Assembly (NCBI RefSeq): GCF_000426685.1
Contig: NZ_AUFV01000003.1
Location: 124,001 to 188,000, forward strand
Reading direction: 5' to 3'
DNA length: 64,000 nucleotides
From: Solimonas flava DSM 18980
GTDB taxonomy: Bacteria > Pseudomonadota > Gammaproteobacteria > Nevskiales > Nevskiaceae
Part shown: positions 1-64,000 of the stretch, piece by piece
Layout of the letters: the number at the start of each line of letters is the position of its first letter
Position numbering within the stretch: the first letter of the stretch is position 1
The notes under the pieces: generated by a model
Database searches by the model: none
What the model was told of the DNA's origin: nothing
The model's input: only the letters and a program-made list of their open reading frames with translations
Translations under genes and position numbers: made by a program

Positions 1-816
1 ATCCGCCAGCTGCGCGTCGCCTCGAGCGCCGGCCCGGTGCCGCTCGGCAACGTCGCCAGCGTCGCCATCGAAGGCGGCCCGGCGCAGATCGACCGCTACG
101 ACCGCGCGCGCAACGTGACGCTGACCGTCAACCTGCAGGGCCGTCCGCTCGGAGAGGTCAACAAGCAAGTCGAGGCGCTGCCGTCGATGCAGCATCTGCC
201 GACGCAGGTGCGGCGCGGCGAAGGCGGCGACGTCGAGTTCATGAACGATCTGTTCGGCAATTTCGCGGTCGCGATGCTGACCGGCATCTTCTGTGTGTAC
301 GCCGTGATGGTGCTGCTGTTCCACGACTTCGCGCAGCCGGTCACCGTGCTCGCGGCGCTGCCGCTCGCCGCCGGCGGTGCGCTGGGCGCGCTGGTGCTCG
401 GCGGCATGAGCCTGTCGCTGGCGTCGCTGATCGGCCTGCTGATGCTGATCGGCATCGTCAGCAAGAACTCGATCCTTCTCGTCGAGTACGCGATCGCGGC
501 GCGCCACCAGCGCGGCCTGTCGCGCCTCGACGCGATCATCGACGCCTGCCACAAGCGCGCCCGGCCGATCGTCATGACCACGGTGGCGATGGTCGCCGGC
601 ATGCTGCCGATGGCGCTGAACATCAGCGGCGCCGATTCCGGTTTCCGCGCGCCGATGGCCACCGCGGTGATCGGCGGCCTGATCACCTCGACGGTGCTGA
701 GCCTGGTGGTCGTGCCGGTCGTCTACGAGATCGTCGACGACATCGAAGGCTGGATCGGCCGCCGGATCTTCCGCCGCAAGGCGCCGGCGCTGCCGGCCGA
801 GCTGCACCTGAGCTGA
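1..816 (+). CDS. RND-family efflux permease, C-terminal part (partial)
   Basis: The reading frame is already open at base 1, so only the last 271 residues of an inner-membrane RND (HAE-1/AcrB-like) drug/proton antiporter are present. The visible part covers the end of the second periplasmic porter domain and the C-terminal membrane half. It includes the conserved stretch GIVSKNSILLVEYA and the following RARPIVMTT, typical of the repeated RND core. Such pumps work with a periplasmic adaptor and an outer-membrane channel, which should lie upstream outside the window. Substrate cannot be inferred. The last codons and stop are duplicated immediately downstream. Confidence 0.9.
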   Translation: MRQLRVASSAGPVPLGNVASVAIEGGPAQIDRYDRARNVTLTVNLQGRPLGEVNKQVEALPSMQHLPTQVRRGEGGDVEFMNDLFGNFAVAMLTGIFCVYAVMVLLFHDFAQPVTVLAALPLAAGGALGALVLGGMSLSLASLIGLLMLIGIVSKNSILLVEYAIAARHQRGLSRLDAIIDACHKRARPIVMTTVAMVAGMLPMALNISGADSGFRAPMATAVIGGLITSTVLSLVVVPVVYEIVDDIEGWIGRRIFRRKAPALPAELHLS

Positions 817-846
817 GGCTGCCGGCCGAGCTGCATCTGAGCTGAG
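789..846 (+). repeat. 29-bp tandem duplication over the RND stop codon
   Basis: Two adjacent 29-base units (789-817 and 818-846) differ at one base (c/t). The first unit contains the last nine codons and the stop of the RND gene; the second repeats them as non-coding sequence. This is a simple local duplication, presumably recent and neutral. Confidence 0.85.
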
Positions 847-911
847 GCAGCCCGCCGCGCCGCGTACCGCTGCGGCGGGCCGCGGCCGGCCGCTCCGTCC
901 GGGGTCCGGGC

Positions 912-948
912 AATAAAAAACCCGATGGCCAGGGGAGGAGCCATCGGG
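912..948 (-). terminator. Rho-independent terminator of sRNA copy A
   Basis: On the minus strand the nine-base stem CCCGATGGC/GCCATCGGG (948-921) encloses a ten-base C-rich loop and is followed by TTTTTTATT. It also closes any read-through from polA towards the RND gene. Confidence 0.85.
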
Positions 949-1015
949 TCATGCTTTCCGGCTTGGGGATGCCGGACCCGCCCAGGGAGTGGAGGCGGGG
1001 AGCGGGACAGGGAGT
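912..1015 (-). ncRNA. Candidate C-rich-loop sRNA, copy A
   Basis: On the minus strand this stretch folds by eye into three hairpins. Stem CCCGCC/GGCGGG has loop TCCACTCCCTG. Stem TCCGGC/GCCGGA has loop ATCCCCAA. A terminator stem CCCGATGGC/GCCATCGGG has loop TCCTCCCCTG and is followed by six U. All three loops carry C-rich anti-Shine-Dalgarno motifs. It is a near-repeat of 1121-1227 and has the same orientation as polA. C-rich-loop sRNAs lie downstream of polA in Xanthomonas (sX13) and Pseudomonas (ErsA). The 5' end is only inferred. A weak -10 (CAATCT, 1034-1029) lies upstream. Confidence 0.7.
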
Positions 1016-1120
1016 GATCCCACTCGCAAGATTGGACGCCGGCCGCCGCGGAAAAGTTCCGGCACGTTCCGAAGTTTTTTTCGCGAAGCCGGCGGCGAAT
1101 GCCAAGCACCGGATTCGACA

Positions 1121-1158
1121 AATAAAAAAGCCCGGTGACTTGGGGGAAGCCACCGGGC
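1121..1158 (-). terminator. Rho-independent terminator of sRNA copy B
   Basis: On the minus strand the stem GCCCGGTG/CACCGGGC (1158-1130) with a C-rich loop is followed by TTTTTTATT. Confidence 0.85.
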
Positions 1159-1236
1159 CACGCTTTCCGGCCATGGGGGGATGCCGGACCCGCCCAGGGA
1201 GTGGAGGCGGGGAGCGGGACAGGGAGTATCGCCGCT
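1121..1236 (-). ncRNA. Candidate C-rich-loop sRNA, copy B (polA-proximal)
   Basis: This is the sibling of copy A. From 1227 down, its first about 45 bases are identical to copy A, including the hairpin CCCGCC/GGCGGG with loop TCCACTCCCTG. The second hairpin TCCGGC/GCCGGA has loop ATCCCCCCATG, and the terminator stem GCCCGGTG/CACCGGGC has a CTTCCCCC loop before six U. The stems co-vary relative to copy A (terminator stem CCCGATGGC against CCCGGTGGC), which supports selection for structure. A promoter-like TTGAAC/TCTAAT pair lies just upstream, predicting a transcript of about 110 nt. Function is inferred: binding of G-rich ribosome-binding regions of target mRNAs. Confidence 0.72.
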
Positions 1237-1242
1237 CAGGGG

Positions 1243-1273
1243 ATTAGATGTGGCCCCCGCCGGGGAAGTTCAA
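1243..1273 (-). promoter_or_regulatory. Candidate promoter of sRNA copy B
   Basis: On the minus strand TTGAAC (1273-1268) is followed after 19 bases by TCTAAT (1248-1243), which matches the sigma-70 -10 box at five of six positions. The same bases can be read as a heat-shock-like promoter, TTGAA then CCACATCTA. Which sigma factor acts cannot be decided by eye. The predicted start is near 1236, just ahead of the conserved sRNA sequence. Confidence 0.45.
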
Positions 1274-1389
1274 TGGCGTCGTGCGATCTTTTTTTGCGGC
1301 GCCGCAATTCGCCCTGGGGCCGCAATGAAATCAAGGGTCTGCAGAGGCTGATGTTCGGGTCAGTCCGCGGTTCTGGAACTAAATTTCGT

Positions 1390-4215
1390 TCAGCTTCCGC
1401 TACTTGCGTGGCCGCTCGCGGCGTGGGCCGAATCCCACTCGGAACCGAAGCCGAAATCGGCGACCAGCGGCACATCGAGCTGGGCGATGCGCACCATGCG
1501 CGCGGCGATCAGCGGCGCCTGCTCGCGCAGCCGCGCCTCCGGACCTTCGAACACCAGTTCGTCGTGCACCTGCATGATCATGCGGATGTCCGGCGCCCGG
1601 CGCTGCAGATAGCGGGCGACGTCGACCATCGCCAGCTTGATGAGGTCGGCGGCGGTGCCCTGCAGCGGCGCGTTGATCGCGGTGCGCTCGGCGTACTGGC
1701 GCTGGGCCTGGTTGCTGGCGGCGATGTTCGGCAGGTACAGGCGGCGGCCGAACAGGGTCTCGACGTAGCCGGTCTCGCGCGCGCGCATGCGCGTCGTGTC
1801 CATGAAGTGCTTGACGCCCGGATAGCGGCCGAAGAAGCGATCGATGTAGTCCTGCGCCTCGCCGCGCGCAATGCCGAGCTGGCGCGCCAGGCCGAACGCC
1901 GACATGCCGTAGATCAGGCCGAAGTTGATCGCCTTGGCGGCGCGGCGCTGGTCGGTGCCGACCTGTTCGAGCGGCAGGCCGAAGACCTCGGCGGCGGTCG
2001 CCTGGTGAATGTCGAGCCCTTCGCGGAACGCCGCCTGCAGGCGCGGATCGGCCGAGAAATGCGCCATCAGGCGCAGTTCGATCTGCGAGTAGTCGATCGA
2101 CACCAGCGCGTTGCCGGGCTCGGCGATGAAGGCCTGGCGGATGCGCCGGCCTTCGGCGTTGCGCACCGGGATGTTCTGCAGGTTCGGGTCCGACGAGGAC
2201 AGGCGCCCGGTCGCGGCGACCGCCTGGTGGTACGAGGTGTGAATGCGGCCGGTGCGCGGATTGACCGCGAGCGGCAGCTGCTCGGTGTAGGTCGAGCGCA
2301 GTTTCTGCAGCGCCCGCCAGTCGAGGATCAGGCGCGGCAGCTTGTGCTCGGCGGCGAGGCTTTCGAGCACGTCCTCGGCGGTCGAGGGTTCGCCTTTCGG
2401 CGTCTTGCCGAGCACCGGCAGCTTGAGCTGTTCGTAGAGGATCGCGCCGAGCTGCTTCGGCGAGCCGAGGTTGAACTCGGTGCCGGCTTCCGCATAAGCC
2501 TCGCGCTGCAGCGCCGCCATGCGCTCGGCCAGTTCCAGCGAGATCTTGCCGAGCAGCGGCACATCGACCTTGACGCCGGTCTGCTCGATCTCGGCGAGCA
2601 CCGGCACCAGCGGCATCTCGATGGTCTCGTAGACCTTGTTCAGCGCCGCGCTCGCCATCAGGCGCGGATGCAGCGCCTGGTGCAGGCGCAGCGTGATGTC
2701 GGCGTCCTCCGCCGAGTAATGTCCGGCGACGTCGAGCGCGATCTGGTTGAAGGTCAGCTGGTTCTTGCCCTTGCCGGCGATGTCGGTGAAGGCGATCGTC
2801 TTGTGGCCGAGATACTTCTCGGCCAGCGTGTCCATGTCGTGACGGTTGCCGGCGGCGTCGAGCACGTAGCTCTGCAGCATCGTGTCGTGGGCGACGCCGG
2901 CGACCTTCACGCCATGGCGCGCGAAGACGTTGAGGTCGTACTTGATGTGCTGGCCGAGCTTCGGCTTGTCCGCGTCTTCGAGCAGCGGCCTGAGCTGGTC
3001 GAGCACCCAGTCGCGCGGCAGCTGCGGCGGCGCGCCGAGATAGTCGTGGCCGACCGGCACGTACCAGCCGCTGCCGGCCTCGACGGCGAAAGCGATGCCG
3101 ACCAGGTTCGCCTGGTTCGAATCGAGGCTGTCGGTCTCGGTGTCGACGCAGATCAGCTCGGCGGTGCGCAGCTTTTCGAGCATCGCCGCGAACACCGACT
3201 CTTCGGTGACCAGCGTCGCGACCGTCGCCTGCGGCGGCGGCAGCGGCGCGTCGGTCAGCGCTGCGGTCGGCGGCGCCTCGGGCGCTCCGGGCGCCGACGA
3301 GACCACGGAGGTCGGCACTTCCTGGCGTTCCGGCGCCGGCGGCAGCTCGCCGTTCTGCTGGCGCAGCTCGTCGATCCAGCGGCCGAAGCCGAGCCGCGTG
3401 TAGATCGCGGCCAGCTTGGCGACGTCCGGCGCGCGCGGCCTGAGTGCGTCGACCTGGATCGGCAGCGTCAGGTCGCAGCGGATCGTCGCCAGATCCCTGG
3501 CCATCGGCAGCTGGCCGAGCGCGGCGCGCAGCTTCTCGCCGATCTTGCCCTTGATCTGGCCGGCGTTGGCGACGACGTCGTCGAGCGTGCCGTATTCGTT
3601 GAGCCACTTCGCCGCCGTCTTCGGGCCGACGCCGTCGATGCCGGGAATGTTGTCGACGCTGTCGCCCATCAGCGCCAGATAGTCGACGATGCGCTCCGGC
3701 GGCACGCCGAAGCGTTCGATCACCGCGTCGCGGTCGAGGCGGCGGTTCTTCATGGTGTCGAGCAGGTGCACGCCGTCGTGCACCAGCTGCGCCATGTCCT
3801 TGTCGCCGGTGACGATCAGCACCGGCTGGCCGCGCTGCGCGGCCTGCGTCGCCAGCGTGCCGATGACGTCGTCGGCCTCGACGCCGGCTTCGGCGATCAC
3901 CGGCAGGCCCATCGCCTCCAGCATCTCGACGATCGCCGGGTACTGCGCCTTGAGCTCGGCCGGCGTCTCGTCGCGGTTGGCCTTGTACTCGGCGTAAATC
4001 TCGTGCCGGAAGTTGGTGCCCGGCGCGTCGAAGATGACGGCGATCTCCTCCGGCGCGTAATCCTTGAGCAGGCGCCGCAGCATGTTGCCCATGCCGTACA
4101 CGGCGCCGGTCGGCTCGCCGTGCGCATTCGACAGCGGCGGCAGCGCGAAGAACGCGCGGAACAGCCACGACGAGCCGTCGATCAGGATCAGCGGCTGGCG
4201 CGCGGCGTCGCTCAC
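1390..4215 (-). CDS. polA: DNA polymerase I
   Basis: Repair and Okazaki-fragment-processing polymerase of about 941 residues, the usual family length. Order: 5'-3' exonuclease (about 1-290; it begins with LILIDGSSWLFRAFFAL), 3'-5' exonuclease (about 340-530), polymerase (about 560-941). The proofreading residues are intact (VDTETDSL, IKYDLNVF, YSAEDAD). The polymerase motifs DYSQIELR, the O-helix RRAAKAINFGLIYG and QVHDELVFE are all present. The start is taken as the GTG at 4215 because it overlaps the lysA stop by four bases (GTGA). An in-frame GTG at 4227 is possible but has no spaced ribosome-binding site. Candidate sRNAs follow in the same orientation. Confidence 0.95.
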   Translation of the reverse strand: MSDAARQPLILIDGSSWLFRAFFALPPLSNAHGEPTGAVYGMGNMLRRLLKDYAPEEIAVIFDAPGTNFRHEIYAEYKANRDETPAELKAQYPAIVEMLEAMGLPVIAEAGVEADDVIGTLATQAAQRGQPVLIVTGDKDMAQLVHDGVHLLDTMKNRRLDRDAVIERFGVPPERIVDYLALMGDSVDNIPGIDGVGPKTAAKWLNEYGTLDDVVANAGQIKGKIGEKLRAALGQLPMARDLATIRCDLTLPIQVDALRPRAPDVAKLAAIYTRLGFGRWIDELRQQNGELPPAPERQEVPTSVVSSAPGAPEAPPTAALTDAPLPPPQATVATLVTEESVFAAMLEKLRTAELICVDTETDSLDSNQANLVGIAFAVEAGSGWYVPVGHDYLGAPPQLPRDWVLDQLRPLLEDADKPKLGQHIKYDLNVFARHGVKVAGVAHDTMLQSYVLDAAGNRHDMDTLAEKYLGHKTIAFTDIAGKGKNQLTFNQIALDVAGHYSAEDADITLRLHQALHPRLMASAALNKVYETIEMPLVPVLAEIEQTGVKVDVPLLGKISLELAERMAALQREAYAEAGTEFNLGSPKQLGAILYEQLKLPVLGKTPKGEPSTAEDVLESLAAEHKLPRLILDWRALQKLRSTYTEQLPLAVNPRTGRIHTSYHQAVAATGRLSSSDPNLQNIPVRNAEGRRIRQAFIAEPGNALVSIDYSQIELRLMAHFSADPRLQAAFREGLDIHQATAAEVFGLPLEQVGTDQRRAAKAINFGLIYGMSAFGLARQLGIARGEAQDYIDRFFGRYPGVKHFMDTTRMRARETGYVETLFGRRLYLPNIAASNQAQRQYAERTAINAPLQGTAADLIKLAMVDVARYLQRRAPDIRMIMQVHDELVFEGPEARLREQAPLIAARMVRIAQLDVPLVADFGFGSEWDSAHAASGHASSGS

Positions 4216-5459
4216 GGCAGCAGGCACTCGCCGCGCACGAGATCGTCGAAGGTCTCGCGCGCGCGCACCAAGTGCGCGGCGTCACCGTCGACCATCACCT
4301 CGGCCGCGCGCGGCCGGCTGTTGTAGTTCGACGCCATCGTGAAGCCGTAGGCGCCGGCGGTGCGCACCGCGAGCAGATCGCCCGGCGCGATCGTCAGCAG
4401 GCGGTCCTTGCCGAGCCAGTCGCCGGACTCGCAGACCGGACCGACGATGTCGTAGACCTGCGCCGGCGCGTCGTGGCGCTCGACCGCCGGCACGATGTCC
4501 ATCCAGGCCTGATACAGCGTCGGCCGCAGCAGATCGTTCATCGCTGCATCGACGATCGCGAAGCGCTTGTCCTCGCCGCCCTTGAGACCGAGCACGCGGG
4601 TGACGAGCAGGCCGGCGTTGCCGGCGATCGCGCGGCCCGGCTCGGTCAGGATCCTGAGGCCGAGCGCTTCGAGTTTCGGCCGCAGCGCGCCGGCCCACTG
4701 CGAGGGCTCGATCGGCTGCTCGTCGCGATAGCGCACGCCGAGGCCGCCGCCGACGTCGAGGTGGCGCAGCACGATGCCGTGCCCGCGCAGGCGCTCGACC
4801 AGCGCCAGCACGCGGTCGAGCGCGTCGAGGAACGGCGAAACCTGCAGCAGCTGCGAACCGATGTGGTTGGCGATGCCGACGATCTCGATGCCGTCCATCG
4901 TCGCCGCCTGCCGGTACAGGCGCTCGGCGCTGGCGATGTCGACGCCGAACTTGTTGTTCTTCAGACCCGTCGAGATGTACGGGTGGGTCTTGGCGTCGAC
5001 GTCCGGATTGACGCGCAAGGCGATGCGCGCGCGCTGGCCCATCAGCCGCGCGGTCGCGTCGAGCAGATCGAGCTCGTACTCGGACTCGACGTTGAAGCAG
5101 TAGATGCCGGACGCCAGCGCCAGGCGGATTTCGTCCTCGGTCTTGCCGACGCCGGAGAACACGACCTTGCCCGGATCACCGCCGGCGCGCAGCACGCGCT
5201 GCAGCTCGCCGCCGGAGACGATGTCGAAGCCGGCGCCGAGCCGCGCCAGCGTCTGCAGTACGGCGAGGTTGGAATTGGCCTTGACCGCGTAGCAGACCCA
5301 GTGATCGAGCCCGGCCAGCGCGTCGTCGAACGCGTGGAAATGACGCTGCAGCGTGGCCTTCGAATAGACGTACAGCGGCGTGCCGTAGCGTTCGGCGAGT
5401 TCGGCGACGGGCGTCTCTTCGGCGTGCAGCACGCCGTGGCGGTATTCGAAATGGTCCAC
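4212..5459 (-). CDS. lysA: Diaminopimelate decarboxylase
   Basis: PLP enzyme (415 residues) that converts meso-diaminopimelate to L-lysine, the last step of lysine synthesis. It has the fold-type III layout: an N-terminal barrel with the PLP lysine in YAVKANSNLAVL, then HIGSQL, the glycine loop GGGLGVRYRDEQP, and the dimer-interface catalytic segment CESGDWLGKDR near the C-terminus. It lies directly downstream of a small lipoprotein gene (59-base gap), as in Pseudomonas lppL-lysA, and its stop overlaps polA by four bases. lptM-lysA-polA are therefore probably co-transcribed. Confidence 0.95.
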   Translation of the reverse strand: MDHFEYRHGVLHAEETPVAELAERYGTPLYVYSKATLQRHFHAFDDALAGLDHWVCYAVKANSNLAVLQTLARLGAGFDIVSGGELQRVLRAGGDPGKVVFSGVGKTEDEIRLALASGIYCFNVESEYELDLLDATARLMGQRARIALRVNPDVDAKTHPYISTGLKNNKFGVDIASAERLYRQAATMDGIEIVGIANHIGSQLLQVSPFLDALDRVLALVERLRGHGIVLRHLDVGGGLGVRYRDEQPIEPSQWAGALRPKLEALGLRILTEPGRAIAGNAGLLVTRVLGLKGGEDKRFAIVDAAMNDLLRPTLYQAWMDIVPAVERHDAPAQVYDIVGPVCESGDWLGKDRLLTIAPGDLLAVRTAGAYGFTMASNYNSRPRAAEVMVDGDAAHLVRARETFDDLVRGECLLP

Positions 5460-5518
5460 GAGTCAGGGGCCTGGGGAAAAAACGGTGATGACGATGAAAA
5501 CGCAAAAGGCGCGGCGTG

Positions 5519-5758
5519 CTAGCGCCGCGGCGCGGCATCCGGCTCATCCGGCTGATCCGGTGCCGACGGCGCTGCGGGCGCCGCGGCCGGCGGCGGCGAC
5601 GGCGCCTCGGGCGCCGACTCGGCGGCCGGCACGACCTTGATCGGCGGGCGCTTGGCCTGGTGCTTCGGCGCACCCTGTTCCGGCAGATACAGCGGTCCGG
5701 TCTGCCCGCAGGCAGACAACAGGAGGGCGGCGCAGAGCAGGGCGATCGTCTTCGGCAT
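5519..5758 (-). CDS. lptM: LPS translocon-associated small lipoprotein (LptM/YifL type)
   Basis: A 79-residue lipoprotein: MPKTIALLCAALLLSACGQ has a short signal peptide and lipobox LSAC with Cys17 as the lipidated residue. The motif CGQTGPLYLP just after the cysteine is the hallmark of the LptM/YifL/LppL family, which assists assembly of the LptDE lipopolysaccharide translocon in E. coli. The remainder is proline/alanine-rich and low-complexity. Gene order lptM-lysA is conserved in gammaproteobacteria. A -10-like TACACT lies at 5788-5783. Confidence 0.88.
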   Translation of the reverse strand: MPKTIALLCAALLLSACGQTGPLYLPEQGAPKHQAKRPPIKVVPAAESAPEAPSPPPAAAPAAPSAPDQPDEPDAAPRR

Positions 5759-5782
5759 GGGCGGCGGGTCCGACAGGCCGCA

Positions 5783-5846
5783 AGTGTAGCCTGCTTCGGC
5801 AGCGCGGCCATTGGCGAGCGCCGCCGCAGCGTCGACAATCCGGCCC
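5783..5846. promoter_or_regulatory. Divergent lptM / esterase promoter region
   Basis: This short gap separates lptM (minus) from the esterase gene (plus). On the minus strand GGCTACACTT (TACACT at 5788-5783) is a good -10, placed about 25 bases before the lptM start. On the plus strand a GACAAT lies about ten bases before the esterase ATG. No clear -35 hexamer is visible for either. Confidence 0.35.
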
Positions 5847-6521
5847 ATGCGCGCCCAGCACCACGCCAGCGAAGTGATCCTCGAGCCGGAACGCAGCGCG
5901 CGCGCCGCCGTGATCTGGCTGCACGGCCTCGGCGCCGACGGCAACGACTTCGTGCCGATCATCCCGGAGCTGGACCTGCCGCGCGATGCCGGCATCCGCT
6001 TCGTGTTCCCGCACGCGCCGGTGCGCCCGGTGACGCTGAGCGGCGGCCTGCCGATGCGCGCCTGGTACGACATCGCCGGCCTGTCAGCCGCGCAGAAACA
6101 GGACGCCGACGGCATCCGCGCCTCGGAGGCGGTCGTGCGCGGCTACATCGCCGGCCAGATCGCGGCCGGCATCCCGGCCTCGCGCATCGTGCTCGCCGGC
6201 TTCTCGCAAGGCGGCGCGATCGCCCTGCACACCGGCCTGCGCCTCGAAACGCCGCTCGCCGGCCTCGTCGCACTGTCCTGCTACCTGCCGCTGCACGAGT
6301 ACCTCGAAGCCGAGGCCACGCCGGCCGGCCGGCAGATGCCGATCTTCATCGCCCACGGCCGCCACGACCCGATCGTGCCCTACGCCTGGGGCGAGAGCAC
6401 CGCGCAGGGCCTCGCCGAGCGCGGCTACGACGTGGTCTGGCGCCGCTACACGATGGCGCACGAGGTCTGCGAGGAAGAAATCGCCGACATCGGCGCCTTC
6501 CTGCGCGAGCGGCTGCTCTAG
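5847..6521 (+). CDS. Carboxylesterase/phospholipase (alpha/beta hydrolase)
   Basis: Cytosolic carboxylesterase of 224 residues in the phospholipase/carboxylesterase family (Pfam Abhydrolase_2, like Pseudomonas EstB). The oxyanion region HGLGADGNDFVPII, the nucleophile elbow GFSQGGA (Ser), the acid AHGRHDPIVPY (Asp) and the base MAHEVCEEE (His) form a complete catalytic triad. The ATG at 5847 is preferred over an in-frame ATG at 5811, because homologues begin shortly before the first beta strand and the extra N-terminus would overlap the divergent promoter. Natural substrate unknown. Confidence 0.88.
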   Translation: MRAQHHASEVILEPERSARAAVIWLHGLGADGNDFVPIIPELDLPRDAGIRFVFPHAPVRPVTLSGGLPMRAWYDIAGLSAAQKQDADGIRASEAVVRGYIAGQIAAGIPASRIVLAGFSQGGAIALHTGLRLETPLAGLVALSCYLPLHEYLEAEATPAGRQMPIFIAHGRHDPIVPYAWGESTAQGLAERGYDVVWRRYTMAHEVCEEEIADIGAFLRERLL

Positions 6522-6536
6522 CGTCGGCGGCCGCGC

Positions 6537-7997
6537 TCAGCCGCGCCCGGCGGCCAGCGCGTGCGCGATGCGGCCGAGCGTGGCGATGCCGGCGGCGACC
6601 GTCTCGCTCCACGGCATCGCGCAGTTCAGACGGATGTGATGCGCGTACTGCGCGCTCGCCGAGAACAGCGTGCCGGGCCGGATCGCGATGCCGGCCTGCG
6701 CGGTGCGACGGAACATCTGCACCGCGTCGACCGTGCCCGGCAACTCGATCCACAGCACGAAGCCGCCCTGCGGCCGCGACACGCTGGTGCCGTCCGGAAA
6801 AGCCTGCAGCACGGCCTCCGAGATGCGCGCGATCGAACGCGCGAGGCTGGCGCGCAGGCCGCGCAGGTGGCGCTCGTAGCCGCCGGTTTCCAGGTAGCGG
6901 CTGACGATCATCTGCGGCAGCGAGGCGGTCGCGCAGGACAGCGTGAACTTGCGCCGCGTCAGCTCGCGCGCGTAGCGGCGGCTGGCGATCGCGCCGACGC
7001 GGAAACCCGGCGACAGCGTCTTGCTGAACGAGCCGCAATGCAGCACCAGATCGGCCTCGTCGTAGACCTTCAGCGGCGTCGCGCGGCCGGCGACGAAGCC
7101 GAGCTCGCCGTAGACGTCGTCCTCGATCAGCGGAATGCCGGCGGCGTTGAGCGTGCGCACCACCTCGCGCTTGGCCTCGTCCGGCATCAGGCTGCCGGTC
7201 GGGTTGTTGAAGTTCTGCACGAACAGCGCGGCGGCGATGCGGTGCCGGCCGACGGCGCGGCGCAGGTCGTCGGGATCGATGCCGGTGAGCGGATCGTTCG
7301 GCAGCTCGACGACGCGCAGGCCGTGCTCCTCGGCGGCCTGCAGCAGGCCGTAGAAAGTCGGCGCCTCCATCAGCAGCGTATCGCCGGCGCGGGTCAGCGC
7401 GCGCAGGCAGAGGTTGATCGCCTCCATGCCGCCGGTGGTGATGACGATGTCATCGGCCGCGACCTCGGCGCCCAGCGCCGCGAGACGCCCGGCGAGCTGC
7501 TCGCGCAAGCGCTGGTAGCCCGGCGACATCTGATACGGGATCGCCAGCTCGGGCTCGTCGCGCAGCAGCTGGCGGGCGACGCGGTTGAGGCTGGCGACCG
7601 GCAGCAGCGAAGGCTCCGGCACCGAATCGCCGAAACGCAGCGACCCGCCGATGCGCGCCTGCAGGAAATCGGCGACCAGCTCGCCGGAGATCAGGCTCGG
7701 CGGCCCGCTCGGCGCCTGCAGCGTCTGCGGCAGCGGCCGGGCCTTGGGCGCGGCGCTGACGAAGTAGCCGGAGCGCGGCCGCGAGCCGATCGCGCCGAGC
7801 GCTTCGAGGTGCTCGTAGGCGCGCAGCACGGTGGTGATGCTGCGGCCGGTCTGCCGCGCCAGCTCGCGCACCGACGGCAGGCGGTCGCCCGGGCGCAGCC
7901 CGCCGCTGCCGATCTGGGCGAGCAGCTGCTGCGCGACGGCCGCGTAATGCGGCTCGCGAACGTCGATCGCAAGCGCGCCGTGCTGTACGTCATCCAT
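6537..7997 (-). CDS. MocR-family transcriptional regulator (GntR HTH fused to class I aminotransferase)
   Basis: 486 residues. The N-terminal winged helix is of GntR type (about 10-85, with GGLRPGDRLPSVRELARQTG). A fold-type I aminotransferase-like domain follows (about 115-486), with NNPTG and the PLP lysine in SFSKTLSPGFRVG. MocR proteins bind direct repeats and sense PLP or an amino-compound ligand; well-studied members are GabR, PdxR and TauR. The gene diverges from a small membrane protein at 8146, and the gap holds a direct repeat that could be its operator. No pyridoxine or GABA genes are adjacent, so the effector is unknown. Confidence 0.9.
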   Translation of the reverse strand: MDDVQHGALAIDVREPHYAAVAQQLLAQIGSGGLRPGDRLPSVRELARQTGRSITTVLRAYEHLEALGAIGSRPRSGYFVSAAPKARPLPQTLQAPSGPPSLISGELVADFLQARIGGSLRFGDSVPEPSLLPVASLNRVARQLLRDEPELAIPYQMSPGYQRLREQLAGRLAALGAEVAADDIVITTGGMEAINLCLRALTRAGDTLLMEAPTFYGLLQAAEEHGLRVVELPNDPLTGIDPDDLRRAVGRHRIAAALFVQNFNNPTGSLMPDEAKREVVRTLNAAGIPLIEDDVYGELGFVAGRATPLKVYDEADLVLHCGSFSKTLSPGFRVGAIASRRYARELTRRKFTLSCATASLPQMIVSRYLETGGYERHLRGLRASLARSIARISEAVLQAFPDGTSVSRPQGGFVLWIELPGTVDAVQMFRRTAQAGIAIRPGTLFSASAQYAHHIRLNCAMPWSETVAAGIATLGRIAHALAAGRG

Positions 7998-8058
7998 CGC
8001 TCATTTCCGGCTGGTGCCGCGCTCCTTGCGCGGATCTGCGCGCATTCTGTGCTCGCTC

Positions 8059-8094
8059 TGTATCTTTTGAAAGCTCCGATCATGTATCTGTTAT
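8059..8094. promoter_or_regulatory. Direct repeat, candidate MocR operator
   Basis: TGTATCTTTT (8059-8068) and TGTATCTGTT (8083-8092) are spaced 24 bases start to start. They are AT-rich in a GC-rich region and sit in the gap between the MocR gene and the divergent microprotein gene. GabR and PdxR bind direct repeats placed roughly two helical turns apart. A TTGAAA (8067-8072) overlaps the first copy and could be a -35 for the plus-strand gene. Confidence 0.45.
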
Positions 8095-8145
8095 TGATCG
8101 CCGCGATGCGCAGAATAAGCCGGGCGCCGATCCCGGAGATGCGCC

Positions 8146-8316
8146 ATGAGCACCGCCCCGCTGCACGCCCTGAAGAAGTCCGAGACCCGCCGCGGCCGCG
8201 CCGCCGCCGGCGCCGTCCGCCGGCCCGGCGCCACCGAGCGCCTGGCCTTCGCGCTGGCGCTCGCCGCGATCGCGCTCGGCGGCGCCGGCATCGCCCACGC
8301 CCTGCTGGCGCGCTGA
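8146..8316 (+). CDS. 56-residue single-span membrane microprotein
   Basis: A short frame starting ATG with a GGAG ribosome-binding site seven bases upstream. The first about 32 residues are hydrophilic and basic (KKSETRRGR, VRRPG). One hydrophobic helix follows at about 33-54 (LAFALALAAIALGGAGIAHA), and the protein ends in LLAR, so an N-in inner-membrane topology is expected. I recognise no family. It diverges from the MocR regulator, which places it as a possible target. The coding call rests on the ribosome-binding site, the clean helix and context. Confidence 0.55.
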   Translation: MSTAPLHALKKSETRRGRAAAGAVRRPGATERLAFALALAAIALGGAGIAHALLAR

Positions 8317-8329
8317 GACAGGTGCGTCG

Positions 8330-11300
8330 CTACTTGCGCTCGAAGGTGTAGATCACGTCGCCGCCGGACTCGATGCCGGTCTCGGTGCGCACCTTGAAGC
8401 CGCGGCCGATGTCGTACTGCAGGCGGAAGGTGTGGCCGGGCAGGAACAGGCCGATGCCGTAGCTGATGAACAGTTTCGGCGTCAGATACTTGCCGACCGT
8501 GAACATCGCCTGATCGTTGGTCTGGCCGGGCTTGGCGCCGACGCTGATCTGGTCGATGCCGATCTTCGAGCCGAGCTGCTGCGCCAGCCATTCGCCGCCA
8601 ACCAGACCGAGCGAAGTCGCGGCGCCGCCGACCATCTGCTTCTGGTCGGTGCTGGTGGTGTCGGTCAGCGGCTTGCCGAGCACCAGCCAGGCGAGCTGCT
8701 GCTGCTGCGGCATGGTCGGCGTCGAGAACAGCTTGAAGTCCGGCTTCCTCAGCGTGCCGCGCACGTAGAGGCCGACGGTGATCTCGTCGGTCGGCTTGCG
8801 CGTCGCGCGCACCTCCAGCGCCGGCTCGGTGACCGGCCCGCCGCTGAAGATCAGCTTGCCGGTCTCGATCGTCAGGTCCTGGCCGTAGGCCTTGTAGTGC
8901 CCGTCGACGAGGCTGATCTCGCCGCGCGCGCGCGTCGCCACGCCCGGCTCCTCGAGCGCCTGCACCGCGCCCTTGAGCTGCGACTTCAAACCGAAGCCCT
9001 CGAAGTGCACGTCGTCGCCGAGCTTGAGCGTGACGTCGGCGCTGATGCGCAGGTTGCGGCGCTGCTGCGCGCCCGGGTCGTCGCCGACCATGACCTCGTC
9101 GGCACTGGCCGACACGCTGCCGTCGCCGAGCGACTTCGGCGTGATCTGCGCGCGCGGCACCAGCACCGTGCCGGTGACGACCAGGCGCCGCTCGCCGAGC
9201 GTGGCATGCAGATCCGGCGACACCCACAGGCGCGCGTCGCTGGTTTTCAGCGCCTGGAAGTTTTCGCCGCGCGCGCGCAGATCGAACTTCAGCGGATCGA
9301 CGCGCGGGTTGATGTCGCCGCTGACGCGCACCACACCGCCGTCCGAGCTGGCCTCGCCGTCGAGGCGCACGATGCCGTCGCCGGCGGCATCGGCGCGCAG
9401 GCCGATCTGCTGGATCGAGATGCCCGGCGTGACCAGATCGAGCTCGCCGTCGCGCAGTTCGGCGTGGCCCCGCAGGCGGGGATCGGCGAGCGTGCCGCCG
9501 AGCGCGAAATGACCCTCGGCGCGGCCGGCGGCGCGGTTGATCTCGGCGCTGACCAGGCGCAGCCAGGACAGATCGGGCATGTCGATGTCGAGCGTGCCGC
9601 TCAGCGGCCGCGCCGTGAACACCGCGGCCGGCGCCAGCAGCGCCTTGCCGCGCACGGCGCCGGCCGCAAACGGCAGATCGAGTTCGAGCCGGGTGCCGGC
9701 GGCGCCGTCGTCGTCGAGGCTCAGGCGCGCCGGCTTCAGCTCGATCGGCGGCAGACCGCCGAGCTGCCAGTGGCCGGCGCCGGTGGCGGCGTCGAGGCGC
9801 AGGTCGAGCAGGCCCTGCGGGCCGATCTCGGCGAGGCCGCTGGCCTGCAGCACGACGTCGACATTGGCGCCGCCGAGCAGCGGCTGCAGATAGGCGAGCG
9901 CGAAGTCGGACAGGCCGAAGTCGATGCGGCGGATACGGCCGTTGCGCTTGATGGCGGCGCAGGCGCGCGCGCTGCCGCTGTTCCAGCACATCGGTTCGAG
10001 CAGCACGTCGCTGGCGTCGGCACTGAGCGCCGCCGGCTGCTGCAGCGTCCACGCCGCAAGTTCCGGCGGCGCGATGCGGCCGCTGCGGATCTCGCCGCGC
10101 CAGGCCGGCCGCCTGGCATCGAGCGCGCCGTGCGCGGCGAGCTCGACCGTGCCCTGCCCGGTGTCGGCGCGCACGACGATGTCATGGGCCGCGGCCGGCC
10201 CGTGGATCGCCAGGCTCGCCGTGTGCAGCGGCACGCCGACGTCGCCGTCCTGCAGCGCCAGATCGAGGTCGAGCTGCCGCGCCGGATCGACGTCGGCCTT
10301 CAGTGTCGCGGCGGCGACGCGCAGGCCGGCGTAGCCGAGTCCGGCGGCGCGCGCGTCGGCGACGACGTGCGGCAGCGGCAGGGCGCCGCGCACCTGCACG
10401 CGGGCGTGCAGGCTGCCGGCGAGCCCCGGCCAGGCGTCCTCGAGGCGCGGCGCGTCGACGACGGCCTGCGCGTCCAGTGTCGGCAACAGCTGGCCGCGCG
10501 CGTCGAGCTTGACGCTGCCGCTCTGCGCCTTCAGCGTCTCGAAGCTCAGCACCGCGCCGGCGTAGCGACCGCGCGCCTCGGCGGCGAGCGGGTAGCCGCG
10601 CAGCGTCGAGCGTTCGAGACGCGCCGCGAAGCGCACGTCGGGCCGGCCGTCGGCGATCTCGGTACGCGCCTCGAAGCTGCCGTTGACGAGGCCCGGCAGC
10701 GCGTCGAGATAGCGCTCCGGGCGCAGGCCGGCGAAGCGGCCGCTGCCGTCGATGCGCAGGCCGTCGCGCCAGTCGACGTCGACGCGGGCGTGCAGCTCGC
10801 CGCCGAGCGCCTGCACGTCGAGCCTGGCGAGATGCACGGCGCCGAGCGAGCCGGTGCCGCTGGCGCTGAGCTGGAGCGGCAGGCGCGGCAGGCTCAGCGC
10901 GCCGTCGAGATCGAAGACGTAGTCGTCGAGGCGGCCGCGCCAGTGCGCCTGGCCGCCGGCGCTGGCGAGTTCGCCATCCGGCGCCGAAGCGCCGCTGCCG
11001 GCCGGCGGCCAGGCGATCTTCTGCCATTGCAGACGCAGGTCGCCGTCGCTGCCGTAGCCGAAGCGGCCTTCGAGCCGGGCGATCGCGAAGCCCTGCGCGT
11101 GCAGCGGCTGCAGCTCGACGGCATCCGGATGCAGGGTGGCGACGCCGTCGAGACGCGCGCGGCCGACCCAGGGCGTGGTCGCGGCGAGGTGCTGCAGCAC
11201 GACGCGGTCACCGCGCCAGCTGCCGATCAGCGCAATGTCGTCGATCTCGATCGGCGCGCCGCCGGCGACGATGCGCAGCCGGCCGACCGCCGCGTCGCGC

Positions 11301-11728
11301 ACCGCGAGCGCGAACGGCAGCTGCGTGATCGCGCCCTGGTCGGCGCCGGTCGCGGCCGGCGCCGCGGCCGGCGCCGGCTTGACGGTGATCTCGACGCTGG
11401 CCGCGCGCAGGCGTTCGACGTCGAGGCGGCGGCGCGCGAACTGCAGCAGGTCGGCGTCGAGCTCGGCGTCGCGGATGTCGATGTCGACGCTGTCGAGCGT
11501 GATCGACAGCCGCGCCAGCCGCAGCGGTCCCCAGGCGCTGCCGTCGACGCCCTCCGCGTGAATCATGCCGCCGGTCAGGCGCTCGGCGACGCGCAGGCCG
11601 AGCGTCGCGCCCGGCGCGGTGAACAGCACGAACACCAGCGTGCCGACCAGCAGCGCCAGGGCGATGCCGAGCGCGGCGCGCACGACCGCCAGCGCCAGCC
11701 ACAGGCCGTGCCGCAGTGCCGCGCTCAC
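8330..11728 (-). CDS. tamB: Translocation and assembly module subunit TamB
   Basis: Inner-membrane-anchored, periplasm-spanning AsmA-like protein of 1132 residues. One N-terminal signal-anchor helix (about 12-38) precedes a long beta-rich body with AsmA/DUF490 repeats. The conserved C-terminal TamB domain (about 800-1132) ends in VIYTFERK and includes ATRKPTDEITVGLYVRG. With TamA it serves in outer-membrane protein insertion and, as AsmA-family work suggests, phospholipid transfer to the outer membrane. The start overlaps the tamA stop by four bases (ATGA), so the two are translationally coupled. Confidence 0.93.
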   Translation of the reverse strand: MSAALRHGLWLALAVVRAALGIALALLVGTLVFVLFTAPGATLGLRVAERLTGGMIHAEGVDGSAWGPLRLARLSITLDSVDIDIRDAELDADLLQFARRRLDVERLRAASVEITVKPAPAAAPAATGADQGAITQLPFALAVRDAAVGRLRIVAGGAPIEIDDIALIGSWRGDRVVLQHLAATTPWVGRARLDGVATLHPDAVELQPLHAQGFAIARLEGRFGYGSDGDLRLQWQKIAWPPAGSGASAPDGELASAGGQAHWRGRLDDYVFDLDGALSLPRLPLQLSASGTGSLGAVHLARLDVQALGGELHARVDVDWRDGLRIDGSGRFAGLRPERYLDALPGLVNGSFEARTEIADGRPDVRFAARLERSTLRGYPLAAEARGRYAGAVLSFETLKAQSGSVKLDARGQLLPTLDAQAVVDAPRLEDAWPGLAGSLHARVQVRGALPLPHVVADARAAGLGYAGLRVAAATLKADVDPARQLDLDLALQDGDVGVPLHTASLAIHGPAAAHDIVVRADTGQGTVELAAHGALDARRPAWRGEIRSGRIAPPELAAWTLQQPAALSADASDVLLEPMCWNSGSARACAAIKRNGRIRRIDFGLSDFALAYLQPLLGGANVDVVLQASGLAEIGPQGLLDLRLDAATGAGHWQLGGLPPIELKPARLSLDDDGAAGTRLELDLPFAAGAVRGKALLAPAAVFTARPLSGTLDIDMPDLSWLRLVSAEINRAAGRAEGHFALGGTLADPRLRGHAELRDGELDLVTPGISIQQIGLRADAAGDGIVRLDGEASSDGGVVRVSGDINPRVDPLKFDLRARGENFQALKTSDARLWVSPDLHATLGERRLVVTGTVLVPRAQITPKSLGDGSVSASADEVMVGDDPGAQQRRNLRISADVTLKLGDDVHFEGFGLKSQLKGAVQALEEPGVATRARGEISLVDGHYKAYGQDLTIETGKLIFSGGPVTEPALEVRATRKPTDEITVGLYVRGTLRKPDFKLFSTPTMPQQQQLAWLVLGKPLTDTTSTDQKQMVGGAATSLGLVGGEWLAQQLGSKIGIDQISVGAKPGQTNDQAMFTVGKYLTPKLFISYGIGLFLPGHTFRLQYDIGRGFKVRTETGIESGGDVIYTFERK

Positions 11729-13500
11729 AGGCCGATCCTCACGCCGAAGTGCAGACGCACCGGCGACTCGTCGCGATCGAGCGGGTGCGCCAGGTCGATG
11801 CGGATCGAACCGACCGGCGAGCGGTAGCGCAGGCCGGCGCCGACGCCGTAGTGCAGGTCCGGGGCGACGTCGTTGGCGACGCCGCCGCCGTCGCCGAACG
11901 CGGCGACGCCCCAGTTGCCGTAGACAGCGGTCTCGAACTCGACGCTGAAGGTCGTCAGGAAATTGCCGCCGATGATCTGGCCGGCGGCGTTCTCGGGCCC
12001 GAGCGACCGATAGCCGTAGCCGCGCACCGACTCGTCGCCGCCGGCGAAGAAACGCTGCGAAGCCGGCAGGCGCCCGAAATCCTCGACCCAGTTGGCGCCG
12101 TACTCGTAGCGCAGCAGCAGCCGCGAACGGCGCAGCAGCGGCCAGGCGGCCTTGGCGATCGCGTGCGCCTGCACGAAGCTGACGGTCGAGGCGACGTTGT
12201 AGGCGGCGCCGTGCACGTCGGCAAACAGCGACCAGCCCTGGCGCGTGTAGATGCTGTCGTCGAGATCGGCGCGGTTGAGCGTCAGGCCGGGCATCAGCAG
12301 GTCGGCGACCACGGCGTCGTCGGCGCCGAGATTCGAGTTCTCGTGCAGGTATTTCAGGTAGTAGCGGCGCTGCAGCTTGCCGGGCGCGCGCGCCAGCGCG
12401 ATGCCGATGCCGCGCAGGTAACTGGTGCCGGCGTCGTAGTCCTGCTGGCTGATGTTGCCGGTGATCGAGAACAGCTCGCCGGCCTTGTTGCCGACCGGGA
12501 TGCGGTATTCGGCGAGCGCCTGCTCCTTGATCGCCGAGACCTGCGTTTCGAGATGCAGGGTATGGCCGTGATCGTTGAGGCGCCGGAAGTCGGCGCCGAC
12601 CGAGCCGCGCGGCCCGGTATCGGTGCCGTAGCCGAGACCGAAGTCGTAGCGCTGCGTCTTGCGCGGCAGGGTGTGGATGATGATCGGCACGCGATGATCG
12701 ACCGCGGCCTCGCGGTCGGGCACGATCTCGACGTTGTCGAAGTAGCCGAGATCGCCGAGCGCGAACTGCGTGTCGAGCAGCTGCTGCGGATCGTAGACGG
12801 CGCCCGGCCGGATCGGCACGTAGCGGCGCAGGAAGCCGTCGTCGAGCGGGTGCGCTTCCTGCTGCACGACCGTGAACTCGCCGAAACGGTACTGCGGGCC
12901 GGTCTCGAAGTGCAGCACCGCTTCGGCGCTGTTGTCGGACGGTTTCACGCGCAGCTCCGACAGCACGTAGTGCGCGTCGAGGTAGCCCTTGGCGTAGGCG
13001 GCGCTCGACAGCACGGCCTTGGCCTCGTCGTAGTCGCTGTGCAGCAGCGGCCGGCCGGCGGCGAGGCGCCGGCGCATGCGCCGCTCCTCGTCGGCGAAGT
13101 CGCCGGCCCCCTCGCCGGCGATCTCGATGTCGACCGCCGCCAGCGTGGTGCGCGGGCCCGGGTCGATGACGTAGGTCGCCCGCCAGTTCGGCGCCGCGCC
13201 TTCCAGGCGCATGTCGATGAACGGGTTGTAGTAGCCGAACGGGCGCAGCGATTCGCGCAGCTCGGGACCGGCCTGGCGGTTCAGATGCTCGACCGCGGCC
13301 TGGTCGAGATCCTTGCGATGTGCCTCGTCGCGGATCGTCAGATAGGCCTCGGCGTTGCTCTTCATCTCGCCGCCGACGCCGCGCACGTCCACCTCGATGT
13401 CAGCCCTCGCCGCCAGCGGCATCAGCAACAGGCAGCAGAGGACGGCGCGGACAGGGAACACGGGCAGGGGATGGTGGTTCCGATCACGGCAGGACGGCAC
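11725..13500 (-). CDS. tamA: Translocation and assembly module subunit TamA (Omp85 family)
   Basis: Outer-membrane Omp85-family protein, 591 residues as predicted. A signal peptide is visible (PVRAVLCCLLLMPLAARA, about 16-33), followed by POTRA domains (about 34-270) and a 16-strand barrel that ends HFGVRIGL. The barrel motif GDESVRGYGYRSLGP corresponds to the conserved VRGF/Y lid-lock loop. It partners TamB, encoded immediately downstream with a four-base overlap. The exact N-terminus is uncertain; an in-frame later start would still keep the signal peptide. Confidence 0.92.
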   Translation of the reverse strand: MPSCRDRNHHPLPVFPVRAVLCCLLLMPLAARADIEVDVRGVGGEMKSNAEAYLTIRDEAHRKDLDQAAVEHLNRQAGPELRESLRPFGYYNPFIDMRLEGAAPNWRATYVIDPGPRTTLAAVDIEIAGEGAGDFADEERRMRRRLAAGRPLLHSDYDEAKAVLSSAAYAKGYLDAHYVLSELRVKPSDNSAEAVLHFETGPQYRFGEFTVVQQEAHPLDDGFLRRYVPIRPGAVYDPQQLLDTQFALGDLGYFDNVEIVPDREAAVDHRVPIIIHTLPRKTQRYDFGLGYGTDTGPRGSVGADFRRLNDHGHTLHLETQVSAIKEQALAEYRIPVGNKAGELFSITGNISQQDYDAGTSYLRGIGIALARAPGKLQRRYYLKYLHENSNLGADDAVVADLLMPGLTLNRADLDDSIYTRQGWSLFADVHGAAYNVASTVSFVQAHAIAKAAWPLLRRSRLLLRYEYGANWVEDFGRLPASQRFFAGGDESVRGYGYRSLGPENAAGQIIGGNFLTTFSVEFETAVYGNWGVAAFGDGGGVANDVAPDLHYGVGAGLRYRSPVGSIRIDLAHPLDRDESPVRLHFGVRIGL

Positions 13501-13588
13501 GGGCTGGCAGTATTATCCATCCGCACCCCGGACAAAACTGCGCGCCGCGCGCCGGGTGCCCGCGAGCCGATTCGCCGAGGATGTCCGA

Positions 13589-14383
13589 ATGAACCCGATG
13601 ACGTTGTATGTCGGCAGCAAGAGGCTGTCGTCGTGGTCCCTGCGGCCCTGGCTGCTGATGCAGCACCACGAACTGCCGTTCAGCGAGATCGTGATCCCGC
13701 TCGACACGCCCGAAACCCGCTCGCGCGTGCTCGCGCACTCGCCGAGCGGCCGCGTGCCGGTGCTGGTGCACGGCGACATCCGCGTCTGGGAATCGCTGGC
13801 GATCTGCGAATACCTGGCCGAGACCTTCGCGCTGCCGGGCGCCTGGCCGCTGCTGCCGGCGGCGCGCGCGCTGGCGCGCTCGATCGCGCACGAGATGCAC
13901 GCCGGCTTCGCCGACCTGCGCCGCGAGCTGCCGTTCAACGCCTGCCGCGAGCCGGAGCGCACGACGATCTCGGCCGCCGCCGAGGCCGACATCGCGCGCG
14001 TGCGCCAGATCTGGCGCGAGGCGCGCCGCGAGCACGGCCGCGACGGCGAATGGCTGTTCGGCAAGTTCGGCATCGTCGACGCCATGTACGCGCCGGTCGC
14101 GGTGCGCTTCTTCATCTACGACGTCCCGCTCGACGGCGCCGAGCGCGACTACATGCACAGCGTGATCCTGCACCCGGCCGTGCAGCAGTGGATGGAGGCG
14201 GCGACGCTGGAAGCGCCCGACGCCGGCTCGCCGCTCGAACGCACGCAGGAAGTGCCGCTGGAGCTCGCCGCCGCCGAAGTCGCAGCGGGAGCGGCGCCGG
14301 CGCCGGCCGTCGAGCCCGCCGCCCAGGCAGCGCCACGGCCGGAGCTGCCGAAAGTGCGTTCGTTCCAGCTGCCGAGCGACTGA
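13589..14383 (+). CDS. Glutathione S-transferase family protein
   Basis: 264 residues. A thioredoxin-like N-terminal domain (about 4-80) has SKRLSSWSLRPW where the glutathione-activating serine is expected and the cis-proline segment GRVPVLVHG. An alpha-helical C-terminal domain follows (about 90-220). The last about 45 residues are an unusual Ala/Pro/Glu-rich tail ending PKVRSFQLPSD. The ATG at 13589 follows a GAGGA ribosome-binding site at seven bases; longer in-frame extensions have none. Substrate unknown; probably cytosolic detoxification or maleylacetoacetate-isomerase-like chemistry. Confidence 0.88.
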   Translation: MNPMTLYVGSKRLSSWSLRPWLLMQHHELPFSEIVIPLDTPETRSRVLAHSPSGRVPVLVHGDIRVWESLAICEYLAETFALPGAWPLLPAARALARSIAHEMHAGFADLRRELPFNACREPERTTISAAAEADIARVRQIWREARREHGRDGEWLFGKFGIVDAMYAPVAVRFFIYDVPLDGAERDYMHSVILHPAVQQWMEAATLEAPDAGSPLERTQEVPLELAAAEVAAGAAPAPAVEPAAQAAPRPELPKVRSFQLPSD

Positions 14384-14415
14384 GCCGGGCCGTGGCCGGC
14401 GCCGCCGATCCGCGC

Positions 14416-15240
14416 ATGCAGGGCGTACCGGACGCGTTCGAGCATCGCCCCGACCACGCCGAGTTCCGCCGCCCGGCGCACCGCGCCGGCGTCGAGCTGT
14501 ACCGCGCGCACATCGTGCGCCATGCCTTCGAGCCGCATGCGCACGAGGCCTACGGCATCGGCGCGATCGAGGCCGGCGTCGAGCGCTTCCGCTACCGCGG
14601 CGGCGAGCATCTGGCGCCGCCCGGCTCGCTGGTGCTGATGAATCCCGACGAACTGCACACCGGCCGCGCCGACAGCGCAGACGGCTGGCGCTACCGCATG
14701 ATCTATCTCGAACGCGAGGCCGTCGAACGCATCAGCGGCGAAACCGGCTGGTGGTTTGAGGACGCGGTGCGCGAGGACCGCGCCGCCGCCGGCCGGCTGA
14801 CCGCGCTGCTCGACGGGCTGTGGCGGGCGCGCGAGCCGCTCGCCTTCGACAGCCTGCTGCACGGCCTGTGCGCGCAGCTGCGCCCGCACGCGCGCGTCGC
14901 ACGACCGGCGCCGGCGTCGGCGGCGCCGCGCTTCAGTGCGGTCATCGACTATCTGCACGCCCACCTCGACCGGCGCCTGACGCTCGACGAGCTGGCCGCC
15001 GTCGCCGGCCTGAGCCCGTTCCACTTCCTGCGCGCGTTTCGCGCCCGGCACGGCGTCACGCCGCAGCAGATGCTGATGGCGCTGCGCCTCGCCGCGGCCA
15101 AACGCCGGCTCGCCGCCGGCCAGGCGCCGGCCGCGGTCGCCGCCGCCTGCGGCCTCGCCGACCAGGCCCACCTGACGCGAGCCTTTCTGCGCCGCTACGG
15201 CATCACCCCCGGCCATTACCAGCGCCAGCTGCGCGGCTGA
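14416..15240 (+). CDS. AraC-family transcriptional regulator
   Basis: 274 residues from the ATG at 14416 (a GTG at 14392 would add eight). The N-terminal half is a cupin-like AraC ligand-binding domain (HAFEPHAHEAYGIGAIEAG). The C-terminal half carries two helix-turn-helix motifs: LTLDELAAVAGLSPFHFLRA, and AACGLADQAHLTRAF followed by YGITPGHYQ. It lies 62 bases before a DMT exporter gene on the same strand. AraC-exporter pairs of this kind are common, with the regulator controlling the exporter. The inducer is unknown. Confidence 0.88.
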   Translation: MQGVPDAFEHRPDHAEFRRPAHRAGVELYRAHIVRHAFEPHAHEAYGIGAIEAGVERFRYRGGEHLAPPGSLVLMNPDELHTGRADSADGWRYRMIYLEREAVERISGETGWWFEDAVREDRAAAGRLTALLDGLWRAREPLAFDSLLHGLCAQLRPHARVARPAPASAAPRFSAVIDYLHAHLDRRLTLDELAAVAGLSPFHFLRAFRARHGVTPQQMLMALRLAAAKRRLAAGQAPAAVAAACGLADQAHLTRAFLRRYGITPGHYQRQLRG

Positions 15241-15302
15241 TCCGCGCCGACCGCAATCTGCGACAAGACCGCGGCCGGTCCGGCACCTAGACTGCGCGCG
15301 CC

Positions 15303-16277
15303 ATGTGGATCGGAACCCTTTACGCGCTCGCCGCCGGCCTGATGTGGGGGCTGGTGTTCATCAACCCCGTGCTGCTGGCGGAATACCCGCCGGTGCTGCT
15401 GTCGGTCGGCCGCTACCTGGCGTTCGGCATGCTGGCGCTCGGCCTCGCCTGGTTCGACCGCGCGACGCTGCGCGGGCTCGCGCGCGCCGACTGGATCGAG
15501 GCACTCAAGCTGACCGCGGTCGGCAACCTGCTCTATTACTCGTGCCTGGCCGCGGCGATCCAGCGCGCCGGCGCGCCGCTGCCGACGATGATCATCGGCA
15601 CGCTGCCAGTGGTCATCGCGATCGCCGCCAACCTGCGCGACGCGCATCGCGACGGCCAGCTGCCGTGGGCGCAGCTGGCGCCGTCGCTGCTGCTGCTGTC
15701 GGCCGGCATCGCCTGCGTCAACCGCGCCGAGTGGGAGGCGCTGCGCGCCGCACCCGGCGCCGATCTGCTGCGCTATGCCAGCGGCGCGCTGCTGGCGCTG
15801 GTCTCGGTCGCCTGCTGGACCTGGTATCCGCTGCGCAATGCCGACTGGCTGCGTCGCCATCCGGACCGCAGCCCGCGCGGCTGGGCGACCGCGCAGGGAC
15901 TGGCGACGCTGCCGCTGGCGCTCGCCGGCTACGCGCTGCTGTGGCTGGCGATGCCGCAGCTGCGCGCCGGTTTCGAGATGCCGCTCGGGCCGCGGCCGTG
16001 GTTCTTCGTCGCCATGATGGTGACGATCGGCCTGTGCGCGTCCTGGCTCGGCACGCTGTGCTGGAACGCCGCCAGCCAGCGCCTGCCGACCGCGCTGGCC
16101 GGCCAGCTGATCGTGTTCGAGACGCTGGCGGCGCTGGCCTACGCCTATCTGCTGCGCGGCCAGTGGCCGCCGGCGCTGACGCTGCTCGGCGTCGCGCTGC
16201 TGGTCGCCGGCGTGCTGTGGGCGACGCGCATCCAGCCGCGCGCGCTGCCGGCCGCCGGACCGGTGGCCGGCGGCTGA
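15303..16277 (+). CDS. DMT/EamA-family transporter
   Basis: 324 residues with about ten hydrophobic helices and two EamA repeats (about 4-140 and 155-315), the drug/metabolite transporter layout. Such proteins export amino acids or other small metabolites across the inner membrane. The start ATG lies only a few bases after a -10-like TAGACT (15288-15293), and no ribosome-binding site is visible, so the message may be nearly leaderless. The adjacent AraC gene is the likely regulator. Substrate unknown. Confidence 0.88.
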   Translation: MWIGTLYALAAGLMWGLVFINPVLLAEYPPVLLSVGRYLAFGMLALGLAWFDRATLRGLARADWIEALKLTAVGNLLYYSCLAAAIQRAGAPLPTMIIGTLPVVIAIAANLRDAHRDGQLPWAQLAPSLLLLSAGIACVNRAEWEALRAAPGADLLRYASGALLALVSVACWTWYPLRNADWLRRHPDRSPRGWATAQGLATLPLALAGYALLWLAMPQLRAGFEMPLGPRPWFFVAMMVTIGLCASWLGTLCWNAASQRLPTALAGQLIVFETLAALAYAYLLRGQWPPALTLLGVALLVAGVLWATRIQPRALPAAGPVAGG

Positions 16278-16293
16278 GGGACCGGCGCGCCGC

Positions 16294-17322
16294 TCAGGGT
16301 CCGCGCCGCGGCAGCGGCGCGTCCGCCGGCTCCGTCGCCGCCGGCGCGCCATAGGCACGTACCTCGAAGCCGCGCGCGCGCAGCGCCGCCAGCAGGCCGT
16401 CGGCGCCGACCAGATGGGCGGCGCCGACCACCACCAGCTGCGGCGCGCTGCCTTCGAGGCGCGCGGCGAGGCCCGGCAGCCAGGCGCGGTTGCGCGCGGC
16501 GAGCAGGCGCTCGTAGAGATCCGGGAAATCGCGGCGCATCTCGACGACCAGGGTTTCGACGAAGGCCACGTCGCCGCTCTGCCAGGCCTTGAGCAGCGCC
16601 TCGGGCTGCTCGGCCGGATCGTCGGCCTCGTCGAGCGTCGCGGCGAGGAACTCGCGTCCCATCTGCGCGCCCATGCCGGAAAAAAGGCGCAGGTGCTCGC
16701 GCGGAGCCTCGAACCACTCGACCGTCTTGTTGTCGTCGACGGCGCGCTGGTAGAAGGTCTGGTCGAGCCCGAGCGCGGCGTCGAAGCCCTGCTCGTGGAA
16801 GCTGAAGACGTCGAAGGTCAGCGCGCAGAACCAGGCGGCGTACGGATCGCAGACGCTGGCCGACAGCCCGTAAGCGCGGGCGCGGGCCTGCACGCGCTCG
16901 TACAGCGCCTTCGGAATCTCGCCGGCGAGACCGCCGTCGACGCGCGCCGCGGCGAGCAGATCCTTCTGCATCTCCGGCGCGTCGAGCGCGCCGAGATCGC
17001 TTTCGAACACCAGCGTGTCGGCGCGCGCGTAGGCGTCTTCCAGCGCCTTCGGCAGCGGATGCGCGGCCTGCGGCAGCAGGTGCACCGAGCCGAGCAGGTA
17101 GTGCGTGGCGCCGCGGCCGCGCACTTCCCACAGGAACGGCGCCGCCGCGGTGGTCGGCGCCGCAGCCGCCGACGGCGCAGCCGGTGCGGCGGCCGGCGCC
17201 GGCGCGGCGGCACCGAGCAGCGCGAGCGCGAGCAGCAGGCCGGCCAGCAAAAAGCCCCCGCGGCCGGCGAGGCGACGGGGGCTGGCGTGTGACGCGCCGA
17301 TCGGCAGCAGGCTGCGCATCAT
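16294..17322 (-). CDS. TraB/GumN-family protein
   Basis: 342 residues. A basic N-terminus and hydrophobic helix (about 22-42) form a signal peptide or anchor, followed by an Ala/Pro-rich linker. The TraB/GumN domain starts at [20 protein letters not shown], with the family GxxH motif, and ends with the second conserved motif [15 protein letters not shown]. The family is related to Tiki metalloproteases and is often periplasmic in bacteria; its role is not established. The start ATG overlaps the ttcA stop (ATGA), so it is coupled to ttcA. Confidence 0.85.
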
Positions 17323-18191
17323 GGGGCGGCGTCCGCGCCGGGCATCAGCCAGTCGGTGCGTGCCGCCGCGTCGCCGCCGAGACCGGCGAAGTCGAACAGC
17401 TTCGGGTCGGCGAGCTGCGAGGGCGCGACATTGGTCAGCGAGGCGAACACTTGCTCGATGCGGGCCGGATGTTCCTTTTCCCAAGCGTCCATCATCCGGC
17501 GGACCTGCTTGCGCTGCAATTGCTCCTGCGAGCCGCAGAGATTGCACGGGATGATCGGGAAGCCCTTGAGCGTGGCGTACTCGGCGATGTCGCGCTCGCG
17601 GCAGTACGCGAGCGGCCGGATCAGCACGTTGCGGCCGTCGTCGGACTGCAGCTTCGGCGGCATCGCCGCGAGCTTGCCGCCGTGGAACAGGTTGAGGAAG
17701 AAGGTCGCGACGATGTCGTCCTTGTGATGGCCGAGCGCGATCTTGGTGTAGCCGTGCTCGGCGGCGTAGCTGTACAGCGCGCCGCGGCGCAGCCGCGAGC
17801 ACAGCGAGCACATGGTCTTGCCTTCCGGGATCACGCGCTTGACGACCGAATACGTGTCCTGCTCGATGATGTGCCAGTCGACGCCGATCGACTGCAGGTA
17901 TTCCGGCAGCACGTGCTCGGGAAAGCCCGGCTGCTTCTGGTCGAGGTTGACCGCGGTGATCGAGAACTTGACCGGTGCCTTGGCCTGCAGCTGCAGCAGG
18001 ACGTCGAGCATCGTGTAGCTGTCCTTGCCGCCCGACAGGCAGACCATCACGCGATCGCCGTCGACGATCATGTTGTAATCCATGATCGCCTGGCCGACCT
18101 GGCGGCGCAGACGCTTGGCGAGCTTGTTCTGCTCGCGCTTGTCTTCGGGCGGGGCGACGCCGGCGGGGACGTCATCGGCAACGGCGGACAT
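17319..18191 (-). CDS. ttcA: tRNA 2-thiocytidine(32) biosynthesis protein TtcA
   Basis: Cytosolic iron-sulfur tRNA thiolase of 290 residues that makes s2C at position 32. The PP-loop ATP-binding motif [12 protein letters not shown] is near the N-terminus. Two CxxC pairs ([10 protein letters not shown] and PCNLCGSQ) supply the Fe-S cluster ligands. The start is the ATG at 18191, giving MSAVADDV and matching family length; an upstream in-frame extension runs into the divergent promoter region. Its stop overlaps the following TraB/GumN gene by four bases. Confidence 0.93.
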
Positions 18192-18343
18192 CGTGCAACT
18201 CGGTGGGGACGCAGCGCCCATTGTCGCACGGGGCGCGGCGCCGCTGAGGATTCCACCGGATACGGCCGCCGCATCGGGTTTGTTCAGAATCGGGGCCGGT
18301 GCCATCCCCCTCCGTCGTACCCGGCACCGTCCAGGGAGAATGC

Positions 18344-19999
18344 ATGAGCGATGCAGCGGACTGCGCGCCACTGGCGCCGGGCGCACACGCGGGCGCGTGG
18401 CAGGTCACCGGCCTCATCGGACGCGACGCTTTCATCTGCCGCTACCGCGCCGACGACGGCCGACGGCAGGCCGTGCTGCACGAGCTGCTGCCGCAGACCT
18501 TCGTGCGCCGCGACGGCGACGCCGTGCAGCTGCGCGACGCCGAAGACCGCAGCACGCTGCGCTGGTGGCTGCGCAACTATCTCGACAAGGCCGCGGCGCT
18601 GGCGGCGCTCGGCCAGCCCGGGCTGGCGCGCGTGCTCGATGCCTTCGAAGCCGGCGGCACCGGCTACTGCGTACTCGAGGCCGCCGGCGACGACAGCGTG
18701 GCCGCGCGCGTGCGCCGGCACGGCGCGCTCGACTGGCATGAACTGCTGCCGGCGCTGCGCCCGGTGCTCGATGCGCTGGCGGCGGCGCACGCCCAGAATC
18801 TGGTGATCCGCGACATCGCGCCGGCCCAGCTCGTCTGGCGGCCGGACGGCCGGCTGGTGCTCGCCGGCTTCGGTCCGCTGCGCGCGCCGGTGCGCTTCCG
18901 TGCCCAGACGATCAGCTGCACGGCACCGCTCGCCTACGCCGCGCCCGAGGAACGGCACGCCGCCGGCAGCGTCGGCCCATGGACCGACGTGCACGCGCTG
19001 GCGGCCAGCTGCGCGTACGCGCTGTTCGGTCGCGTGCCGCCCGACGCGACGCGGCGCGACGGCGCACCGCTGCGCTTCGCGCTCGCCGATCCGCTGCCGG
19101 CCGCGTTGCGCGCCGTACTCGAAGCCTCCCTCGCCGCCGACGGCGGCGAACGGCCGCAGATCACCACCTGGCTGCGCGCCTGGCCGGCGCCGGCGGCCGG
19201 CCCCGCCGCGCAGGCAGCCCCGGCCGGCTCCGGCGGCGGCGTACCGCGGCTGGCGGTCGCCGCAGCGCTCGGCGCGATCGCCGTCGGCACCGCCGTCTGG
19301 CTGTCGCAGCAGGCGAACGCGCCGTCGCCAGCCCCGGCCGCGGCCGGGGCTCCGGAAACCGCCGCCACCGCCGCGGCACCGGCGACCGCCCCGGAGCCGG
19401 CGACGCCGACCGCCGCGTCCGGCGCGAACCCCGATGCGAACCCCGGCGCCGACTCCGGCCCGGCCGAAGCCGAGGCCGGCGGCGGCGCGCCGACACCTGA
19501 GGCGCGCGTCGCGTCGGAGCCGGCACCCGCGCCGCCAGCGGCGGCGGCGGCGGCCGCGCAGCCCATGGCGACGCCCGGCACGCGCCGCGCCGCCGCCGAG
19601 CCGCGGCAAGATGCTCCGGCGCGCCCGGCACCGGCTGCGGCGGCCGCCCCCGCCGTCGATCCGGATGCGCCGCTGCCGCCGCCGGCGCCGCTGGCGGTGA
19701 CGATCACCACGCCGACGCTCAACGTCGCCGATCCCGCCGCCGAAGCCGAGGCCGAACGCCGCCGGCGCGCGGCCGCGCACCTCGCCCAGCTCGACGCCGA
19801 GAAAGCGCAGTGCAGCACCCATGTCTCCGAACTGCTCGGCGACCGTGCCATCACCTACGCCGACCTCGCCGCGATGCGCGGCGTCGAGCGGCTCGACGAC
19901 GGCCGTCTGCGCACGCCGCGCCTGCGCACCGACGACGACCGGCAGGTCTCGCTGCTGGTCGACACGCACGGTTGCGTCGTCAACATCCGCCGCTACTGA
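18344..19999 (+). CDS. Membrane-anchored protein kinase-like protein, probable pseudokinase
   Basis: 551 residues; the start is fixed by AGGGAGA just upstream. Residues about 17-280 look like a Ser/Thr kinase fold: a catalytic-loop equivalent [13 protein letters not shown] (Asp157), an APE-like YAAPEE (198-203) and DVHALA for the F-helix. The glycine loop is poor, the VAIK lysine is missing (AVLHEL at 43-48) and DFG is AGFG (174-177), so catalysis is doubtful. A transmembrane helix (about 302-320) leads to a long Ala/Pro/Glu linker. A conserved-looking C-terminal domain has two cysteines ([18 protein letters not shown]). Role unknown; divergent from ttcA. Confidence 0.72.
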
Positions 20000-20113
20000 A
20001 CGCGGCGACGCCGGTCATGGACAGTTCATCGGCGGACCGCTAAAAATCGCGCGCCCCGGTGACGCGCGCCGCACGCCGCCTCGGCGCCCTTCACCGTCCA
20101 GGATCGCGACGTC

Positions 20114-21739
20114 ATGCTCAGCCGCCGCCGCTTCATTGCTGCCTCCACCTCGATGGCCGCGCTCGCCGCGCTCGGCCTGTCGCCCGAATCGCTCGCCCGG
20201 CAGGGCCTGCGCCTCGGCAAGACGCGGCCGTTCTCGTTCGATGCGCTGGTCGCGCAGGCCCGCACGCTGGCCGCCGCCCCGTATGCGCCGCCGCCGAAGC
20301 TGCCGCGCGAGGTGCTCGAACGCATCGACTACGAGGCGCACGGCAAGATCCATTTCAAGACCGACGAGGCCCTGTTCGCGGACGGTCCGGGGCCGTTCCC
20401 GGTGACCTTCTTCCACCTCGGCCGCTACTTCCAGACGCCGGTGCACATGCACGTGCTCGACGCCGCCGGCTCGAAGACGCGCGAGATCGTCTACGACCCG
20501 GCCTACTTCGACATGCCGGCCGACAGTCCGGCGCGCGCCCTGCCGAAGGGCGCCGGCTTCGCCGGCTTCCGCTTCCAGGAAAGTCGTTTGAACGACGGGC
20601 GGCTCGGCGATCAGGAAAAGCTGCCGTGGCGCAAGAACGACTGGGTCGCCTTCCTCGGCGCCTCGTACTTCCGCGCGATCGGCGAGCTGTTCCAGTACGG
20701 CCTGTCGGCGCGCGGCATCGCCCTCGACGTCGCCCAGGCCGACCGGCCCGAGGAGTTCCCGAGCTTCACGCAGTTCCACTTCCTGCCGCCGCAGGACGGC
20801 AGCGACACGGTGACGGTCTACGCGCTGCTCGAAGGTCCGAGCGTCGCCGGCGCCTACCGCTTCGTCATGCAGCGCGAAAAGGCGGTGCTGATGGACATCG
20901 AGTGCGCGCTGTTCCTGCGCCGCGACGTCGCGCGCCTCGGCATCGCGCCGGCGACCTCGATGTACTGGTTTTCCGAAACCGCCAAGGCGACCGCGATCGA
21001 CTGGCGTCCGGAAGTGCACGACTCCGACGGCCTCGCCATCTGGAACGGCCACGGCGAGCGCATCTGGCGGCCGCTGAACAATCCGCCGCGGACCATGGCC
21101 TCGGCGTTCGCGGACCAGAATCCGCACGGCTTCGGCCTGCTGCAGCGCGACCGCAACTTCGACCACTACCAGGACGGCGTGAACTACGACCGCCGCCCGA
21201 GCCTGTGGGTCGAGCCGCTCGGCGACTGGGGCGAGGGCAGCGTGCAGCTGATCGAGATCCCGACCGACGACGAGATCCACGACAACATCGTCGCCATGTG
21301 GGTGCCGAAGGCGCCGGCCAAGGCCGGCAGCGAATACCGCCTGAAGTACCGCCTGCACTGGCGCGCCGACGAACCGTACCCGACGCCGCTGGCGCGCTGC
21401 GTGGCGACGCGCCTCGGCAACGGCGGCGAGCCCGGCAAGCCGCGTCCGCAGGGCGTGCGCAAGTTCATGGTCGAGTTCCTCGGCGGCCCGCTCGAAAAAC
21501 TGCCGTTCGGCGTCAAGCCGGAGGCCGTGCTCAGCGCCTCGCGCGGCAGCTTCTCGTACGTGTTCTGCGAGGCGGTGCCGGACGGCGTGCCCGGCCACTG
21601 GCGCGCGCAGTTCGACCTGACCACCAGCGGCGACGAGCCGGTCGACATGCGTCTGTATCTACGCAGCGGCGAGCAGACGCTGTCGGAAACATGGCTCTAC
21701 CAGTACCACCCGTTCGCGCCGAGCAAGAGTCACGGCTGA
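20114..21739 (+). CDS. opgD: Periplasmic glucan biosynthesis protein D (OpgD/MdoD)
   Basis: 541 residues. The N-terminus SRRRFIAASTSMAALAAL is a twin-arginine signal, so the protein is exported folded to the periplasm. The body is the MdoG/MdoD domain; QYHPFAPSK closes it. In E. coli OpgD is a beta-1,2-glucanase that sets the backbone length of osmoregulated periplasmic glucans. The Tat signal distinguishes OpgD from the Sec-exported OpgG. No opgH is adjacent. The preceding gap (20000-20113) contains CTAAAAATC as a possible -10. Confidence 0.92.
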   Translation: MLSRRRFIAASTSMAALAALGLSPESLARQGLRLGKTRPFSFDALVAQARTLAAAPYAPPPKLPREVLERIDYEAHGKIHFKTDEALFADGPGPFPVTFFHLGRYFQTPVHMHVLDAAGSKTREIVYDPAYFDMPADSPARALPKGAGFAGFRFQESRLNDGRLGDQEKLPWRKNDWVAFLGASYFRAIGELFQYGLSARGIALDVAQADRPEEFPSFTQFHFLPPQDGSDTVTVYALLEGPSVAGAYRFVMQREKAVLMDIECALFLRRDVARLGIAPATSMYWFSETAKATAIDWRPEVHDSDGLAIWNGHGERIWRPLNNPPRTMASAFADQNPHGFGLLQRDRNFDHYQDGVNYDRRPSLWVEPLGDWGEGSVQLIEIPTDDEIHDNIVAMWVPKAPAKAGSEYRLKYRLHWRADEPYPTPLARCVATRLGNGGEPGKPRPQGVRKFMVEFLGGPLEKLPFGVKPEAVLSASRGSFSYVFCEAVPDGVPGHWRAQFDLTTSGDEPVDMRLYLRSGEQTLSETWLYQYHPFAPSKSHG

Positions 21740-21761
21740 GGCCGCGCGCCGGAGCGGCCGC

Positions 21762-22285
21762 TCAGCTGCCGTGTGCCGGCAGCTTCGGCGGCAGCCCTTC
21801 GACGGCCGCCGCGATCCCGAGCAGCGGCGCGTCCTGCCAGGCGCCGGCGACCAGCGACAGGCCGACCGGCATGCCGCCGACGAGCCCGGCGGGCACGGTG
21901 ATGTGCGGGTAGCCGGCGATCGCCGGCGCCTGCGAAACCCCGCCGCCGACGAAGTGATCGCCGAGCAGCGGATCGAGTTTCCAGGCCGGCGCCGACAGGT
22001 GCTCGCGGCGCAGCAGCGCGTCGATGCCGTCGGGGCCGGCGGCCTGCAGGGCGCGGCGGCGCGCATCGCGATACGCCGCGTCGCTGAGCGGCCCGCGCGC
22101 CTGCGCGCCTGCGCGCCGACGCGAAGACGAACACCTCCTGGCCGAACACGGCGAGCTCGGCCGGCGTGCGCGCATTGAAAGCGATCAGCGCAGCGAGATC
22201 GCGCGGGCCGCCGTCGCGCGTCGCCGGACAGCGGGCGATGCCGTCCTTGAACTGGTATTCGGGCGCGGGCGCTGGCGTCGCCGGT
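21762..22285 (-). pseudogene. Amidase C-terminal remnant with frameshift
   Basis: The minus strand encodes the C-terminal end of an amidase-signature enzyme in two frames. The first frame (about 22285-22110) reads EYQFKDGIARCPATRDGGP then IAFNARTPAELAVFGQEVF. The second (to 21762) reads ARGPLSDAAYRDARRRAL and later FVGGGVSQAPAIAGYPHITV and VGGMPVGLSLVAGAWQD. The join falls in a short repeat (GCGCGCAG units near 22095-22120), a likely slippage site. The N-terminal catalytic part with the Ser-Ser-Lys triad is absent: upstream sequence is unrelated. The gene is therefore truncated and frameshifted. Confidence 0.78.
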
Positions 22286-22366
22286 CAAGCGCGCCACCCG
22301 CCGCGGTCCCGTAATAGGCTTTCCGCTGCTCCGCATCGCCCGGGCACCACGGGCAGGAAGGTTTCG

Positions 22367-22735
22367 ATGTCCGCATGGATCACGACGCGCGCCTGGGAAT
22401 CGGTGTTCGCCACCGCCCTGCTCGGCACGCTGCCGGCCTGGCTGCCGTTCGCGGCGGGCGTGCTGCTCGCGTCGCTGTGGCTCGGCGGCGGCACGCTGCG
22501 CGCACGCTGGCCCAGCTGGCTGCTGCGCGGCCTGGCGCTGCTGCTCGGCGCGGCGATCGTGCTGCTGGTCGTCGTCGGCAGCGTGGCGGCACCGCTGAGC
22601 GGCGACGCGCTGCTGATCGCGACGCTGCGCAGCACGCTGTACGGCCTGCTCGCCGGCGCCGGCGCCGGCATCGCGGCGCTGTGCGCCGTGCTGCTGATCG
22701 CGACCGCCTTGCCGCACCGCGCGGGGCTGCGCTGA
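22367..22735 (+). CDS. Small inner-membrane protein, unknown
   Basis: 122 residues with three strong hydrophobic helices (about 14-38, 50-74 and 88-113) and a basic end. The ATG at 22367 has a GGAAGG ribosome-binding site. The stop overlaps the next ATG by one base (TGATG), so it is coupled to the exported class V aminotransferase and may act with it. I recognise no family. Its promoter region adjoins the amidase remnant. Confidence 0.65.
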   Translation: MSAWITTRAWESVFATALLGTLPAWLPFAAGVLLASLWLGGGTLRARWPSWLLRGLALLLGAAIVLLVVVGSVAAPLSGDALLIATLRSTLYGLLAGAGAGIAALCAVLLIATALPHRAGLR

Positions 22736-24060
22736 TGCGCCGCCGCGAGCTGTTCGCGCTCGGCGCCGCCGGCGTCGCCACCGCGCTGGGCGGCCGCCTG
22801 CTGCAGGCCGGCGCCACAGTACCGGCGGCGGCGCTGCCGGCCGCCGGCGACTGGGCCGCGGTACGCCGCGAATTCGCGTTCGCGCACAGCGCCGCGCCGC
22901 GCGTGCCGCTCAACGCCGCCAATCTGACGCCGCCGCTGCAGCGCGTGATCGCCGCCTACGACGAGGCTAACGCGGCGCTGGCGGCCGACGCCTCGTTCCA
23001 TCACCGCCTGCTGTACCTGCAGACGCAGATCGCGCGGCTGCGCGCGCTGTTCGCGCGGCACCTCGGCGTCGCCGGCGAGGACGTCGCGATCGTGCGCAAC
23101 ACCACGGAAGCCAATGCGACGATCGTCAACGGCTTCGAGCTCGCGGCCAGCGACGAGGTCGTGCTCTGGGACCAGAACCATCACACCAACAACCGCAGCT
23201 GGGGCTATCGGCGCGCGCGCACGCCGTTCGTCTGCCGCGTCGTGCGCGTGCCGGCGCAGCCGCGCAGCGACGCCGAGCTGATCGAGCCCTTCATCGCCGC
23301 GCTCGGCCCGCGCACGCGCGTCGTCAGCTTCAGCCAGATCTCGAACATCAGCGGCCTGCGCCTGCCGGCGGCGGCGCTGTGCCGCGCGATCCACGCCTAC
23401 CGGCCGGACATCTTCGTGCACGTCGACGGCGCGCAGGGCTGGGGCTCGACCGCGCTCGACCTCGCGGCGATGGACTGCGACAGTTATTCGAGCAGCGCCC
23501 ACAAGTGGCTGATGGGGCCGCGCGAGATGGGCATTCTGTACGTGCGCCGCGAGCGCGTCGCCGCGCTGCGGCCGAGCACGGTCGGCTACGACTACGCCTT
23601 CGACTATCCGGAGGCGGCGCTGCCCGACGGCGCCACGCGCTTCGAGTGCCTGGGCCAGCGCAACGATGCGTCGTTCGCGGCGCTCGCCACAGCGCTCGAA
23701 TTCCACCTCGCGCTCGGCGCCGAGACGATCGAGGCCCGCATCCAAGCACTCGGCACGCAGCTGCGCGAACGCCTGCACGCCGCCGGCCTGCGCCTGCAGA
23801 CGCCGGACGACGAGCGCTACGCGCACGGCATCAGCGTGGTCGCGACCGACCAGCCGGCGCGCGCGGTCGCCGCCTTCCGCGCGCTCTACGAGCAGCACGG
23901 GCTGTACGCGGCCTACGTGCACGGCAACCGTGTGCTCTGCGACGTGGCGAGCGGCGAGACCGGCGAGCTGCCGCTGGCGCTGCGCCTGTGCACGCACGTC
24001 TACAACGACGAGCAGGATCTCGACACGGCGGTCGCCGCGCTGAAGACGGCGCTGGCCTGA
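22735..24060 (+). CDS. Exported class V aminotransferase (PLP-dependent)
   Basis: 441 residues, class V aminotransferase fold (cysteine desulfurase / isopenicillin N epimerase-like). The start MRRRELFALGAAGVATALGG looks like a twin-arginine-type signal, which suggests export of a PLP-loaded enzyme. Conserved features are RNTTEANATIVNGF, HVDGAQGWGS (PLP Asp/Gln) and the Schiff-base lysine in SSSAHKWLMGPREMG. No cysteine-desulfurase active-site loop is evident, so an epimerase or lyase role is more likely than sulfur transfer. It overlaps the preceding membrane protein gene by one base. Confidence 0.82.
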   Translation: MRRRELFALGAAGVATALGGRLLQAGATVPAAALPAAGDWAAVRREFAFAHSAAPRVPLNAANLTPPLQRVIAAYDEANAALAADASFHHRLLYLQTQIARLRALFARHLGVAGEDVAIVRNTTEANATIVNGFELAASDEVVLWDQNHHTNNRSWGYRRARTPFVCRVVRVPAQPRSDAELIEPFIAALGPRTRVVSFSQISNISGLRLPAAALCRAIHAYRPDIFVHVDGAQGWGSTALDLAAMDCDSYSSSAHKWLMGPREMGILYVRRERVAALRPSTVGYDYAFDYPEAALPDGATRFECLGQRNDASFAALATALEFHLALGAETIEARIQALGTQLRERLHAAGLRLQTPDDERYAHGISVVATDQPARAVAAFRALYEQHGLYAAYVHGNRVLCDVASGETGELPLALRLCTHVYNDEQDLDTAVAALKTALA

Positions 24061-24067
24061 ACCGCGC

Positions 24068-24337
24068 TCAGCGCCGCGCGGCGTCGAGGCGCGCGCGCAG
24101 CTCGGCCTCGTCGAGCCCGGCGATCTCGAACTGCTTCTGGCTGTGGGTGTCGCCGCGCAGCAGCTGCACCGCCGACTTCGGCACGCGCAGCACCTCGGCG
24201 AGCAGTTCCTGCACCGCGGCGTTGGCCTTGCCGCGCTCCGGCACCGCCGTCACCGACACTTTCAGCGCTTCGCCGTGCCAGCCGAGCACGGCGTCGCGAG
24301 AGGCCTTCGGGCTGACCTTGACGGCGAGCCGCGCCAT
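24068..24337 (-). CDS. DUF167 / YggU-family protein
   Basis: 89 residues, the whole length of the YggU fold, with the family motifs KVSPKASRDAV, ERGKANAAVQELLAE and LLRGDTHSQKQFEI. Members are small cytosolic proteins of unknown function. The start ATG overlaps the stop of the upstream M20 peptidase by one base (TGATG), so the two are coupled. Confidence 0.88.
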   Translation of the reverse strand: MARLAVKVSPKASRDAVLGWHGEALKVSVTAVPERGKANAAVQELLAEVLRVPKSAVQLLRGDTHSQKQFEIAGLDEAELRARLDAARR

Positions 24338-25806
24338 CAGCCGGGCGTCCCGCTCGCGTTGATCAGAAAGCGCTGGTAGAAGCGCACCATGTCGGCGAAC
24401 TCGGCGACCGCGAGGCGCTCGTCGATGCCGTGGATACGTTCGAGATCGGCAGCGTCGAGGCGGCCCGGATTGAAGTTGTAGCGGGCCTCGATGACGTCGG
24501 CGTAATGGCGCAGGTCGGTCGCGCCGACCACCAGGCCCGGCACCACCAGCGCGTCGGGAAACACTTCCTCGACGCTGCGCCGCACCAGCGCGTAGCCGGG
24601 GCCGCTGGCGTCGGCCGGCGGCGAGGCCTCGTCGGCGAATTCGGCCTGCAGCCGCACCTCGACCGCCGGGTCGGCGATGGTGTCGACGACGTGGCGCTGC
24701 ACGTCGGCGATGGTGTCGCCGGGCAGCAGGCGGAAATTGACGATCGCCAGCGCTTCGCCGGGCAGCACGTTGTCCTTGACGCCGGCGTTGAACACGGTCG
24801 GCGCCGTGGTCGTGCGGATCAGCGCGTTGGTGACTGGCGCCTGCGCGAGCTGGTCGAGCAGCAGCGGTCCGAACAGCCAGCGGTTGGCGATCGCCAGGCG
24901 CTGCGCGAACGGCAGTTGCGGCGCCAGCGTTTCGAGCATCGTCGCCACCGCCGGCGTCACGCGCGCCGGCATCGGCTGCGCCTCCAGCCGCGCGACAGCG
25001 CGCGCGAGACGACCGATCGCGGTGACTGGCGGCGGCATCGACGAGTGGCCGCCGCTCTCGTGCGCGCGCAGCTCGAACGAGGCGTAGCCCTTCTCCGCCA
25101 CCATCACCGAGGCGACCGGCGCCGTCACACCGGCGACCACGCCGCGCGTGATCGCGCCGCCCTCATCGAGCGCGAACCAGGCGCGCACGCCGAGCGCCTT
25201 GAGCCGCGCCGCGATCTTCCTGGCGCCGTCGTCGCCGCCGATCTCCTCGTCGTGGCCGTACGCGAAATAAACCGTGCGCTGCGGCGCGTAGCCCTGCGCG
25301 AGCAGCGCCTCGACCGCTTCCATCTGCGCGATCAGGCTGCCCTTGTCGTCGAGCGTGCCGCGGCCCCAGACGTAACCGTCGGCGATGTCGCCGGAGAACG
25401 GCGCGTGCTGCCAGCGCGATTCGCCGGCGGCGTCGACCGGCACGACGTCCTGATGCGCGAGCAGCAGCAGCGGCGGCAGCGACGGATCGCGGCCGTCCCA
25501 GCGATAGAGCAGACCGTGCGCGCCGACCTTTTCGAGCGCCAGCGCGGCGTGCACGCGCGGATAGTGCTCGCGCAGCAGCGCCGCGAGCGCGTCGAAGGCG
25601 GCGTCGTTCGGCGCCTCCGGCGTCGCCGACACGGTCGGGATGCGGATCGCCGCCGCCAGTCGCGCGGCGGCGGCATCGGCGTCGACATTGACCGCGACCG
25701 GTGCGGCGCCGCGCGCGGCGGCGGCCGGCAGACGCGACAGGCCGACGAACAGTGCGGCGAGCAAGCCGCCGAGCAGAATGACGATGATCAACAAGATGCG
25801 GCGCAT
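24337..25806 (-). CDS. M20-family metallopeptidase (carboxypeptidase PM20D1-like)
   Basis: 489 residues. An N-terminal hydrophobic helix (about 3-24) anchors or exports the protein. The M20 zinc ligands are recognisable: LLLLAHQDVVPV (His, Asp catalytic), GRGTLDDKGSL (Asp bridging), YGHDEEIGGDDG (Glu-Glu). The dimerisation domain interrupts the catalytic one as usual. Length and the anchor match the PM20D1/N-acyl-amino-acid hydrolase subfamily. The start at 25806 is chosen because GGAGG lies four bases upstream; the in-frame ATG at 25821 would place that site inside the gene. Substrate unknown. Confidence 0.87.
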   Translation of the reverse strand: MRRILLIIVILLGGLLAALFVGLSRLPAAAARGAAPVAVNVDADAAAARLAAAIRIPTVSATPEAPNDAAFDALAALLREHYPRVHAALALEKVGAHGLLYRWDGRDPSLPPLLLLAHQDVVPVDAAGESRWQHAPFSGDIADGYVWGRGTLDDKGSLIAQMEAVEALLAQGYAPQRTVYFAYGHDEEIGGDDGARKIAARLKALGVRAWFALDEGGAITRGVVAGVTAPVASVMVAEKGYASFELRAHESGGHSSMPPPVTAIGRLARAVARLEAQPMPARVTPAVATMLETLAPQLPFAQRLAIANRWLFGPLLLDQLAQAPVTNALIRTTTAPTVFNAGVKDNVLPGEALAIVNFRLLPGDTIADVQRHVVDTIADPAVEVRLQAEFADEASPPADASGPGYALVRRSVEEVFPDALVVPGLVVGATDLRHYADVIEARYNFNPGRLDAADLERIHGIDERLAVAEFADMVRFYQRFLINASGTPG

Positions 25807-25876
25807 GGACCCTCCGGCCATCGGCGACGGCGAAGCTTATCGCAAGGGTCGCGCCACCCGCCGCGGCGCCGCCCTC

Positions 25877-25882
25877 TACAAT
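25877..25882 (+). promoter_or_regulatory. Candidate -10 box of the hoxJ-like gene
   Basis: CTCTACAATGCG contains TACAAT (25877-25882), 30 bases before the kinase ATG, at a sensible distance for a short leader. No good -35 is visible. A 17-base sequence shared with 22290-22306 lies just upstream (25850-25866). Confidence 0.35.
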
Positions 25883-25911
25883 GCGCGGACGATCGCGAGG
25901 CACGCGCGCCG

Positions 25912-27282
25912 ATGGCCGATTCCCGAGAAGACGAAGGCAAGCAGCAGCGCCCGGCACCGGCGGGCGCGCTGCCGCTCGAAGGCGTCGACGAGGCAGTCTG
26001 GCTCGACGTCATCCAGCGCATGGACGAGGTCTATTCGCGCCTGGTCGAGGACGAAGTCGCGCTCGAACGCAAGAACGACGAGCTCGAACAGTCCAACCGC
26101 TTCATCTCCAGCGTGCTGGCGTCGATGTCCGACTTCGTCGCCGCCTGCGGCGACGACGGCTGCATCCAGCAGCTCAATCCGGCGCTCGCCGAACTGGTCG
26201 GCCGCAGCGCGACGGAGCTGCTCGGCACGCCGTTCTGCGCGCTGCTGCGCGAAACCGATGTCGAGCGCCTGCGCCGCTGCATCGCGCAGACCGCGCGCGA
26301 AGGCCGCAGCACCGAAACCCTGGACGTCGAGATGCACGACGCGCAGGGCGGCGCGGTGCCGGTCGAGATTCACGTCGCGCCGCGTCAGGACGCCGGCGGT
26401 GCGGTCGCCGGCCACGTGCTGGTCGGGCGCCCGGTCGGCGAGCTGCGGCGCGCCTACCAGCAGTTGCAGGATGCGCACGCCGCGCTCAAGAGCGCGCAGC
26501 AGCAGCTGCTGCACTCCGAGAAGATGGCCTCGCTCGGCCGCCTGGTCGCCGGCGTCGCGCACGAACTCAATAATCCGATCAGCTTCGTGCTCGGCAACGT
26601 GCACGCGCTGAGCCGCTACGCCGAACGCGTCGGCCGTTACCTCGAAGTGCTGCACGCCGAGCCGCTGTCGGCGGAAGCGCACGCGGCGCGCGCGCGCCTG
26701 AAGATCGACCGCGTGGTCGACGATCTGCCGGGCCTGATCGCCGGCACCGTCGAGGGCGCGCAGCGCACCGCCGAGATCGTCGCCGGCCTCAAGCGCTTCT
26801 CGGCGGTGAGCAGCGAGGAAGTGCGGCCGGTGGCGCTGCGCGAGACCGTCGAACGCGCCGTGCACTGGGTGCGCAAGGGCGCGGCGGCGCGCTTCACGGT
26901 CGAGCTCGACATCGACAGCGGACTCGTCGCGCTGGCCGCGCCGGGCCCGCTGCTGCAGGTGTTCATGAATCTGGTGCAGAACGCCAGCGACGCGACGGCG
27001 GCGGCCGGCGTCGAGACGCCGCGGCTGCGGATCGACGGCCGCCGCGTCGGCGACGCGATCGAGCTCTGCTTCGCCGACAACGGGCCCGGCGTGCCGGAGG
27101 CGCTGCACTCGCGCATCTTCGACCCGTTCTTCACCACCAAGCCGGTCGGCAAGGGCACCGGACTCGGGCTGTCGATCAGCTACGGCATCGTCGAGCAGTT
27201 CGGCGGCCGCCTGGCGCTGGTCGACAGCCCGGCCGGCGCCCGCTTCTGCGTGACGCTGCCGGCGGCGCGCACCGCCGCCTAG
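25912..27282 (+). CDS. hoxJ: Hydrogen-sensing system PAS histidine kinase (HoxJ/HupT)
   Basis: Soluble kinase of 456 residues with no membrane helix. A coiled start (about 25-65) is followed by a PAS domain (about 62-175), a second coil, and HisKA with the phospho-histidine His217 in GVAHELNNPISFVLGN. HATPase motifs are VFMNLVQNASDAT (N), FADNGPGVP (G1) and GKGTGLGLS (G2). Layout and location beside hoxABC identify HoxJ/HupT, which in Cupriavidus and Rhodobacter modifies HoxA/HupR unless the regulatory hydrogenase meets H2. It is convergent to hoxC rather than in the hoxABC operon. Confidence 0.85.
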   Translation: MADSREDEGKQQRPAPAGALPLEGVDEAVWLDVIQRMDEVYSRLVEDEVALERKNDELEQSNRFISSVLASMSDFVAACGDDGCIQQLNPALAELVGRSATELLGTPFCALLRETDVERLRRCIAQTAREGRSTETLDVEMHDAQGGAVPVEIHVAPRQDAGGAVAGHVLVGRPVGELRRAYQQLQDAHAALKSAQQQLLHSEKMASLGRLVAGVAHELNNPISFVLGNVHALSRYAERVGRYLEVLHAEPLSAEAHAARARLKIDRVVDDLPGLIAGTVEGAQRTAEIVAGLKRFSAVSSEEVRPVALRETVERAVHWVRKGAAARFTVELDIDSGLVALAAPGPLLQVFMNLVQNASDATAAAGVETPRLRIDGRRVGDAIELCFADNGPGVPEALHSRIFDPFFTTKPVGKGTGLGLSISYGIVEQFGGRLALVDSPAGARFCVTLPAARTAA

Positions 27283-27303
27283 GCAAGCTCCGCAGCAGTT
27301 CAT

Positions 27304-27387
27304 CCCTCGTCATGGCGAATCGCCGCAGGCGCCGAAGCCGTCCGGCGGCGTCTCCGCAGCGCCGCGGCCGCAGCGCGGCGACGAGGG
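27304..27387. repeat. Palindromic intergenic repeat, copy 1
   Basis: An 84-base element with eight-base terminal inverted repeats (CCCTCGTC ... GACGAGGG) lies between the convergent hoxJ and hoxC. Its core CGCCGCAGGCG, followed by CGAAGCC, and a later CGCCGCGGCCGC are shared with the element at 58623-58727 (read on the minus strand there). It resembles the REP/palindromic-unit class and may end transcripts from both sides. Confidence 0.7.
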
Positions 27388-27415
27388 GCTCATGCAGACC
27401 TTCGCCGGACCTGTC

Positions 27416-28882
27416 TCAGTGCACCGTGCAGACCATGCACGGATCGAACGAGCGCACCACGTGCTGCACGGCGACCGGCGTCGTTTCGGCGGCGCCGACC
27501 GGCGTGCCGGCGAGCGCCGCTTCGAGCGCGCCCGGCTGGCCGCGCGCGTCGCGCGGCGAGAAGTTCCAGGTGGTCGGCGCGACGATCTGGTAGCGCGCGA
27601 TGCGGCCGTCGCGCACTTCCAGCCAGTGCCCGAGCGCGCCGCGCGCCGCCTCGTGGGCGCCGACCGCGCGGCCGTCCTGCAGGCCGCGCCGCGACACCGC
27701 GAAGAACGGCGCGCCGGGTTCGAGCGCGTCGACCCAGCGCTCGGCCCAGACCGCGAGCCGCGCCAGCTCCAGCAGCCGCGCCAGCACGCGATTGCGCACG
27801 TTGCCGCCGGCGGCCGCGGCATCGGCGCACAGCAGCGCATCGCCGCTGACGACGGCGCGCGCCAGCGCGCCGGTCTCCAGCACCGCGCCGCCGTAGCGCG
27901 GCGCCTTGCTCCAGCTGTAGGCCCCGGGCTTGTCGAGCTGCGGCTGCGTCTCGCCGAGCCAGGGATGGCAGGGCGCGTCGCCGGCGTAGTGCGAGGACGC
28001 CAGATCCTCGGCGACGCGCGCGAGGTCGAGCGGCTGCAGGCCGCCGTCGTAGAAGCCGGCGGCGAGCGGCAGCGTAGCGTCCGGCTGCGGGTAGGCGCCG
28101 TACGAGAGATAGCGGCCCGGACCGCGGCCGAGCGCCGGCAGGTCGAGATCGTCGGCGATGTCGAGGAACAGGCGCAGGTCCGAGGCCGGCGCCGCGGCCT
28201 GCCAGCGCCGCAGCGCGGCCGGCGTGTCGAGCGCGAGCACCGCCTCCAGCGCGTCGCCGAAAGTTTCGCGCTCGAGGTAGCGGCGGAATTCGCGGACCAA
28301 CGCGCGCAGACGCAGCCGTTCCGACGCGTCGACCGCGCGCGAGCTGCCGCCGGGCTGCACCGACTGCGTGTGCGGCCACTTGCCGCCGAGCAGGCCGACG
28401 ATCGTGAACCAGCGCTGGCGCGCGGCCAGCGCCGTGCGCGCCCGCGCGCCGGCCCCGGCCGCGTAGCGCGCCTGCACCTCGGCATGCCAGTCGCGCGCGG
28501 CGTAGGCCTCGCGCGCGAAGTCCGGCATGAAGAACAGATAGAAATGCGTGAGGTGGTCGGCGGCGTTCTCGACGCCGGCCATCAGGTTCAGCGCGTGGCG
28601 GCCGTTGTCCGGCATGCGCACGCCGGACAGCTGGGCGAGCGCGTCGGCGGCGGCCAGCGACTGCGAGACCGAACAGATGCCGCAGATGCGCGGCACGTAG
28701 ACCAGCGCGTCGAACGGATCGCGGCCCGGCAGGATCTGCTCGAAGCCGCGGTACATCGGCGAGTTGACCCAGGCCTTGCGCACCGCGCCGTCGGCGATGT
28801 CGAGCCGCACTTCGAGATCGCCCTCGACGCGGTTGAACGGCCCGACGACCAGGCGCCGGCTGCGGCGGGCCGCCTCGCTCAT
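27416..28882 (-). CDS. hoxC: Regulatory [NiFe]-hydrogenase large subunit (HoxC/HupV)
   Basis: H2 sensor large subunit of 488 residues. The Ni-Fe ligands are RICGIC (Cys67, Cys70) and DPCMVC (Cys482, Cys485). The chain ends exactly at TVH, with no C-terminal propeptide. Regulatory (group 2b) hydrogenases are known to lack this extension and need no maturation protease. With HoxB it binds H2 and controls the HoxJ kinase. The start overlaps hoxB by four bases (ATGA). The gene contrasts with hupL at 43347, which keeps a 15-residue tail. Confidence 0.92.
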   Translation of the reverse strand: MSEAARRSRRLVVGPFNRVEGDLEVRLDIADGAVRKAWVNSPMYRGFEQILPGRDPFDALVYVPRICGICSVSQSLAAADALAQLSGVRMPDNGRHALNLMAGVENAADHLTHFYLFFMPDFAREAYAARDWHAEVQARYAAGAGARARTALAARQRWFTIVGLLGGKWPHTQSVQPGGSSRAVDASERLRLRALVREFRRYLERETFGDALEAVLALDTPAALRRWQAAAPASDLRLFLDIADDLDLPALGRGPGRYLSYGAYPQPDATLPLAAGFYDGGLQPLDLARVAEDLASSHYAGDAPCHPWLGETQPQLDKPGAYSWSKAPRYGGAVLETGALARAVVSGDALLCADAAAAGGNVRNRVLARLLELARLAVWAERWVDALEPGAPFFAVSRRGLQDGRAVGAHEAARGALGHWLEVRDGRIARYQIVAPTTWNFSPRDARGQPGALEAALAGTPVGAAETTPVAVQHVVRSFDPCMVCTVH

Positions 28883-29882
28883 CGGCCGCGGCGCACGGTC
28901 GGCTTGATCGCCGGCGGCAGCACGGCGTGATCGGCGACCGCGTTGTGACGCACGCGCGCCGGCGTCGCCGACTTCGACAGCGAGGCGAGCGCGACGAACC
29001 AGGCCTTCGGCATGTCGGTCGGCAGGCCGATCGGAATGCCGGCGATCTTCGGCGTCATGTGGAACGGATGCCCCGGGTCCTCGAAGCCGGGCTCGGTGCA
29101 GCTGATGCAGGCGTAGCCGCCGCGCGTGCACGAGCCGGCGCCGTTCCAGGCGCGAATGTTGCAGTCGCCATGCGCCTGCGTGCCCTTGCAGCCCATGTGC
29201 TCCATCAGGCAGCCGAGGTCGGACGGCTTCTCGGCGCTGGCCTTGAACTCGTAGAACTCGTTGCGCGTGCAGCCGTGGTGGACCAGCTGGTCGGCGTAGA
29301 AGCGCGGCCGCGCCAGCGCATCGAGCGCGGCGCCGTCCAGCGCGTCGCGCGCCAGCAGCGCCAGGGTTTCGATCACCCAGTCCGGATGCGTCGGGCAGCC
29401 GGCGACATTGACGACCGGCAGGCCGCCGCGCGCGCGGAAGTCGCGGCCGAGCGCGCCGCCGGGTTCGGCGCCCTCGTACTGCAGGCCGACCGCGTCGGTC
29501 GGGTTCGGCCCGCCGGCGCTGATGCCGCCCCAGGCCGCGCAGCTGCCGACCGCGACCACGTGGCGGGCGACGCCGGCCAGATCGCGGACCCAGTCGAGCA
29601 TCGGCCGGCCACTGCCGGCCAGCTCGTGGAAGCGGCCGCTGCCATGCGGTCCGCGCAGCAGCGCGCCCTCGACGCAGAGCACGTCGACCGCCTGCTCGCC
29701 GCGCAGGCAGCGGCCGAGCAGGGCCAGCAGTTCCTCGCCGCCGGCCAGCGACAGCGACGGATGCCAGAGCAGCTCGATGCCGGCGTCGTCCAGCGTCGCG
29801 TACAGGTCCGGCGTGTCGGCGCAGAGCAGCGACATGCTGCAGCCGCCGCAGCCGCCGGACTGCAGCCACAGCACGCGCGCCT

Positions 29883-29886
<4 letters not shown>
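28879..29886 (-). CDS. hoxB: Regulatory [NiFe]-hydrogenase small subunit (HoxB/HupU)
   Basis: 335 residues, with no Tat signal and no C-terminal membrane helix, so cytosolic as expected for the H2 sensor. The proximal cluster motif SGGCGGCSMSL has ordinary CxxC spacing and the later site is VGSCAAWGGISAGGPNPT. It thus lacks the two extra cysteines that HupS (45250-46332) has. Further Fe-S cysteines lie in VHHGCTRNEFYEFKAS, MGCKG and CTRGGYACISC. It is coupled to hoxA upstream and hoxC downstream by four-base overlaps. Confidence 0.92.
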
Positions 29887-31352
<1,466 letters not shown>

Positions 31353-31400
31353 CGTGGGTGGGGACGGAAGGCCCTGCCTGGGATCTGCGAAAGCGCGGCC

Positions 31401-31406
31401 ATCATA
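31401..31406 (-). promoter_or_regulatory. Candidate -10 box for hoxABC
   Basis: On the minus strand GCGTTATGATGG contains TATGAT (31406-31401), five of six to consensus, about 50 bases before the hoxA ATG in the 78-base gap after hypE. No clear -35. It would let the sensor genes be expressed apart from the hup/hyp operon. Confidence 0.4.
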
Positions 31407-31430
31407 ACGCGGACCGCCGCGCCGCCTTTT

Positions 31431-32480
31431 TCAGCAAATGCGCGGCAGCTGCTCGCCGCTGAGCCAGTCGACGACGCGGCGGCCGCCGAAGCGCGTTTCC
31501 ATTTCGACGAAGCCGTGCTCGTCGGCGACGACCTCGCCGATGCAGGCGGCGTCGGCGCCGAGCGGATGCGCGCGCAGCGCCGCGAGCAGGCGCGCCCCGT
31601 GCTCGGCCGGACAGATCGCGACCAGCTTGCCCTCGTTGGCGACGTACAGCGGATCGAGGCCGAGCAGCTCGCAGGCGGCGGCGACCTGCGGACGCAGCGG
31701 GATGTCCGCCTCGCGCAGGCGCATGCCGACGCCCGACTGCGCGGCGATCTCGTTGAGCGTGGTCGCCAGCCCGCCGCGCGTCGGATCGCGCAGCACCGCG
31801 GTCTGCGGCACCGCCGCGAGCAGCTCGGCGACCAGCCCGTGCAGCGCCGCGGTGTCGGACTGCACGGCGGTCTCGAAGCCGAGCGATTCGCGCGTCGAGA
31901 GGATCGCCACGCCGTGATCGCCGATGCAGCCGGACACGTAGATGCGATCGCCCGGCCGCGCGCGATGGCCGGCCGGACGCGGCGCGCCGGGCGCGATGAC
32001 GCCGACGCCGGTCGTGGTGATGAACACGCCGTCGCCCTTGCCCTGCTCGACGACCTTGGTGTCGCCGGTGACGATGGCGACGCCGGCTTCGCGCGCGGCG
32101 CGCGCCATCGACGCGACGATGCGGCGCAGCTCGGCGAGCGGATAGCCTTCCTCGAGAATGAAGCTCGCCGCCAGGTACAGCGGCCGCGCGCCCATCACGG
32201 CGACGTCGTTGACGGTGCCGTGCACGGCGAGGCAGCCGATGTCGCCGCCCGGGAAGAACAGCGGCGTGACCACGTGCGCGTCGGTCGCCATCACGCATTC
32301 GCCGGCCGGCAGCGGCAGGCGCGCGCCGTCGTCGCCCTGGCGCAGCCATTCGTTGTCGAACGCCGCCGCGAACAGCTCGCGGATCAGCTGCGCGGCGGCG
32401 CGGCCGCCGGCGCCGTGGTTGAGATCGACGCGGCCGCGCTTGAAGTCCAGCGGCCGCACATAGGGTTCCGGAGCGCTCAT
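31431..32480 (-). CDS. hypE: Hydrogenase maturation protein HypE
   Basis: 349 residues of the AIR-synthase-like (PurM) fold. HypE dehydrates the S-carbamoyl group on its C-terminal cysteine to thiocyanate, the source of the active-site cyanide ligands. The chain ends in PRIC, the essential C-terminal cysteine. The start MSAPEPYVRPLDFKRGRVDL leads into the conserved LNHGAGG motif, and GDTKVVEQGKGDGVF is the ATP-site region. It is the last gene of the hyp series, 34 bases after hypD. Confidence 0.95.
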   Translation of the reverse strand: MSAPEPYVRPLDFKRGRVDLNHGAGGRAAAQLIRELFAAAFDNEWLRQGDDGARLPLPAGECVMATDAHVVTPLFFPGGDIGCLAVHGTVNDVAVMGARPLYLAASFILEEGYPLAELRRIVASMARAAREAGVAIVTGDTKVVEQGKGDGVFITTTGVGVIAPGAPRPAGHRARPGDRIYVSGCIGDHGVAILSTRESLGFETAVQSDTAALHGLVAELLAAVPQTAVLRDPTRGGLATTLNEIAAQSGVGMRLREADIPLRPQVAAACELLGLDPLYVANEGKLVAICPAEHGARLLAALRAHPLGADAACIGEVVADEHGFVEMETRFGGRRVVDWLSGEQLPRIC

Positions 32481-32514
32481 GTCGTCTCTCCCGGCAGCGG
32501 ATCGGTGGCCGCGC

Positions 32515-33654
32515 TCATGCCGCGCGCGCGCCGGCGTCGCGGAAGCGGCCGTAGGTGTAGTGCGCGGCGCAGGCGCCCTCGCTCGACACCATGCACGAGC
32601 CGACCGGCGACTCCGGCGTGCAGACGGTGCCGAAGATGCGGCAGTCCTGCGGGCGCTTGATGCCGCGCAGGATCGCGCCGCATTCGCAAAGCTTGTGATC
32701 GGCGACCGGCGTGTACTGCAGCGCGAAACGGCGCTCGGCGTCGAACGCGGCATAGCGGTCCGACAGGCGCAGCGCGCTCAGCGGCAGCTCGCCGAGGCCG
32801 CGCCACTCGAAGCTTTCGCGCAGCGCGAAGACCTCGTCCATCAGCGCCTGCGCGTGCAGATTGCCGGCCGGCGTCACCGCGCGCGTGAATTCGTTCTCGA
32901 CCTCGGCGCGGCCGTCGTTGATCTGCCGCACCAGCATCAGGATCGCCTGCAGCACGTCGAGCGGCTCGAAGCCGGCGATCACCACCGGCTTGCGGTAGGC
33001 GGCAGCGAAGCGCGCGTACGGATCGGAGCCGATGACGATCGACACGTGCGCCGGGCCGACGAAGCCGTCGATCGCGGCCGTCGCCTGCGCCTCGTCGCCG
33101 GCGGCGTCGAGAATGTGGCGGATCGCCGGCGGCGTCAGCACGTGGCAGCACAGCACGCTGAAGTTGGTCAGGCCGAGGCGCGCCGCCTCGCGCACGACCA
33201 GCGCGGTCGGCGGCGTCGTGGTCTCGAAGCCGATCGCCAGGAACACCAGCTGCCGCTCGGGTTGCGCCTGCGCCAGCTTCAGCGCGTCGGCCGCCGAGTA
33301 GACCATGCGGATGTCGGCGCCGCGCGCCTTGGCCTTGAGCAGCGACAGCTGGTCCGAGGCCGGCACGCGCAGGGTGTCGCCGTAGGTGCACAGCGTCACG
33401 CCGTGTTCGAGCGCGAGGCGGATCGCCAGATCGACGCGGCCGATCGGCAGCACGCAGACCGGGCAGCCGGGGCCGTGGATCATGCGCACGTTGGCCGGCA
33501 GCAGATCGGCGACGCCGTAGCGCGAGATCGCGTGCGTGTGGCCGCCGCAGAACTCCATGAAGCGGTATTCGCGCCGCGGCTCGGCCTCGGCCGCCAGGCG
33601 CGCGGCGAGCTGCTGCGCGAGCGCGCCGTCGCGGAACTCGTCGATGTACTTCAT
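32515..33654 (-). CDS. hypD: Hydrogenase maturation protein HypD
   Basis: 379 residues. HypD carries a [4Fe-4S] cluster and, with HypC, is the scaffold on which Fe(CN)2CO is built. Conserved motifs are FMEFCGGHTHA, HGPGCPVCVLP, and IGFETTTPPTA. The C-terminal cluster cysteines are in LCECGAILRG, CRIFGTVCTP and GSCMVSSEGAC. It overlaps the hypC stop by four bases (ATGA). Confidence 0.95.
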   Translation of the reverse strand: MKYIDEFRDGALAQQLAARLAAEAEPRREYRFMEFCGGHTHAISRYGVADLLPANVRMIHGPGCPVCVLPIGRVDLAIRLALEHGVTLCTYGDTLRVPASDQLSLLKAKARGADIRMVYSAADALKLAQAQPERQLVFLAIGFETTTPPTALVVREAARLGLTNFSVLCCHVLTPPAIRHILDAAGDEAQATAAIDGFVGPAHVSIVIGSDPYARFAAAYRKPVVIAGFEPLDVLQAILMLVRQINDGRAEVENEFTRAVTPAGNLHAQALMDEVFALRESFEWRGLGELPLSALRLSDRYAAFDAERRFALQYTPVADHKLCECGAILRGIKRPQDCRIFGTVCTPESPVGSCMVSSEGACAAHYTYGRFRDAGARAA

Positions 33655-33884
33655 GCGGCATCCTCCAGCGGGCCGGCGCCGGCTTCGGCGAACAGCGCCA
33701 GCGTGCGCGCCGCTTCCTCGGCGTCGAGCTGGCCGATCGCGTAGCCGACGTGGACGATCACGTAGTCGCCGACGCCGGCGTCCGGGGTCAGCGCGACCGA
33801 GATTTCCTTGTGCACGCCGCCGAGATCGACGACGGCACTGTCGCCGTCGCGGCGGACGATGCGGGCGGGCAGGGCAAGACACAT
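33651..33884 (-). CDS. hypC: Hydrogenase maturation chaperone HypC
   Basis: 77-residue OB-fold chaperone beginning MCLALPARIV; the invariant Cys2 binds the Fe(CN)2CO unit and passes it from HypD to the large-subunit precursor. The GAGGAG ribosome-binding site overlaps the end of hypF, two bases away, and the stop overlaps hypD (ATGA). A second HypC-like protein, HupF, is encoded at 40641. Confidence 0.95.
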   Translation of the reverse strand: MCLALPARIVRRDGDSAVVDLGGVHKEISVALTPDAGVGDYVIVHVGYAIGQLDAEEAARTLALFAEAGAGPLEDAA

Positions 33885-33886
33885 CT

Positions 33887-36274
33887 TCAGTTCTCCTCGA
33901 TGGGCGACGCGGCGAGGCGCCGGCTGGCGATCCAGGCCTGGCCGAGCGCCAGACCGCCGTCGCCGGGCGGCGCCTGCATCGCCTCGCACGCGGCGACGCC
34001 GGACGCGCGCAGGCGCGCCAGCAGCGCGTCGCGCAGCAGGCGGTTGATGAGACAGCCGCCGCCGAGCGCGACGGCCGCCGGACGCGACGCGAGCAGCGGC
34101 GCCAGCGCCAGCGCGGCGAGGCCGTCGTGAAAATCGAGCGCGGCGCGCGCGACCGCGTCGGCATCGTCGCGATCGGTGTCGAGCAGACGCGTCCACAAGA
34201 CATCGAAGCCGGCGCCGGCCGGCAGCGGGCGCGGCACGACGCCGGCGGCGCGCGCACGCGCCGCGCAGGCTTCGAGACGCATCGCCGCGTCGGCCTCGTG
34301 CGCGTTGCGCTCGGCGATGCCGAGCAGCGCCGCGGCGGCGTCGAACGCGCGGCCGGCGCTGCTGCTCGGCACGCCGTGCAGGCCGCGCCCGAGCAGGCGC
34401 GCGACGGCCGGCGCCGCCGGCTGCGCGGCGTAGCGGCGCGCGATCTCGTCGCCGCGCCCGAGCCCGTGCAGCACCGCGGCCGCCATCCGCCACGGCTCGC
34501 GCGCCGCGGCGTCGCCGCCGGCCATCGTCAGCGCCGGCAGATGACCGCGCCGCGTGCAGGTGCCGTCGGCGCCGAGGCGCAGCCACTCGCCGCCCCAGAT
34601 CGTGCCGTCGTCGCCGAGGCCGCTGCCGTCGAGGATCAGGCCGTCGAGCGCACCGTCGAGCGCGTGCTCGGCGCGCACCGCGGCGAGATGCGCGGCGTGA
34701 TGCTGGACGGCGAACGCCGGCACCCGCCAGCGGGCGGCGAGCGCGGCGGCGGCGCGCGTGCTGTAGAAATCCGGATGGCGGTCGTGCGCGACCGCCCGCG
34801 GGCGCACGCCGAGGAAGCCGGTGAGGCGCGTCACCATCTCGTCGAGCGCGGCGCAGGCGGCGCGCGTGTCGAGATCGCCGATATGCGGCGACAGGAACGC
34901 CTCGTTGCCGCGCGTCACGCAGATCGCGTTCTTCAGCCAGCCGCCGCAGGCGAGCACCGGCGGCGCGTCGGCCGGCACGCCGTGCAGCACGATCGGGTCC
35001 GGCACGTAGCCGCGCGCGCGGCGCACGAACGGCGCGTGCAGGCGGCCCTGCGCATCGACGCCGAGCGGTCGGCGCACGCTGTCGTCGCAGCGCGCGACGA
35101 TCTCGCGGTCGTGCACGAGATAGGCGTCGGCGAGGCCGCGCAGCTGCGCGAAAGCCTCGTCGTTGCCGGTGACCAGCGGCTCGCCGGCCGGGTTGGCGCT
35201 GGTGACCACGAACAGCGCGTCGCAGGCGGCGTCGCGCCAGCCGTCGCCGGCCGGGCGGCCGAGCCATTCGTGCAGCAGCAGCCAGTGCAGCGGATGCGCC
35301 GGCAGCATCGCGCCCCATTCGCCGAGCGCCGGCGCCAGCGCGGCGTCGAGCGCGTCGGCGGCGACGGCGGCGCGGCGCGGTAGCAGCACGATCGGCCGCG
35401 CCGGGCTTTCGAGCAGCGCGGCGGCGCCGGCGTCGACCGTCAGCCAGCGGCGCAGGCTCGCGGCATTGAGCGCCAGCACCGCGAACGGCTTGCCGGGCCG
35501 CCGCTTGGCGGCACGCAGGCGCGCGACGGCGGCGGCGCGCTGCGCGTCGCAGACCAGATGGAAGCCGCCGACGCCGCGCACGGCGACGACCGCGCCGGCG
35601 CGCAGCGCGGCGACCGCGGCGGCGAGCGGATCGGCGCTCGCCACGCGCAGGCCGTCGGCGTCGTGCCAGGCCAGCCGCGGCCCGCAGACCGGACAGGCGT
35701 TCGGCTGCGCGTGATGGCGGCGCTCGGCCGGCTCGTCGTACTCGCGGCGGCAGGCCGGGCACAGCGCGAACGCCGCCATGCTCGTCGCCGGACGGTCGTA
35801 CGGCAGCGCGCGGACCAGCGTGTAGCGCGGCCCGCACTGCGTGCAGTTGATGAACGGATAGCGGTAGCGGCGATCGGCGGGATCGAACAGCTCGCGCAGG
35901 CAGTCCGCGCAGACCGCGGCGTCGGCCGGCAGGCCGGTCGTCAGCGCCGCGCGCGCATCGCTGTCGTCGATGCGAAAGCCGGTCTCGTCGGCGCGCGGCG
36001 GCAGCGCCTCGCAGCTCAGACGGTCGACGCGCGCCAGCGGCGGCGGCGCGGCGCGCAGCCGCGCCAGCAGCGCGTCGAGCTGCGCACGCGGCCCCTGCGC
36101 TTCCAGCCACAGGCCGTCGGCGCCGTTGCGCACCCAGCCGCTGAGACCGAGCGCGCGCGCCTCGCGCAGGCAGTGCGGACGGAAACCCACGCCCTGCACG
36201 CTGCCTTCGAGATGCAGGCGCCAGCGCGCCAGCTCGGGCACGGCGCGCAGCGGCGGGGCGGGAGCCGGCGTCAT
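33887..36274 (-). CDS. hypF: Carbamoyltransferase HypF
   Basis: 795 residues, full length. Order: acylphosphatase-like domain (about 18-100, GSVQGVGFRPH), two zinc-finger-like CxxC pairs (CADC, CTQC, CPAC, CPVC between about 118 and 200), a YrdC-like domain (about 210-400), and a Kae1-like domain (about 410-790) with QHHAAHLAAVRAEH. HypF makes the carbamoyl adenylate and transfers it to HypE. In the hyp operon between hypB and hypC. Confidence 0.95.
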   Translation of the reverse strand: MTPAPAPPLRAVPELARWRLHLEGSVQGVGFRPHCLREARALGLSGWVRNGADGLWLEAQGPRAQLDALLARLRAAPPPLARVDRLSCEALPPRADETGFRIDDSDARAALTTGLPADAAVCADCLRELFDPADRRYRYPFINCTQCGPRYTLVRALPYDRPATSMAAFALCPACRREYDEPAERRHHAQPNACPVCGPRLAWHDADGLRVASADPLAAAVAALRAGAVVAVRGVGGFHLVCDAQRAAAVARLRAAKRRPGKPFAVLALNAASLRRWLTVDAGAAALLESPARPIVLLPRRAAVAADALDAALAPALGEWGAMLPAHPLHWLLLHEWLGRPAGDGWRDAACDALFVVTSANPAGEPLVTGNDEAFAQLRGLADAYLVHDREIVARCDDSVRRPLGVDAQGRLHAPFVRRARGYVPDPIVLHGVPADAPPVLACGGWLKNAICVTRGNEAFLSPHIGDLDTRAACAALDEMVTRLTGFLGVRPRAVAHDRHPDFYSTRAAAALAARWRVPAFAVQHHAAHLAAVRAEHALDGALDGLILDGSGLGDDGTIWGGEWLRLGADGTCTRRGHLPALTMAGGDAAAREPWRMAAAVLHGLGRGDEIARRYAAQPAAPAVARLLGRGLHGVPSSSAGRAFDAAAALLGIAERNAHEADAAMRLEACAARARAAGVVPRPLPAGAGFDVLWTRLLDTDRDDADAVARAALDFHDGLAALALAPLLASRPAAVALGGGCLINRLLRDALLARLRASGVAACEAMQAPPGDGGLALGQAWIASRRLAASPIEEN

Positions 36275-36281
36275 GCGCGCT

Positions 36282-37130
36282 TCAGACCGCCGCCTGCCGC
36301 GCCGCGAGCCACTGCAGCCAGCGCTCGAAGCCCTCGCCGCCGAACGCCGACAGCTCGATGATCTCGATGTCCGGATTGACGCGGCGCGCGGCGGCCAGCG
36401 CCGTGGCGACGTCGAAACGCAGATGCGGCAGCAGATCGCACTTGTTGAGCAGCATCAGCTGCGCCGCGGCGAACATGTCCGGGTACTTCAGCGGCTTGTC
36501 CTCGCCTTCGGTCACCGACAGGATCGCGACCTTGGCCGCCTCGCCGAGATCCCACATCGCCGGGCAGACGAGGTTGCCGACGTTCTCGACGAACAGCAGC
36601 TGCGGCGCGCCGCCTTCGAGCCCACACCACGCTTCGGCGACCATCTCGGCGTCGAGATGGCAGCCCTTGCCGGTGTTGACCTGCACGGCCGGCGCGCCGG
36701 TGGCGCGAATGCGGTCGGCGTCGTTCGTGGTCTGCTGGTCGCCCTCGATCACCGCCGCGCGCAGGCGGCCGTCGGCCTGCAGGCGGCGGATCGTCTCGAC
36801 CAGCAGCGTGGTCTTGCCCGAGCCGGGGCTCGACACCAGATTCAGGCACAGCACGCCGCGCTGCGCGAAGGCTTGCCGGTTGGCGGCGGCGACGCGGTCG
36901 TTGGCGGCGAGCACGCGCGTTTCCAGATGGATCGCGCGCTCGGCATCGAGCCCCGGCACCGAGACGCCGGCCGGATTGCGCCCGTAGTGCAGATCGCGCG
37001 GCGCGGCGGCCGGTGCGGCGACGCCGGCCGCCGGCGCCTCGGCGACGAACGACAGTCCGTCGAGCGCCGCCGGCGTCGCCGCACCGGCCGGGCTCAATGG
37101 ACGCTGATGACAGCCGCAGACGACGCACAT
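36282..37130 (-). CDS. hypB: Hydrogenase nickel incorporation GTPase HypB
   Basis: 282 residues. The N-terminus MCVVCGCH has the high-affinity nickel CxxCGC motif (Cys2, Cys5, Cys7). The G domain has the P-loop [21 protein letters not shown], and NKCDLL as the guanine-specificity site, with a metal-site Cys-His in [12 protein letters not shown]. The histidine-rich stretch found after CxxCGC in many HypB proteins is absent; the linker is Ala/Pro-rich. It works with HypA in nickel delivery. Its first 37 bases overlap the hypA 3' end. Confidence 0.94.
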
Positions 37131-37516
37131 GACGCGGGCTCCTGGTGGGCGGACGCGTCCGGCGCGTCCGGCAGGTCTTCGACGATCAGCTCGCGCACCG
37201 ACAGCTCGGTGCCGCCGTTCGGCTGCAGCCAGCGACCGCCGCATTGCGGACAGTCGTCGAGGCGCGAGTGGATGGCAACATTGGCGGCGCAGTTCAGGCA
37301 CCAGGCCCGGCCGGCCACTTCGTCGATCTCGATCGCGGCGCCGGCGAGCACACTGCCGGGCGCCAGCGCGTCGAGCGCGAAGCGCAGCGCGCGCACTTCG
37401 ACGCCGGCCAGCGCGCCGACCGCCAGCACCACGCGTTTGACGCGCACGCGCGGCTCGCGCGCCAGCGCGTCCTCGACGAGGCGGATCACGCCGCCGGCCA
37501 GACTGACTTCATGCAT
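37094..37516 (-). CDS. hypA: Hydrogenase nickel incorporation protein HypA
   Basis: 140 residues. The Ni-binding start MHEVSLAGG (His2) is present, and the zinc site CLNC ... CPQC follows. Homologues end near LIVEDLP, about 115 residues; here a C-terminal tail runs on as [20 protein letters not shown] and overlaps the hypB start by 37 bases. HypA inserts nickel with HypB. Its start overlaps the hupK stop by eight bases. Confidence 0.93.
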
Positions 37517-38558
37517 GCGCGTCCGCCTCCACGGGGGCCTGCGTGTCGACACGGTACTCCACGCAGGGATCGAGGGCGGCGGCGAGCAGCGCGCAGACCG
37601 CGGGGGTTTCGGCAGCGGCCGCCGGCAGCGCGGCGAGGGCGCGGGCGGCGACGCCGCGCGGATGAAAGTTCCATTCGGTCGGCGCCAGCACGCGATAGCG
37701 GGCGATGCGCGCGCCGCTGGCGTCGAGCCGCAATTCGTGCACGAGCAGGCCGCGCGCCATCTCGCACCAGCCGAGGCCGTGCCCGGCGCCGAGCGCGACG
37801 CCGGCGGCGGCGAGCAGCGGCGCGTCGTCGCGCGCCGGCGCCAGCCGTGCGATCTCGGCCAGACGCGCGGTCAGCCGGTCGAGCGCGTGGCGCGGCGGCG
37901 GCAGGCCGGCGCGCGTCCAGCTGCCGGTCTCGCACGGCGCCGCGGCGGCGGCAAGCGCGGCGCCGGCGGCGGTCGGCGCCGGCAGCGGCGGATCGGCGTC
38001 GCGCAGCCACCGCCGCGCGCGCGCCGCCTGCGGCCGCAGCAGCGCGGCCGGCAGCGTCGCCGCGGCGGCGAGCCAGCGGTCGAGCGCACGGTCGTCGCGC
38101 GCCTGCCAGGCGGCGAGCCAGTCGGCGCCCGGCTGGCCGTAGACCTGGGCGGCCAGCCAGGCGCGGATCGCGGCGGCGTCGCCGTCGGCGCGCAGCGCCG
38201 GCGACGCGGCGAGCGCGGCCAGCGACGCGGCGTCGCCGGGGCCGGCACCGAGCCGGCGCGGCCAGTCGATCCACAGCCGGCGCAGATGTTCGGCGAGCGT
38301 CTGGCGGTCGAGCGCGTGGCGCAGCGCCGGCGCCGCCTCCGCGGTCGTGCCGCGCGCCGCAGCGAGCGCGAGCTGCGCGGCGAGCCGGTGCGCGCCGCCG
38401 CACAGTGAGAACAGCGCCGGCAGCAGCTGGCCGGCCGCGTCGGCCGCGCGCCCGGCCAGCAGGCCCTGCAGGTCGAACGCCGGGCGCGCGCCGATCGCGT
38501 CGCGCACCCGGCCGGGGCGCAGCACCAGCGAGCCTTCGGCGATCGATACCGCGCTCAT
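37509..38558 (-). CDS. hupK: Hydrogenase assembly factor HupK (large-subunit-like)
   Basis: 349 residues, Ala/Arg-rich, related to [NiFe] large subunits but without a full metal site. An N-terminal CGGAH stands where the first CxxC would be, and a C-terminal ALDPCVEYRVD keeps only the first cysteine of DPCxxC. APTEWNFHPRG matches the large-subunit motif near the C-terminus. HupK/HoxV is thought to be a scaffold on which the Fe(CN)2CO unit is handed to the large subunit. Its start overlaps hupJ (ATGA). Confidence 0.82.
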   Translation of the reverse strand: MSAVSIAEGSLVLRPGRVRDAIGARPAFDLQGLLAGRAADAAGQLLPALFSLCGGAHRLAAQLALAAARGTTAEAAPALRHALDRQTLAEHLRRLWIDWPRRLGAGPGDAASLAALAASPALRADGDAAAIRAWLAAQVYGQPGADWLAAWQARDDRALDRWLAAAATLPAALLRPQAARARRWLRDADPPLPAPTAAGAALAAAAAPCETGSWTRAGLPPPRHALDRLTARLAEIARLAPARDDAPLLAAAGVALGAGHGLGWCEMARGLLVHELRLDASGARIARYRVLAPTEWNFHPRGVAARALAALPAAAAETPAVCALLAAALDPCVEYRVDTQAPVEADAHA

Positions 38559-39049
38559 GTCGGCCCCGGCCCGATCGCGCGCAGACCGGTCAGCAGCGCG
38601 CGCCGCGACGGCTGCGCCGGCGCCTCGGACGCGCGCCGCAGCTGCGCGAGCACGGCCAGCGCCAGCGCGCGCGCTTCGGCCTGGGTGCGGAATTCGTCCA
38701 TCGGCGAGAACAGCGAGCAGGTCTCGAACGCGCCGAGCGCCGCCTCGTGCGCGCCGATGAAGCGGTAGCGCTCGCCGGCATAGACGTGCGTGCGCGTCGC
38801 ACCGGGCGCGGCGACGGCGTCGGCGCGATCCGGCCACCAGACCAGATTCATGCACCACGGCGTCAGCAGCACGCCGAACCAGCCGCTCTCGCCTTCGGCC
38901 GGACCGGCGGCGCGCGCGAAACCGACCGCCTCGACGGCGAGCGCCGGATGCGCGAGGCCGAGCCCGGCCATGCGTTCGCGGCCGATCGCCTCGAACGCGG
39001 CGCACAGCTGCGCCGGCGCGTGCGGCGCGGCGTGCTCAGGCACGGTCAT
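38555..39049 (-). CDS. hupJ: Hydrogenase assembly chaperone HupJ (HybE/HoxT family)
   Basis: 164 residues of the HybE-type chaperone family; the characteristic segment VLLTPWCMNLVWWP is present, followed by a short C-terminal helical region. The family assists assembly and export control of uptake-hydrogenase subunits. Start ATG at 39049, stop overlapping hupK by four bases. It is preceded by hupI in the usual hupH-I-J-K order. Confidence 0.85.
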   Translation of the reverse strand: MTVPEHAAPHAPAQLCAAFEAIGRERMAGLGLAHPALAVEAVGFARAAGPAEGESGWFGVLLTPWCMNLVWWPDRADAVAAPGATRTHVYAGERYRFIGAHEAALGAFETCSLFSPMDEFRTQAEARALALAVLAQLRRASEAPAQPSRRALLTGLRAIGPGPT

Positions 39050-39269
39050 CGTCGAGCACCATGAACTGCTCGGCGTCGCCGTCGCAGCGCGGGCAGCGCC
39101 AGTACGCGGGCAGCTGCGCGAACGGCGTGCCCGGCGCGATCTGCCAAACCGGATCGCCCTCGGCCGGGTCGTAGATCCACCAGCAGATCTTGCATTCGAG
39201 GCGCGCGTCGTCCGGCAGGCGCGCACGGTCGCCGAGATAGCTGCCCTCGAAGCGCGGGGCGGCGCTCAC
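39036..39269 (-). CDS. hupI: Rubredoxin-like protein HupI (HoxR)
   Basis: 77 residues with two rubredoxin knuckles (CKICWWIYDP and WRCPRCDGD) that bind one iron in a Cys4 site. HupI/HoxR is needed for making a fully active O2-exposed uptake hydrogenase. The GTG start at 39269 overlaps the hupH stop (GTGA), and the 3' end overlaps hupJ by 14 bases. It differs from the alkane rubredoxins at 53981 and 55773, which have CxxCxxxYDEE/A and CPDCG. Confidence 0.9.
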   Translation of the reverse strand: MSAAPRFEGSYLGDRARLPDDARLECKICWWIYDPAEGDPVWQIAPGTPFAQLPAYWRCPRCDGDAEQFMVLDDDRA

Positions 39270-40144
39270 GCCGCACCCTCCAGCCAGTGCAGCGCCTCGA
39301 CCAGCCGCTCGCGCGAATCGTGCAGGTCCTCGACCGCGGCGCAGACCACGTCCGGCACGCCGCCGACTTCGAGCGTGTTGAGGATCACCTGATCCTGCGA
39401 GTTGTAGTAGACGACCTGCCAGCACGGCGCCAGCGCGGTGCGCGTGACGCGGCAGTTGCCGTAGCCGCGCGAAAGGATCGTCGTGCCGCCGCTGCCGAGG
39501 CGCTCGCCGAGATAGTCGAGATCGCCCGGCGACAGCGGCAGCAGCGTGAGATTGATGACCTGCGCGGCGCGCCCCGGCGTCCAGCGACGCAGATGTTCGG
39601 CGAGTTCGGCGAGGATCGCCGGCGCGTTCATGACCTCGGCCGGCAGCGCGGCGTCCGGCGCCGCCAGCGCCTCGACCGCCGCGGCCGCGGCCGGCGCCGT
39701 GTCGAGCAGCACGTTCGGCGCGAGGCCGACTTCGATCGCGTCGACGCCGTCGCCGAGCACGCGCCAGACGCCGGCGTACACCGACTCCTGCACGCGCAGC
39801 GCGCGGCCGTCGGCATCGATGCGCACGGCGACCTCGCCCTCGCCGAGCACCTGATGCAGCAGCGCGCGGTTGGCGGCATCGAGGCCGGCGACCGGCACCA
39901 GCAGGGTGCGGTGCCGCGCATCGTCGAGCACGGCGCCGAGCGCGGCGGCGACGCGGTGCAGGCAGACGCGCGCGTCGCCGAGCGCGGCGACCGCCTCCGG
40001 CTCCGGCAGCGACGGCGCCTGCCAGGTACTCATGCCGCGCGGCATGACCATGTAGTCGAGCGTGTCGTCCTCGACCTGACTGCCTGGGCCGATCACGCGG
40101 ATCGGAATCGGGAACGGTTTGCTGGCGGGCTTGATGTCGGCCAT
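39266..40144 (-). CDS. hupH: Hydrogenase expression/formation protein HupH (HoxQ)
   Basis: 292 residues matching HupH/HoxQ across their length: the PIPIRVIGPGSQVEDDTLDY start, the YMVMPRGMSTW segment, and C-terminal SRGYGNCRVTRTALAPCW, VVYYNSQDQVILNTLEVG. Known members act in small-subunit maturation, with HupG as chaperones before Tat export. Cytosolic. It sits between hupG and hupI. Confidence 0.92.
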   Translation of the reverse strand: MADIKPASKPFPIPIRVIGPGSQVEDDTLDYMVMPRGMSTWQAPSLPEPEAVAALGDARVCLHRVAAALGAVLDDARHRTLLVPVAGLDAANRALLHQVLGEGEVAVRIDADGRALRVQESVYAGVWRVLGDGVDAIEVGLAPNVLLDTAPAAAAAVEALAAPDAALPAEVMNAPAILAELAEHLRRWTPGRAAQVINLTLLPLSPGDLDYLGERLGSGGTTILSRGYGNCRVTRTALAPCWQVVYYNSQDQVILNTLEVGGVPDVVCAAVEDLHDSRERLVEALHWLEGAA

Positions 40145-40167
40145 GGCGGACTCGGTGCGGGTAGCGA

Positions 40168-40644
40168 TCAGTGGCAGGCGCCGGACGGCCCGCCGACGGC
40201 GATGCCGGGCGACGGCGGTCGCGACGGCGCGCTGGCGAGAATCTCGCGAATACGCTCGACGTAGACCTGCCAGTCCTGCATGCCGTGCAGGGTGGCGACG
40301 TAGGCGCCGTCGCGCAGGAAGATCAGCGCCGGCCGCCGCGTCATGCCGTAGCGCAGGCCGAGCGCGCGTTCGGACGCCTCATCGACGACGCCGATGCGCA
40401 GCGCCGTGCCCTCGCGCGCGAACTGCGCGACCAGCTCGGGCAGCACGACGGCGACGTCGAGCACCTCCGGATAGCGCGCCGGCTGCGCCCACAGGAACAG
40501 CACCGCTTCGCCGGGCTGCGCGAGAAAGTCGTCGAGGCCGGCTTCGGACACCGGCTGCGCGGCCGGATGTTCGAGCAGGCGCTCGATCAGCGGCGGCACC
40601 GTCGGGCGCGGCAGCGCGGACAGCGGAATCGGTTCGGCATTCAT
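40168..40644 (-). CDS. hupG: Hydrogenase small-subunit chaperone HupG (HyaE/HoxO family)
   Basis: 158 residues of thioredoxin-like fold without the CxxC redox pair (AVLFLWAQPARYPEVLDV occupies that region), as in HyaE/HoxO. It binds the Tat signal of the hydrogenase small subunit and holds it until the complex is ready. The start overlaps the hupF stop by four bases. Highly consistent with its place before hupH. Confidence 0.88.
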   Translation of the reverse strand: MNAEPIPLSALPRPTVPPLIERLLEHPAAQPVSEAGLDDFLAQPGEAVLFLWAQPARYPEVLDVAVVLPELVAQFAREGTALRIGVVDEASERALGLRYGMTRRPALIFLRDGAYVATLHGMQDWQVYVERIREILASAPSRPPSPGIAVGGPSGACH

Positions 40645-40967
40645 CGTTCGTCACCGGACGCAGGGGACTGGCCGGTCAGCCGGGCCAGCGCGGCGGCGCT
40701 CTGCGCCGAAGGCAGTTCGAAACCGGCGTCGCCGGACGGCAGCGCGCCGCCGAGCGCCGCCTGCAGCAGGTCGAGCGCGGCGTCGATCTCGGCGGCGCGC
40801 GCCGCCGTCAGGCGCTCGACCGCGGAGTCCAGATGCACGAGCAGCCAGTCGCCGGCGGCGACCGCGCCGACCAGCGCCGTGCGCACGCGCCGCCACTCGC
40901 CGCGGCCTTCGACCTCGGCCCAGGCGGCGTCGGCGGCACGCACCTGCATCGGCAGGCCGACGCACAT
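40641..40967 (-). CDS. hupF: HypC-like hydrogenase chaperone HupF (HoxL)
   Basis: 108 residues beginning MCVGLPMQVR, the HypC-family start with Cys2. The C-terminal half is longer than in HypC and helical. HupF/HoxL is a large-subunit-specific chaperone required under oxic conditions. The start overlaps the hupD stop by one base (TGATG). Confidence 0.9.
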   Translation of the reverse strand: MCVGLPMQVRAADAAWAEVEGRGEWRRVRTALVGAVAAGDWLLVHLDSAVERLTAARAAEIDAALDLLQAALGGALPSGDAGFELPSAQSAAALARLTGQSPASGDER

Positions 40968-41620
40968 CAGGAGCGCTCCGGGAAGAAGCGCGCGTCGCCG
41001 ACGCGGCAGGCATCGTCGGCCGACGGCCGTTCGGCCTCGTAGCGCTCGATCGCCAGATGCGGCAGCGTCACCGCCTCGGCGCTGTCCAGCGCCCGCGTGC
41101 GCGGCGCGGCCGCCACGCCCCAGCCGCGCAGGATGTCGAGCCCGCGGGCGACCGCCTGCGGCAGCACGGCGCGCACGCTCGCGCGCAGGCTGCCGCCGTA
41201 ATCCTCCAGCTCTTCGGGCTGGCAGCCGATCAGCACCACCGAACGCGGATAGCGGCCGGTCAGGCGCGCCAGCGCCAGCACGTCGGCGAAGCCGGTCTGG
41301 TGCAGGCTCATCTTCTTCGCGCCGAGGTATTGCGGCACCTCGTCGTCGCGCACCTCGTGCAGCGTGCCGGGAGCGAGTCCGTAATCGACCGCGTCGAAGA
41401 TCAGCAGGCGTTCGGCGGCCTGCACGTGCTGGATCAGATAAAGGCCCTGCGTGCCGCCGTCGACCAGCGCGACGCCGGGCAGCTCCCAGTCGCGCTGCAG
41501 GCGCTCGACGCAGCGCACGCCGAAGCCCTCGTCGGCCCACAGCAGATTGCCGATGCCGAGAACGATCACGGCGTTGTCACCGGAACGGTGGCAGGGCGGC
41601 TGGGGGGTGCAGGCATCCAT
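40967..41620 (-). CDS. hupD: Hydrogenase maturation endopeptidase HupD (HoxM)
   Basis: 217 residues of the HycI/HyaD protease family. Conserved features: VLGIGNLLWADEGFGVRCVE with the nickel-ligand Glu/Asp positions, VDGGTQGLYLI, FDAVDYGLAPGTLHEV, and MSLHQTGFADVL with the ligand histidine. It senses nickel in HupL and removes the C-terminal 15 residues after the DPCLACSTH motif. The C-terminus is somewhat longer than typical and ends DARFFPERS. Confidence 0.92.
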   Translation of the reverse strand: MDACTPQPPCHRSGDNAVIVLGIGNLLWADEGFGVRCVERLQRDWELPGVALVDGGTQGLYLIQHVQAAERLLIFDAVDYGLAPGTLHEVRDDEVPQYLGAKKMSLHQTGFADVLALARLTGRYPRSVVLIGCQPEELEDYGGSLRASVRAVLPQAVARGLDILRGWGVAAAPRTRALDSAEAVTLPHLAIERYEAERPSADDACRVGDARFFPERS

Positions 41621-41640
41621 CGCGAAAACTCCGTGGGACT

Positions 41641-41976
41641 TCAGCGGGCGGCGGGGGACGGCGCGGCGGCCGACGGCCGCGTGCGCCAGGCGAGATAGCT
41701 GTCGTGCTCGGCCTGCAGCGCGAGCCAGAACACGGCGCTGCTGCCGAACGCTAGCGCGAAGCGGATCGCGGTATCGGCCGAGACGCCGCGCCGGCCCTGC
41801 ACGATCTCGTGCAGGCGGCGCCGCGAGATGCCGAGGCGGCGCGCCGCCTCGCTCTGCGTGAGCCGCAGCGGCGCCAGGTAGTACTTGTCGAGGAAGCGGC
41901 CCGGATGCAGACGCGCGCGCAGCGGCACGCCCGGCGGCGTGCGCAGCGGCGGCGCAGGCGGACGCGCGACGCGCAT
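41641..41976 (-). CDS. HigA-like XRE-family DNA-binding protein inside the hup operon
   Basis: 111 residues. The region HPGRFLDKYYLAPLRLTQSE through AARRLGISRRRLHEIVQGRR is a HigA/VapI-type helix-turn-helix, followed by the family segment FGSSAVFWLALQAEHDSYLA. No HigB toxin gene is adjacent. It sits eight bases after hupC and 20 bases before hupD on the same strand, so it is part of the transcript. It may regulate the operon itself or be a captured antitoxin; the function is not known. Confidence 0.8.
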   Translation of the reverse strand: MRVARPPAPPLRTPPGVPLRARLHPGRFLDKYYLAPLRLTQSEAARRLGISRRRLHEIVQGRRGVSADTAIRFALAFGSSAVFWLALQAEHDSYLAWRTRPSAAAPSPAAR

Positions 41977-41984
41977 CGCCGCGC

Positions 41985-42713
41985 TCAGTCCTTGAAGGTG
42001 CGGTAGCCCGAGATCATCGTGCTGACGATGCTCTGGCGGCCCATGATGTCTTCGCGAATCGCCGCGTAGACGTGCAGGATGATGAAACAGACCATCGCCC
42101 ACATGCCGAGGTGGTGCCAAGTGTGCACGTCCTGCGACTGCCCGAACAGCGGAATCACCCAGCCGAACAGGCGGTTCGCCCACGAACCGGCCTGCGCGCC
42201 CTCGCCGTACATCGCGAATCCGGTGACGATCATGAACAGGGTGCCGAGGAAGTACATCGAGAACATCGCCGCGCGCGCCAGCGGGTTGTGGCCGACGTAG
42301 CGGTTCGGCCGCTTCGAGATGAAGCCGTACCACTTGAGCATGCTCAGCACCTCGCGCCAGTACGCGGCCGAGAACACCGGCAGCGTGAACAGCTCGCGCG
42401 CGTGATGGTTGCCGACGAAGGCCCAGTAGAGGCGCCCGATCAGGCCGACCGCGAGCACGTAGCCGGATGCGAAGTGCGCAAAGCGGATGTAGCCCATCAG
42501 GAAGTGCGCGCTGGCCTCGCCCGGCATCGTCGGCAGGGGCGAGCCGATGAAATAGCCGGTCACGCACAGCACGACGATCGCCAGTGCGTTGATCCAGTGC
42601 CAGATGCGCACCGGCGCTTCGTAGACGTAGACGGAGCGGACCGCCGGCGCATGGCTGACGGCGGCTTCGTCGACGCCGGTGGCGTCGGCAGCAACGGTGG
42701 AGGCGGGCGTCAT
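41985..42713 (-). CDS. hupC: Ni/Fe-hydrogenase b-type cytochrome subunit HupC (HoxZ)
   Basis: 242 residues; four membrane helices with the haem b histidines in WHWINALAIVV, RFAHFASGY, and WHHLGMWAMV / ILHVYAA. HupC anchors HupSL at the periplasmic face and passes electrons to quinone. The ATG at 42713 has a GAGGAGA ribosome-binding site. The usual position directly after hupL is taken here by hupE, with hupC next. Confidence 0.94.
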   Translation of the reverse strand: MTPASTVAADATGVDEAAVSHAPAVRSVYVYEAPVRIWHWINALAIVVLCVTGYFIGSPLPTMPGEASAHFLMGYIRFAHFASGYVLAVGLIGRLYWAFVGNHHARELFTLPVFSAAYWREVLSMLKWYGFISKRPNRYVGHNPLARAAMFSMYFLGTLFMIVTGFAMYGEGAQAGSWANRLFGWVIPLFGQSQDVHTWHHLGMWAMVCFIILHVYAAIREDIMGRQSIVSTMISGYRTFKD

Positions 42714-42742
42714 GGCGTTCTCCTCGTCGGGGACGGTGGCAC

Positions 42743-43324
42743 TTAGCCGAACAGCAGCGCGAGGCCGCTGGCGCTGAGCACGGCGGCGGCGACACGGCGC
42801 AGGACCTGCTGCCCGCCGCGCAGGCCGGCGGCGAGGCCCCAGCCGGCCGCGTGCAGCAGCGCCGACATCAGCACGAAGCCGGCGACATAGCGGGAGAAGC
42901 CGGCGGCGAGCGGTGCCTCGGCACCGTGCGCATAGCCGTGCAGCACGCCGCAGACGGCGATCACCGCGAGCCCGGCGCCGGCCGGCGCGCGCGCTGCAGT
43001 GGCGAGCAGCAGGCCGAGCGCGATCACGCTCAGCGCAATGCCCGGCTCGACCATCGGCAGCGCCAGACCCTGCGTCGCGAGCACGGCGCCGGCGAGCAGG
43101 CCGCCGATGAAGGCCAGCGGCCCGAACGCGGCGCGCGCAGCCGGCAGCGCCAGCGCCGACCACAGGCCGACAGCCAGCATCGCCAGCAGATGGTCGATGC
43201 CGGACAGCGGATGCAGCAGGCCAGCGCCCCAGCCGGAAAGCTCGTGCCCGGGATGGGCGAGCGCGGGCAGCGCGATGAGGCCGAGCGCGGCGGCGGCGAG
43301 GTGGGCGATCTTGATCGGTTTCAT
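42743..43324 (-). CDS. hupE: HupE/UreJ-family nickel transporter
   Basis: 193 residues: signal-like first helix (KIAHLAAAALGLIALPALA), then six hydrophobic helices. HPLSGIDHLLAM is the HupE/UreJ HPxxGxDH motif and HGYAHGAE the second conserved histidine motif. The family permits nickel entry for hydrogenase or urease. It lies between hupL and hupC with a GAGGAGA ribosome-binding site, so nickel uptake is expressed together with the structural genes. Confidence 0.92.
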   Translation of the reverse strand: MKPIKIAHLAAAALGLIALPALAHPGHELSGWGAGLLHPLSGIDHLLAMLAVGLWSALALPAARAAFGPLAFIGGLLAGAVLATQGLALPMVEPGIALSVIALGLLLATAARAPAGAGLAVIAVCGVLHGYAHGAEAPLAAGFSRYVAGFVLMSALLHAAGWGLAAGLRGGQQVLRRVAAAVLSASGLALLFG

Positions 43325-43346
43325 GGTGTTTTCTCCTCGACGGCGT

Positions 43347-45200
43347 TCAGCGCACGCGCACCTGCGTCAGCTCCTCACCCTGCGGCCCCATCACGTGCGT
43401 CGAGCAGGCGAGGCAGGGATCGAAGGAATGCAGCGTGCGCAGGATCTCGACCGGTTGCTCCGGATCGACCATCGGCGTGTTCATCAGGCTCGCCTCGAAG
43501 GCGCCGATCTGGCCTTTGACGTCGCGCGGGCCGCCGTTCCAGGTCGTCGGCACCACGCACTGGTAGTTCTCGATACGGCCGTCCTTGATGCGGATCCAGT
43601 GGCCGAGCGCGCCGCGCGGCGCGGCGACGGTGCCGACGCCCTTGGCCTCCTTCGGCCAGGTCGCCGGGTCCCATTTCTCGACGTTGGCGGTGGCGCGATC
43701 GCCGGCCTTGATGTTGTCGATCAGCTCGTGCCAGTCGGCGAGCATCATCTCGCCGCAGTACTGGCCTTCGAGCGCGCGCGCCAGCGTGCGGCCGATCGTC
43801 GTCGGCAGCAGCTGCTGCAGCGTGTAGTCGGTCTCCGGCAGGCCGAGCGCCTTCGGGATCGCGTGGTTGATCGCCTCAGCCGAGCTCTCGATCTGCTCCT
43901 TCGGGCGCTGCGCGTACGTGTTGCCCTGGCTGGCATGCGCGTAGGCGAGGATGTAGCGCGCCAGCGGGCCGACCTCCATCGCGTGACCGCGCCAGCGCGG
44001 CGACTTGATCCATGAATACTTCGCCGATTCGTCGATCTGCTCGATCTTCGTCCGCGTACCGGCGGTCTTCGGGCCGAGCTCGTAGTGCGGTTCGGTCACG
44101 CCGTCCCAGGGATGCAGGCCGCGCGTCTCGTCGGCGTACTGGTACCAGGAGTGCGCGACGAATTCCTGCACCTGCTCGGGATCGCGCGGATCGACCGGAT
44201 GGATCTCGTTCCAGTTGCCGTTCAGGATCGCGCCGCCCGGCAGCTGGTCGGTGCTCTTGTCGTAGTTGAGCTTCGGGTACTCGCCGTAGTCGATGACGTT
44301 GGTCGCCGACAGGCCGCCGCCGTACAGCCAGCCGGCCTGCTTGTACAGCGTGCCGATCGCCAGCACGTCCGGGATGTAGACGTTCTTGTTGAACTCAATG
44401 ATCTCGTCGATGCGCGCCTTGACGAAGTTCAGGCGCTCCATGTTGACCGGCGCGCCGGCGGCGAGATCGCCGTCGAGGTTGATCGCGCAGGGCACGCCGC
44501 CGACCAGATAGTTCGGATGCGGATTCTTGCCGCCGAAGATGGTGTGGATCTTCACCCACTCCTTCTGCAGGTCGAGCGCCTCGAGGTAATGCGTGACCGC
44601 CATCAGATTGGCTTCCGGCGGTAGCACGTAGGCCTTGCTGCCCCAGTAGCCGTTCATGAACGGCCCGAGCTGACCGGATTCGACGAATTTCTTCAGACGG
44701 TTCTGGATGTCGCGGAAGTAGCCGGGCGAGGACAGCGGATGGCTCGGCGACACCAGCTGCTGCAGCTCGCTGGTCTTCTTCGGATCGGCCTTCAGCGCCG
44801 AGACCACGTCGACCCAGTCGAGCGCGTGCAGGTGGTAGAAGTGCACCGCGTGATCGTGCACCTGCAGGGTCTTGGCCATGATCTCGCGGATCAGGTGCGC
44901 GTTCTTCGGAATGCGGATGCCGAGCGCGTCCTCGACGGCGCGCACGCTGGTCAGCGCGTGGCAGCCGGTGCAGACGCCGCAGATGCGCTCGACGAAGGCC
45001 CAGGCGTCGCGCGGATCGCGGCCCTTGAGGATGACCTCGAGGCCGCGCCACATCGTGCCGGTGGAAACCGCGTTGCGGATGACGTTGTGCTCGTCGACGT
45101 TGACCTCGCAGCGCATGTGGCCTTCGATGCGGGTCACCGGGTCGACGACGATGCGCCGGCCGCTGTTGTCGAGTTTGAAGCCCTGGGTTTCGTAGCTCAT
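43347..45200 (-). CDS. hupL: Uptake [NiFe]-hydrogenase large subunit HupL (HoxG)
   Basis: 617-residue catalytic subunit. The nickel-iron site has L1 [10 protein letters not shown] (Cys74, Cys77) and L2 DPCLACSTH (Cys596, Cys599). After His602 a 15-residue extension ([15 protein letters not shown]) awaits removal by HupD. It oxidises H2 at the periplasmic face together with HupS. 49 bases separate it from hupS, 22 from hupE. Confidence 0.96.
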
Positions 45201-45249
45201 GGCGATTCCGTTGTGCGATGGCGACCGCGGTCAGCGCGGCCGCGCGGGC

Positions 45250-46332
45250 TCAGGTCGATTGGTGCGAACGCTCGTCGCGGCGGTCGGCCGCGCGCTTGAG
45301 CGCGGAGGCCGCCGCATGCGCAACGACGGCGGCACCGACGACGCCGGCGGCGGTCGCGCCGACCGTGTCGGCATTGGCCTCGACGCCGAACTGGTGAATG
45401 TTGGTCAGGCGGTCGTAGAACGAACCCTTGTCCCAGAAGCCGTCCTCGGAACAGCCGATGCAGCCGTGGCCGGACTGGATCGGGAAGCTGGTGCCCTCGT
45501 TCCAGCGCGTCGTCGAGCAGGCGTTGTACGTCGTCGGGCCCTTGCAGCCGACCTTGTAGAGGCAATAGCCGCGGCGCGCGTACTCGTCGTCGAAGTGCTC
45601 GACGAACTGGCCGGCGTCGAAGTGCGGCCGGCGATAGCACTTGTCGTGGATGCGCTGGCTGTAGAACATCTTCGGCCGGCCCTGGCGGTCCAGCTCGGGA
45701 ATGCGGTCGAAGGTCAGCATGTAGGTGATGACGCCGGTCATCACCTCGGCGATCGGCGGACAGCCCGGCACCTTGATGATCGGCTTGTCGTGGATGACCT
45801 CATGCACCGGCGTCGCCCGCGTCGGATTCGGACGCGCCGCCTGCACGCAGCCCCAGCTCGCGCAGCTGCCCCAGGAGATGATGGCCTTGGCGTCGGTGGC
45901 GACGTGCTTGAGCTGCTCGACGAACGGCCGGCCGCCGATGATGCAGCTCATGCCGTCCTGATTGAGCGGCGGATTGCCCTCGACGGCGAGGATGTAGTTG
46001 CCCTTGTACTTGGTCATCACCTCGTCGAGGATCGCCTCGGCCTGATGGCCGGCGGCGGCCATCAGCGTGTCGTCGTAGTCGAGCGAGATCATCGACAGCA
46101 CCGCATCCTTGGCCAGCGGATGCGCAGAACGGATGAACGACTCCGAGCAGCAGGTGCATTCGAGGCCGTGCAGCCACAGCACCGGCGTGCGCGGCTTGGT
46201 CTCCATCGCATGGGCGATCTGCGGCACGAAGGCCGGCCCCAAGCCCAGCGAGGTTGCCGTCAGCGAACAAAACTTGAGGAAGCTGCGCCGCGTGATGCCC
46301 TGGCGCCGCATGACTTCGTAGAACGTTTCCAC
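45250..46332 (-). CDS. hupS: Uptake [NiFe]-hydrogenase small subunit HupS (HoxK), O2-tolerant type
   Basis: 360 residues. The Tat signal [10 protein letters not shown] ends at QIAHA42. The proximal-cluster cysteines are 59, 61, 62, 157, 162 and 191. After removal of 42 residues these become 17, 19, 20, 115, 120 and 149, exactly the six ligands of the [4Fe-3S] cluster in O2-tolerant HoxK. Further cysteines supply the medial and distal clusters ([18 protein letters not shown]). A C-terminal membrane helix (about 322-345) is present. GTG start at 46332 with AAGGGG seven bases upstream. First gene of the operon. Confidence 0.95.
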
Positions 46333-46429
46333 GACCAACCCCTTATCCGTATTTGTGGTGCGGGTGGCAGCCGACTGATCACTGCAGCGGAACGCGCGAG
46401 CGCCGGCCATCTCCTGACAGCGCTTGGGG

Positions 46430-46444
46430 GCAAGATGCGTACCG
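46430..46444 (-). promoter_or_regulatory. Candidate sigma-54 (-24/-12) promoter of the hup operon
   Basis: On the minus strand CGGTACGCATCTTGC fits TGGCACG-N4-TTGC with GG and GC ten bases apart, the sigma-54 spacing. Start of transcription would be near 46419, about 87 bases before the hupS GTG. HoxA, encoded in the window, has the GAFTGA loop that contacts sigma-54, so promoter and activator match. Confidence 0.7.
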
Positions 46445-46465
46445 CTTCCTGACAGGCCTGGAAGC

Positions 46466-46506
46466 TTTTAATTATTTAAATTTATTTCAACTACTTATAA
46501 GTAAAT
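46466..46506. promoter_or_regulatory. AT-rich tract in the hup promoter (possible IHF/bend site)
   Basis: A 41-base tract that is almost all A/T in an otherwise about 70% GC window. It lies at about -47 to -87 from the proposed sigma-54 start, between core promoter and dyads. IHF usually bends DNA there in such promoters. No perfect IHF consensus could be read. Confidence 0.5.
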
Positions 46507-46551
46507 CTCTGGCCCCTTCCGAGAGCCGTGCGCAGCCGCGGCCGACGGCAA

Positions 46552-46601
46552 CTGGAAAGCGTATTTCCAGTTCCGCAGCGCAAGTGAGCGGAAAGTTTCC
46601 G
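46552..46601. promoter_or_regulatory. Two inverted repeats, candidate HoxA activator sites
   Basis: CTGGAAA-GCGTA-TTTCCAG (46552-46570) is a perfect seven-base dyad. CGGAAA-G-TTTCCG (46589-46601) is a six-base dyad with the same GGAAA/TTTCC arms. Their centres lie about -142 and -176 from the proposed start, the region where HoxA/HupR binds in other species. The arms are unlike the TTG-N5-CAA reported for HupR, so the assignment is inference. Confidence 0.5.
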
Positions 46602-46632
46602 GCGGCCGTCGGGCGCGGCCGAGGGCCCGGAC

Positions 46633-46956
46633 TCAGGCCAGCAAGCCGCCGATCAGAGCCCCGAGCAGCAGCGCGCCGACCTGCATGACGACCAGCGTCA
46701 GCGCGCCCATGCCGGCGACGATGCCGATCAGCGGCAAGCCGGCCAGCAGCGTGGCGAGGAAGAACAGCAACACGCCGACCAGCAGGCCCGGCAGCAGCGC
46801 CGCCAGCAGGGCCGCTCCGACCCCGCTCGTGACCTTGCCGCCGATGACGCCGGCGATCAGCGTTCCGAATCCCGGCAGCCAGCTCAGCAGGATGCTGAGC
46901 ATCAGCATGACGGACATCCCCGCGGCGATGTCGCCGCGATGCGCATATGTAGCCAT
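46633..46956 (-). CDS. Small polytopic membrane protein, unknown
   Basis: 107 residues with three or four hydrophobic helices and many glycines (LLSWLPGFGTLIAGVIGGKV). The start ATG follows a G-rich ribosome-binding site. It is on the same strand as hupS and ends within the upstream hup regulatory region, but shares no obvious tie to hydrogenase. It resembles short glycine-zipper/DUF5518-like proteins only in general character. Confidence 0.6.
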   Translation of the reverse strand: MATYAHRGDIAAGMSVMLMLSILLSWLPGFGTLIAGVIGGKVTSGVGAALLAALLPGLLVGVLLFFLATLLAGLPLIGIVAGMGALTLVVMQVGALLLGALIGGLLA

Positions 46957-47252
46957 CCCAACCCCCCGAGTTCACATTCCATGTGACGGACTCTGCGGTC
47001 CTTGGCGCTCCGGGCCTGGCCTGTGTCGGCGTCCGGCTCCGGCGACTGCATCCCCTGCAGCGGCGCACCGCCTCAAGCGGCGCACGATGCGCGTTCCCCA
47101 GTTGCCGATCTTCGATCAGAACGCATCGCATCGGCAAGGCCGACGGCGCGCCGACGGGCGCTCCCCGTCCGCGCGGCGGCGCCCGCCGCGGCGGGCGTCC
47201 GGACCCTATCTGTTACCATGCCCGTCCGTTCAATCGCAGCCGTGACCGACTC
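46957..47252. other. Divergent intergenic region before slyD
   Basis: About 300 bases between the membrane protein (minus) and slyD (plus). An extended -10, TGTTACCAT (47211-47219), is the likely slyD promoter and leaves a leader of about 25 bases. No -35, terminator or RNA structure stands out elsewhere in it. Confidence 0.4.
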
Positions 47253-47735
47253 ATGGAAATCGCAGACCAGCGCGTCGCCTATATTCACTACACGCTTACC
47301 AACGACAAGGGCGAAGTGCTCGACAGCTCGCAGGGCAGCGAACCGCTCGCCTATCTGCACGGTGCCGGCAACATCATTCCGGGTCTCGAGAAGGCGCTCG
47401 CCGGCAAGAAGGCCGGCGACAAGCTGAACGTCAAGGTGACGCCGGCCGAAGGCTACGGCGAGCGCAGCGACGCGCTGGTGCAGCAGGTGCCGCGCCGCGC
47501 GTTCCAGGGCGTGACCGACATCCAGCCGGGCATGAGCTTCCACGCTCAGGGCGCAAACGGCCCGATGCGCGTGACCGTCACGCGCGTCGCGGGCGACATG
47601 GTGACGGTCGACGGCAATCACCCGCTGGCCGGCGAAAACCTCAACTTCGACGTCGAGGTCACGGAAGTCCGCGACGCGACCGCCGAGGAAATGACGCACG
47701 GCCACGTGCACGGCGCCGGCGGCCATCACCACTGA
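47253..47735 (+). CDS. slyD: FKBP-type peptidyl-prolyl isomerase SlyD
   Basis: 160 residues: FKBP core starting RVAYIHYTLTNDKGEVLDSS, with YLHGAGNIIPGLEKALAG, the insert-in-flap chaperone domain, and a short His-rich metal tail (HGHVHGAGGHHH). E. coli SlyD binds nickel and helps HypB load hydrogenase. Its place near the hydrogenase operon, and a HypB without its own His stretch, fit that role, but the gene is in a separate unit on the other strand. A terminator follows. Confidence 0.93.
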   Translation: MEIADQRVAYIHYTLTNDKGEVLDSSQGSEPLAYLHGAGNIIPGLEKALAGKKAGDKLNVKVTPAEGYGERSDALVQQVPRRAFQGVTDIQPGMSFHAQGANGPMRVTVTRVAGDMVTVDGNHPLAGENLNFDVEVTEVRDATAEEMTHGHVHGAGGHHH

Positions 47736-47779
47736 GCCGACGCCGTTCGATGGCGCGGCGTTTCTCCGCCGCATCAAGC

Positions 47780-47806
47780 AAAACGGGCGCCACTGGCGCC
47801 CGTTTT
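47780..47806. terminator. Bidirectional terminator between slyD and the next gene
   Basis: AAAACGGGCGCC-ACT-GGCGCCCGTTTT is a perfect stem of twelve pairs with A and T flanks, so it can end transcripts from slyD (plus) and from the convergent gene (minus). Confidence 0.85.
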
Positions 47807-47828
47807 CGTTCCCGCCGGCATCCACCGC

Positions 47829-48581
47829 TCAGGGCACGGCCTGCTTGGCGAACTGGAAATCCCAATCGTCGCGCTGGCGGATCAGCCGCGAATCCTGGAA
47901 CAGCACGAACGGCCGCGTGCGCAGTGCCTGGCCGACCGAGCTGGTCGACAGATCGAGACTGCTGGCGATGCGCAGCGGGCCGGCGACGTATTCGGAGCGC
48001 CCGCCCTTCTCGTGTCCGAGCTGCGGCCACTGCGCACGGAACAGCGGCCGGTAGGCGTCGGCATCCTTGGGCTCGAATTCGGCCTGATACAGACGATCGT
48101 TGAAGAACTGCAGTTCCAGCTTGCCGGGCTGGCCGAGATGCTGGTAGTCGTAGACCTCGATGATGTCGAGGTCGCTCGGCGGCAGACCTTCCGGCACCTT
48201 GGCGTGACGCGACGTCAGCTGCGGGTGATAGCCGGCGTCCTCGAGCAGGCGATGAACCTCGTCGGTGCCCTGATAGCTGCGGAACGGCGCGAAGAAGCGC
48301 ACCCGGCGCGCCTCCGGCACGACCGCGGTATAGGCAGCCCGCACGTCGGCGGCGGTGATCGCCTCCTCCTCGACCACCAGATCGTCCGGCGAAAGCGCCG
48401 CCGGCACCGGCGATGTGGCCGGCACGGACCCCGGCAGCGGGGGCGGCGCCGGCTGCGGCCACCACCAGCGCAGGCCCAGCACGGCGAAGCCGAGCACGGC
48501 GAGCGCGATCAGCCAGCGCAGCGGCCGCCAGCGCGTCCACCACTCCGGCGGTTGGTTCGGTGAGCCCTGCTGTCCCGCCAT
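47829..48581 (-). CDS. Single-span membrane protein, unknown
   Basis: 250 residues. One N-terminal helix (about 22-38, LRWLIALAVLGFAVLGLRWW) and a Pro-rich linker anchor a soluble domain (about 65-250) with TAADVRAAYTAVVPEARRVR, DVIEVYDYQHLG-like acidic/aromatic stretches and LYQAEFEPKDADAYRPLF. I do not recognise a family. Codon use and GC are like the neighbours. It lies between slyD (convergent) and metH (same strand, 131 bases). Confidence 0.75.
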   Translation of the reverse strand: MAGQQGSPNQPPEWWTRWRPLRWLIALAVLGFAVLGLRWWWPQPAPPPLPGSVPATSPVPAALSPDDLVVEEEAITAADVRAAYTAVVPEARRVRFFAPFRSYQGTDEVHRLLEDAGYHPQLTSRHAKVPEGLPPSDLDIIEVYDYQHLGQPGKLELQFFNDRLYQAEFEPKDADAYRPLFRAQWPQLGHEKGGRSEYVAGPLRIASSLDLSTSSVGQALRTRPFVLFQDSRLIRQRDDWDFQFAKQAVP

Positions 48582-48712
48582 CTGCGCACCTCCAGCGACT
48601 GCGCCTGCTGCCGATCCCGCGCCGCGCCGTGAGGGGCCGCGACGATCCGGCCGCGAGCATAGCGGACGGCCATGACCCGGCCTAGCCGCGGCGCCGGATC
48701 AAGGCGCCGGAT

Positions 48713-52513
<3,801 letters not shown>

Positions 52514-52547
52514 GGCAGTCGTGCGGCAAGGTGGAAGCCGCGGAGTA

Positions 52548-52565
52548 TATCTCTACATGCGGATA
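52548..52565 (-). promoter_or_regulatory. Imperfect palindrome upstream of metH
   Basis: On the minus strand TATCCGCATGTAGAGATA lies about 35-50 bases before metH. The outer five bases are symmetric (TATC.C/G.GATA type), the inner ones less so. It could be an operator for a methionine-cycle regulator, but the evidence is weak. Confidence 0.25.
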
Positions 52566-52685
52566 AGCGGATGGTCCTCACAACCGACCGCCGCCGCCGG
52601 TCACGACCGCCCGGACGCGCACCGGTGGCCCCGGCTTGGGCGCATCGCGTCATGAGCGGCGGGCGCGGACGCTGCGCGCCAGCCG

Positions 52686-52713
52686 CCTGACCAGACCCGC
52701 CTGACCAGACCCG
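52686..52713 (+). repeat. 14-base tandem repeat before alkB1
   Basis: CCTGACCAGACCCG occurs twice in a row (52686-52699 and 52700-52713) and continues into the partial CTTGACC that forms the -35 of the alkB1 promoter. It is absent before the second alkB gene. Confidence 0.7.
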
Positions 52714-52714
52714 C

Positions 52715-52761
52715 TTGACCTGAATTGAACGATCGGATAATTATAATTGAACGAGCGGTCA
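52715..52761 (+). promoter_or_regulatory. alkB1 promoter with two TetR-type operators
   Basis: TTGACC (52715-52720) and TAATTA (52738-52743) are 17 bases apart, a good sigma-70 promoter. TGAACGATCGGATA (52726-52739) and TGAACGAGCGGTCA (52748-52761) lie over and just after the -10. The second is a near-perfect palindrome (TGAACG-AG-CGGTCA). Such TGAACG-N2-CGTTCA sites are typical of TetR regulators, which would repress. The same module precedes alkB2. Confidence 0.7.
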
Positions 52762-52800
52762 ATTCAGACCGTTCCTTGCGAGGAATCTGGAGATCGAGTG

Positions 52801-53949
52801 ATGAGCAAGTTACTTCCCGGCGCCTGGCGCGACGGCAAGCGTTACCTCTGGCTGCTGGGCATCGCGGCCATGGCTCTGCCGATGATCGGCGGGCTGCTGG
52901 CCGAGCACACCGGCCTGTCGCTGTTCTGGTGGTTCACGCCGCTGTTCATCTACCTTGGCGTGCCCCTGCTCGACGCGCTGGTCGGCGAGGACCGCAACAA
53001 TCCGCCGGATGCCGTGGTTCCGGCGCTGGAAAAGGATCGCTACTACCGCTGGGCCGTCTACGCGGCGGTGCCGTTCGAGTACGCGAGCCTGATCTGGGGC
53101 GCATGGACGGCCGCCACGCAAACGCTGGCGTGGTGGGAGTATCTGGGCTTGGCGATCTCGGTCGGCATGGCGACCGGCATCGCCATCGCGATCGCCCACG
53201 AGCTGGGGCACAAGACCGATCCCTTCGAGCAGTGGCTCGCCAAGATCGCCCTGGCGCCGACCGGCTACGGCCATTTCTACTCGGAGCACAACCGCGGCCA
53301 TCACGTGCGCGTGGCGACGCCCGAGGACCCGGCCTCGTCGCGCTACGGCGAGTCGTTCTATGCCTTCCTGCCGCGCACCATCGCCGGCGGCATCCGCTCG
53401 GCCATCGCCATCGAAAAGGCACGCATGGCGCGGCGCGGCCTGCCGTTCTGGAGCTGGCGCAACGACGTGCTCAACGCCTGGGCGATGACGCCGGTGCTGT
53501 TCACGGCGCTGATCGTCGCTTTCGGCTGGAAGGCGCTGCCCTTCCTGCTGATCCAGGCGATCTACGGCTTCAGCCTGCTCGAGGTCGTCAATTACCTGGA
53601 GCACTACGGACTGTGCCGCCAGAAACTGCCGGGCGGCCGCTACGAGCGCTGCCAGCCGACGCACTCCTGGAACAGCAACCACGTGTTCAGCAATGTGTTC
53701 CTGTACGGCCTGGAGCGGCATTCGGACCATCACGCCAATCCGCTGCGCGGCTACGAGGCGCTGCGCCATTTCGACGGTAGCCCGCAGCTGCCGAACGGCT
53801 ACGCCGGCATGATCCTGCTCGCTTACTGCCCGCCGCTGTGGTTCGCCGTGATGAACCCGAAGGTCCGAGCGCATTACGACGGCAACTTGAGCCTGGCCAA
53901 CGTCAAGCCGAGCCTGCGCGCGCGACTGCAATTGCAGGGCGCGGCCTGA
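52801..53949 (+). CDS. alkB: Alkane 1-monooxygenase AlkB, first copy
   Basis: Membrane di-iron hydroxylase of 382 residues that oxidises medium-chain n-alkanes to 1-alkanols. The histidine boxes are complete: HELGHK (His133, His137), EHNRGHH (His163, His167, His168) and HSDHHA, plus NYLEHYGL. Six membrane helices are visible. The start [10 protein letters not shown] follows GGAG eight bases upstream. It is paired with a rubredoxin gene 31 bases downstream, which supplies electrons. Rubredoxin reductase is not in the window. Confidence 0.95.
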
Positions 53950-53980
53950 ACCCAACCCCGAACCGGACATGGAGACGAAC

Positions 53981-54157
53981 ATGCGCAAATGGCGCTGTGT
54001 GATCTGCGATTTCGAATACGACGAAGCCCTGGGCATGCCGGACGAAGGCATCGCCCCCGGCACTCGCTGGGAGGATGTGCCGGAGAGCTGGTCGTGCCCG
54101 GACTGCGGCGCACCCAAGGCCGAGTTCCAGATGGTGGAAGTGGCACAGGCGGCCTGA
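53981..54157 (+). CDS. Rubredoxin (AlkG2 type), electron donor to AlkB1
   Basis: 58 residues with two knuckles, [12 protein letters not shown] and [13 protein letters not shown]; the pattern is that of alkane-linked rubredoxins that transfer electrons to AlkB. The start is taken at 53981, where GGAG lies six bases upstream; an in-frame ATG at 53969 would add four residues without such a site. A terminator follows, closing the alkB1-rubredoxin unit. Confidence 0.92.
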
Positions 54158-54337
54158 GGGCGCCGCCGGGCCGCCGAGACCGCCCCGCCGCGCGCCGTTC
54201 GTCCGGCCGATTGAGCCACGCATCCCGCCCGCGCGCCGGCCGGCCGGCGACGGCCTTAAGGTGGAGTCTCAGCGGTCGCCCCGGCGCCGCTATCCGTTCC
54301 CCCAACCCGGATTTCCCCAACCTTTCCGGGTTACTGA

Positions 54338-54368
54338 GGGCCAGACTGCGGTCTGGCCCTTTCTTTTT
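54338..54368 (+). terminator. Terminator of the alkB1-rubredoxin unit
   Basis: The stem GGGCCAGAC/GTCTGGCCC with loop TGCG (54338-54359) is followed by TTTCTTTTT. It separates the first alkB unit from the second alkB promoter. Confidence 0.85.
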
Positions 54369-54413
54369 CCCGCCTCACCTTCCCGGCCGCGCCGAATCCC
54401 GCACCGCCACCGT

Positions 54414-54461
54414 TTGACGGCAATTGAACGGTCGGATAATTTCCGCCTGAACGAGCGGTCA
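54414..54461 (+). promoter_or_regulatory. alkB2 promoter with two TetR-type operators
   Basis: TTGACG (54414-54419) and TAATTT (54437-54442) are 17 bases apart. TGAACGGTCGGATA (54425-54438) and TGAACGAGCGGTCA (54448-54461) repeat the arrangement at alkB1 almost exactly; the second operator is identical in both. The conserved spacing points to one shared TetR-type repressor, not encoded in the window. Confidence 0.7.
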
Positions 54462-54485
54462 ATTCCGGTACGGAGGAGAGAGACG

Positions 54486-55652
54486 ATGAGCACGGCAACC
54501 CTGGCGCCGGTCTGGCGCGACAGCAAGCGTTATCTGTGGCTGTTCGGCGCGGCGATCATGCTGGTGCCGATCCTCGGCGGCCTGCTCTACGAAGCGACCG
54601 GCTGGGCCGTCTGGTGGTGGCTGGGCCCGCTGTTCGTCTACGGCGTCATCCCGGTCGCCGACTGGCTGGTCGGCACCGACACCAACAATCCGCCCGACGA
54701 GCTCGTGCCGACCCTGGAGCGCGACCGTTACTACCGCTTCGCCGTGTATCTGGCCGTCCTCACCGAGTACATCGCCGTGGTCTGGGGCGCCTGGACCGTC
54801 GCCCACGGCAATCTGGCCTGGTACAACCTCGTCGGCCTGACGATCACGATCGGCATGGTCACCGGCGTGTCGATCAACACCGCGCACGAGCTCGGCCACA
54901 AGACCGACAAGCTCGAACGCTGGCTCGCCAAGTTCGCGCTCGGCCCGGTCGCCTACGGCCACTTCTTCGTTGAGCATAACCGCGGCCATCACGTGCGCGT
55001 GGCGACGCCGGAGGACCCGGCCAGCTCGCGCTTCGGCGAAAGCTTCTACGCCTTCCTGCCGCGCACCATGATCGGCAGCCTGAAGTCCGCCTGGGAGCTG
55101 GAGCGCAAGCGCCTGGCACGCCAGAACCGCAGCGTCTGGTCGATCCGCAACGAGAACCTGCAGGCCTGGGCGATCACCGTCGTGTTCTTCGGCGCGCTGA
55201 CCGCCTGGCTCGGCTGGATCGTGCTGCCGTTCCTGCTGATTCAGGCGTTTTATGGCGCCTCGCTGCTGGAAGTCGTCAATTATCTGGAGCACTACGGCCT
55301 GAAGCGCCAGAAGCGCGCCGACGGCAGTTACGAGCGCTGCCGGCCGGAGCATTCCTGGAACAGCAATCACGTCGTCACCAACGTGTTCCTGTATCACCTG
55401 CAGCGGCACTCGGACCATCACGCCAATCCGACGCGCTCGTACCAGGCGCTGCGCCACTTCGAGGAAGCGCCGCAGCTGCCGTCCGGCTATGCGTCGATGG
55501 TCGTGCTGGCTTACCTGCCGCCGCTGTGGTTTAAAATCATGAACCCCAAGGTCGTCGCCCATTATCGGGGCGACATGCGCCTGGCGAACATCCAGCCGTC
55601 GCTGCGCGACGCGGTGCTCGCCCGGTACAGCCGCAGCGCCGCGGCGGGTTGA
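54486..55652 (+). CDS. alkB: Alkane 1-monooxygenase AlkB, second copy
   Basis: 388 residues, clearly a paralogue of the first copy: complete histidine boxes HELGHK, EHNRGHH and HSDHHA, and NYLEHYGL. Ribosome-binding site GGAGGAG. The two differ mainly in helices 1-4 and the loop after EHNRGHH, so they may prefer different chain lengths; this cannot be judged by eye. A strong terminator follows before the next rubredoxin. Confidence 0.95.
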
Positions 55653-55695
55653 TCCACGAGTTCCCCGCGCGACGACGCGCGAGCCCATCGTCGCA

Positions 55696-55729
55696 GGCGG
55701 CGCATCGGCTAAGATGCGCCGCCTTTTTT
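55696..55729 (+). terminator. Terminator/attenuator between alkB2 and the second rubredoxin
   Basis: GGCGGCGCATC/GATGCGCCGCC (11-base stem, loop GGCTAA) followed by six T. It lies before the second rubredoxin, so that gene is either read through at reduced level or has its own promoter. Confidence 0.88.
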
Positions 55730-55772
55730 GTGTCCACCCGGTCCGGTCCGATCCGGAAGAAACGAGAGTGTT

Positions 55773-55946
55773 ATGCCGTTCAAGAAGTGGCGTTGCGTGA
55801 TTTGCGACTACGTGTACGACGAAGAGCTGGGAGCGCCGAACGACGGCATCCCGCCGGGCACGCGCTGGGCCGACGTGCCGGATACCTGGACCTGCCCGGA
55901 CTGCGGCGCGTCCAAGGCCGATTTCGAAATGGTGGAAATCGACTGA
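55773..55946 (+). CDS. Rubredoxin, second copy
   Basis: 57 residues, with [12 protein letters not shown] and [13 protein letters not shown] knuckles like the first copy. Start ATG at 55773 with GAGAG upstream. The stop overlaps the ppnP start by one base (TGATG). It follows the alkB2 terminator by 43 bases; no clear promoter of its own is visible in that short gap. Confidence 0.92.
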
Positions 55947-56260
55947 TGACCGCCCAGTTCGACAACGTCGCCGTCGTCAAGAAGGCCAATGTGTACTTCG
56001 ACGGCAAGTGCGTGAGCCATACCGTCGTGCTCGCCGACGGCACGCGCAAGTCGGTCGGCGTGATCCTGCCGTCGACGCTGACCTTCGGCACCGGCGCTCC
56101 CGAGCGCATGGAACTGCTCGAAGGCCGCTGCCGCGTGAAGCTGGCCGGTGCCGGAGACTGGACGGAGTACCATGGCGGCCAGTCCTTCGACGCGCCCGGC
56201 AACTCCTCGTTCGACATTGAAACGCTCGAAACCCTGCACTACGTCTGCCACTTCGGCTAG
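55946..56260 (+). CDS. ppnP: Pyrimidine/purine nucleoside phosphorylase
   Basis: 104 residues of cupin fold (DUF1255/PpnP family): [33 protein letters not shown] and the C-terminal [15 protein letters not shown]. PpnP cleaves several nucleosides by phosphorolysis. The start is coupled to the rubredoxin stop, an odd partnership without obvious functional link to alkane oxidation. Confidence 0.9.
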
Positions 56261-56290
56261 GAGCCGGGGACGCGGGCCGGAAGGCCTGCG

Positions 56291-57766
56291 GTGAGCACTG
56301 GCGGCCGCTGGCGCTGGCGGCTCGCCCGCCATTGGCTGCTGTGGCAGCCGCGCGTGCGCTACTGGTCGGCGGCGGCCGGCATCGGCCTTGCCGCCGCGCT
56401 GTTCGCGCGAGGCGCCGACTGGGCGCACGCACGCATCACCGAATGGACGCAGTGGCTGCCGCTGCTGTCGCTGCTGCTGGCGCCGCTCGGCCTCGTCGCC
56501 ATCGTCGGCCTGACGCGGCGCTACGCGCCAAGCGCCGCCGGCAGCGGCATTCCGCAGGTGCTCGCCGTCCTGCAGCACAAGGACGCGGCACTGCGCAAAC
56601 GCATGCTGGCGCTGCACATCGCGCTGCTCAAGCCGGTGCTCGCGGTCGGCGCCATCCTCTGCGGCGCGTCGATCGGCCGCGAAGGTCCGACGGTGCAGAT
56701 CGGCGCCGCGATCGCCAACCTCGTCGCGCCCCGCAACAAGCTGAAGATCCAGCGCAGCCTGGTGCTCGCCGGCGGCGCGGCCGGCGTCGCCGCCGCCTTC
56801 AACACGCCGATCGCCGGCATCGTCTTCGCGTTCGAGGAACTGGCGTCGAGCTTCGAGGAAAAGGCCAGCGGCACGCTGCTGATGCTGGTCATCATCGCCG
56901 CGATGGTGGCGATCGCGATGCTCGGCGACCGCGTCTATCTCGGCATCGTCGACACCCGGATCGACACGCTCGAACAATGGCGTGCAGTGCTGATCTGCGG
57001 CCTTGCCGGCGGCCTCTGCGGCGGCCTGTTCAGCCGCTCGCTGTTCGCCGGCACGCGCGCCGCGCGCCACTACCTGCAGCGCATCGGCCTGCGCTGGGTG
57101 CTGCTCTGCGGCCTGCTCGTCGGCCTGATCGGCATCGTCTCGTCCGGCGCCACTTACGGCAGCGGCTACGGCGAGACCCGCGCGCTGCTGGACGACGCCG
57201 GCGCCGTATCGCCCTGGTTCCCGCTGCTCAAGGGTCTGGCGACCTGGGTGTCCTACGTCAGCGGCGTACCCGGCGGCATCTTCTCGCCGTCGCTGGCGAT
57301 CGGCGCGGGCCTCGGCGCCGACATCGCCCCGTATCTCGGCTTCGCCCCGGCCGCGGCGGTGGTGCTGCTGACGATGGCGGCCTACTTCGCCGGCACCACC
57401 CAGGCGCCGCTGACGGCGGCGGTAATCGTCGCCGAAATGACGCTGGGCCAGCGCATGATCCTGCCGCTGATGGGCGCCGCGCTGCTCGGCGCCGGCACCG
57501 CCAAGCTGGTCTGGCGCAACTCGCTCTATCACGCGCTGATGCACGACCTGCTGACGCCGCCACCGGCGCCGCCGGCCGAGCCGGTGCCGGTGCCGGCGTC
57601 GGCGTCGGCGTCGGCGGCCCCGCGGGCCGAAGCGGACACCGCCACGACCCCGACCATGGCCGCCGTCGCCGCAGCCCCGGCGTCCGTGGCCGAGCCCGCC
57701 GCGTCTGGCGAGGCCCCCGCAGAGCCCACAGCCCAGGCGCCGGCCGGCGAACCGCCGCGCTCCTGA
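56291..57766 (+). CDS. ClC-type chloride/proton antiporter
   Basis: 491 residues with the ClC core (about 20-420): [12 protein letters not shown], the gating motif [11 protein letters not shown] (external Glu), and [27 protein letters not shown] has a Glu where the inner proton glutamate is expected, which supports exchanger rather than channel. The last about 55 residues are an Ala/Pro-rich tail, with no CBS domain. GTG start at 56291. Confidence 0.9.
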
Positions 57767-57824
57767 AGGCAGCGCGCCCGTCGGCAGCGTGTACGATGCG
57801 GCATCGACCTTCCGCACCCTGCCG

Positions 57825-58580
57825 ATGCCCGACTTTTCGCTGAACGCCCGCGTTGCGCTCGTCACCGGTGCCACGCGCGGCCTCGGCCGTGAAATCGCCC
57901 TGGCGCTCGCCGCGGCCGGCGCGCATGTGCACGTGCATGGCCGCGACCTCGCCGGCGCGAAGCCGGTCGTCGATACCATCGTCGCGCGCGGCGGCCGCGC
58001 CAGCGCCGCCGTCTTCGCACTGGACGCGCCGGATGCCTTCGACGCCGCCTTGCAGGCGATCGCCGACGCGCACGGCCGCTTCGACATCCTCGTCAACAAC
58101 GCCAGCGTGCGCGACCGCCGCCGTCTCGCCGAACTCGACGTGGGCGCGCTGCGCCGCGTGCTCGAAGTCGATCTGGTGGCACCGTTCCAGCTGGCGCGCG
58201 CCGCGGCCCGGCACCTGACCGGCGGCGGCCGCATCATCAACATCACCTCGATCGCCGGGCCGATCGCGCGTGCCGGCGACCCCGCGTACACGGCCGCCAA
58301 GGGCGGCCTCGACGCGCTGACGCGAGCGCTGGCCGCCGAACTCGGCGCGCAGGGCATCACCGTCAACGCCGTCGCGCCGGGCTACTTCGCCACTGAAGCG
58401 AACGCGGAAATGGTCGCCGACCGCGAGATCGGCGACTGGCTGGCGCAGCGCACCTCGCTCGGCCGCTGGGGCGAGCCGCCGGAGATCGCCGGCGCCGTCG
58501 TGTTCCTGGCGTCGCCGTCGGCCTCGTACATCACCGGCCAGACGCTCGCCGTCGACGGCGGCTATCTCGCGCACTTCTAG
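57825..58580 (+). CDS. Short-chain dehydrogenase/reductase
   Basis: 251 residues, classical [11 protein letters not shown] cofactor loop, NNAS, the catalytic Ser in [13 protein letters not shown] (Tyr-x-x-x-Lys) and the PG motif in [13 protein letters not shown]. The start [13 protein letters not shown] at 57825 is preferred; the in-frame GTG at 57789 lies in the -10-like TACGAT. It could be a 3-oxoacyl-ACP reductase-like or gluconate-type enzyme; substrate not predictable. Convergent with the DUF885 gene, with a palindromic repeat between. Confidence 0.88.
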
Positions 58581-58622
58581 AAGCCGCGCCGCAAGATCAC
58601 GCCACGGCCGGGCTTAGGAAGC

Positions 58623-58727
58623 TCCGTCATCGCGAGGCCGCACAGCGGCCGCGGCGCATCCGGATGTGCCACTTGCGCAGGGCGCTACTGGATGGCTTCG
58701 TCGCCTGCGGCGCCTCGCCATGACGGA
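58623..58727. repeat. Palindromic intergenic repeat, copy 2
   Basis: 105 bases with near-perfect terminal inverted repeats: TCCGTCATCGCGAGGC at one end and GCCTCGCCATGACGGA at the other. Read on the minus strand, it shares CGTCATGGCGA, CGCCGCAGGCG, CGAAGCC and CGCCGCGGCCGC with copy 1 at 27304-27387. It lies between the convergent SDR and DUF885 genes. Confidence 0.75.
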
Positions 58728-58753
58728 ACAGGGATTTTTCAGCCCTTAGGCTT

Positions 58754-60535
58754 TCAGAACAGCTTGCCGTCGTCGGCCTTGCCGAGCATCCGTTCGCGCA
58801 CCAGCGGAATCGGCGGGCCGCCGTACGACAGGAACTGGTCGTGGAAGGCCTGCCAGGCGGCGCGGCCGCCGCGCGTCGCGGTCCAGTCCTCGCGCAGCTT
58901 CACGATCATCAGCTTGCCGAGCGTGTAATTGAGATAGGCCGGATCGTAGGTGCCGCGCGCCGCCTGCTGACGCGCGTTGCCCGGATCCTGGAAAGCCTGC
59001 TCGCGGAACATCGTCTCGCAGTCCGGCACGCTCAGGCCCTGCGTATGCAGACCGATCGCGCAGAGGAAGCGCACATTGCGCAGCAGCGCATTGCTGAGCT
59101 GGCCGATGTGCACGGCCGGATCGCCATTGCCGAGCCCGGCGTCCCACATCATTTCCTCGGCGTAGTGCGCCCAGCCCTCGGCGAACGCGTAGCCGACGAA
59201 CAGGCGGCCGAACGCCGACGGCGAGCGGTTGGAATGCAGGAACTGCAGGAAGTGGCCGGGCCAGACCTCGTGCACGGAGGTGAACAGCAGATCCGCCTTC
59301 GCCGGAATGTAGGCCTGCTGATCGGCCGGCGACCAGCTCGGGTCCGGCGGCGCTATGTAGTAGACCGAGGGCATGCCCTTGTCGAACGGTCCCGGCACGT
59401 CGATATAGGCCGAGTTCGAGCGGTTGTAGGCCGGCGCCTCATTGACCAGCGCGCGCTCGTCGCTCGGCACGCTGACCAGCTGGTGATCGACGACGAACTG
59501 GCGCAGCGCGACCAGCTGGCGCCGCGCCTCCTCGACCGGACCGTCGGCCGGCTTGTCGCGATTCGCCCGATCGAGGCAGGCGTGCACGTCGCCGTCCGGC
59601 AGGTACTGCGCGCAGGCGGCCTTCAGCGCCGCGAGATTGCGGGCCAGATCGCGGCGGCCGACCGCTTCGAGTTCGGCGAGCGGCGTCGTCACGCGCTCGG
59701 TGGCCTGCAGCATTTGCGCGAAGCGCGTCGCGCCGAGCGCGAAATCCTGGTTCGCGGTCGGTAGCTGCGCCTTGAACGCGTCGGCGAGCGACTGCATCGC
59801 CGCCGACGCCGCGGCCAGCGCGCGTTCGAGCTGGACCTGCAGCGCCGGGTCCTGCACGTCCGCGAAGATCGGCCGCACGTCGTGGGCGAAGAAGCTCGCG
59901 TAGCCGCCGAAGCTGTCGATGCCGAGCTCGACGTAGGTCCGCGGCAGCGGCCCGCGCAGGTTGTCGCGGATCTGCCGGGCGGCGCGCGGCAGCCGGTTGG
60001 CGTAGGCGATGAAGGCCTTGAGGCGGACCGCTGCCGGTGCGTACGGCCGCGTCAGGTACACGCTGGGATCGAGCGTGCCGATGTAGAACGCCGGGTTGCG
60101 GAACGGCTGGCCGGCGTCGCGCAGCCAGAACAGATCGCCGTCGATGCGCGCCAGCAGGTATTCGCGCTCGAAGCGCTGCGTCTCATCCAGCGCCGCCGGC
60201 CGGAACGCCGCGGTGCGCGCGCGCTGCGTTTCGAGCCAGGCGATGTTCCGGCGGATCGCCGCCGCGCTCCAGTCCGGCAGCTGGCCGTCGTAGTCGTGCC
60301 GGCCCTGGCTGACCGCGAAGCTCGGGTTGGCGGCGAAATAGCCCTCCTCGAAGCGCTGCAGGTGCGCGCGCCAGTCGGCTTTCTGCCCGGCCGCGACGGC
60401 CGCCTGACTCGCCGCGTTGGCCGCGCCGGCGTCCGTCGCCGTCTGCGCATCGGCAGAGCGGCCCGCCAGCATGCTGGCGACCGCGAGCGCCGCGATCGTC
60501 GATCGCAAGGCCCAAGACATCGGGGAACGCGACAT
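58754..60535 (-). CDS. DUF885-family protein (probable metallopeptidase), exported
   Basis: 593 residues with a signal peptide (WALRSTIAALAVASMLAG, about 7-25). The DUF885 body has the HE-x(4)-GH motif in SVHEVWPGHFLQF, which resembles a gluzincin zinc site, so peptidase activity is plausible. The start at 60535 is fixed by GAAGGAG eight bases upstream; a longer in-frame start has none. Periplasmic or surface location expected. Function otherwise unknown. Confidence 0.85.
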   Translation of the reverse strand: MSRSPMSWALRSTIAALAVASMLAGRSADAQTATDAGAANAASQAAVAAGQKADWRAHLQRFEEGYFAANPSFAVSQGRHDYDGQLPDWSAAAIRRNIAWLETQRARTAAFRPAALDETQRFEREYLLARIDGDLFWLRDAGQPFRNPAFYIGTLDPSVYLTRPYAPAAVRLKAFIAYANRLPRAARQIRDNLRGPLPRTYVELGIDSFGGYASFFAHDVRPIFADVQDPALQVQLERALAAASAAMQSLADAFKAQLPTANQDFALGATRFAQMLQATERVTTPLAELEAVGRRDLARNLAALKAACAQYLPDGDVHACLDRANRDKPADGPVEEARRQLVALRQFVVDHQLVSVPSDERALVNEAPAYNRSNSAYIDVPGPFDKGMPSVYYIAPPDPSWSPADQQAYIPAKADLLFTSVHEVWPGHFLQFLHSNRSPSAFGRLFVGYAFAEGWAHYAEEMMWDAGLGNGDPAVHIGQLSNALLRNVRFLCAIGLHTQGLSVPDCETMFREQAFQDPGNARQQAARGTYDPAYLNYTLGKLMIVKLREDWTATRGGRAAWQAFHDQFLSYGGPPIPLVRERMLGKADDGKLF

Positions 60536-60709
60536 GGGGACTCCTTCAGCCGGGGGCACGAGCGGCCATCCTAACCGTCGCACACGGCGCGTACAGGTGT
60601 GAAACTCCTCAGCCCCGCCGCACCGGCAGCAGCCGCGATTCAGGCCCGAGTCACGCGCCGGCGCCGATGCTCGCGACTCCGCCGTTCACGGCCCCGCGAG
60701 GAGAACGCC

Positions 60710-60886
60710 ATGACCGATCGGCCCGAACCGCATCCGTCATCCGAAAGCCGGCGCATCGACCTGCAGAAGCAGGACGAGCTGCGCTACTGGACGCAGACGC
60801 TCGGCGTCAGCGAGGAACGCCTGAAGCAGGTGGTCGAGCACATCGGCCCGTCGCTACAGGCGGTCCGCAACGCGCTCGGCCGCTGA
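60710..60886 (+). CDS. DUF3606-family small protein
   Basis: 58 residues; the DUF3606 domain IDLQKQDELRYWTQTLGVSEERL covers the C-terminal half. Start ATG at 60710 with GAGGAGA upstream. Such proteins are small, often stress-related, with no known biochemical role. Divergent from the DUF885 gene. Confidence 0.82.
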   Translation: MTDRPEPHPSSESRRIDLQKQDELRYWTQTLGVSEERLKQVVEHIGPSLQAVRNALGR

Positions 60887-60919
60887 AGCGGCCGGCGCCT
60901 CGGCGCGAGCCGATCCCGC

Positions 60920-61720
60920 TCAGGCGCCCTGAAGCTCGGCGAAGTACAGCGGCGCCGCCAGCTGCTCGGCCTGCATGCCGTGCGGCGTCTGGCGCAATTT
61001 GTACGTGCGCGGCTGCAGCGGCTTGAGCTCGCCGAGCGCCAGCTTTTCCTCGAAGAACGCCAGCGTCGGTTCGACCTCGCGGAAATCGACGTCGCGCTTG
61101 AACGGCGCGAGATCGTACTTCCACCATTCCAGCGCCAGGAAGCGCTCGACCAGCCGGTCCGCGAAGCGCATGCGCAGCACGCGCGCCGGCGCGCCAACGA
61201 CCATCGCGTACGCCGGCACGTCCTTGGTGACGACGCTGCGCGCGCCGATCACGGCGCCGTCGCCGATGCGCACGCCGCGCTTCACGAAGGTGCCGGCGCC
61301 GATGTAGGCCTCGTGGCCGATGTAGGTCTCGCTCGGCACCGTCTCGACGTACGACGGGCCCGGCTGCTCTTCGGGCCCGAGCCGCGCGAACTCCTCGAAC
61401 TGGTAGATCTTCGGCATATAGCGCGGCCGCGTGAACGCGAACGGATGCGAGCTGAACCAGTCCATCGGATGTTCCGGCGGACCGAGCACCGAGCCCTCGC
61501 CGATCTGCGAGTAGCGGCCGAAGTGGCAGCGGTACGCGCTGGTGCGCCCCGCCGAATTGAAGAATGCGAAGGCGCCGGCCGTGCAGTCCTTCAGCAGATG
61601 CCCGTAGATGTAGGCCGGCCGCTCGTAACGCAGGCTGCCGACGATACCGCCGCCGCCGAGCAGGCCGAGCGCCTGAGGATCCACGCCGCCGGCCGCTGCT
61701 CCGCTGTCATCCATGACCAT
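60920..61720 (-). CDS. Hexapeptide-repeat (LbH) acyltransferase
   Basis: 266 residues of the left-handed beta-helix type, with repeats such as IGHEAYIGAGTFVKRGVRIG and DGAVIGARSVVTKDVPAYAM, ending with the family VVGAPARVLR. The C-terminal about 80 residues are an extra helical domain. Members (CatB/chloramphenicol- or sugar-acetyltransferase-like) use acetyl-CoA; the acceptor here is unknown. No sugar genes are nearby, so it may act on an antibiotic or small metabolite. Confidence 0.82.
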   Translation of the reverse strand: MVMDDSGAAAGGVDPQALGLLGGGGIVGSLRYERPAYIYGHLLKDCTAGAFAFFNSAGRTSAYRCHFGRYSQIGEGSVLGPPEHPMDWFSSHPFAFTRPRYMPKIYQFEEFARLGPEEQPGPSYVETVPSETYIGHEAYIGAGTFVKRGVRIGDGAVIGARSVVTKDVPAYAMVVGAPARVLRMRFADRLVERFLALEWWKYDLAPFKRDVDFREVEPTLAFFEEKLALGELKPLQPRTYKLRQTPHGMQAEQLAAPLYFAELQGA

Positions 61721-62088
61721 GTTGTCAGAAAAGAGTTGGGGGATTTCGCCGCGGCGCTGCCGCGGGTGCCGGGATTATCCTGATCCCCGCTCCCGCAGTC
61801 TGTGCGCCGGACCCGCCGGGCTCGGTACGAAAACGCGTATACCGGCGCAATCACTATGCCAAGCCAGCCGCGCGCGGCGATCGCGGCGCCCGCCCGATGG
61901 TGTGGGTGCGGCGACCAATGGTGACGGCTTGCTCGTTGCCGTGAAGTAGCGAGGAACTGGCTAGCCGATGCGATGCCGGCTTGCGCCGACTGCGCGACCC
62001 TGATGCGCGTGCGCGGCCTGCATTCGATGCATCGGTGGGCTCAATACGGCTTCACCTCTAGCACCAAGTCAGCCAACAGAAGTCCCGC
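61721..62088. other. Gene-poor stretch, no feature recognised
   Basis: About 370 bases between the acyltransferase (start) and nrdJb (stop), both on the minus strand. Short open frames on the plus strand here lack a ribosome-binding site and family resemblance. No convincing hairpin-T terminator, tRNA or repeat is visible by eye. It must hold the acyltransferase promoter and the nrdJb terminator. Confidence 0.5.
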
Positions 62089-62835
62089 TCATCCGCACTT
62101 CGAATACCCGCAGTCCAGGCAGGTCGGACAGCCGTCCTTCATCACCATTTCGCCGCGGCATTGCGGGCAGGGGTCGGGCAGGGCGAAGGCGGCGAGCGCC
62201 GATTCCGGCTGCGGCTCGCCGGGGCTCGGATTGTCGAGCGGCAGTGCGTCGCGGAAGCGGCGCAGCTGCGCGTAGCGGGTGGCGAGTTCGTCGAGGGAAC
62301 GCTCGACACCGTAGGCATCGAGATAGCCGCGCTTCTGCAGCTCCTGCTCCATCGCCCAGGCGATCGCCGCGACTTCGGAATCGTGCACCAGGCCCTTGCC
62401 GCTCTTGCTCTTGCCGTACCAGACCGGGCCGCGGTCCCAGGACACCTTGCGCAGATCGGCGAGCGCCTTGACGACGAAGCCGCCGCGCGCGGCGAGCGAC
62501 AGCGTGCGCATGGTCGCCGACACCCACTGGTGCTCGGCGGCGGTCTGCCCGGCCGGCACGAAGAACTCCAGCGGGCGCTCGATGCAGATCGGCTCGCCGT
62601 TGCGCCGTCCGCAAACGACGCCGAAGCCGATGACGAAATAAAGCGTCTTGGTGCCGGTCGCCGAAGTCAGGTTGATCTTGGTCGTCACCGATTCCCAGCT
62701 GCCTTCCTCGCGCCGGTCGATGCGCAGCGTGCGCGGATCGACGTCCGGCGCCACATCGTTGGCGGGCGCGGCGCGCGCCACCGACCAGCCGACGATCTTC
62801 TGCGCGATATGCGTGGGCTTCTTCGTTTCGGCCAT
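62089..62835 (-). CDS. nrdJb: Class II ribonucleotide reductase, C-terminal component NrdJb
   Basis: 248 residues corresponding to the C-terminal part of B12-dependent ribonucleotide reductase. It has an N-terminal TSCPD-like domain (TKINLTSATGTKTLYFVIGFG and later VSATMRTLSLAARGGFVVKA) and a C-terminal cysteine-rich tail (CPQC, CPTCLDCGYSKCG) that shuttles reducing power. A split class II reductase (NrdJa plus NrdJb) is known in Pseudomonas aeruginosa. Its start lies one base after the nrdJa stop. Confidence 0.9.
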   Translation of the reverse strand: MAETKKPTHIAQKIVGWSVARAAPANDVAPDVDPRTLRIDRREEGSWESVTTKINLTSATGTKTLYFVIGFGVVCGRRNGEPICIERPLEFFVPAGQTAAEHQWVSATMRTLSLAARGGFVVKALADLRKVSWDRGPVWYGKSKSGKGLVHDSEVAAIAWAMEQELQKRGYLDAYGVERSLDELATRYAQLRRFRDALPLDNPSPGEPQPESALAAFALPDPCPQCRGEMVMKDGCPTCLDCGYSKCG

Positions 62836-62836
62836 G

Positions 62837-64000
62837 TCAGAGTTTCCCGTAGAACCCTTCCTTGAGGGCGTCGTACAGATTGGCGGCGGTATAGGTGGCG
62901 CCTTCGTATTCGACCGGCGCGTCGCCGCTCAGTTGCACGTGGCTGCCGTCGGCGAGCTTGAACTCGTAGACCGTGGCGGCGAGGTCCGACTCGCGCACCA
63001 GCACGCCCTGATGCACTTCCGGATTGAAGCGGAACGTCGTGCAGCCCTTGAGTCCCTGGCCGATCGCGTACAGATACAGATCCTTGAATTCCTCGAAGGC
63101 GATGTCGCTCGGCACGTTGATGGTCTTCGAGATCGACGAGTCGACCCAGGCCTGCGCGGCGGCCTGCACGTCGACGTGCGCCTTCGGCGCGATCGCCGCG
63201 GCGGCGGCGAAGGCCGGCGGCAGGTTCTCGGCATCGACATCGGCGTCGACCAGCGCGCGGTAGGCGAGCAGCTCGAACGATTCCATGCGCACCGCGCGCT
63301 TGGCCTTCTCGCCGGGCACGATCAGGTTGCGCACATAGCTGTGCGCGAACGAGGGTTCGATGCCGTTGCTGGCGTTGTTGCCGACCGATGCGGCCATCGT
63401 GCCGGTCGGCGCGATCGAGGTCGCGTGCGTGAAGCGCGCGCCGGTCTCGGCGAGCTGCGCGACGAGCTCGGCATCGAGCGTGGCGATGCGCTGCAGGTGC
63501 TGCGAGTAGCGGGCGTGCAGCACGCGCGCCGGCAGGCGCTCGCCGGGCTGCAGGCCGTCGCGCGCCAGCGCCGGGTTCTGCACGAAATGGCGCGGCGTCA
63601 GCTCGACGGTTTCGGTCAGCGCCGGCGCCGGCCCCTTCTCGCGCGCCAGCTCCAGCGCCGCACGCCAGTTCTCGAGCGAGAGCCGCTGCGTGACCTGCGT
63701 GGTGAAGGCCAGCGACGGAGCCGAGCCATATTCGTGGCCGAGCAGGGTCAGCGCCGAGCCGAGCCCGAAATAGCCCATGCCGTGACGGCGCTTGCTGAGA
63801 ATCTCGGCGCGCTGCTCGGGCAGCGGCAGGCCGTTCATCTCGCACACGTTGTCGAGCATGCGCGCGAACACGCGCACGACGCCGGCGTAGGCATCGAAGT
63901 CGAAATGCGCCTGCGCGCTGAACGGCCGGCGCACGAAGGCGGCGAGGTTGACCGAACCGAGCAGGCAGGCGCCGTACGGCGGCAGCGGTTGCTCGCCGCA
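62837..64000 (-). CDS. nrdJa: Class II ribonucleotide reductase, catalytic component NrdJa (partial)
   Basis: The frame is open to the window edge; 387 C-terminal residues are visible. Conserved reductase segments include CGEQPLPPYGACLLGSVNLA (the N-C-E loop region), GIEPSFAHSYVRNLIVPGEK and SKTINVPSDIAFEEFKDLYL. This enzyme uses adenosylcobalamin to reduce ribonucleotides with or without oxygen. The missing N-terminal part lies beyond 64000. It is read together with nrdJb. Confidence 0.92.
   Translation of the reverse strand, partial: CGEQPLPPYGACLLGSVNLAAFVRRPFSAQAHFDFDAYAGVVRVFARMLDNVCEMNGLPLPEQRAEILSKRRHGMGYFGLGSALTLLGHEYGSAPSLAFTTQVTQRLSLENWRAALELAREKGPAPALTETVELTPRHFVQNPALARDGLQPGERLPARVLHARYSQHLQRIATLDAELVAQLAETGARFTHATSIAPTGTMAASVGNNASNGIEPSFAHSYVRNLIVPGEKAKRAVRMESFELLAYRALVDADVDAENLPPAFAAAAAIAPKAHVDVQAAAQAWVDSSISKTINVPSDIAFEEFKDLYLYAIGQGLKGCTTFRFNPEVHQGVLVRESDLAATVYEFKLADGSHVQLSGDAPVEYEGATYTAANLYDALKEGFYGKL

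Follow-up and report, generated by a model that had tools for sequence, protein, structure and literature searches.

Tandem small RNA genes of the anti-hemB family with sigma-E-like promoters downstream of polA in Solimonas

Two similar RNA genes lie downstream of polA

The window analysed here, a 64-kb (64,000-nucleotide) stretch of DNA from Solimonas (Nevskiales, Gammaproteobacteria), carries two similar RNA genes on its minus strand. Their upstream neighbour on the same strand is a 945-aa open reading frame (ORF; positions 1390 to 4227) which we take, by recognition, to be polA, encoding DNA polymerase I; used as a tblastn query, it recovered counterparts in relatives. The polA-proximal gene, copy B, spans positions 1122 to 1237 with a predicted transcript of about 116 nt, and the polA-distal gene, copy A, spans positions 912 to 1025 with a predicted transcript of about 114 nt. 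The transcript starts were deduced from the promoters described below, and the extents of about 1237 to 1122 and about 1025 to 912 hold on that premise. An earlier note on this DNA had described two near-repeats on the minus strand. That observation is confirmed, and it understated the case; it missed the name of the family, the sigma-E-like promoters, a fourth hairpin and the longer arrays found elsewhere.

Both copies scored above the curated (gathering) cut-off of the Rfam family RF02837, anti-hemB, which is 49.5 bits: copy B with 56.5 bits at 1122–1213 and copy A with 56.2 bits at 912–1001. They are thereby members of the family by score, and in the whole genome of this strain they were the sole matches above the cut-off. 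Since anti-hemB is a betaproteobacterial name, finding it in Gammaproteobacteria is of interest. The hemB neighbourhood from which the name derives is not present here, as tblastn showed no hemB in the 64-kb window; synteny forms no part of the Rfam criterion. The covariance-model search that the earlier note had proposed as a check thus placed RF02837 above its cut-off, while the sX13 model (RF02232) aligned over its full length with 24.8 and 20.4 bits, under its cut-off of 50, and the ErsA model (RF01719, cut-off 50 bits) gave no match between positions 800 and 1420 at E values up to 10. In the same interval the BjrC80 and ar14 models also gave sub-threshold scores (27.2 and 27.1 bits), with ar7 similar, and because these resemble the scores of sX13 such values alone prove little. 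The RybB model reached 18.1 bits there, below its cut-off of 40. Both copies lie beside polA, one of the two genes that bound the polA-engB interval considered below; engB itself was not found by tblastn in the window, only 911 bases of which lie beyond copy A.

The RNAs are predicted to form four hairpins with C-rich loops

The predicted folds (−59.3 kcal/mol for copy A and −59.0 kcal/mol for copy B) consist, from 5′ to 3′, of a 5′ hairpin (hairpin 0) and hairpin 1, both with CUCCCUG, then hairpin 2 and a terminator. The three hairpins per copy that had been noted before are part of this fold, and a fourth, the 5′ hairpin with a second CUCCCU, is predicted in addition. The C-rich character of the loops was confirmed: the loop of hairpin 1 is CUCCCU in both copies, that of hairpin 2 is CCCC in copy A and CCCCCC in copy B, and that of the terminator-like hairpin 3 is CCUCCCCU in copy A (919–950, minus strand) and CCCCC in copy B (1129–1159, minus strand). 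The CUCCCUG seed of hairpins 0 and 1 is the same in both copies, which differ only in loops 2 and 3. The claim that each copy ends in a U-tract was borne out, with terminator-like 3′ stems; three terminator-like sites were detected between positions 780 and 1500, namely the two 3′ stems and one site nested within the stem of copy A. The cores of both RNAs folded better than all of 200 dinucleotide shuffles (z −4.74 and −3.65), and longer stretches that included the flanks were less extreme (z −2.56 and −3.30, with two and none of 200 shuffles equalling them).

Conservation of the fold was followed with a model, R2, built on sequences chosen for being in register; in another model, R1, most of hairpin 1 is missing, its register having been shifted by MAFFT. 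In 111 Nevskiales copies aligned with R2, 94.8% of the cells were paired, a figure favoured by the fitting of this alignment to the structure, and pairing was at most 49.2% when the partners were slid by one to three columns as a control. At all 21 modelled pairs both sides had changed in some sequences, which none of 500 shuffles matched, so that the compensating changes previously seen between the two terminator stems extend to covariation of the stems over the 111 copies, and the hairpins are conserved in related genomes. Two closing pairs are often open: of 109 rows, 46 do not form the outermost pair of hairpin 1, and 60 do not form the corresponding pair of hairpin 2. A 5′ hairpin with CUCCC was found in 33 of 40 family-level leaders, a count restricted to leaders with a scored promoter (five others were excluded), and its stem changes as matched pairs (GAGTG/CACTC in 14, GAGCG/CGCTC in 9, GAACG/CGTTC in 3, and others).

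Sigma-E-like motifs precede the copies

Upstream of each core, starting at a distance of 59 nt, there is a motif with the shape of a sigma-E/AlgU promoter. For copy B (1244–1272, minus strand) it consists of TGAACTT (1272–1266), a spacer of 17 nt and TCTAA (1248–1244), and for copy A (1032–1060, minus strand) of GGAACTT (1060–1054), 17 nt and TCCAA (1036–1032). The pattern had four matches in the window against 0.16 expected from shuffles, and two of the four are these motifs. A scan for sigma-70 promoters found none. Among the polA-linked copies of 55 Nevskiales genomes the motif was present in 91 of 99, where shuffles averaged 2.75 and never exceeded 7; its spacer measured 16 nt in 79 copies and 17 nt in 12, and a stricter form was present in 47 of 99 against 0.02 from shuffles. 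Several of the eight copies lacking the motif resemble small departures from the pattern. Across the class, 78 of the 103 matches at the locus defined below reached a promoter score of at least 8 (shuffles: mean 0.6, maximum 4); the score was too low in the other 25, which counts against the explanation we favour.

The genome encodes RpoE (290.5 bits, cut-off 236.15), followed by ORFs that by eye resemble RseA and RseB, as well as Hfq (100.1 bits, cut-off 61.7). Even when the pattern was loosened, the region upstream of rpoE did not match it, and the motif therefore has no positive control within this genome. A sigma-E/AlgU-like promoter of its own stands before each copy, and expression from it would depend on RpoE.

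Copies and arrays in Nevskiales

Among relatives we obtained 128 matches to RF02837 from 58 of 61 genomes (the genome of this strain included), with the Rfam cut-off exceeded in only 12 of the 61. DNA was in hand for 112 of the matches, and 99 of these lay downstream of polA on the same strand, across 55 genomes: a single copy in 34 genomes, two in 7, three in 8, four in 3 and five in 3. By model R2 one array (L062) holds six. All 99 polA-linked copies contain CUCCCU, a word that the search model favours. The gene engB was present in the fetched DNA, whose flanks are short, of 35 of the 55 genomes and of one of 11 Solimonas genomes (G010). This comparison of the regions downstream of polA, which had been suggested as a check, also bears on the duplication claimed from the window. 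Copies in the same position in genomes G000 and G007 are 91% identical and the two copies inside G000 are 76% identical, which places the duplication before the split of G000 and G007, with both copies kept since.

Predicted targets

As the invariant loop CUCCCUG is complementary to CAGGGAG, we took CAGGGAG in front of an ATG as a predicted target site. The pattern CAGGGAG-N2-11-ATG occurred 49 times in the genome against 4 for the reversed pattern, and similar counts were obtained in all 11 genomes of the genus (34–60 against 1–19). One match lies inside the window (18332–18346, plus strand, ATG at 18344), in front of a gene whose product contains a protein kinase domain (Pkinase at 35.4 bits against a cut-off of 31.7) and which is accordingly a predicted target.

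From the 48 distinct sites we obtained 36 ORFs with a length of 80 aa or more, of which several were cut by the ends of the fetched DNA. By a simple hydrophobicity rule, 17 of the 36 had export- or membrane-like N-termini, compared with 2 of 22 ORFs behind the near-identical word CAAGGAG (30 of 60 control sites fetched); in a second species the figure was 12 of 24 (40 of 52 sites fetched). Outer-membrane Pfam families (TonB receptor or plug, OEP, porins, secretin, beta-barrel) were found in 8 of 34 CAGGGAG proteins and in none of 20 CAAGGAG controls (p 0.017), a comparison that left out three of the 36 ORFs, included one protein of 76 aa and covered 20 of the 22 controls. Before ATG, CAAGGAG is only twice as frequent as its reversed counterpart (60 against 29), so more of the control sites are probably false starts and the contrast is exaggerated.

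These counts can also be read in another way, to which we give appreciable but lesser weight: the sRNAs would be real and sigma-E-driven, the second copy would serve dosage only, targets would be few, and CAGGGAG before ATG would mostly reflect a preference of exported genes for this ribosome-binding site. GGGAG is indeed Shine-Dalgarno-like, so that regulation does not follow merely from finding it in front of ATG. The CUCCCUG seeds of hairpins 0 and 1 are identical in both copies, and because this dominant seed is shared, the suggestion that the copies serve two different target sets was not supported. Comparison with the second species, again with 40 of 52 sites fetched, moreover left only one pair that looks orthologous and free of suspected transfer, a CRP-like regulator (78% identity) that carries the site in both species. 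Against this reading, the 91% and 76% identities given above indicate that both copies have been retained since before the split of the two genomes, and CAAGGAG shows no such bias towards exported proteins, with the caveat of false starts.

Two Solimonas species share an efflux outer membrane protein (OEP) behind the site that shows no difference over its 419 compared residues (L359:1514–2770 and L473:470–1726). The polA parts of the same species are 84% identical, which suggests recent transfer, and for that reason the protein was kept out of the conserved targets. PilH was considered as a target and rejected: the response regulator concerned, one of the predicted targets, is PilH-like by eye, but the ORF upstream of it is dihydroorotase-like and none of the family models identified it as PilH. 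In the accessible text of the sX13 literature, pilH is a proven target of sX13. Avoidance of the seed was likewise rejected, as the rarity of AGGGAG in the window is explained by Markov expectation (2 seen and 2.7 expected in the window with the sRNAs masked, 8 and 5.9 in 25 Nevskiales loci, 69 and 60.6 in betaproteobacterial loci).

The polA-engB locus in other bacteria

Model R1 was built from 29 Nevskiales copies alone and is blind to sX13. Over 274 genomes of the class it gave a match at E 0.001 or better in 125, and outside Nevskiales it gave 140 matches in 122 genomes. We examined 127 of the 140, setting aside 13 further matches in the same genomes as well as seven rows from the own order. 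The match was flanked by polA and a convergent engB in 49 cases, by engB only in 28 and by polA only in 18; one adjoined hemB, and 31 had none of these genes. Cytochrome c4 lay downstream in 7 of the 31, which puts 103 of the 127 at the polA-engB-cytochrome c4 locus, two true sX13 genes among them, and 24 elsewhere. An exact CUCCCU was present in 82 of the 103; it was lacking in 21, which again counts against the explanation we favour. In a sample of the phylum (299 genomes) there was a match in 21, the two outside the class being weak (29.1 and 27.1 bits). We propose a class of polA-engB C-rich sRNAs, defined by a match to the RNA model, a place on the polA or engB side and an own sigma-E-like promoter, features that both Solimonas genes display. 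It comes with a testable rule: between polA and engB, seek a promoter of the form GGAACTT-N16/17-TCTNA together with a CUCCCU loop.

Counted among the 24 matches elsewhere are four (L250 in G145, L273 in G074, L281 in G152 and L286 in G272) that occupy the opposite strand of the interval from engB to polA, facing polA, with a sigma-E-like motif upstream. Pairs of short members of 66–71 nt above the RF02837 cut-off were seen in L305 (2017–2286) and L308 (2012–2283), away from polA; they have two hairpins by eye, and the fetched region contains a tmRNA gene.

The family to which the Solimonas genes belong by sequence and structure, with a CUCCCUG-RGCGG core, is also known as Burkholderia RNA 7 and corresponds to ncS04 of Burkholderia cenocepacia in the accessible part of PMC5688073. 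Of the matches listed, 115 loci outside Nevskiales were used, with engB at 107, hemB at 108, both at 104 and neither at 4; polA was found at one of these listed loci, in an Acidiferrobacterales genome. The RNA is directed at the 3′ end of engB wherever engB adjoins, as in B. ambifaria (L082), B. cenocepacia (L112), Hydrogenophilales (L086) and Aromatoleum (L089), where it lies between engB and hemB and cytochrome c4 follows beyond. The two forms differ in several respects. In the named Burkholderia loci anti-hemB is divergent from hemB with one exact-pattern match per locus, and has a TATCAT/TATGAT-like box upstream and, by eye, no C-rich loops 2 and 3, whereas Solimonas has two copies by polA, sigma-E-like promoters and C-rich loops throughout. 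The strict sigma-E pattern occurred in 20 of the 115 listed loci; most of the titles shown were Burkholderiaceae, with the different box.

sX13 of Xanthomonadaceae shares the place downstream of polA and the C-rich apical loops. In the accessible text of PMC3771888, sX13 uses its C-rich loops to repress mRNAs in which G-rich motifs lie close to the start, and acts independently of Hfq. The sigma-E-like motif was absent from both sX13 loci that we found, and together these two points indicate that the use of promoter and chaperone varies within the family. The sX13 model matched in 12 of the 274 class genomes and exceeded its cut-off in two; where it scored 116.7 and 103.2 bits, R1 scored 38.1 and 38.5 bits (E 7.9e-7 and 1.2e-6 over the whole genome). 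ErsA lies between polA and engB in Pseudomonas aeruginosa, depends on sigma-22, is linked to envelope stress and lowers the porin OprD, as far as the available portions of PMC7565897 and PMC8575079 describe it; the Solimonas promoter sequence fits this sigma-22/sigma-E feature. In G221, a genome that PrrF marks as Pseudomonas-like, the gene of the Pseudomon-1/ErsA family (121.3 bits) lies downstream of polA behind TGAACTT-N17-TCATA, and engB was not found in the fetched flank. Similarity of the RNA itself was weak, with 20.7 bits for R1 without filters and 13.1 bits for R2, and the class run of R1 found nothing at this place. Spot 42 (spf) of Escherichia coli occupies the same interval in the same orientation, between polA and a convergent yihA, the engB counterpart by tblastn; the Nevskiales models were not significant at spf (R1 8.0 bits, E 0.8; R2 6.6 bits).

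Could the likeness to sX13 and ErsA be convergence, such that any C-rich, terminator-ended RNA next to polA would score? We consider this unlikely. The low ErsA scores point that way, as do the sub-threshold scores of other C-rich families: besides the values given for the window, the alphaproteobacterial ar14, ar7 and BjrC80 models matched L334 and L337 below threshold, and ar14 reached up to 40.5 bits elsewhere, which may mean distant kinship or common C-rich composition. Set against this are the recovery of both sX13 places by a model blind to sX13, the 48.3 bits that the sX13 model (cut-off 50) and the 37.1 bits that the ErsA model gave to copies of one Nevskiales array (L334), and the gene order common to these loci. 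Judged from these comparisons, there is good support for homology with sX13, homology with ErsA is probable, and the relation to Spot 42 is positional only. The earlier note's assignment to a class of polA-side sRNAs accordingly holds for sX13, by the R1 matches, and for ErsA, by place and a like promoter, and fails for Spot 42. That the hairpins are mere polA terminators kept as structures, as their position just 3′ of polA on the same strand and their U-tract ends could suggest, is highly improbable in view of the CUCCCU word in every polA-linked copy (which the search model favours), the motif at a near-fixed distance in 91 of 99, its presence also at 14 of the 22 class matches away from the locus with enough upstream DNA, the betaproteobacterial RNAs that diverge from hemB in fetched DNA without polA, and the standing of sX13 and ErsA as sRNAs studied in the accessible parts of PMC3771888 and PMC7565897.

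Proposed function and origin

The computations establish the sequence family, conserved structure, promoter motif, synteny and duplication, and from these we infer transcription, RpoE dependence, use of Hfq, pairing and repression. The best reading, which we hold to be likely, is that of a duplicated sRNA which responds to envelope stress and keeps ribosomes from binding envelope mRNAs; this reading brings together the repression of G-rich motifs by sX13, the porin target and sigma-22 dependence of ErsA, and the predicted target set. Upon envelope stress, each of two tandem trans-acting sRNAs would be transcribed from its own RpoE (sigma-E) promoter into a compact molecule with four hairpins, closed at its 3′ end by an intrinsic terminator. 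The CUCCCUG loops, above all those of hairpins 0 and 1, would then pair with CAGGGAG at the ribosome-binding sites of about 36 genes, many of them for outer-membrane and other exported proteins, and by preventing ribosome binding would lower the load of new envelope proteins. MicA and RybB are sigma-E-induced repressors of outer-membrane proteins, the very function proposed for the Solimonas copies, and together with the action of ErsA on a porin they provide a parallel mode.

The Solimonas gene would be the Nevskiales form of an old polA-engB sRNA that goes by the name of anti-hemB in Burkholderia and of sX13 in Xanthomonas, and whose Pseudomonas form is probably ErsA. We lean, with somewhat less assurance, towards a single ancestral sigma-E-driven envelope repressor at polA-engB that would pre-date the split of Gamma- and Betaproteobacteria, would have received a new name in each lineage and would have left sigma-E control in both Xanthomonas and Burkholderia. 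In Nevskiales it would have given rise to arrays of up to six siblings, the majority of which kept a promoter of their own, and the enteric Spot 42 may be a replaced or unrecognisable descendant. Such an origin would unite separately named families and would supply a hypothesis of function for anti-hemB, which is a table entry in the accessible literature.

Taken singly, the genes belong to an existing family, RF02837. The accessible parts of the literature compared (PMC5688073, PMC3521395, PMC3771888, PMC7565897, PMC8575079, PMC10987360 and PMC11722255) contained neither the sigma-E-like promoters nor the arrays, nor the form with four hairpins, nor a union of anti-hemB with sX13 and, probably, ErsA at a single locus. 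Our search, with subscription literature mostly outside its scope, found none that links anti-hemB, sX13 and ErsA, and none that treats sX13 together with ErsA. The natural arrays of one to six copies offer material for studying why sRNAs multiply. One five-copy array (L069, G055) contains a gap of about 1.35 kb (2777–4132), with engB still beyond, which may be an insertion.
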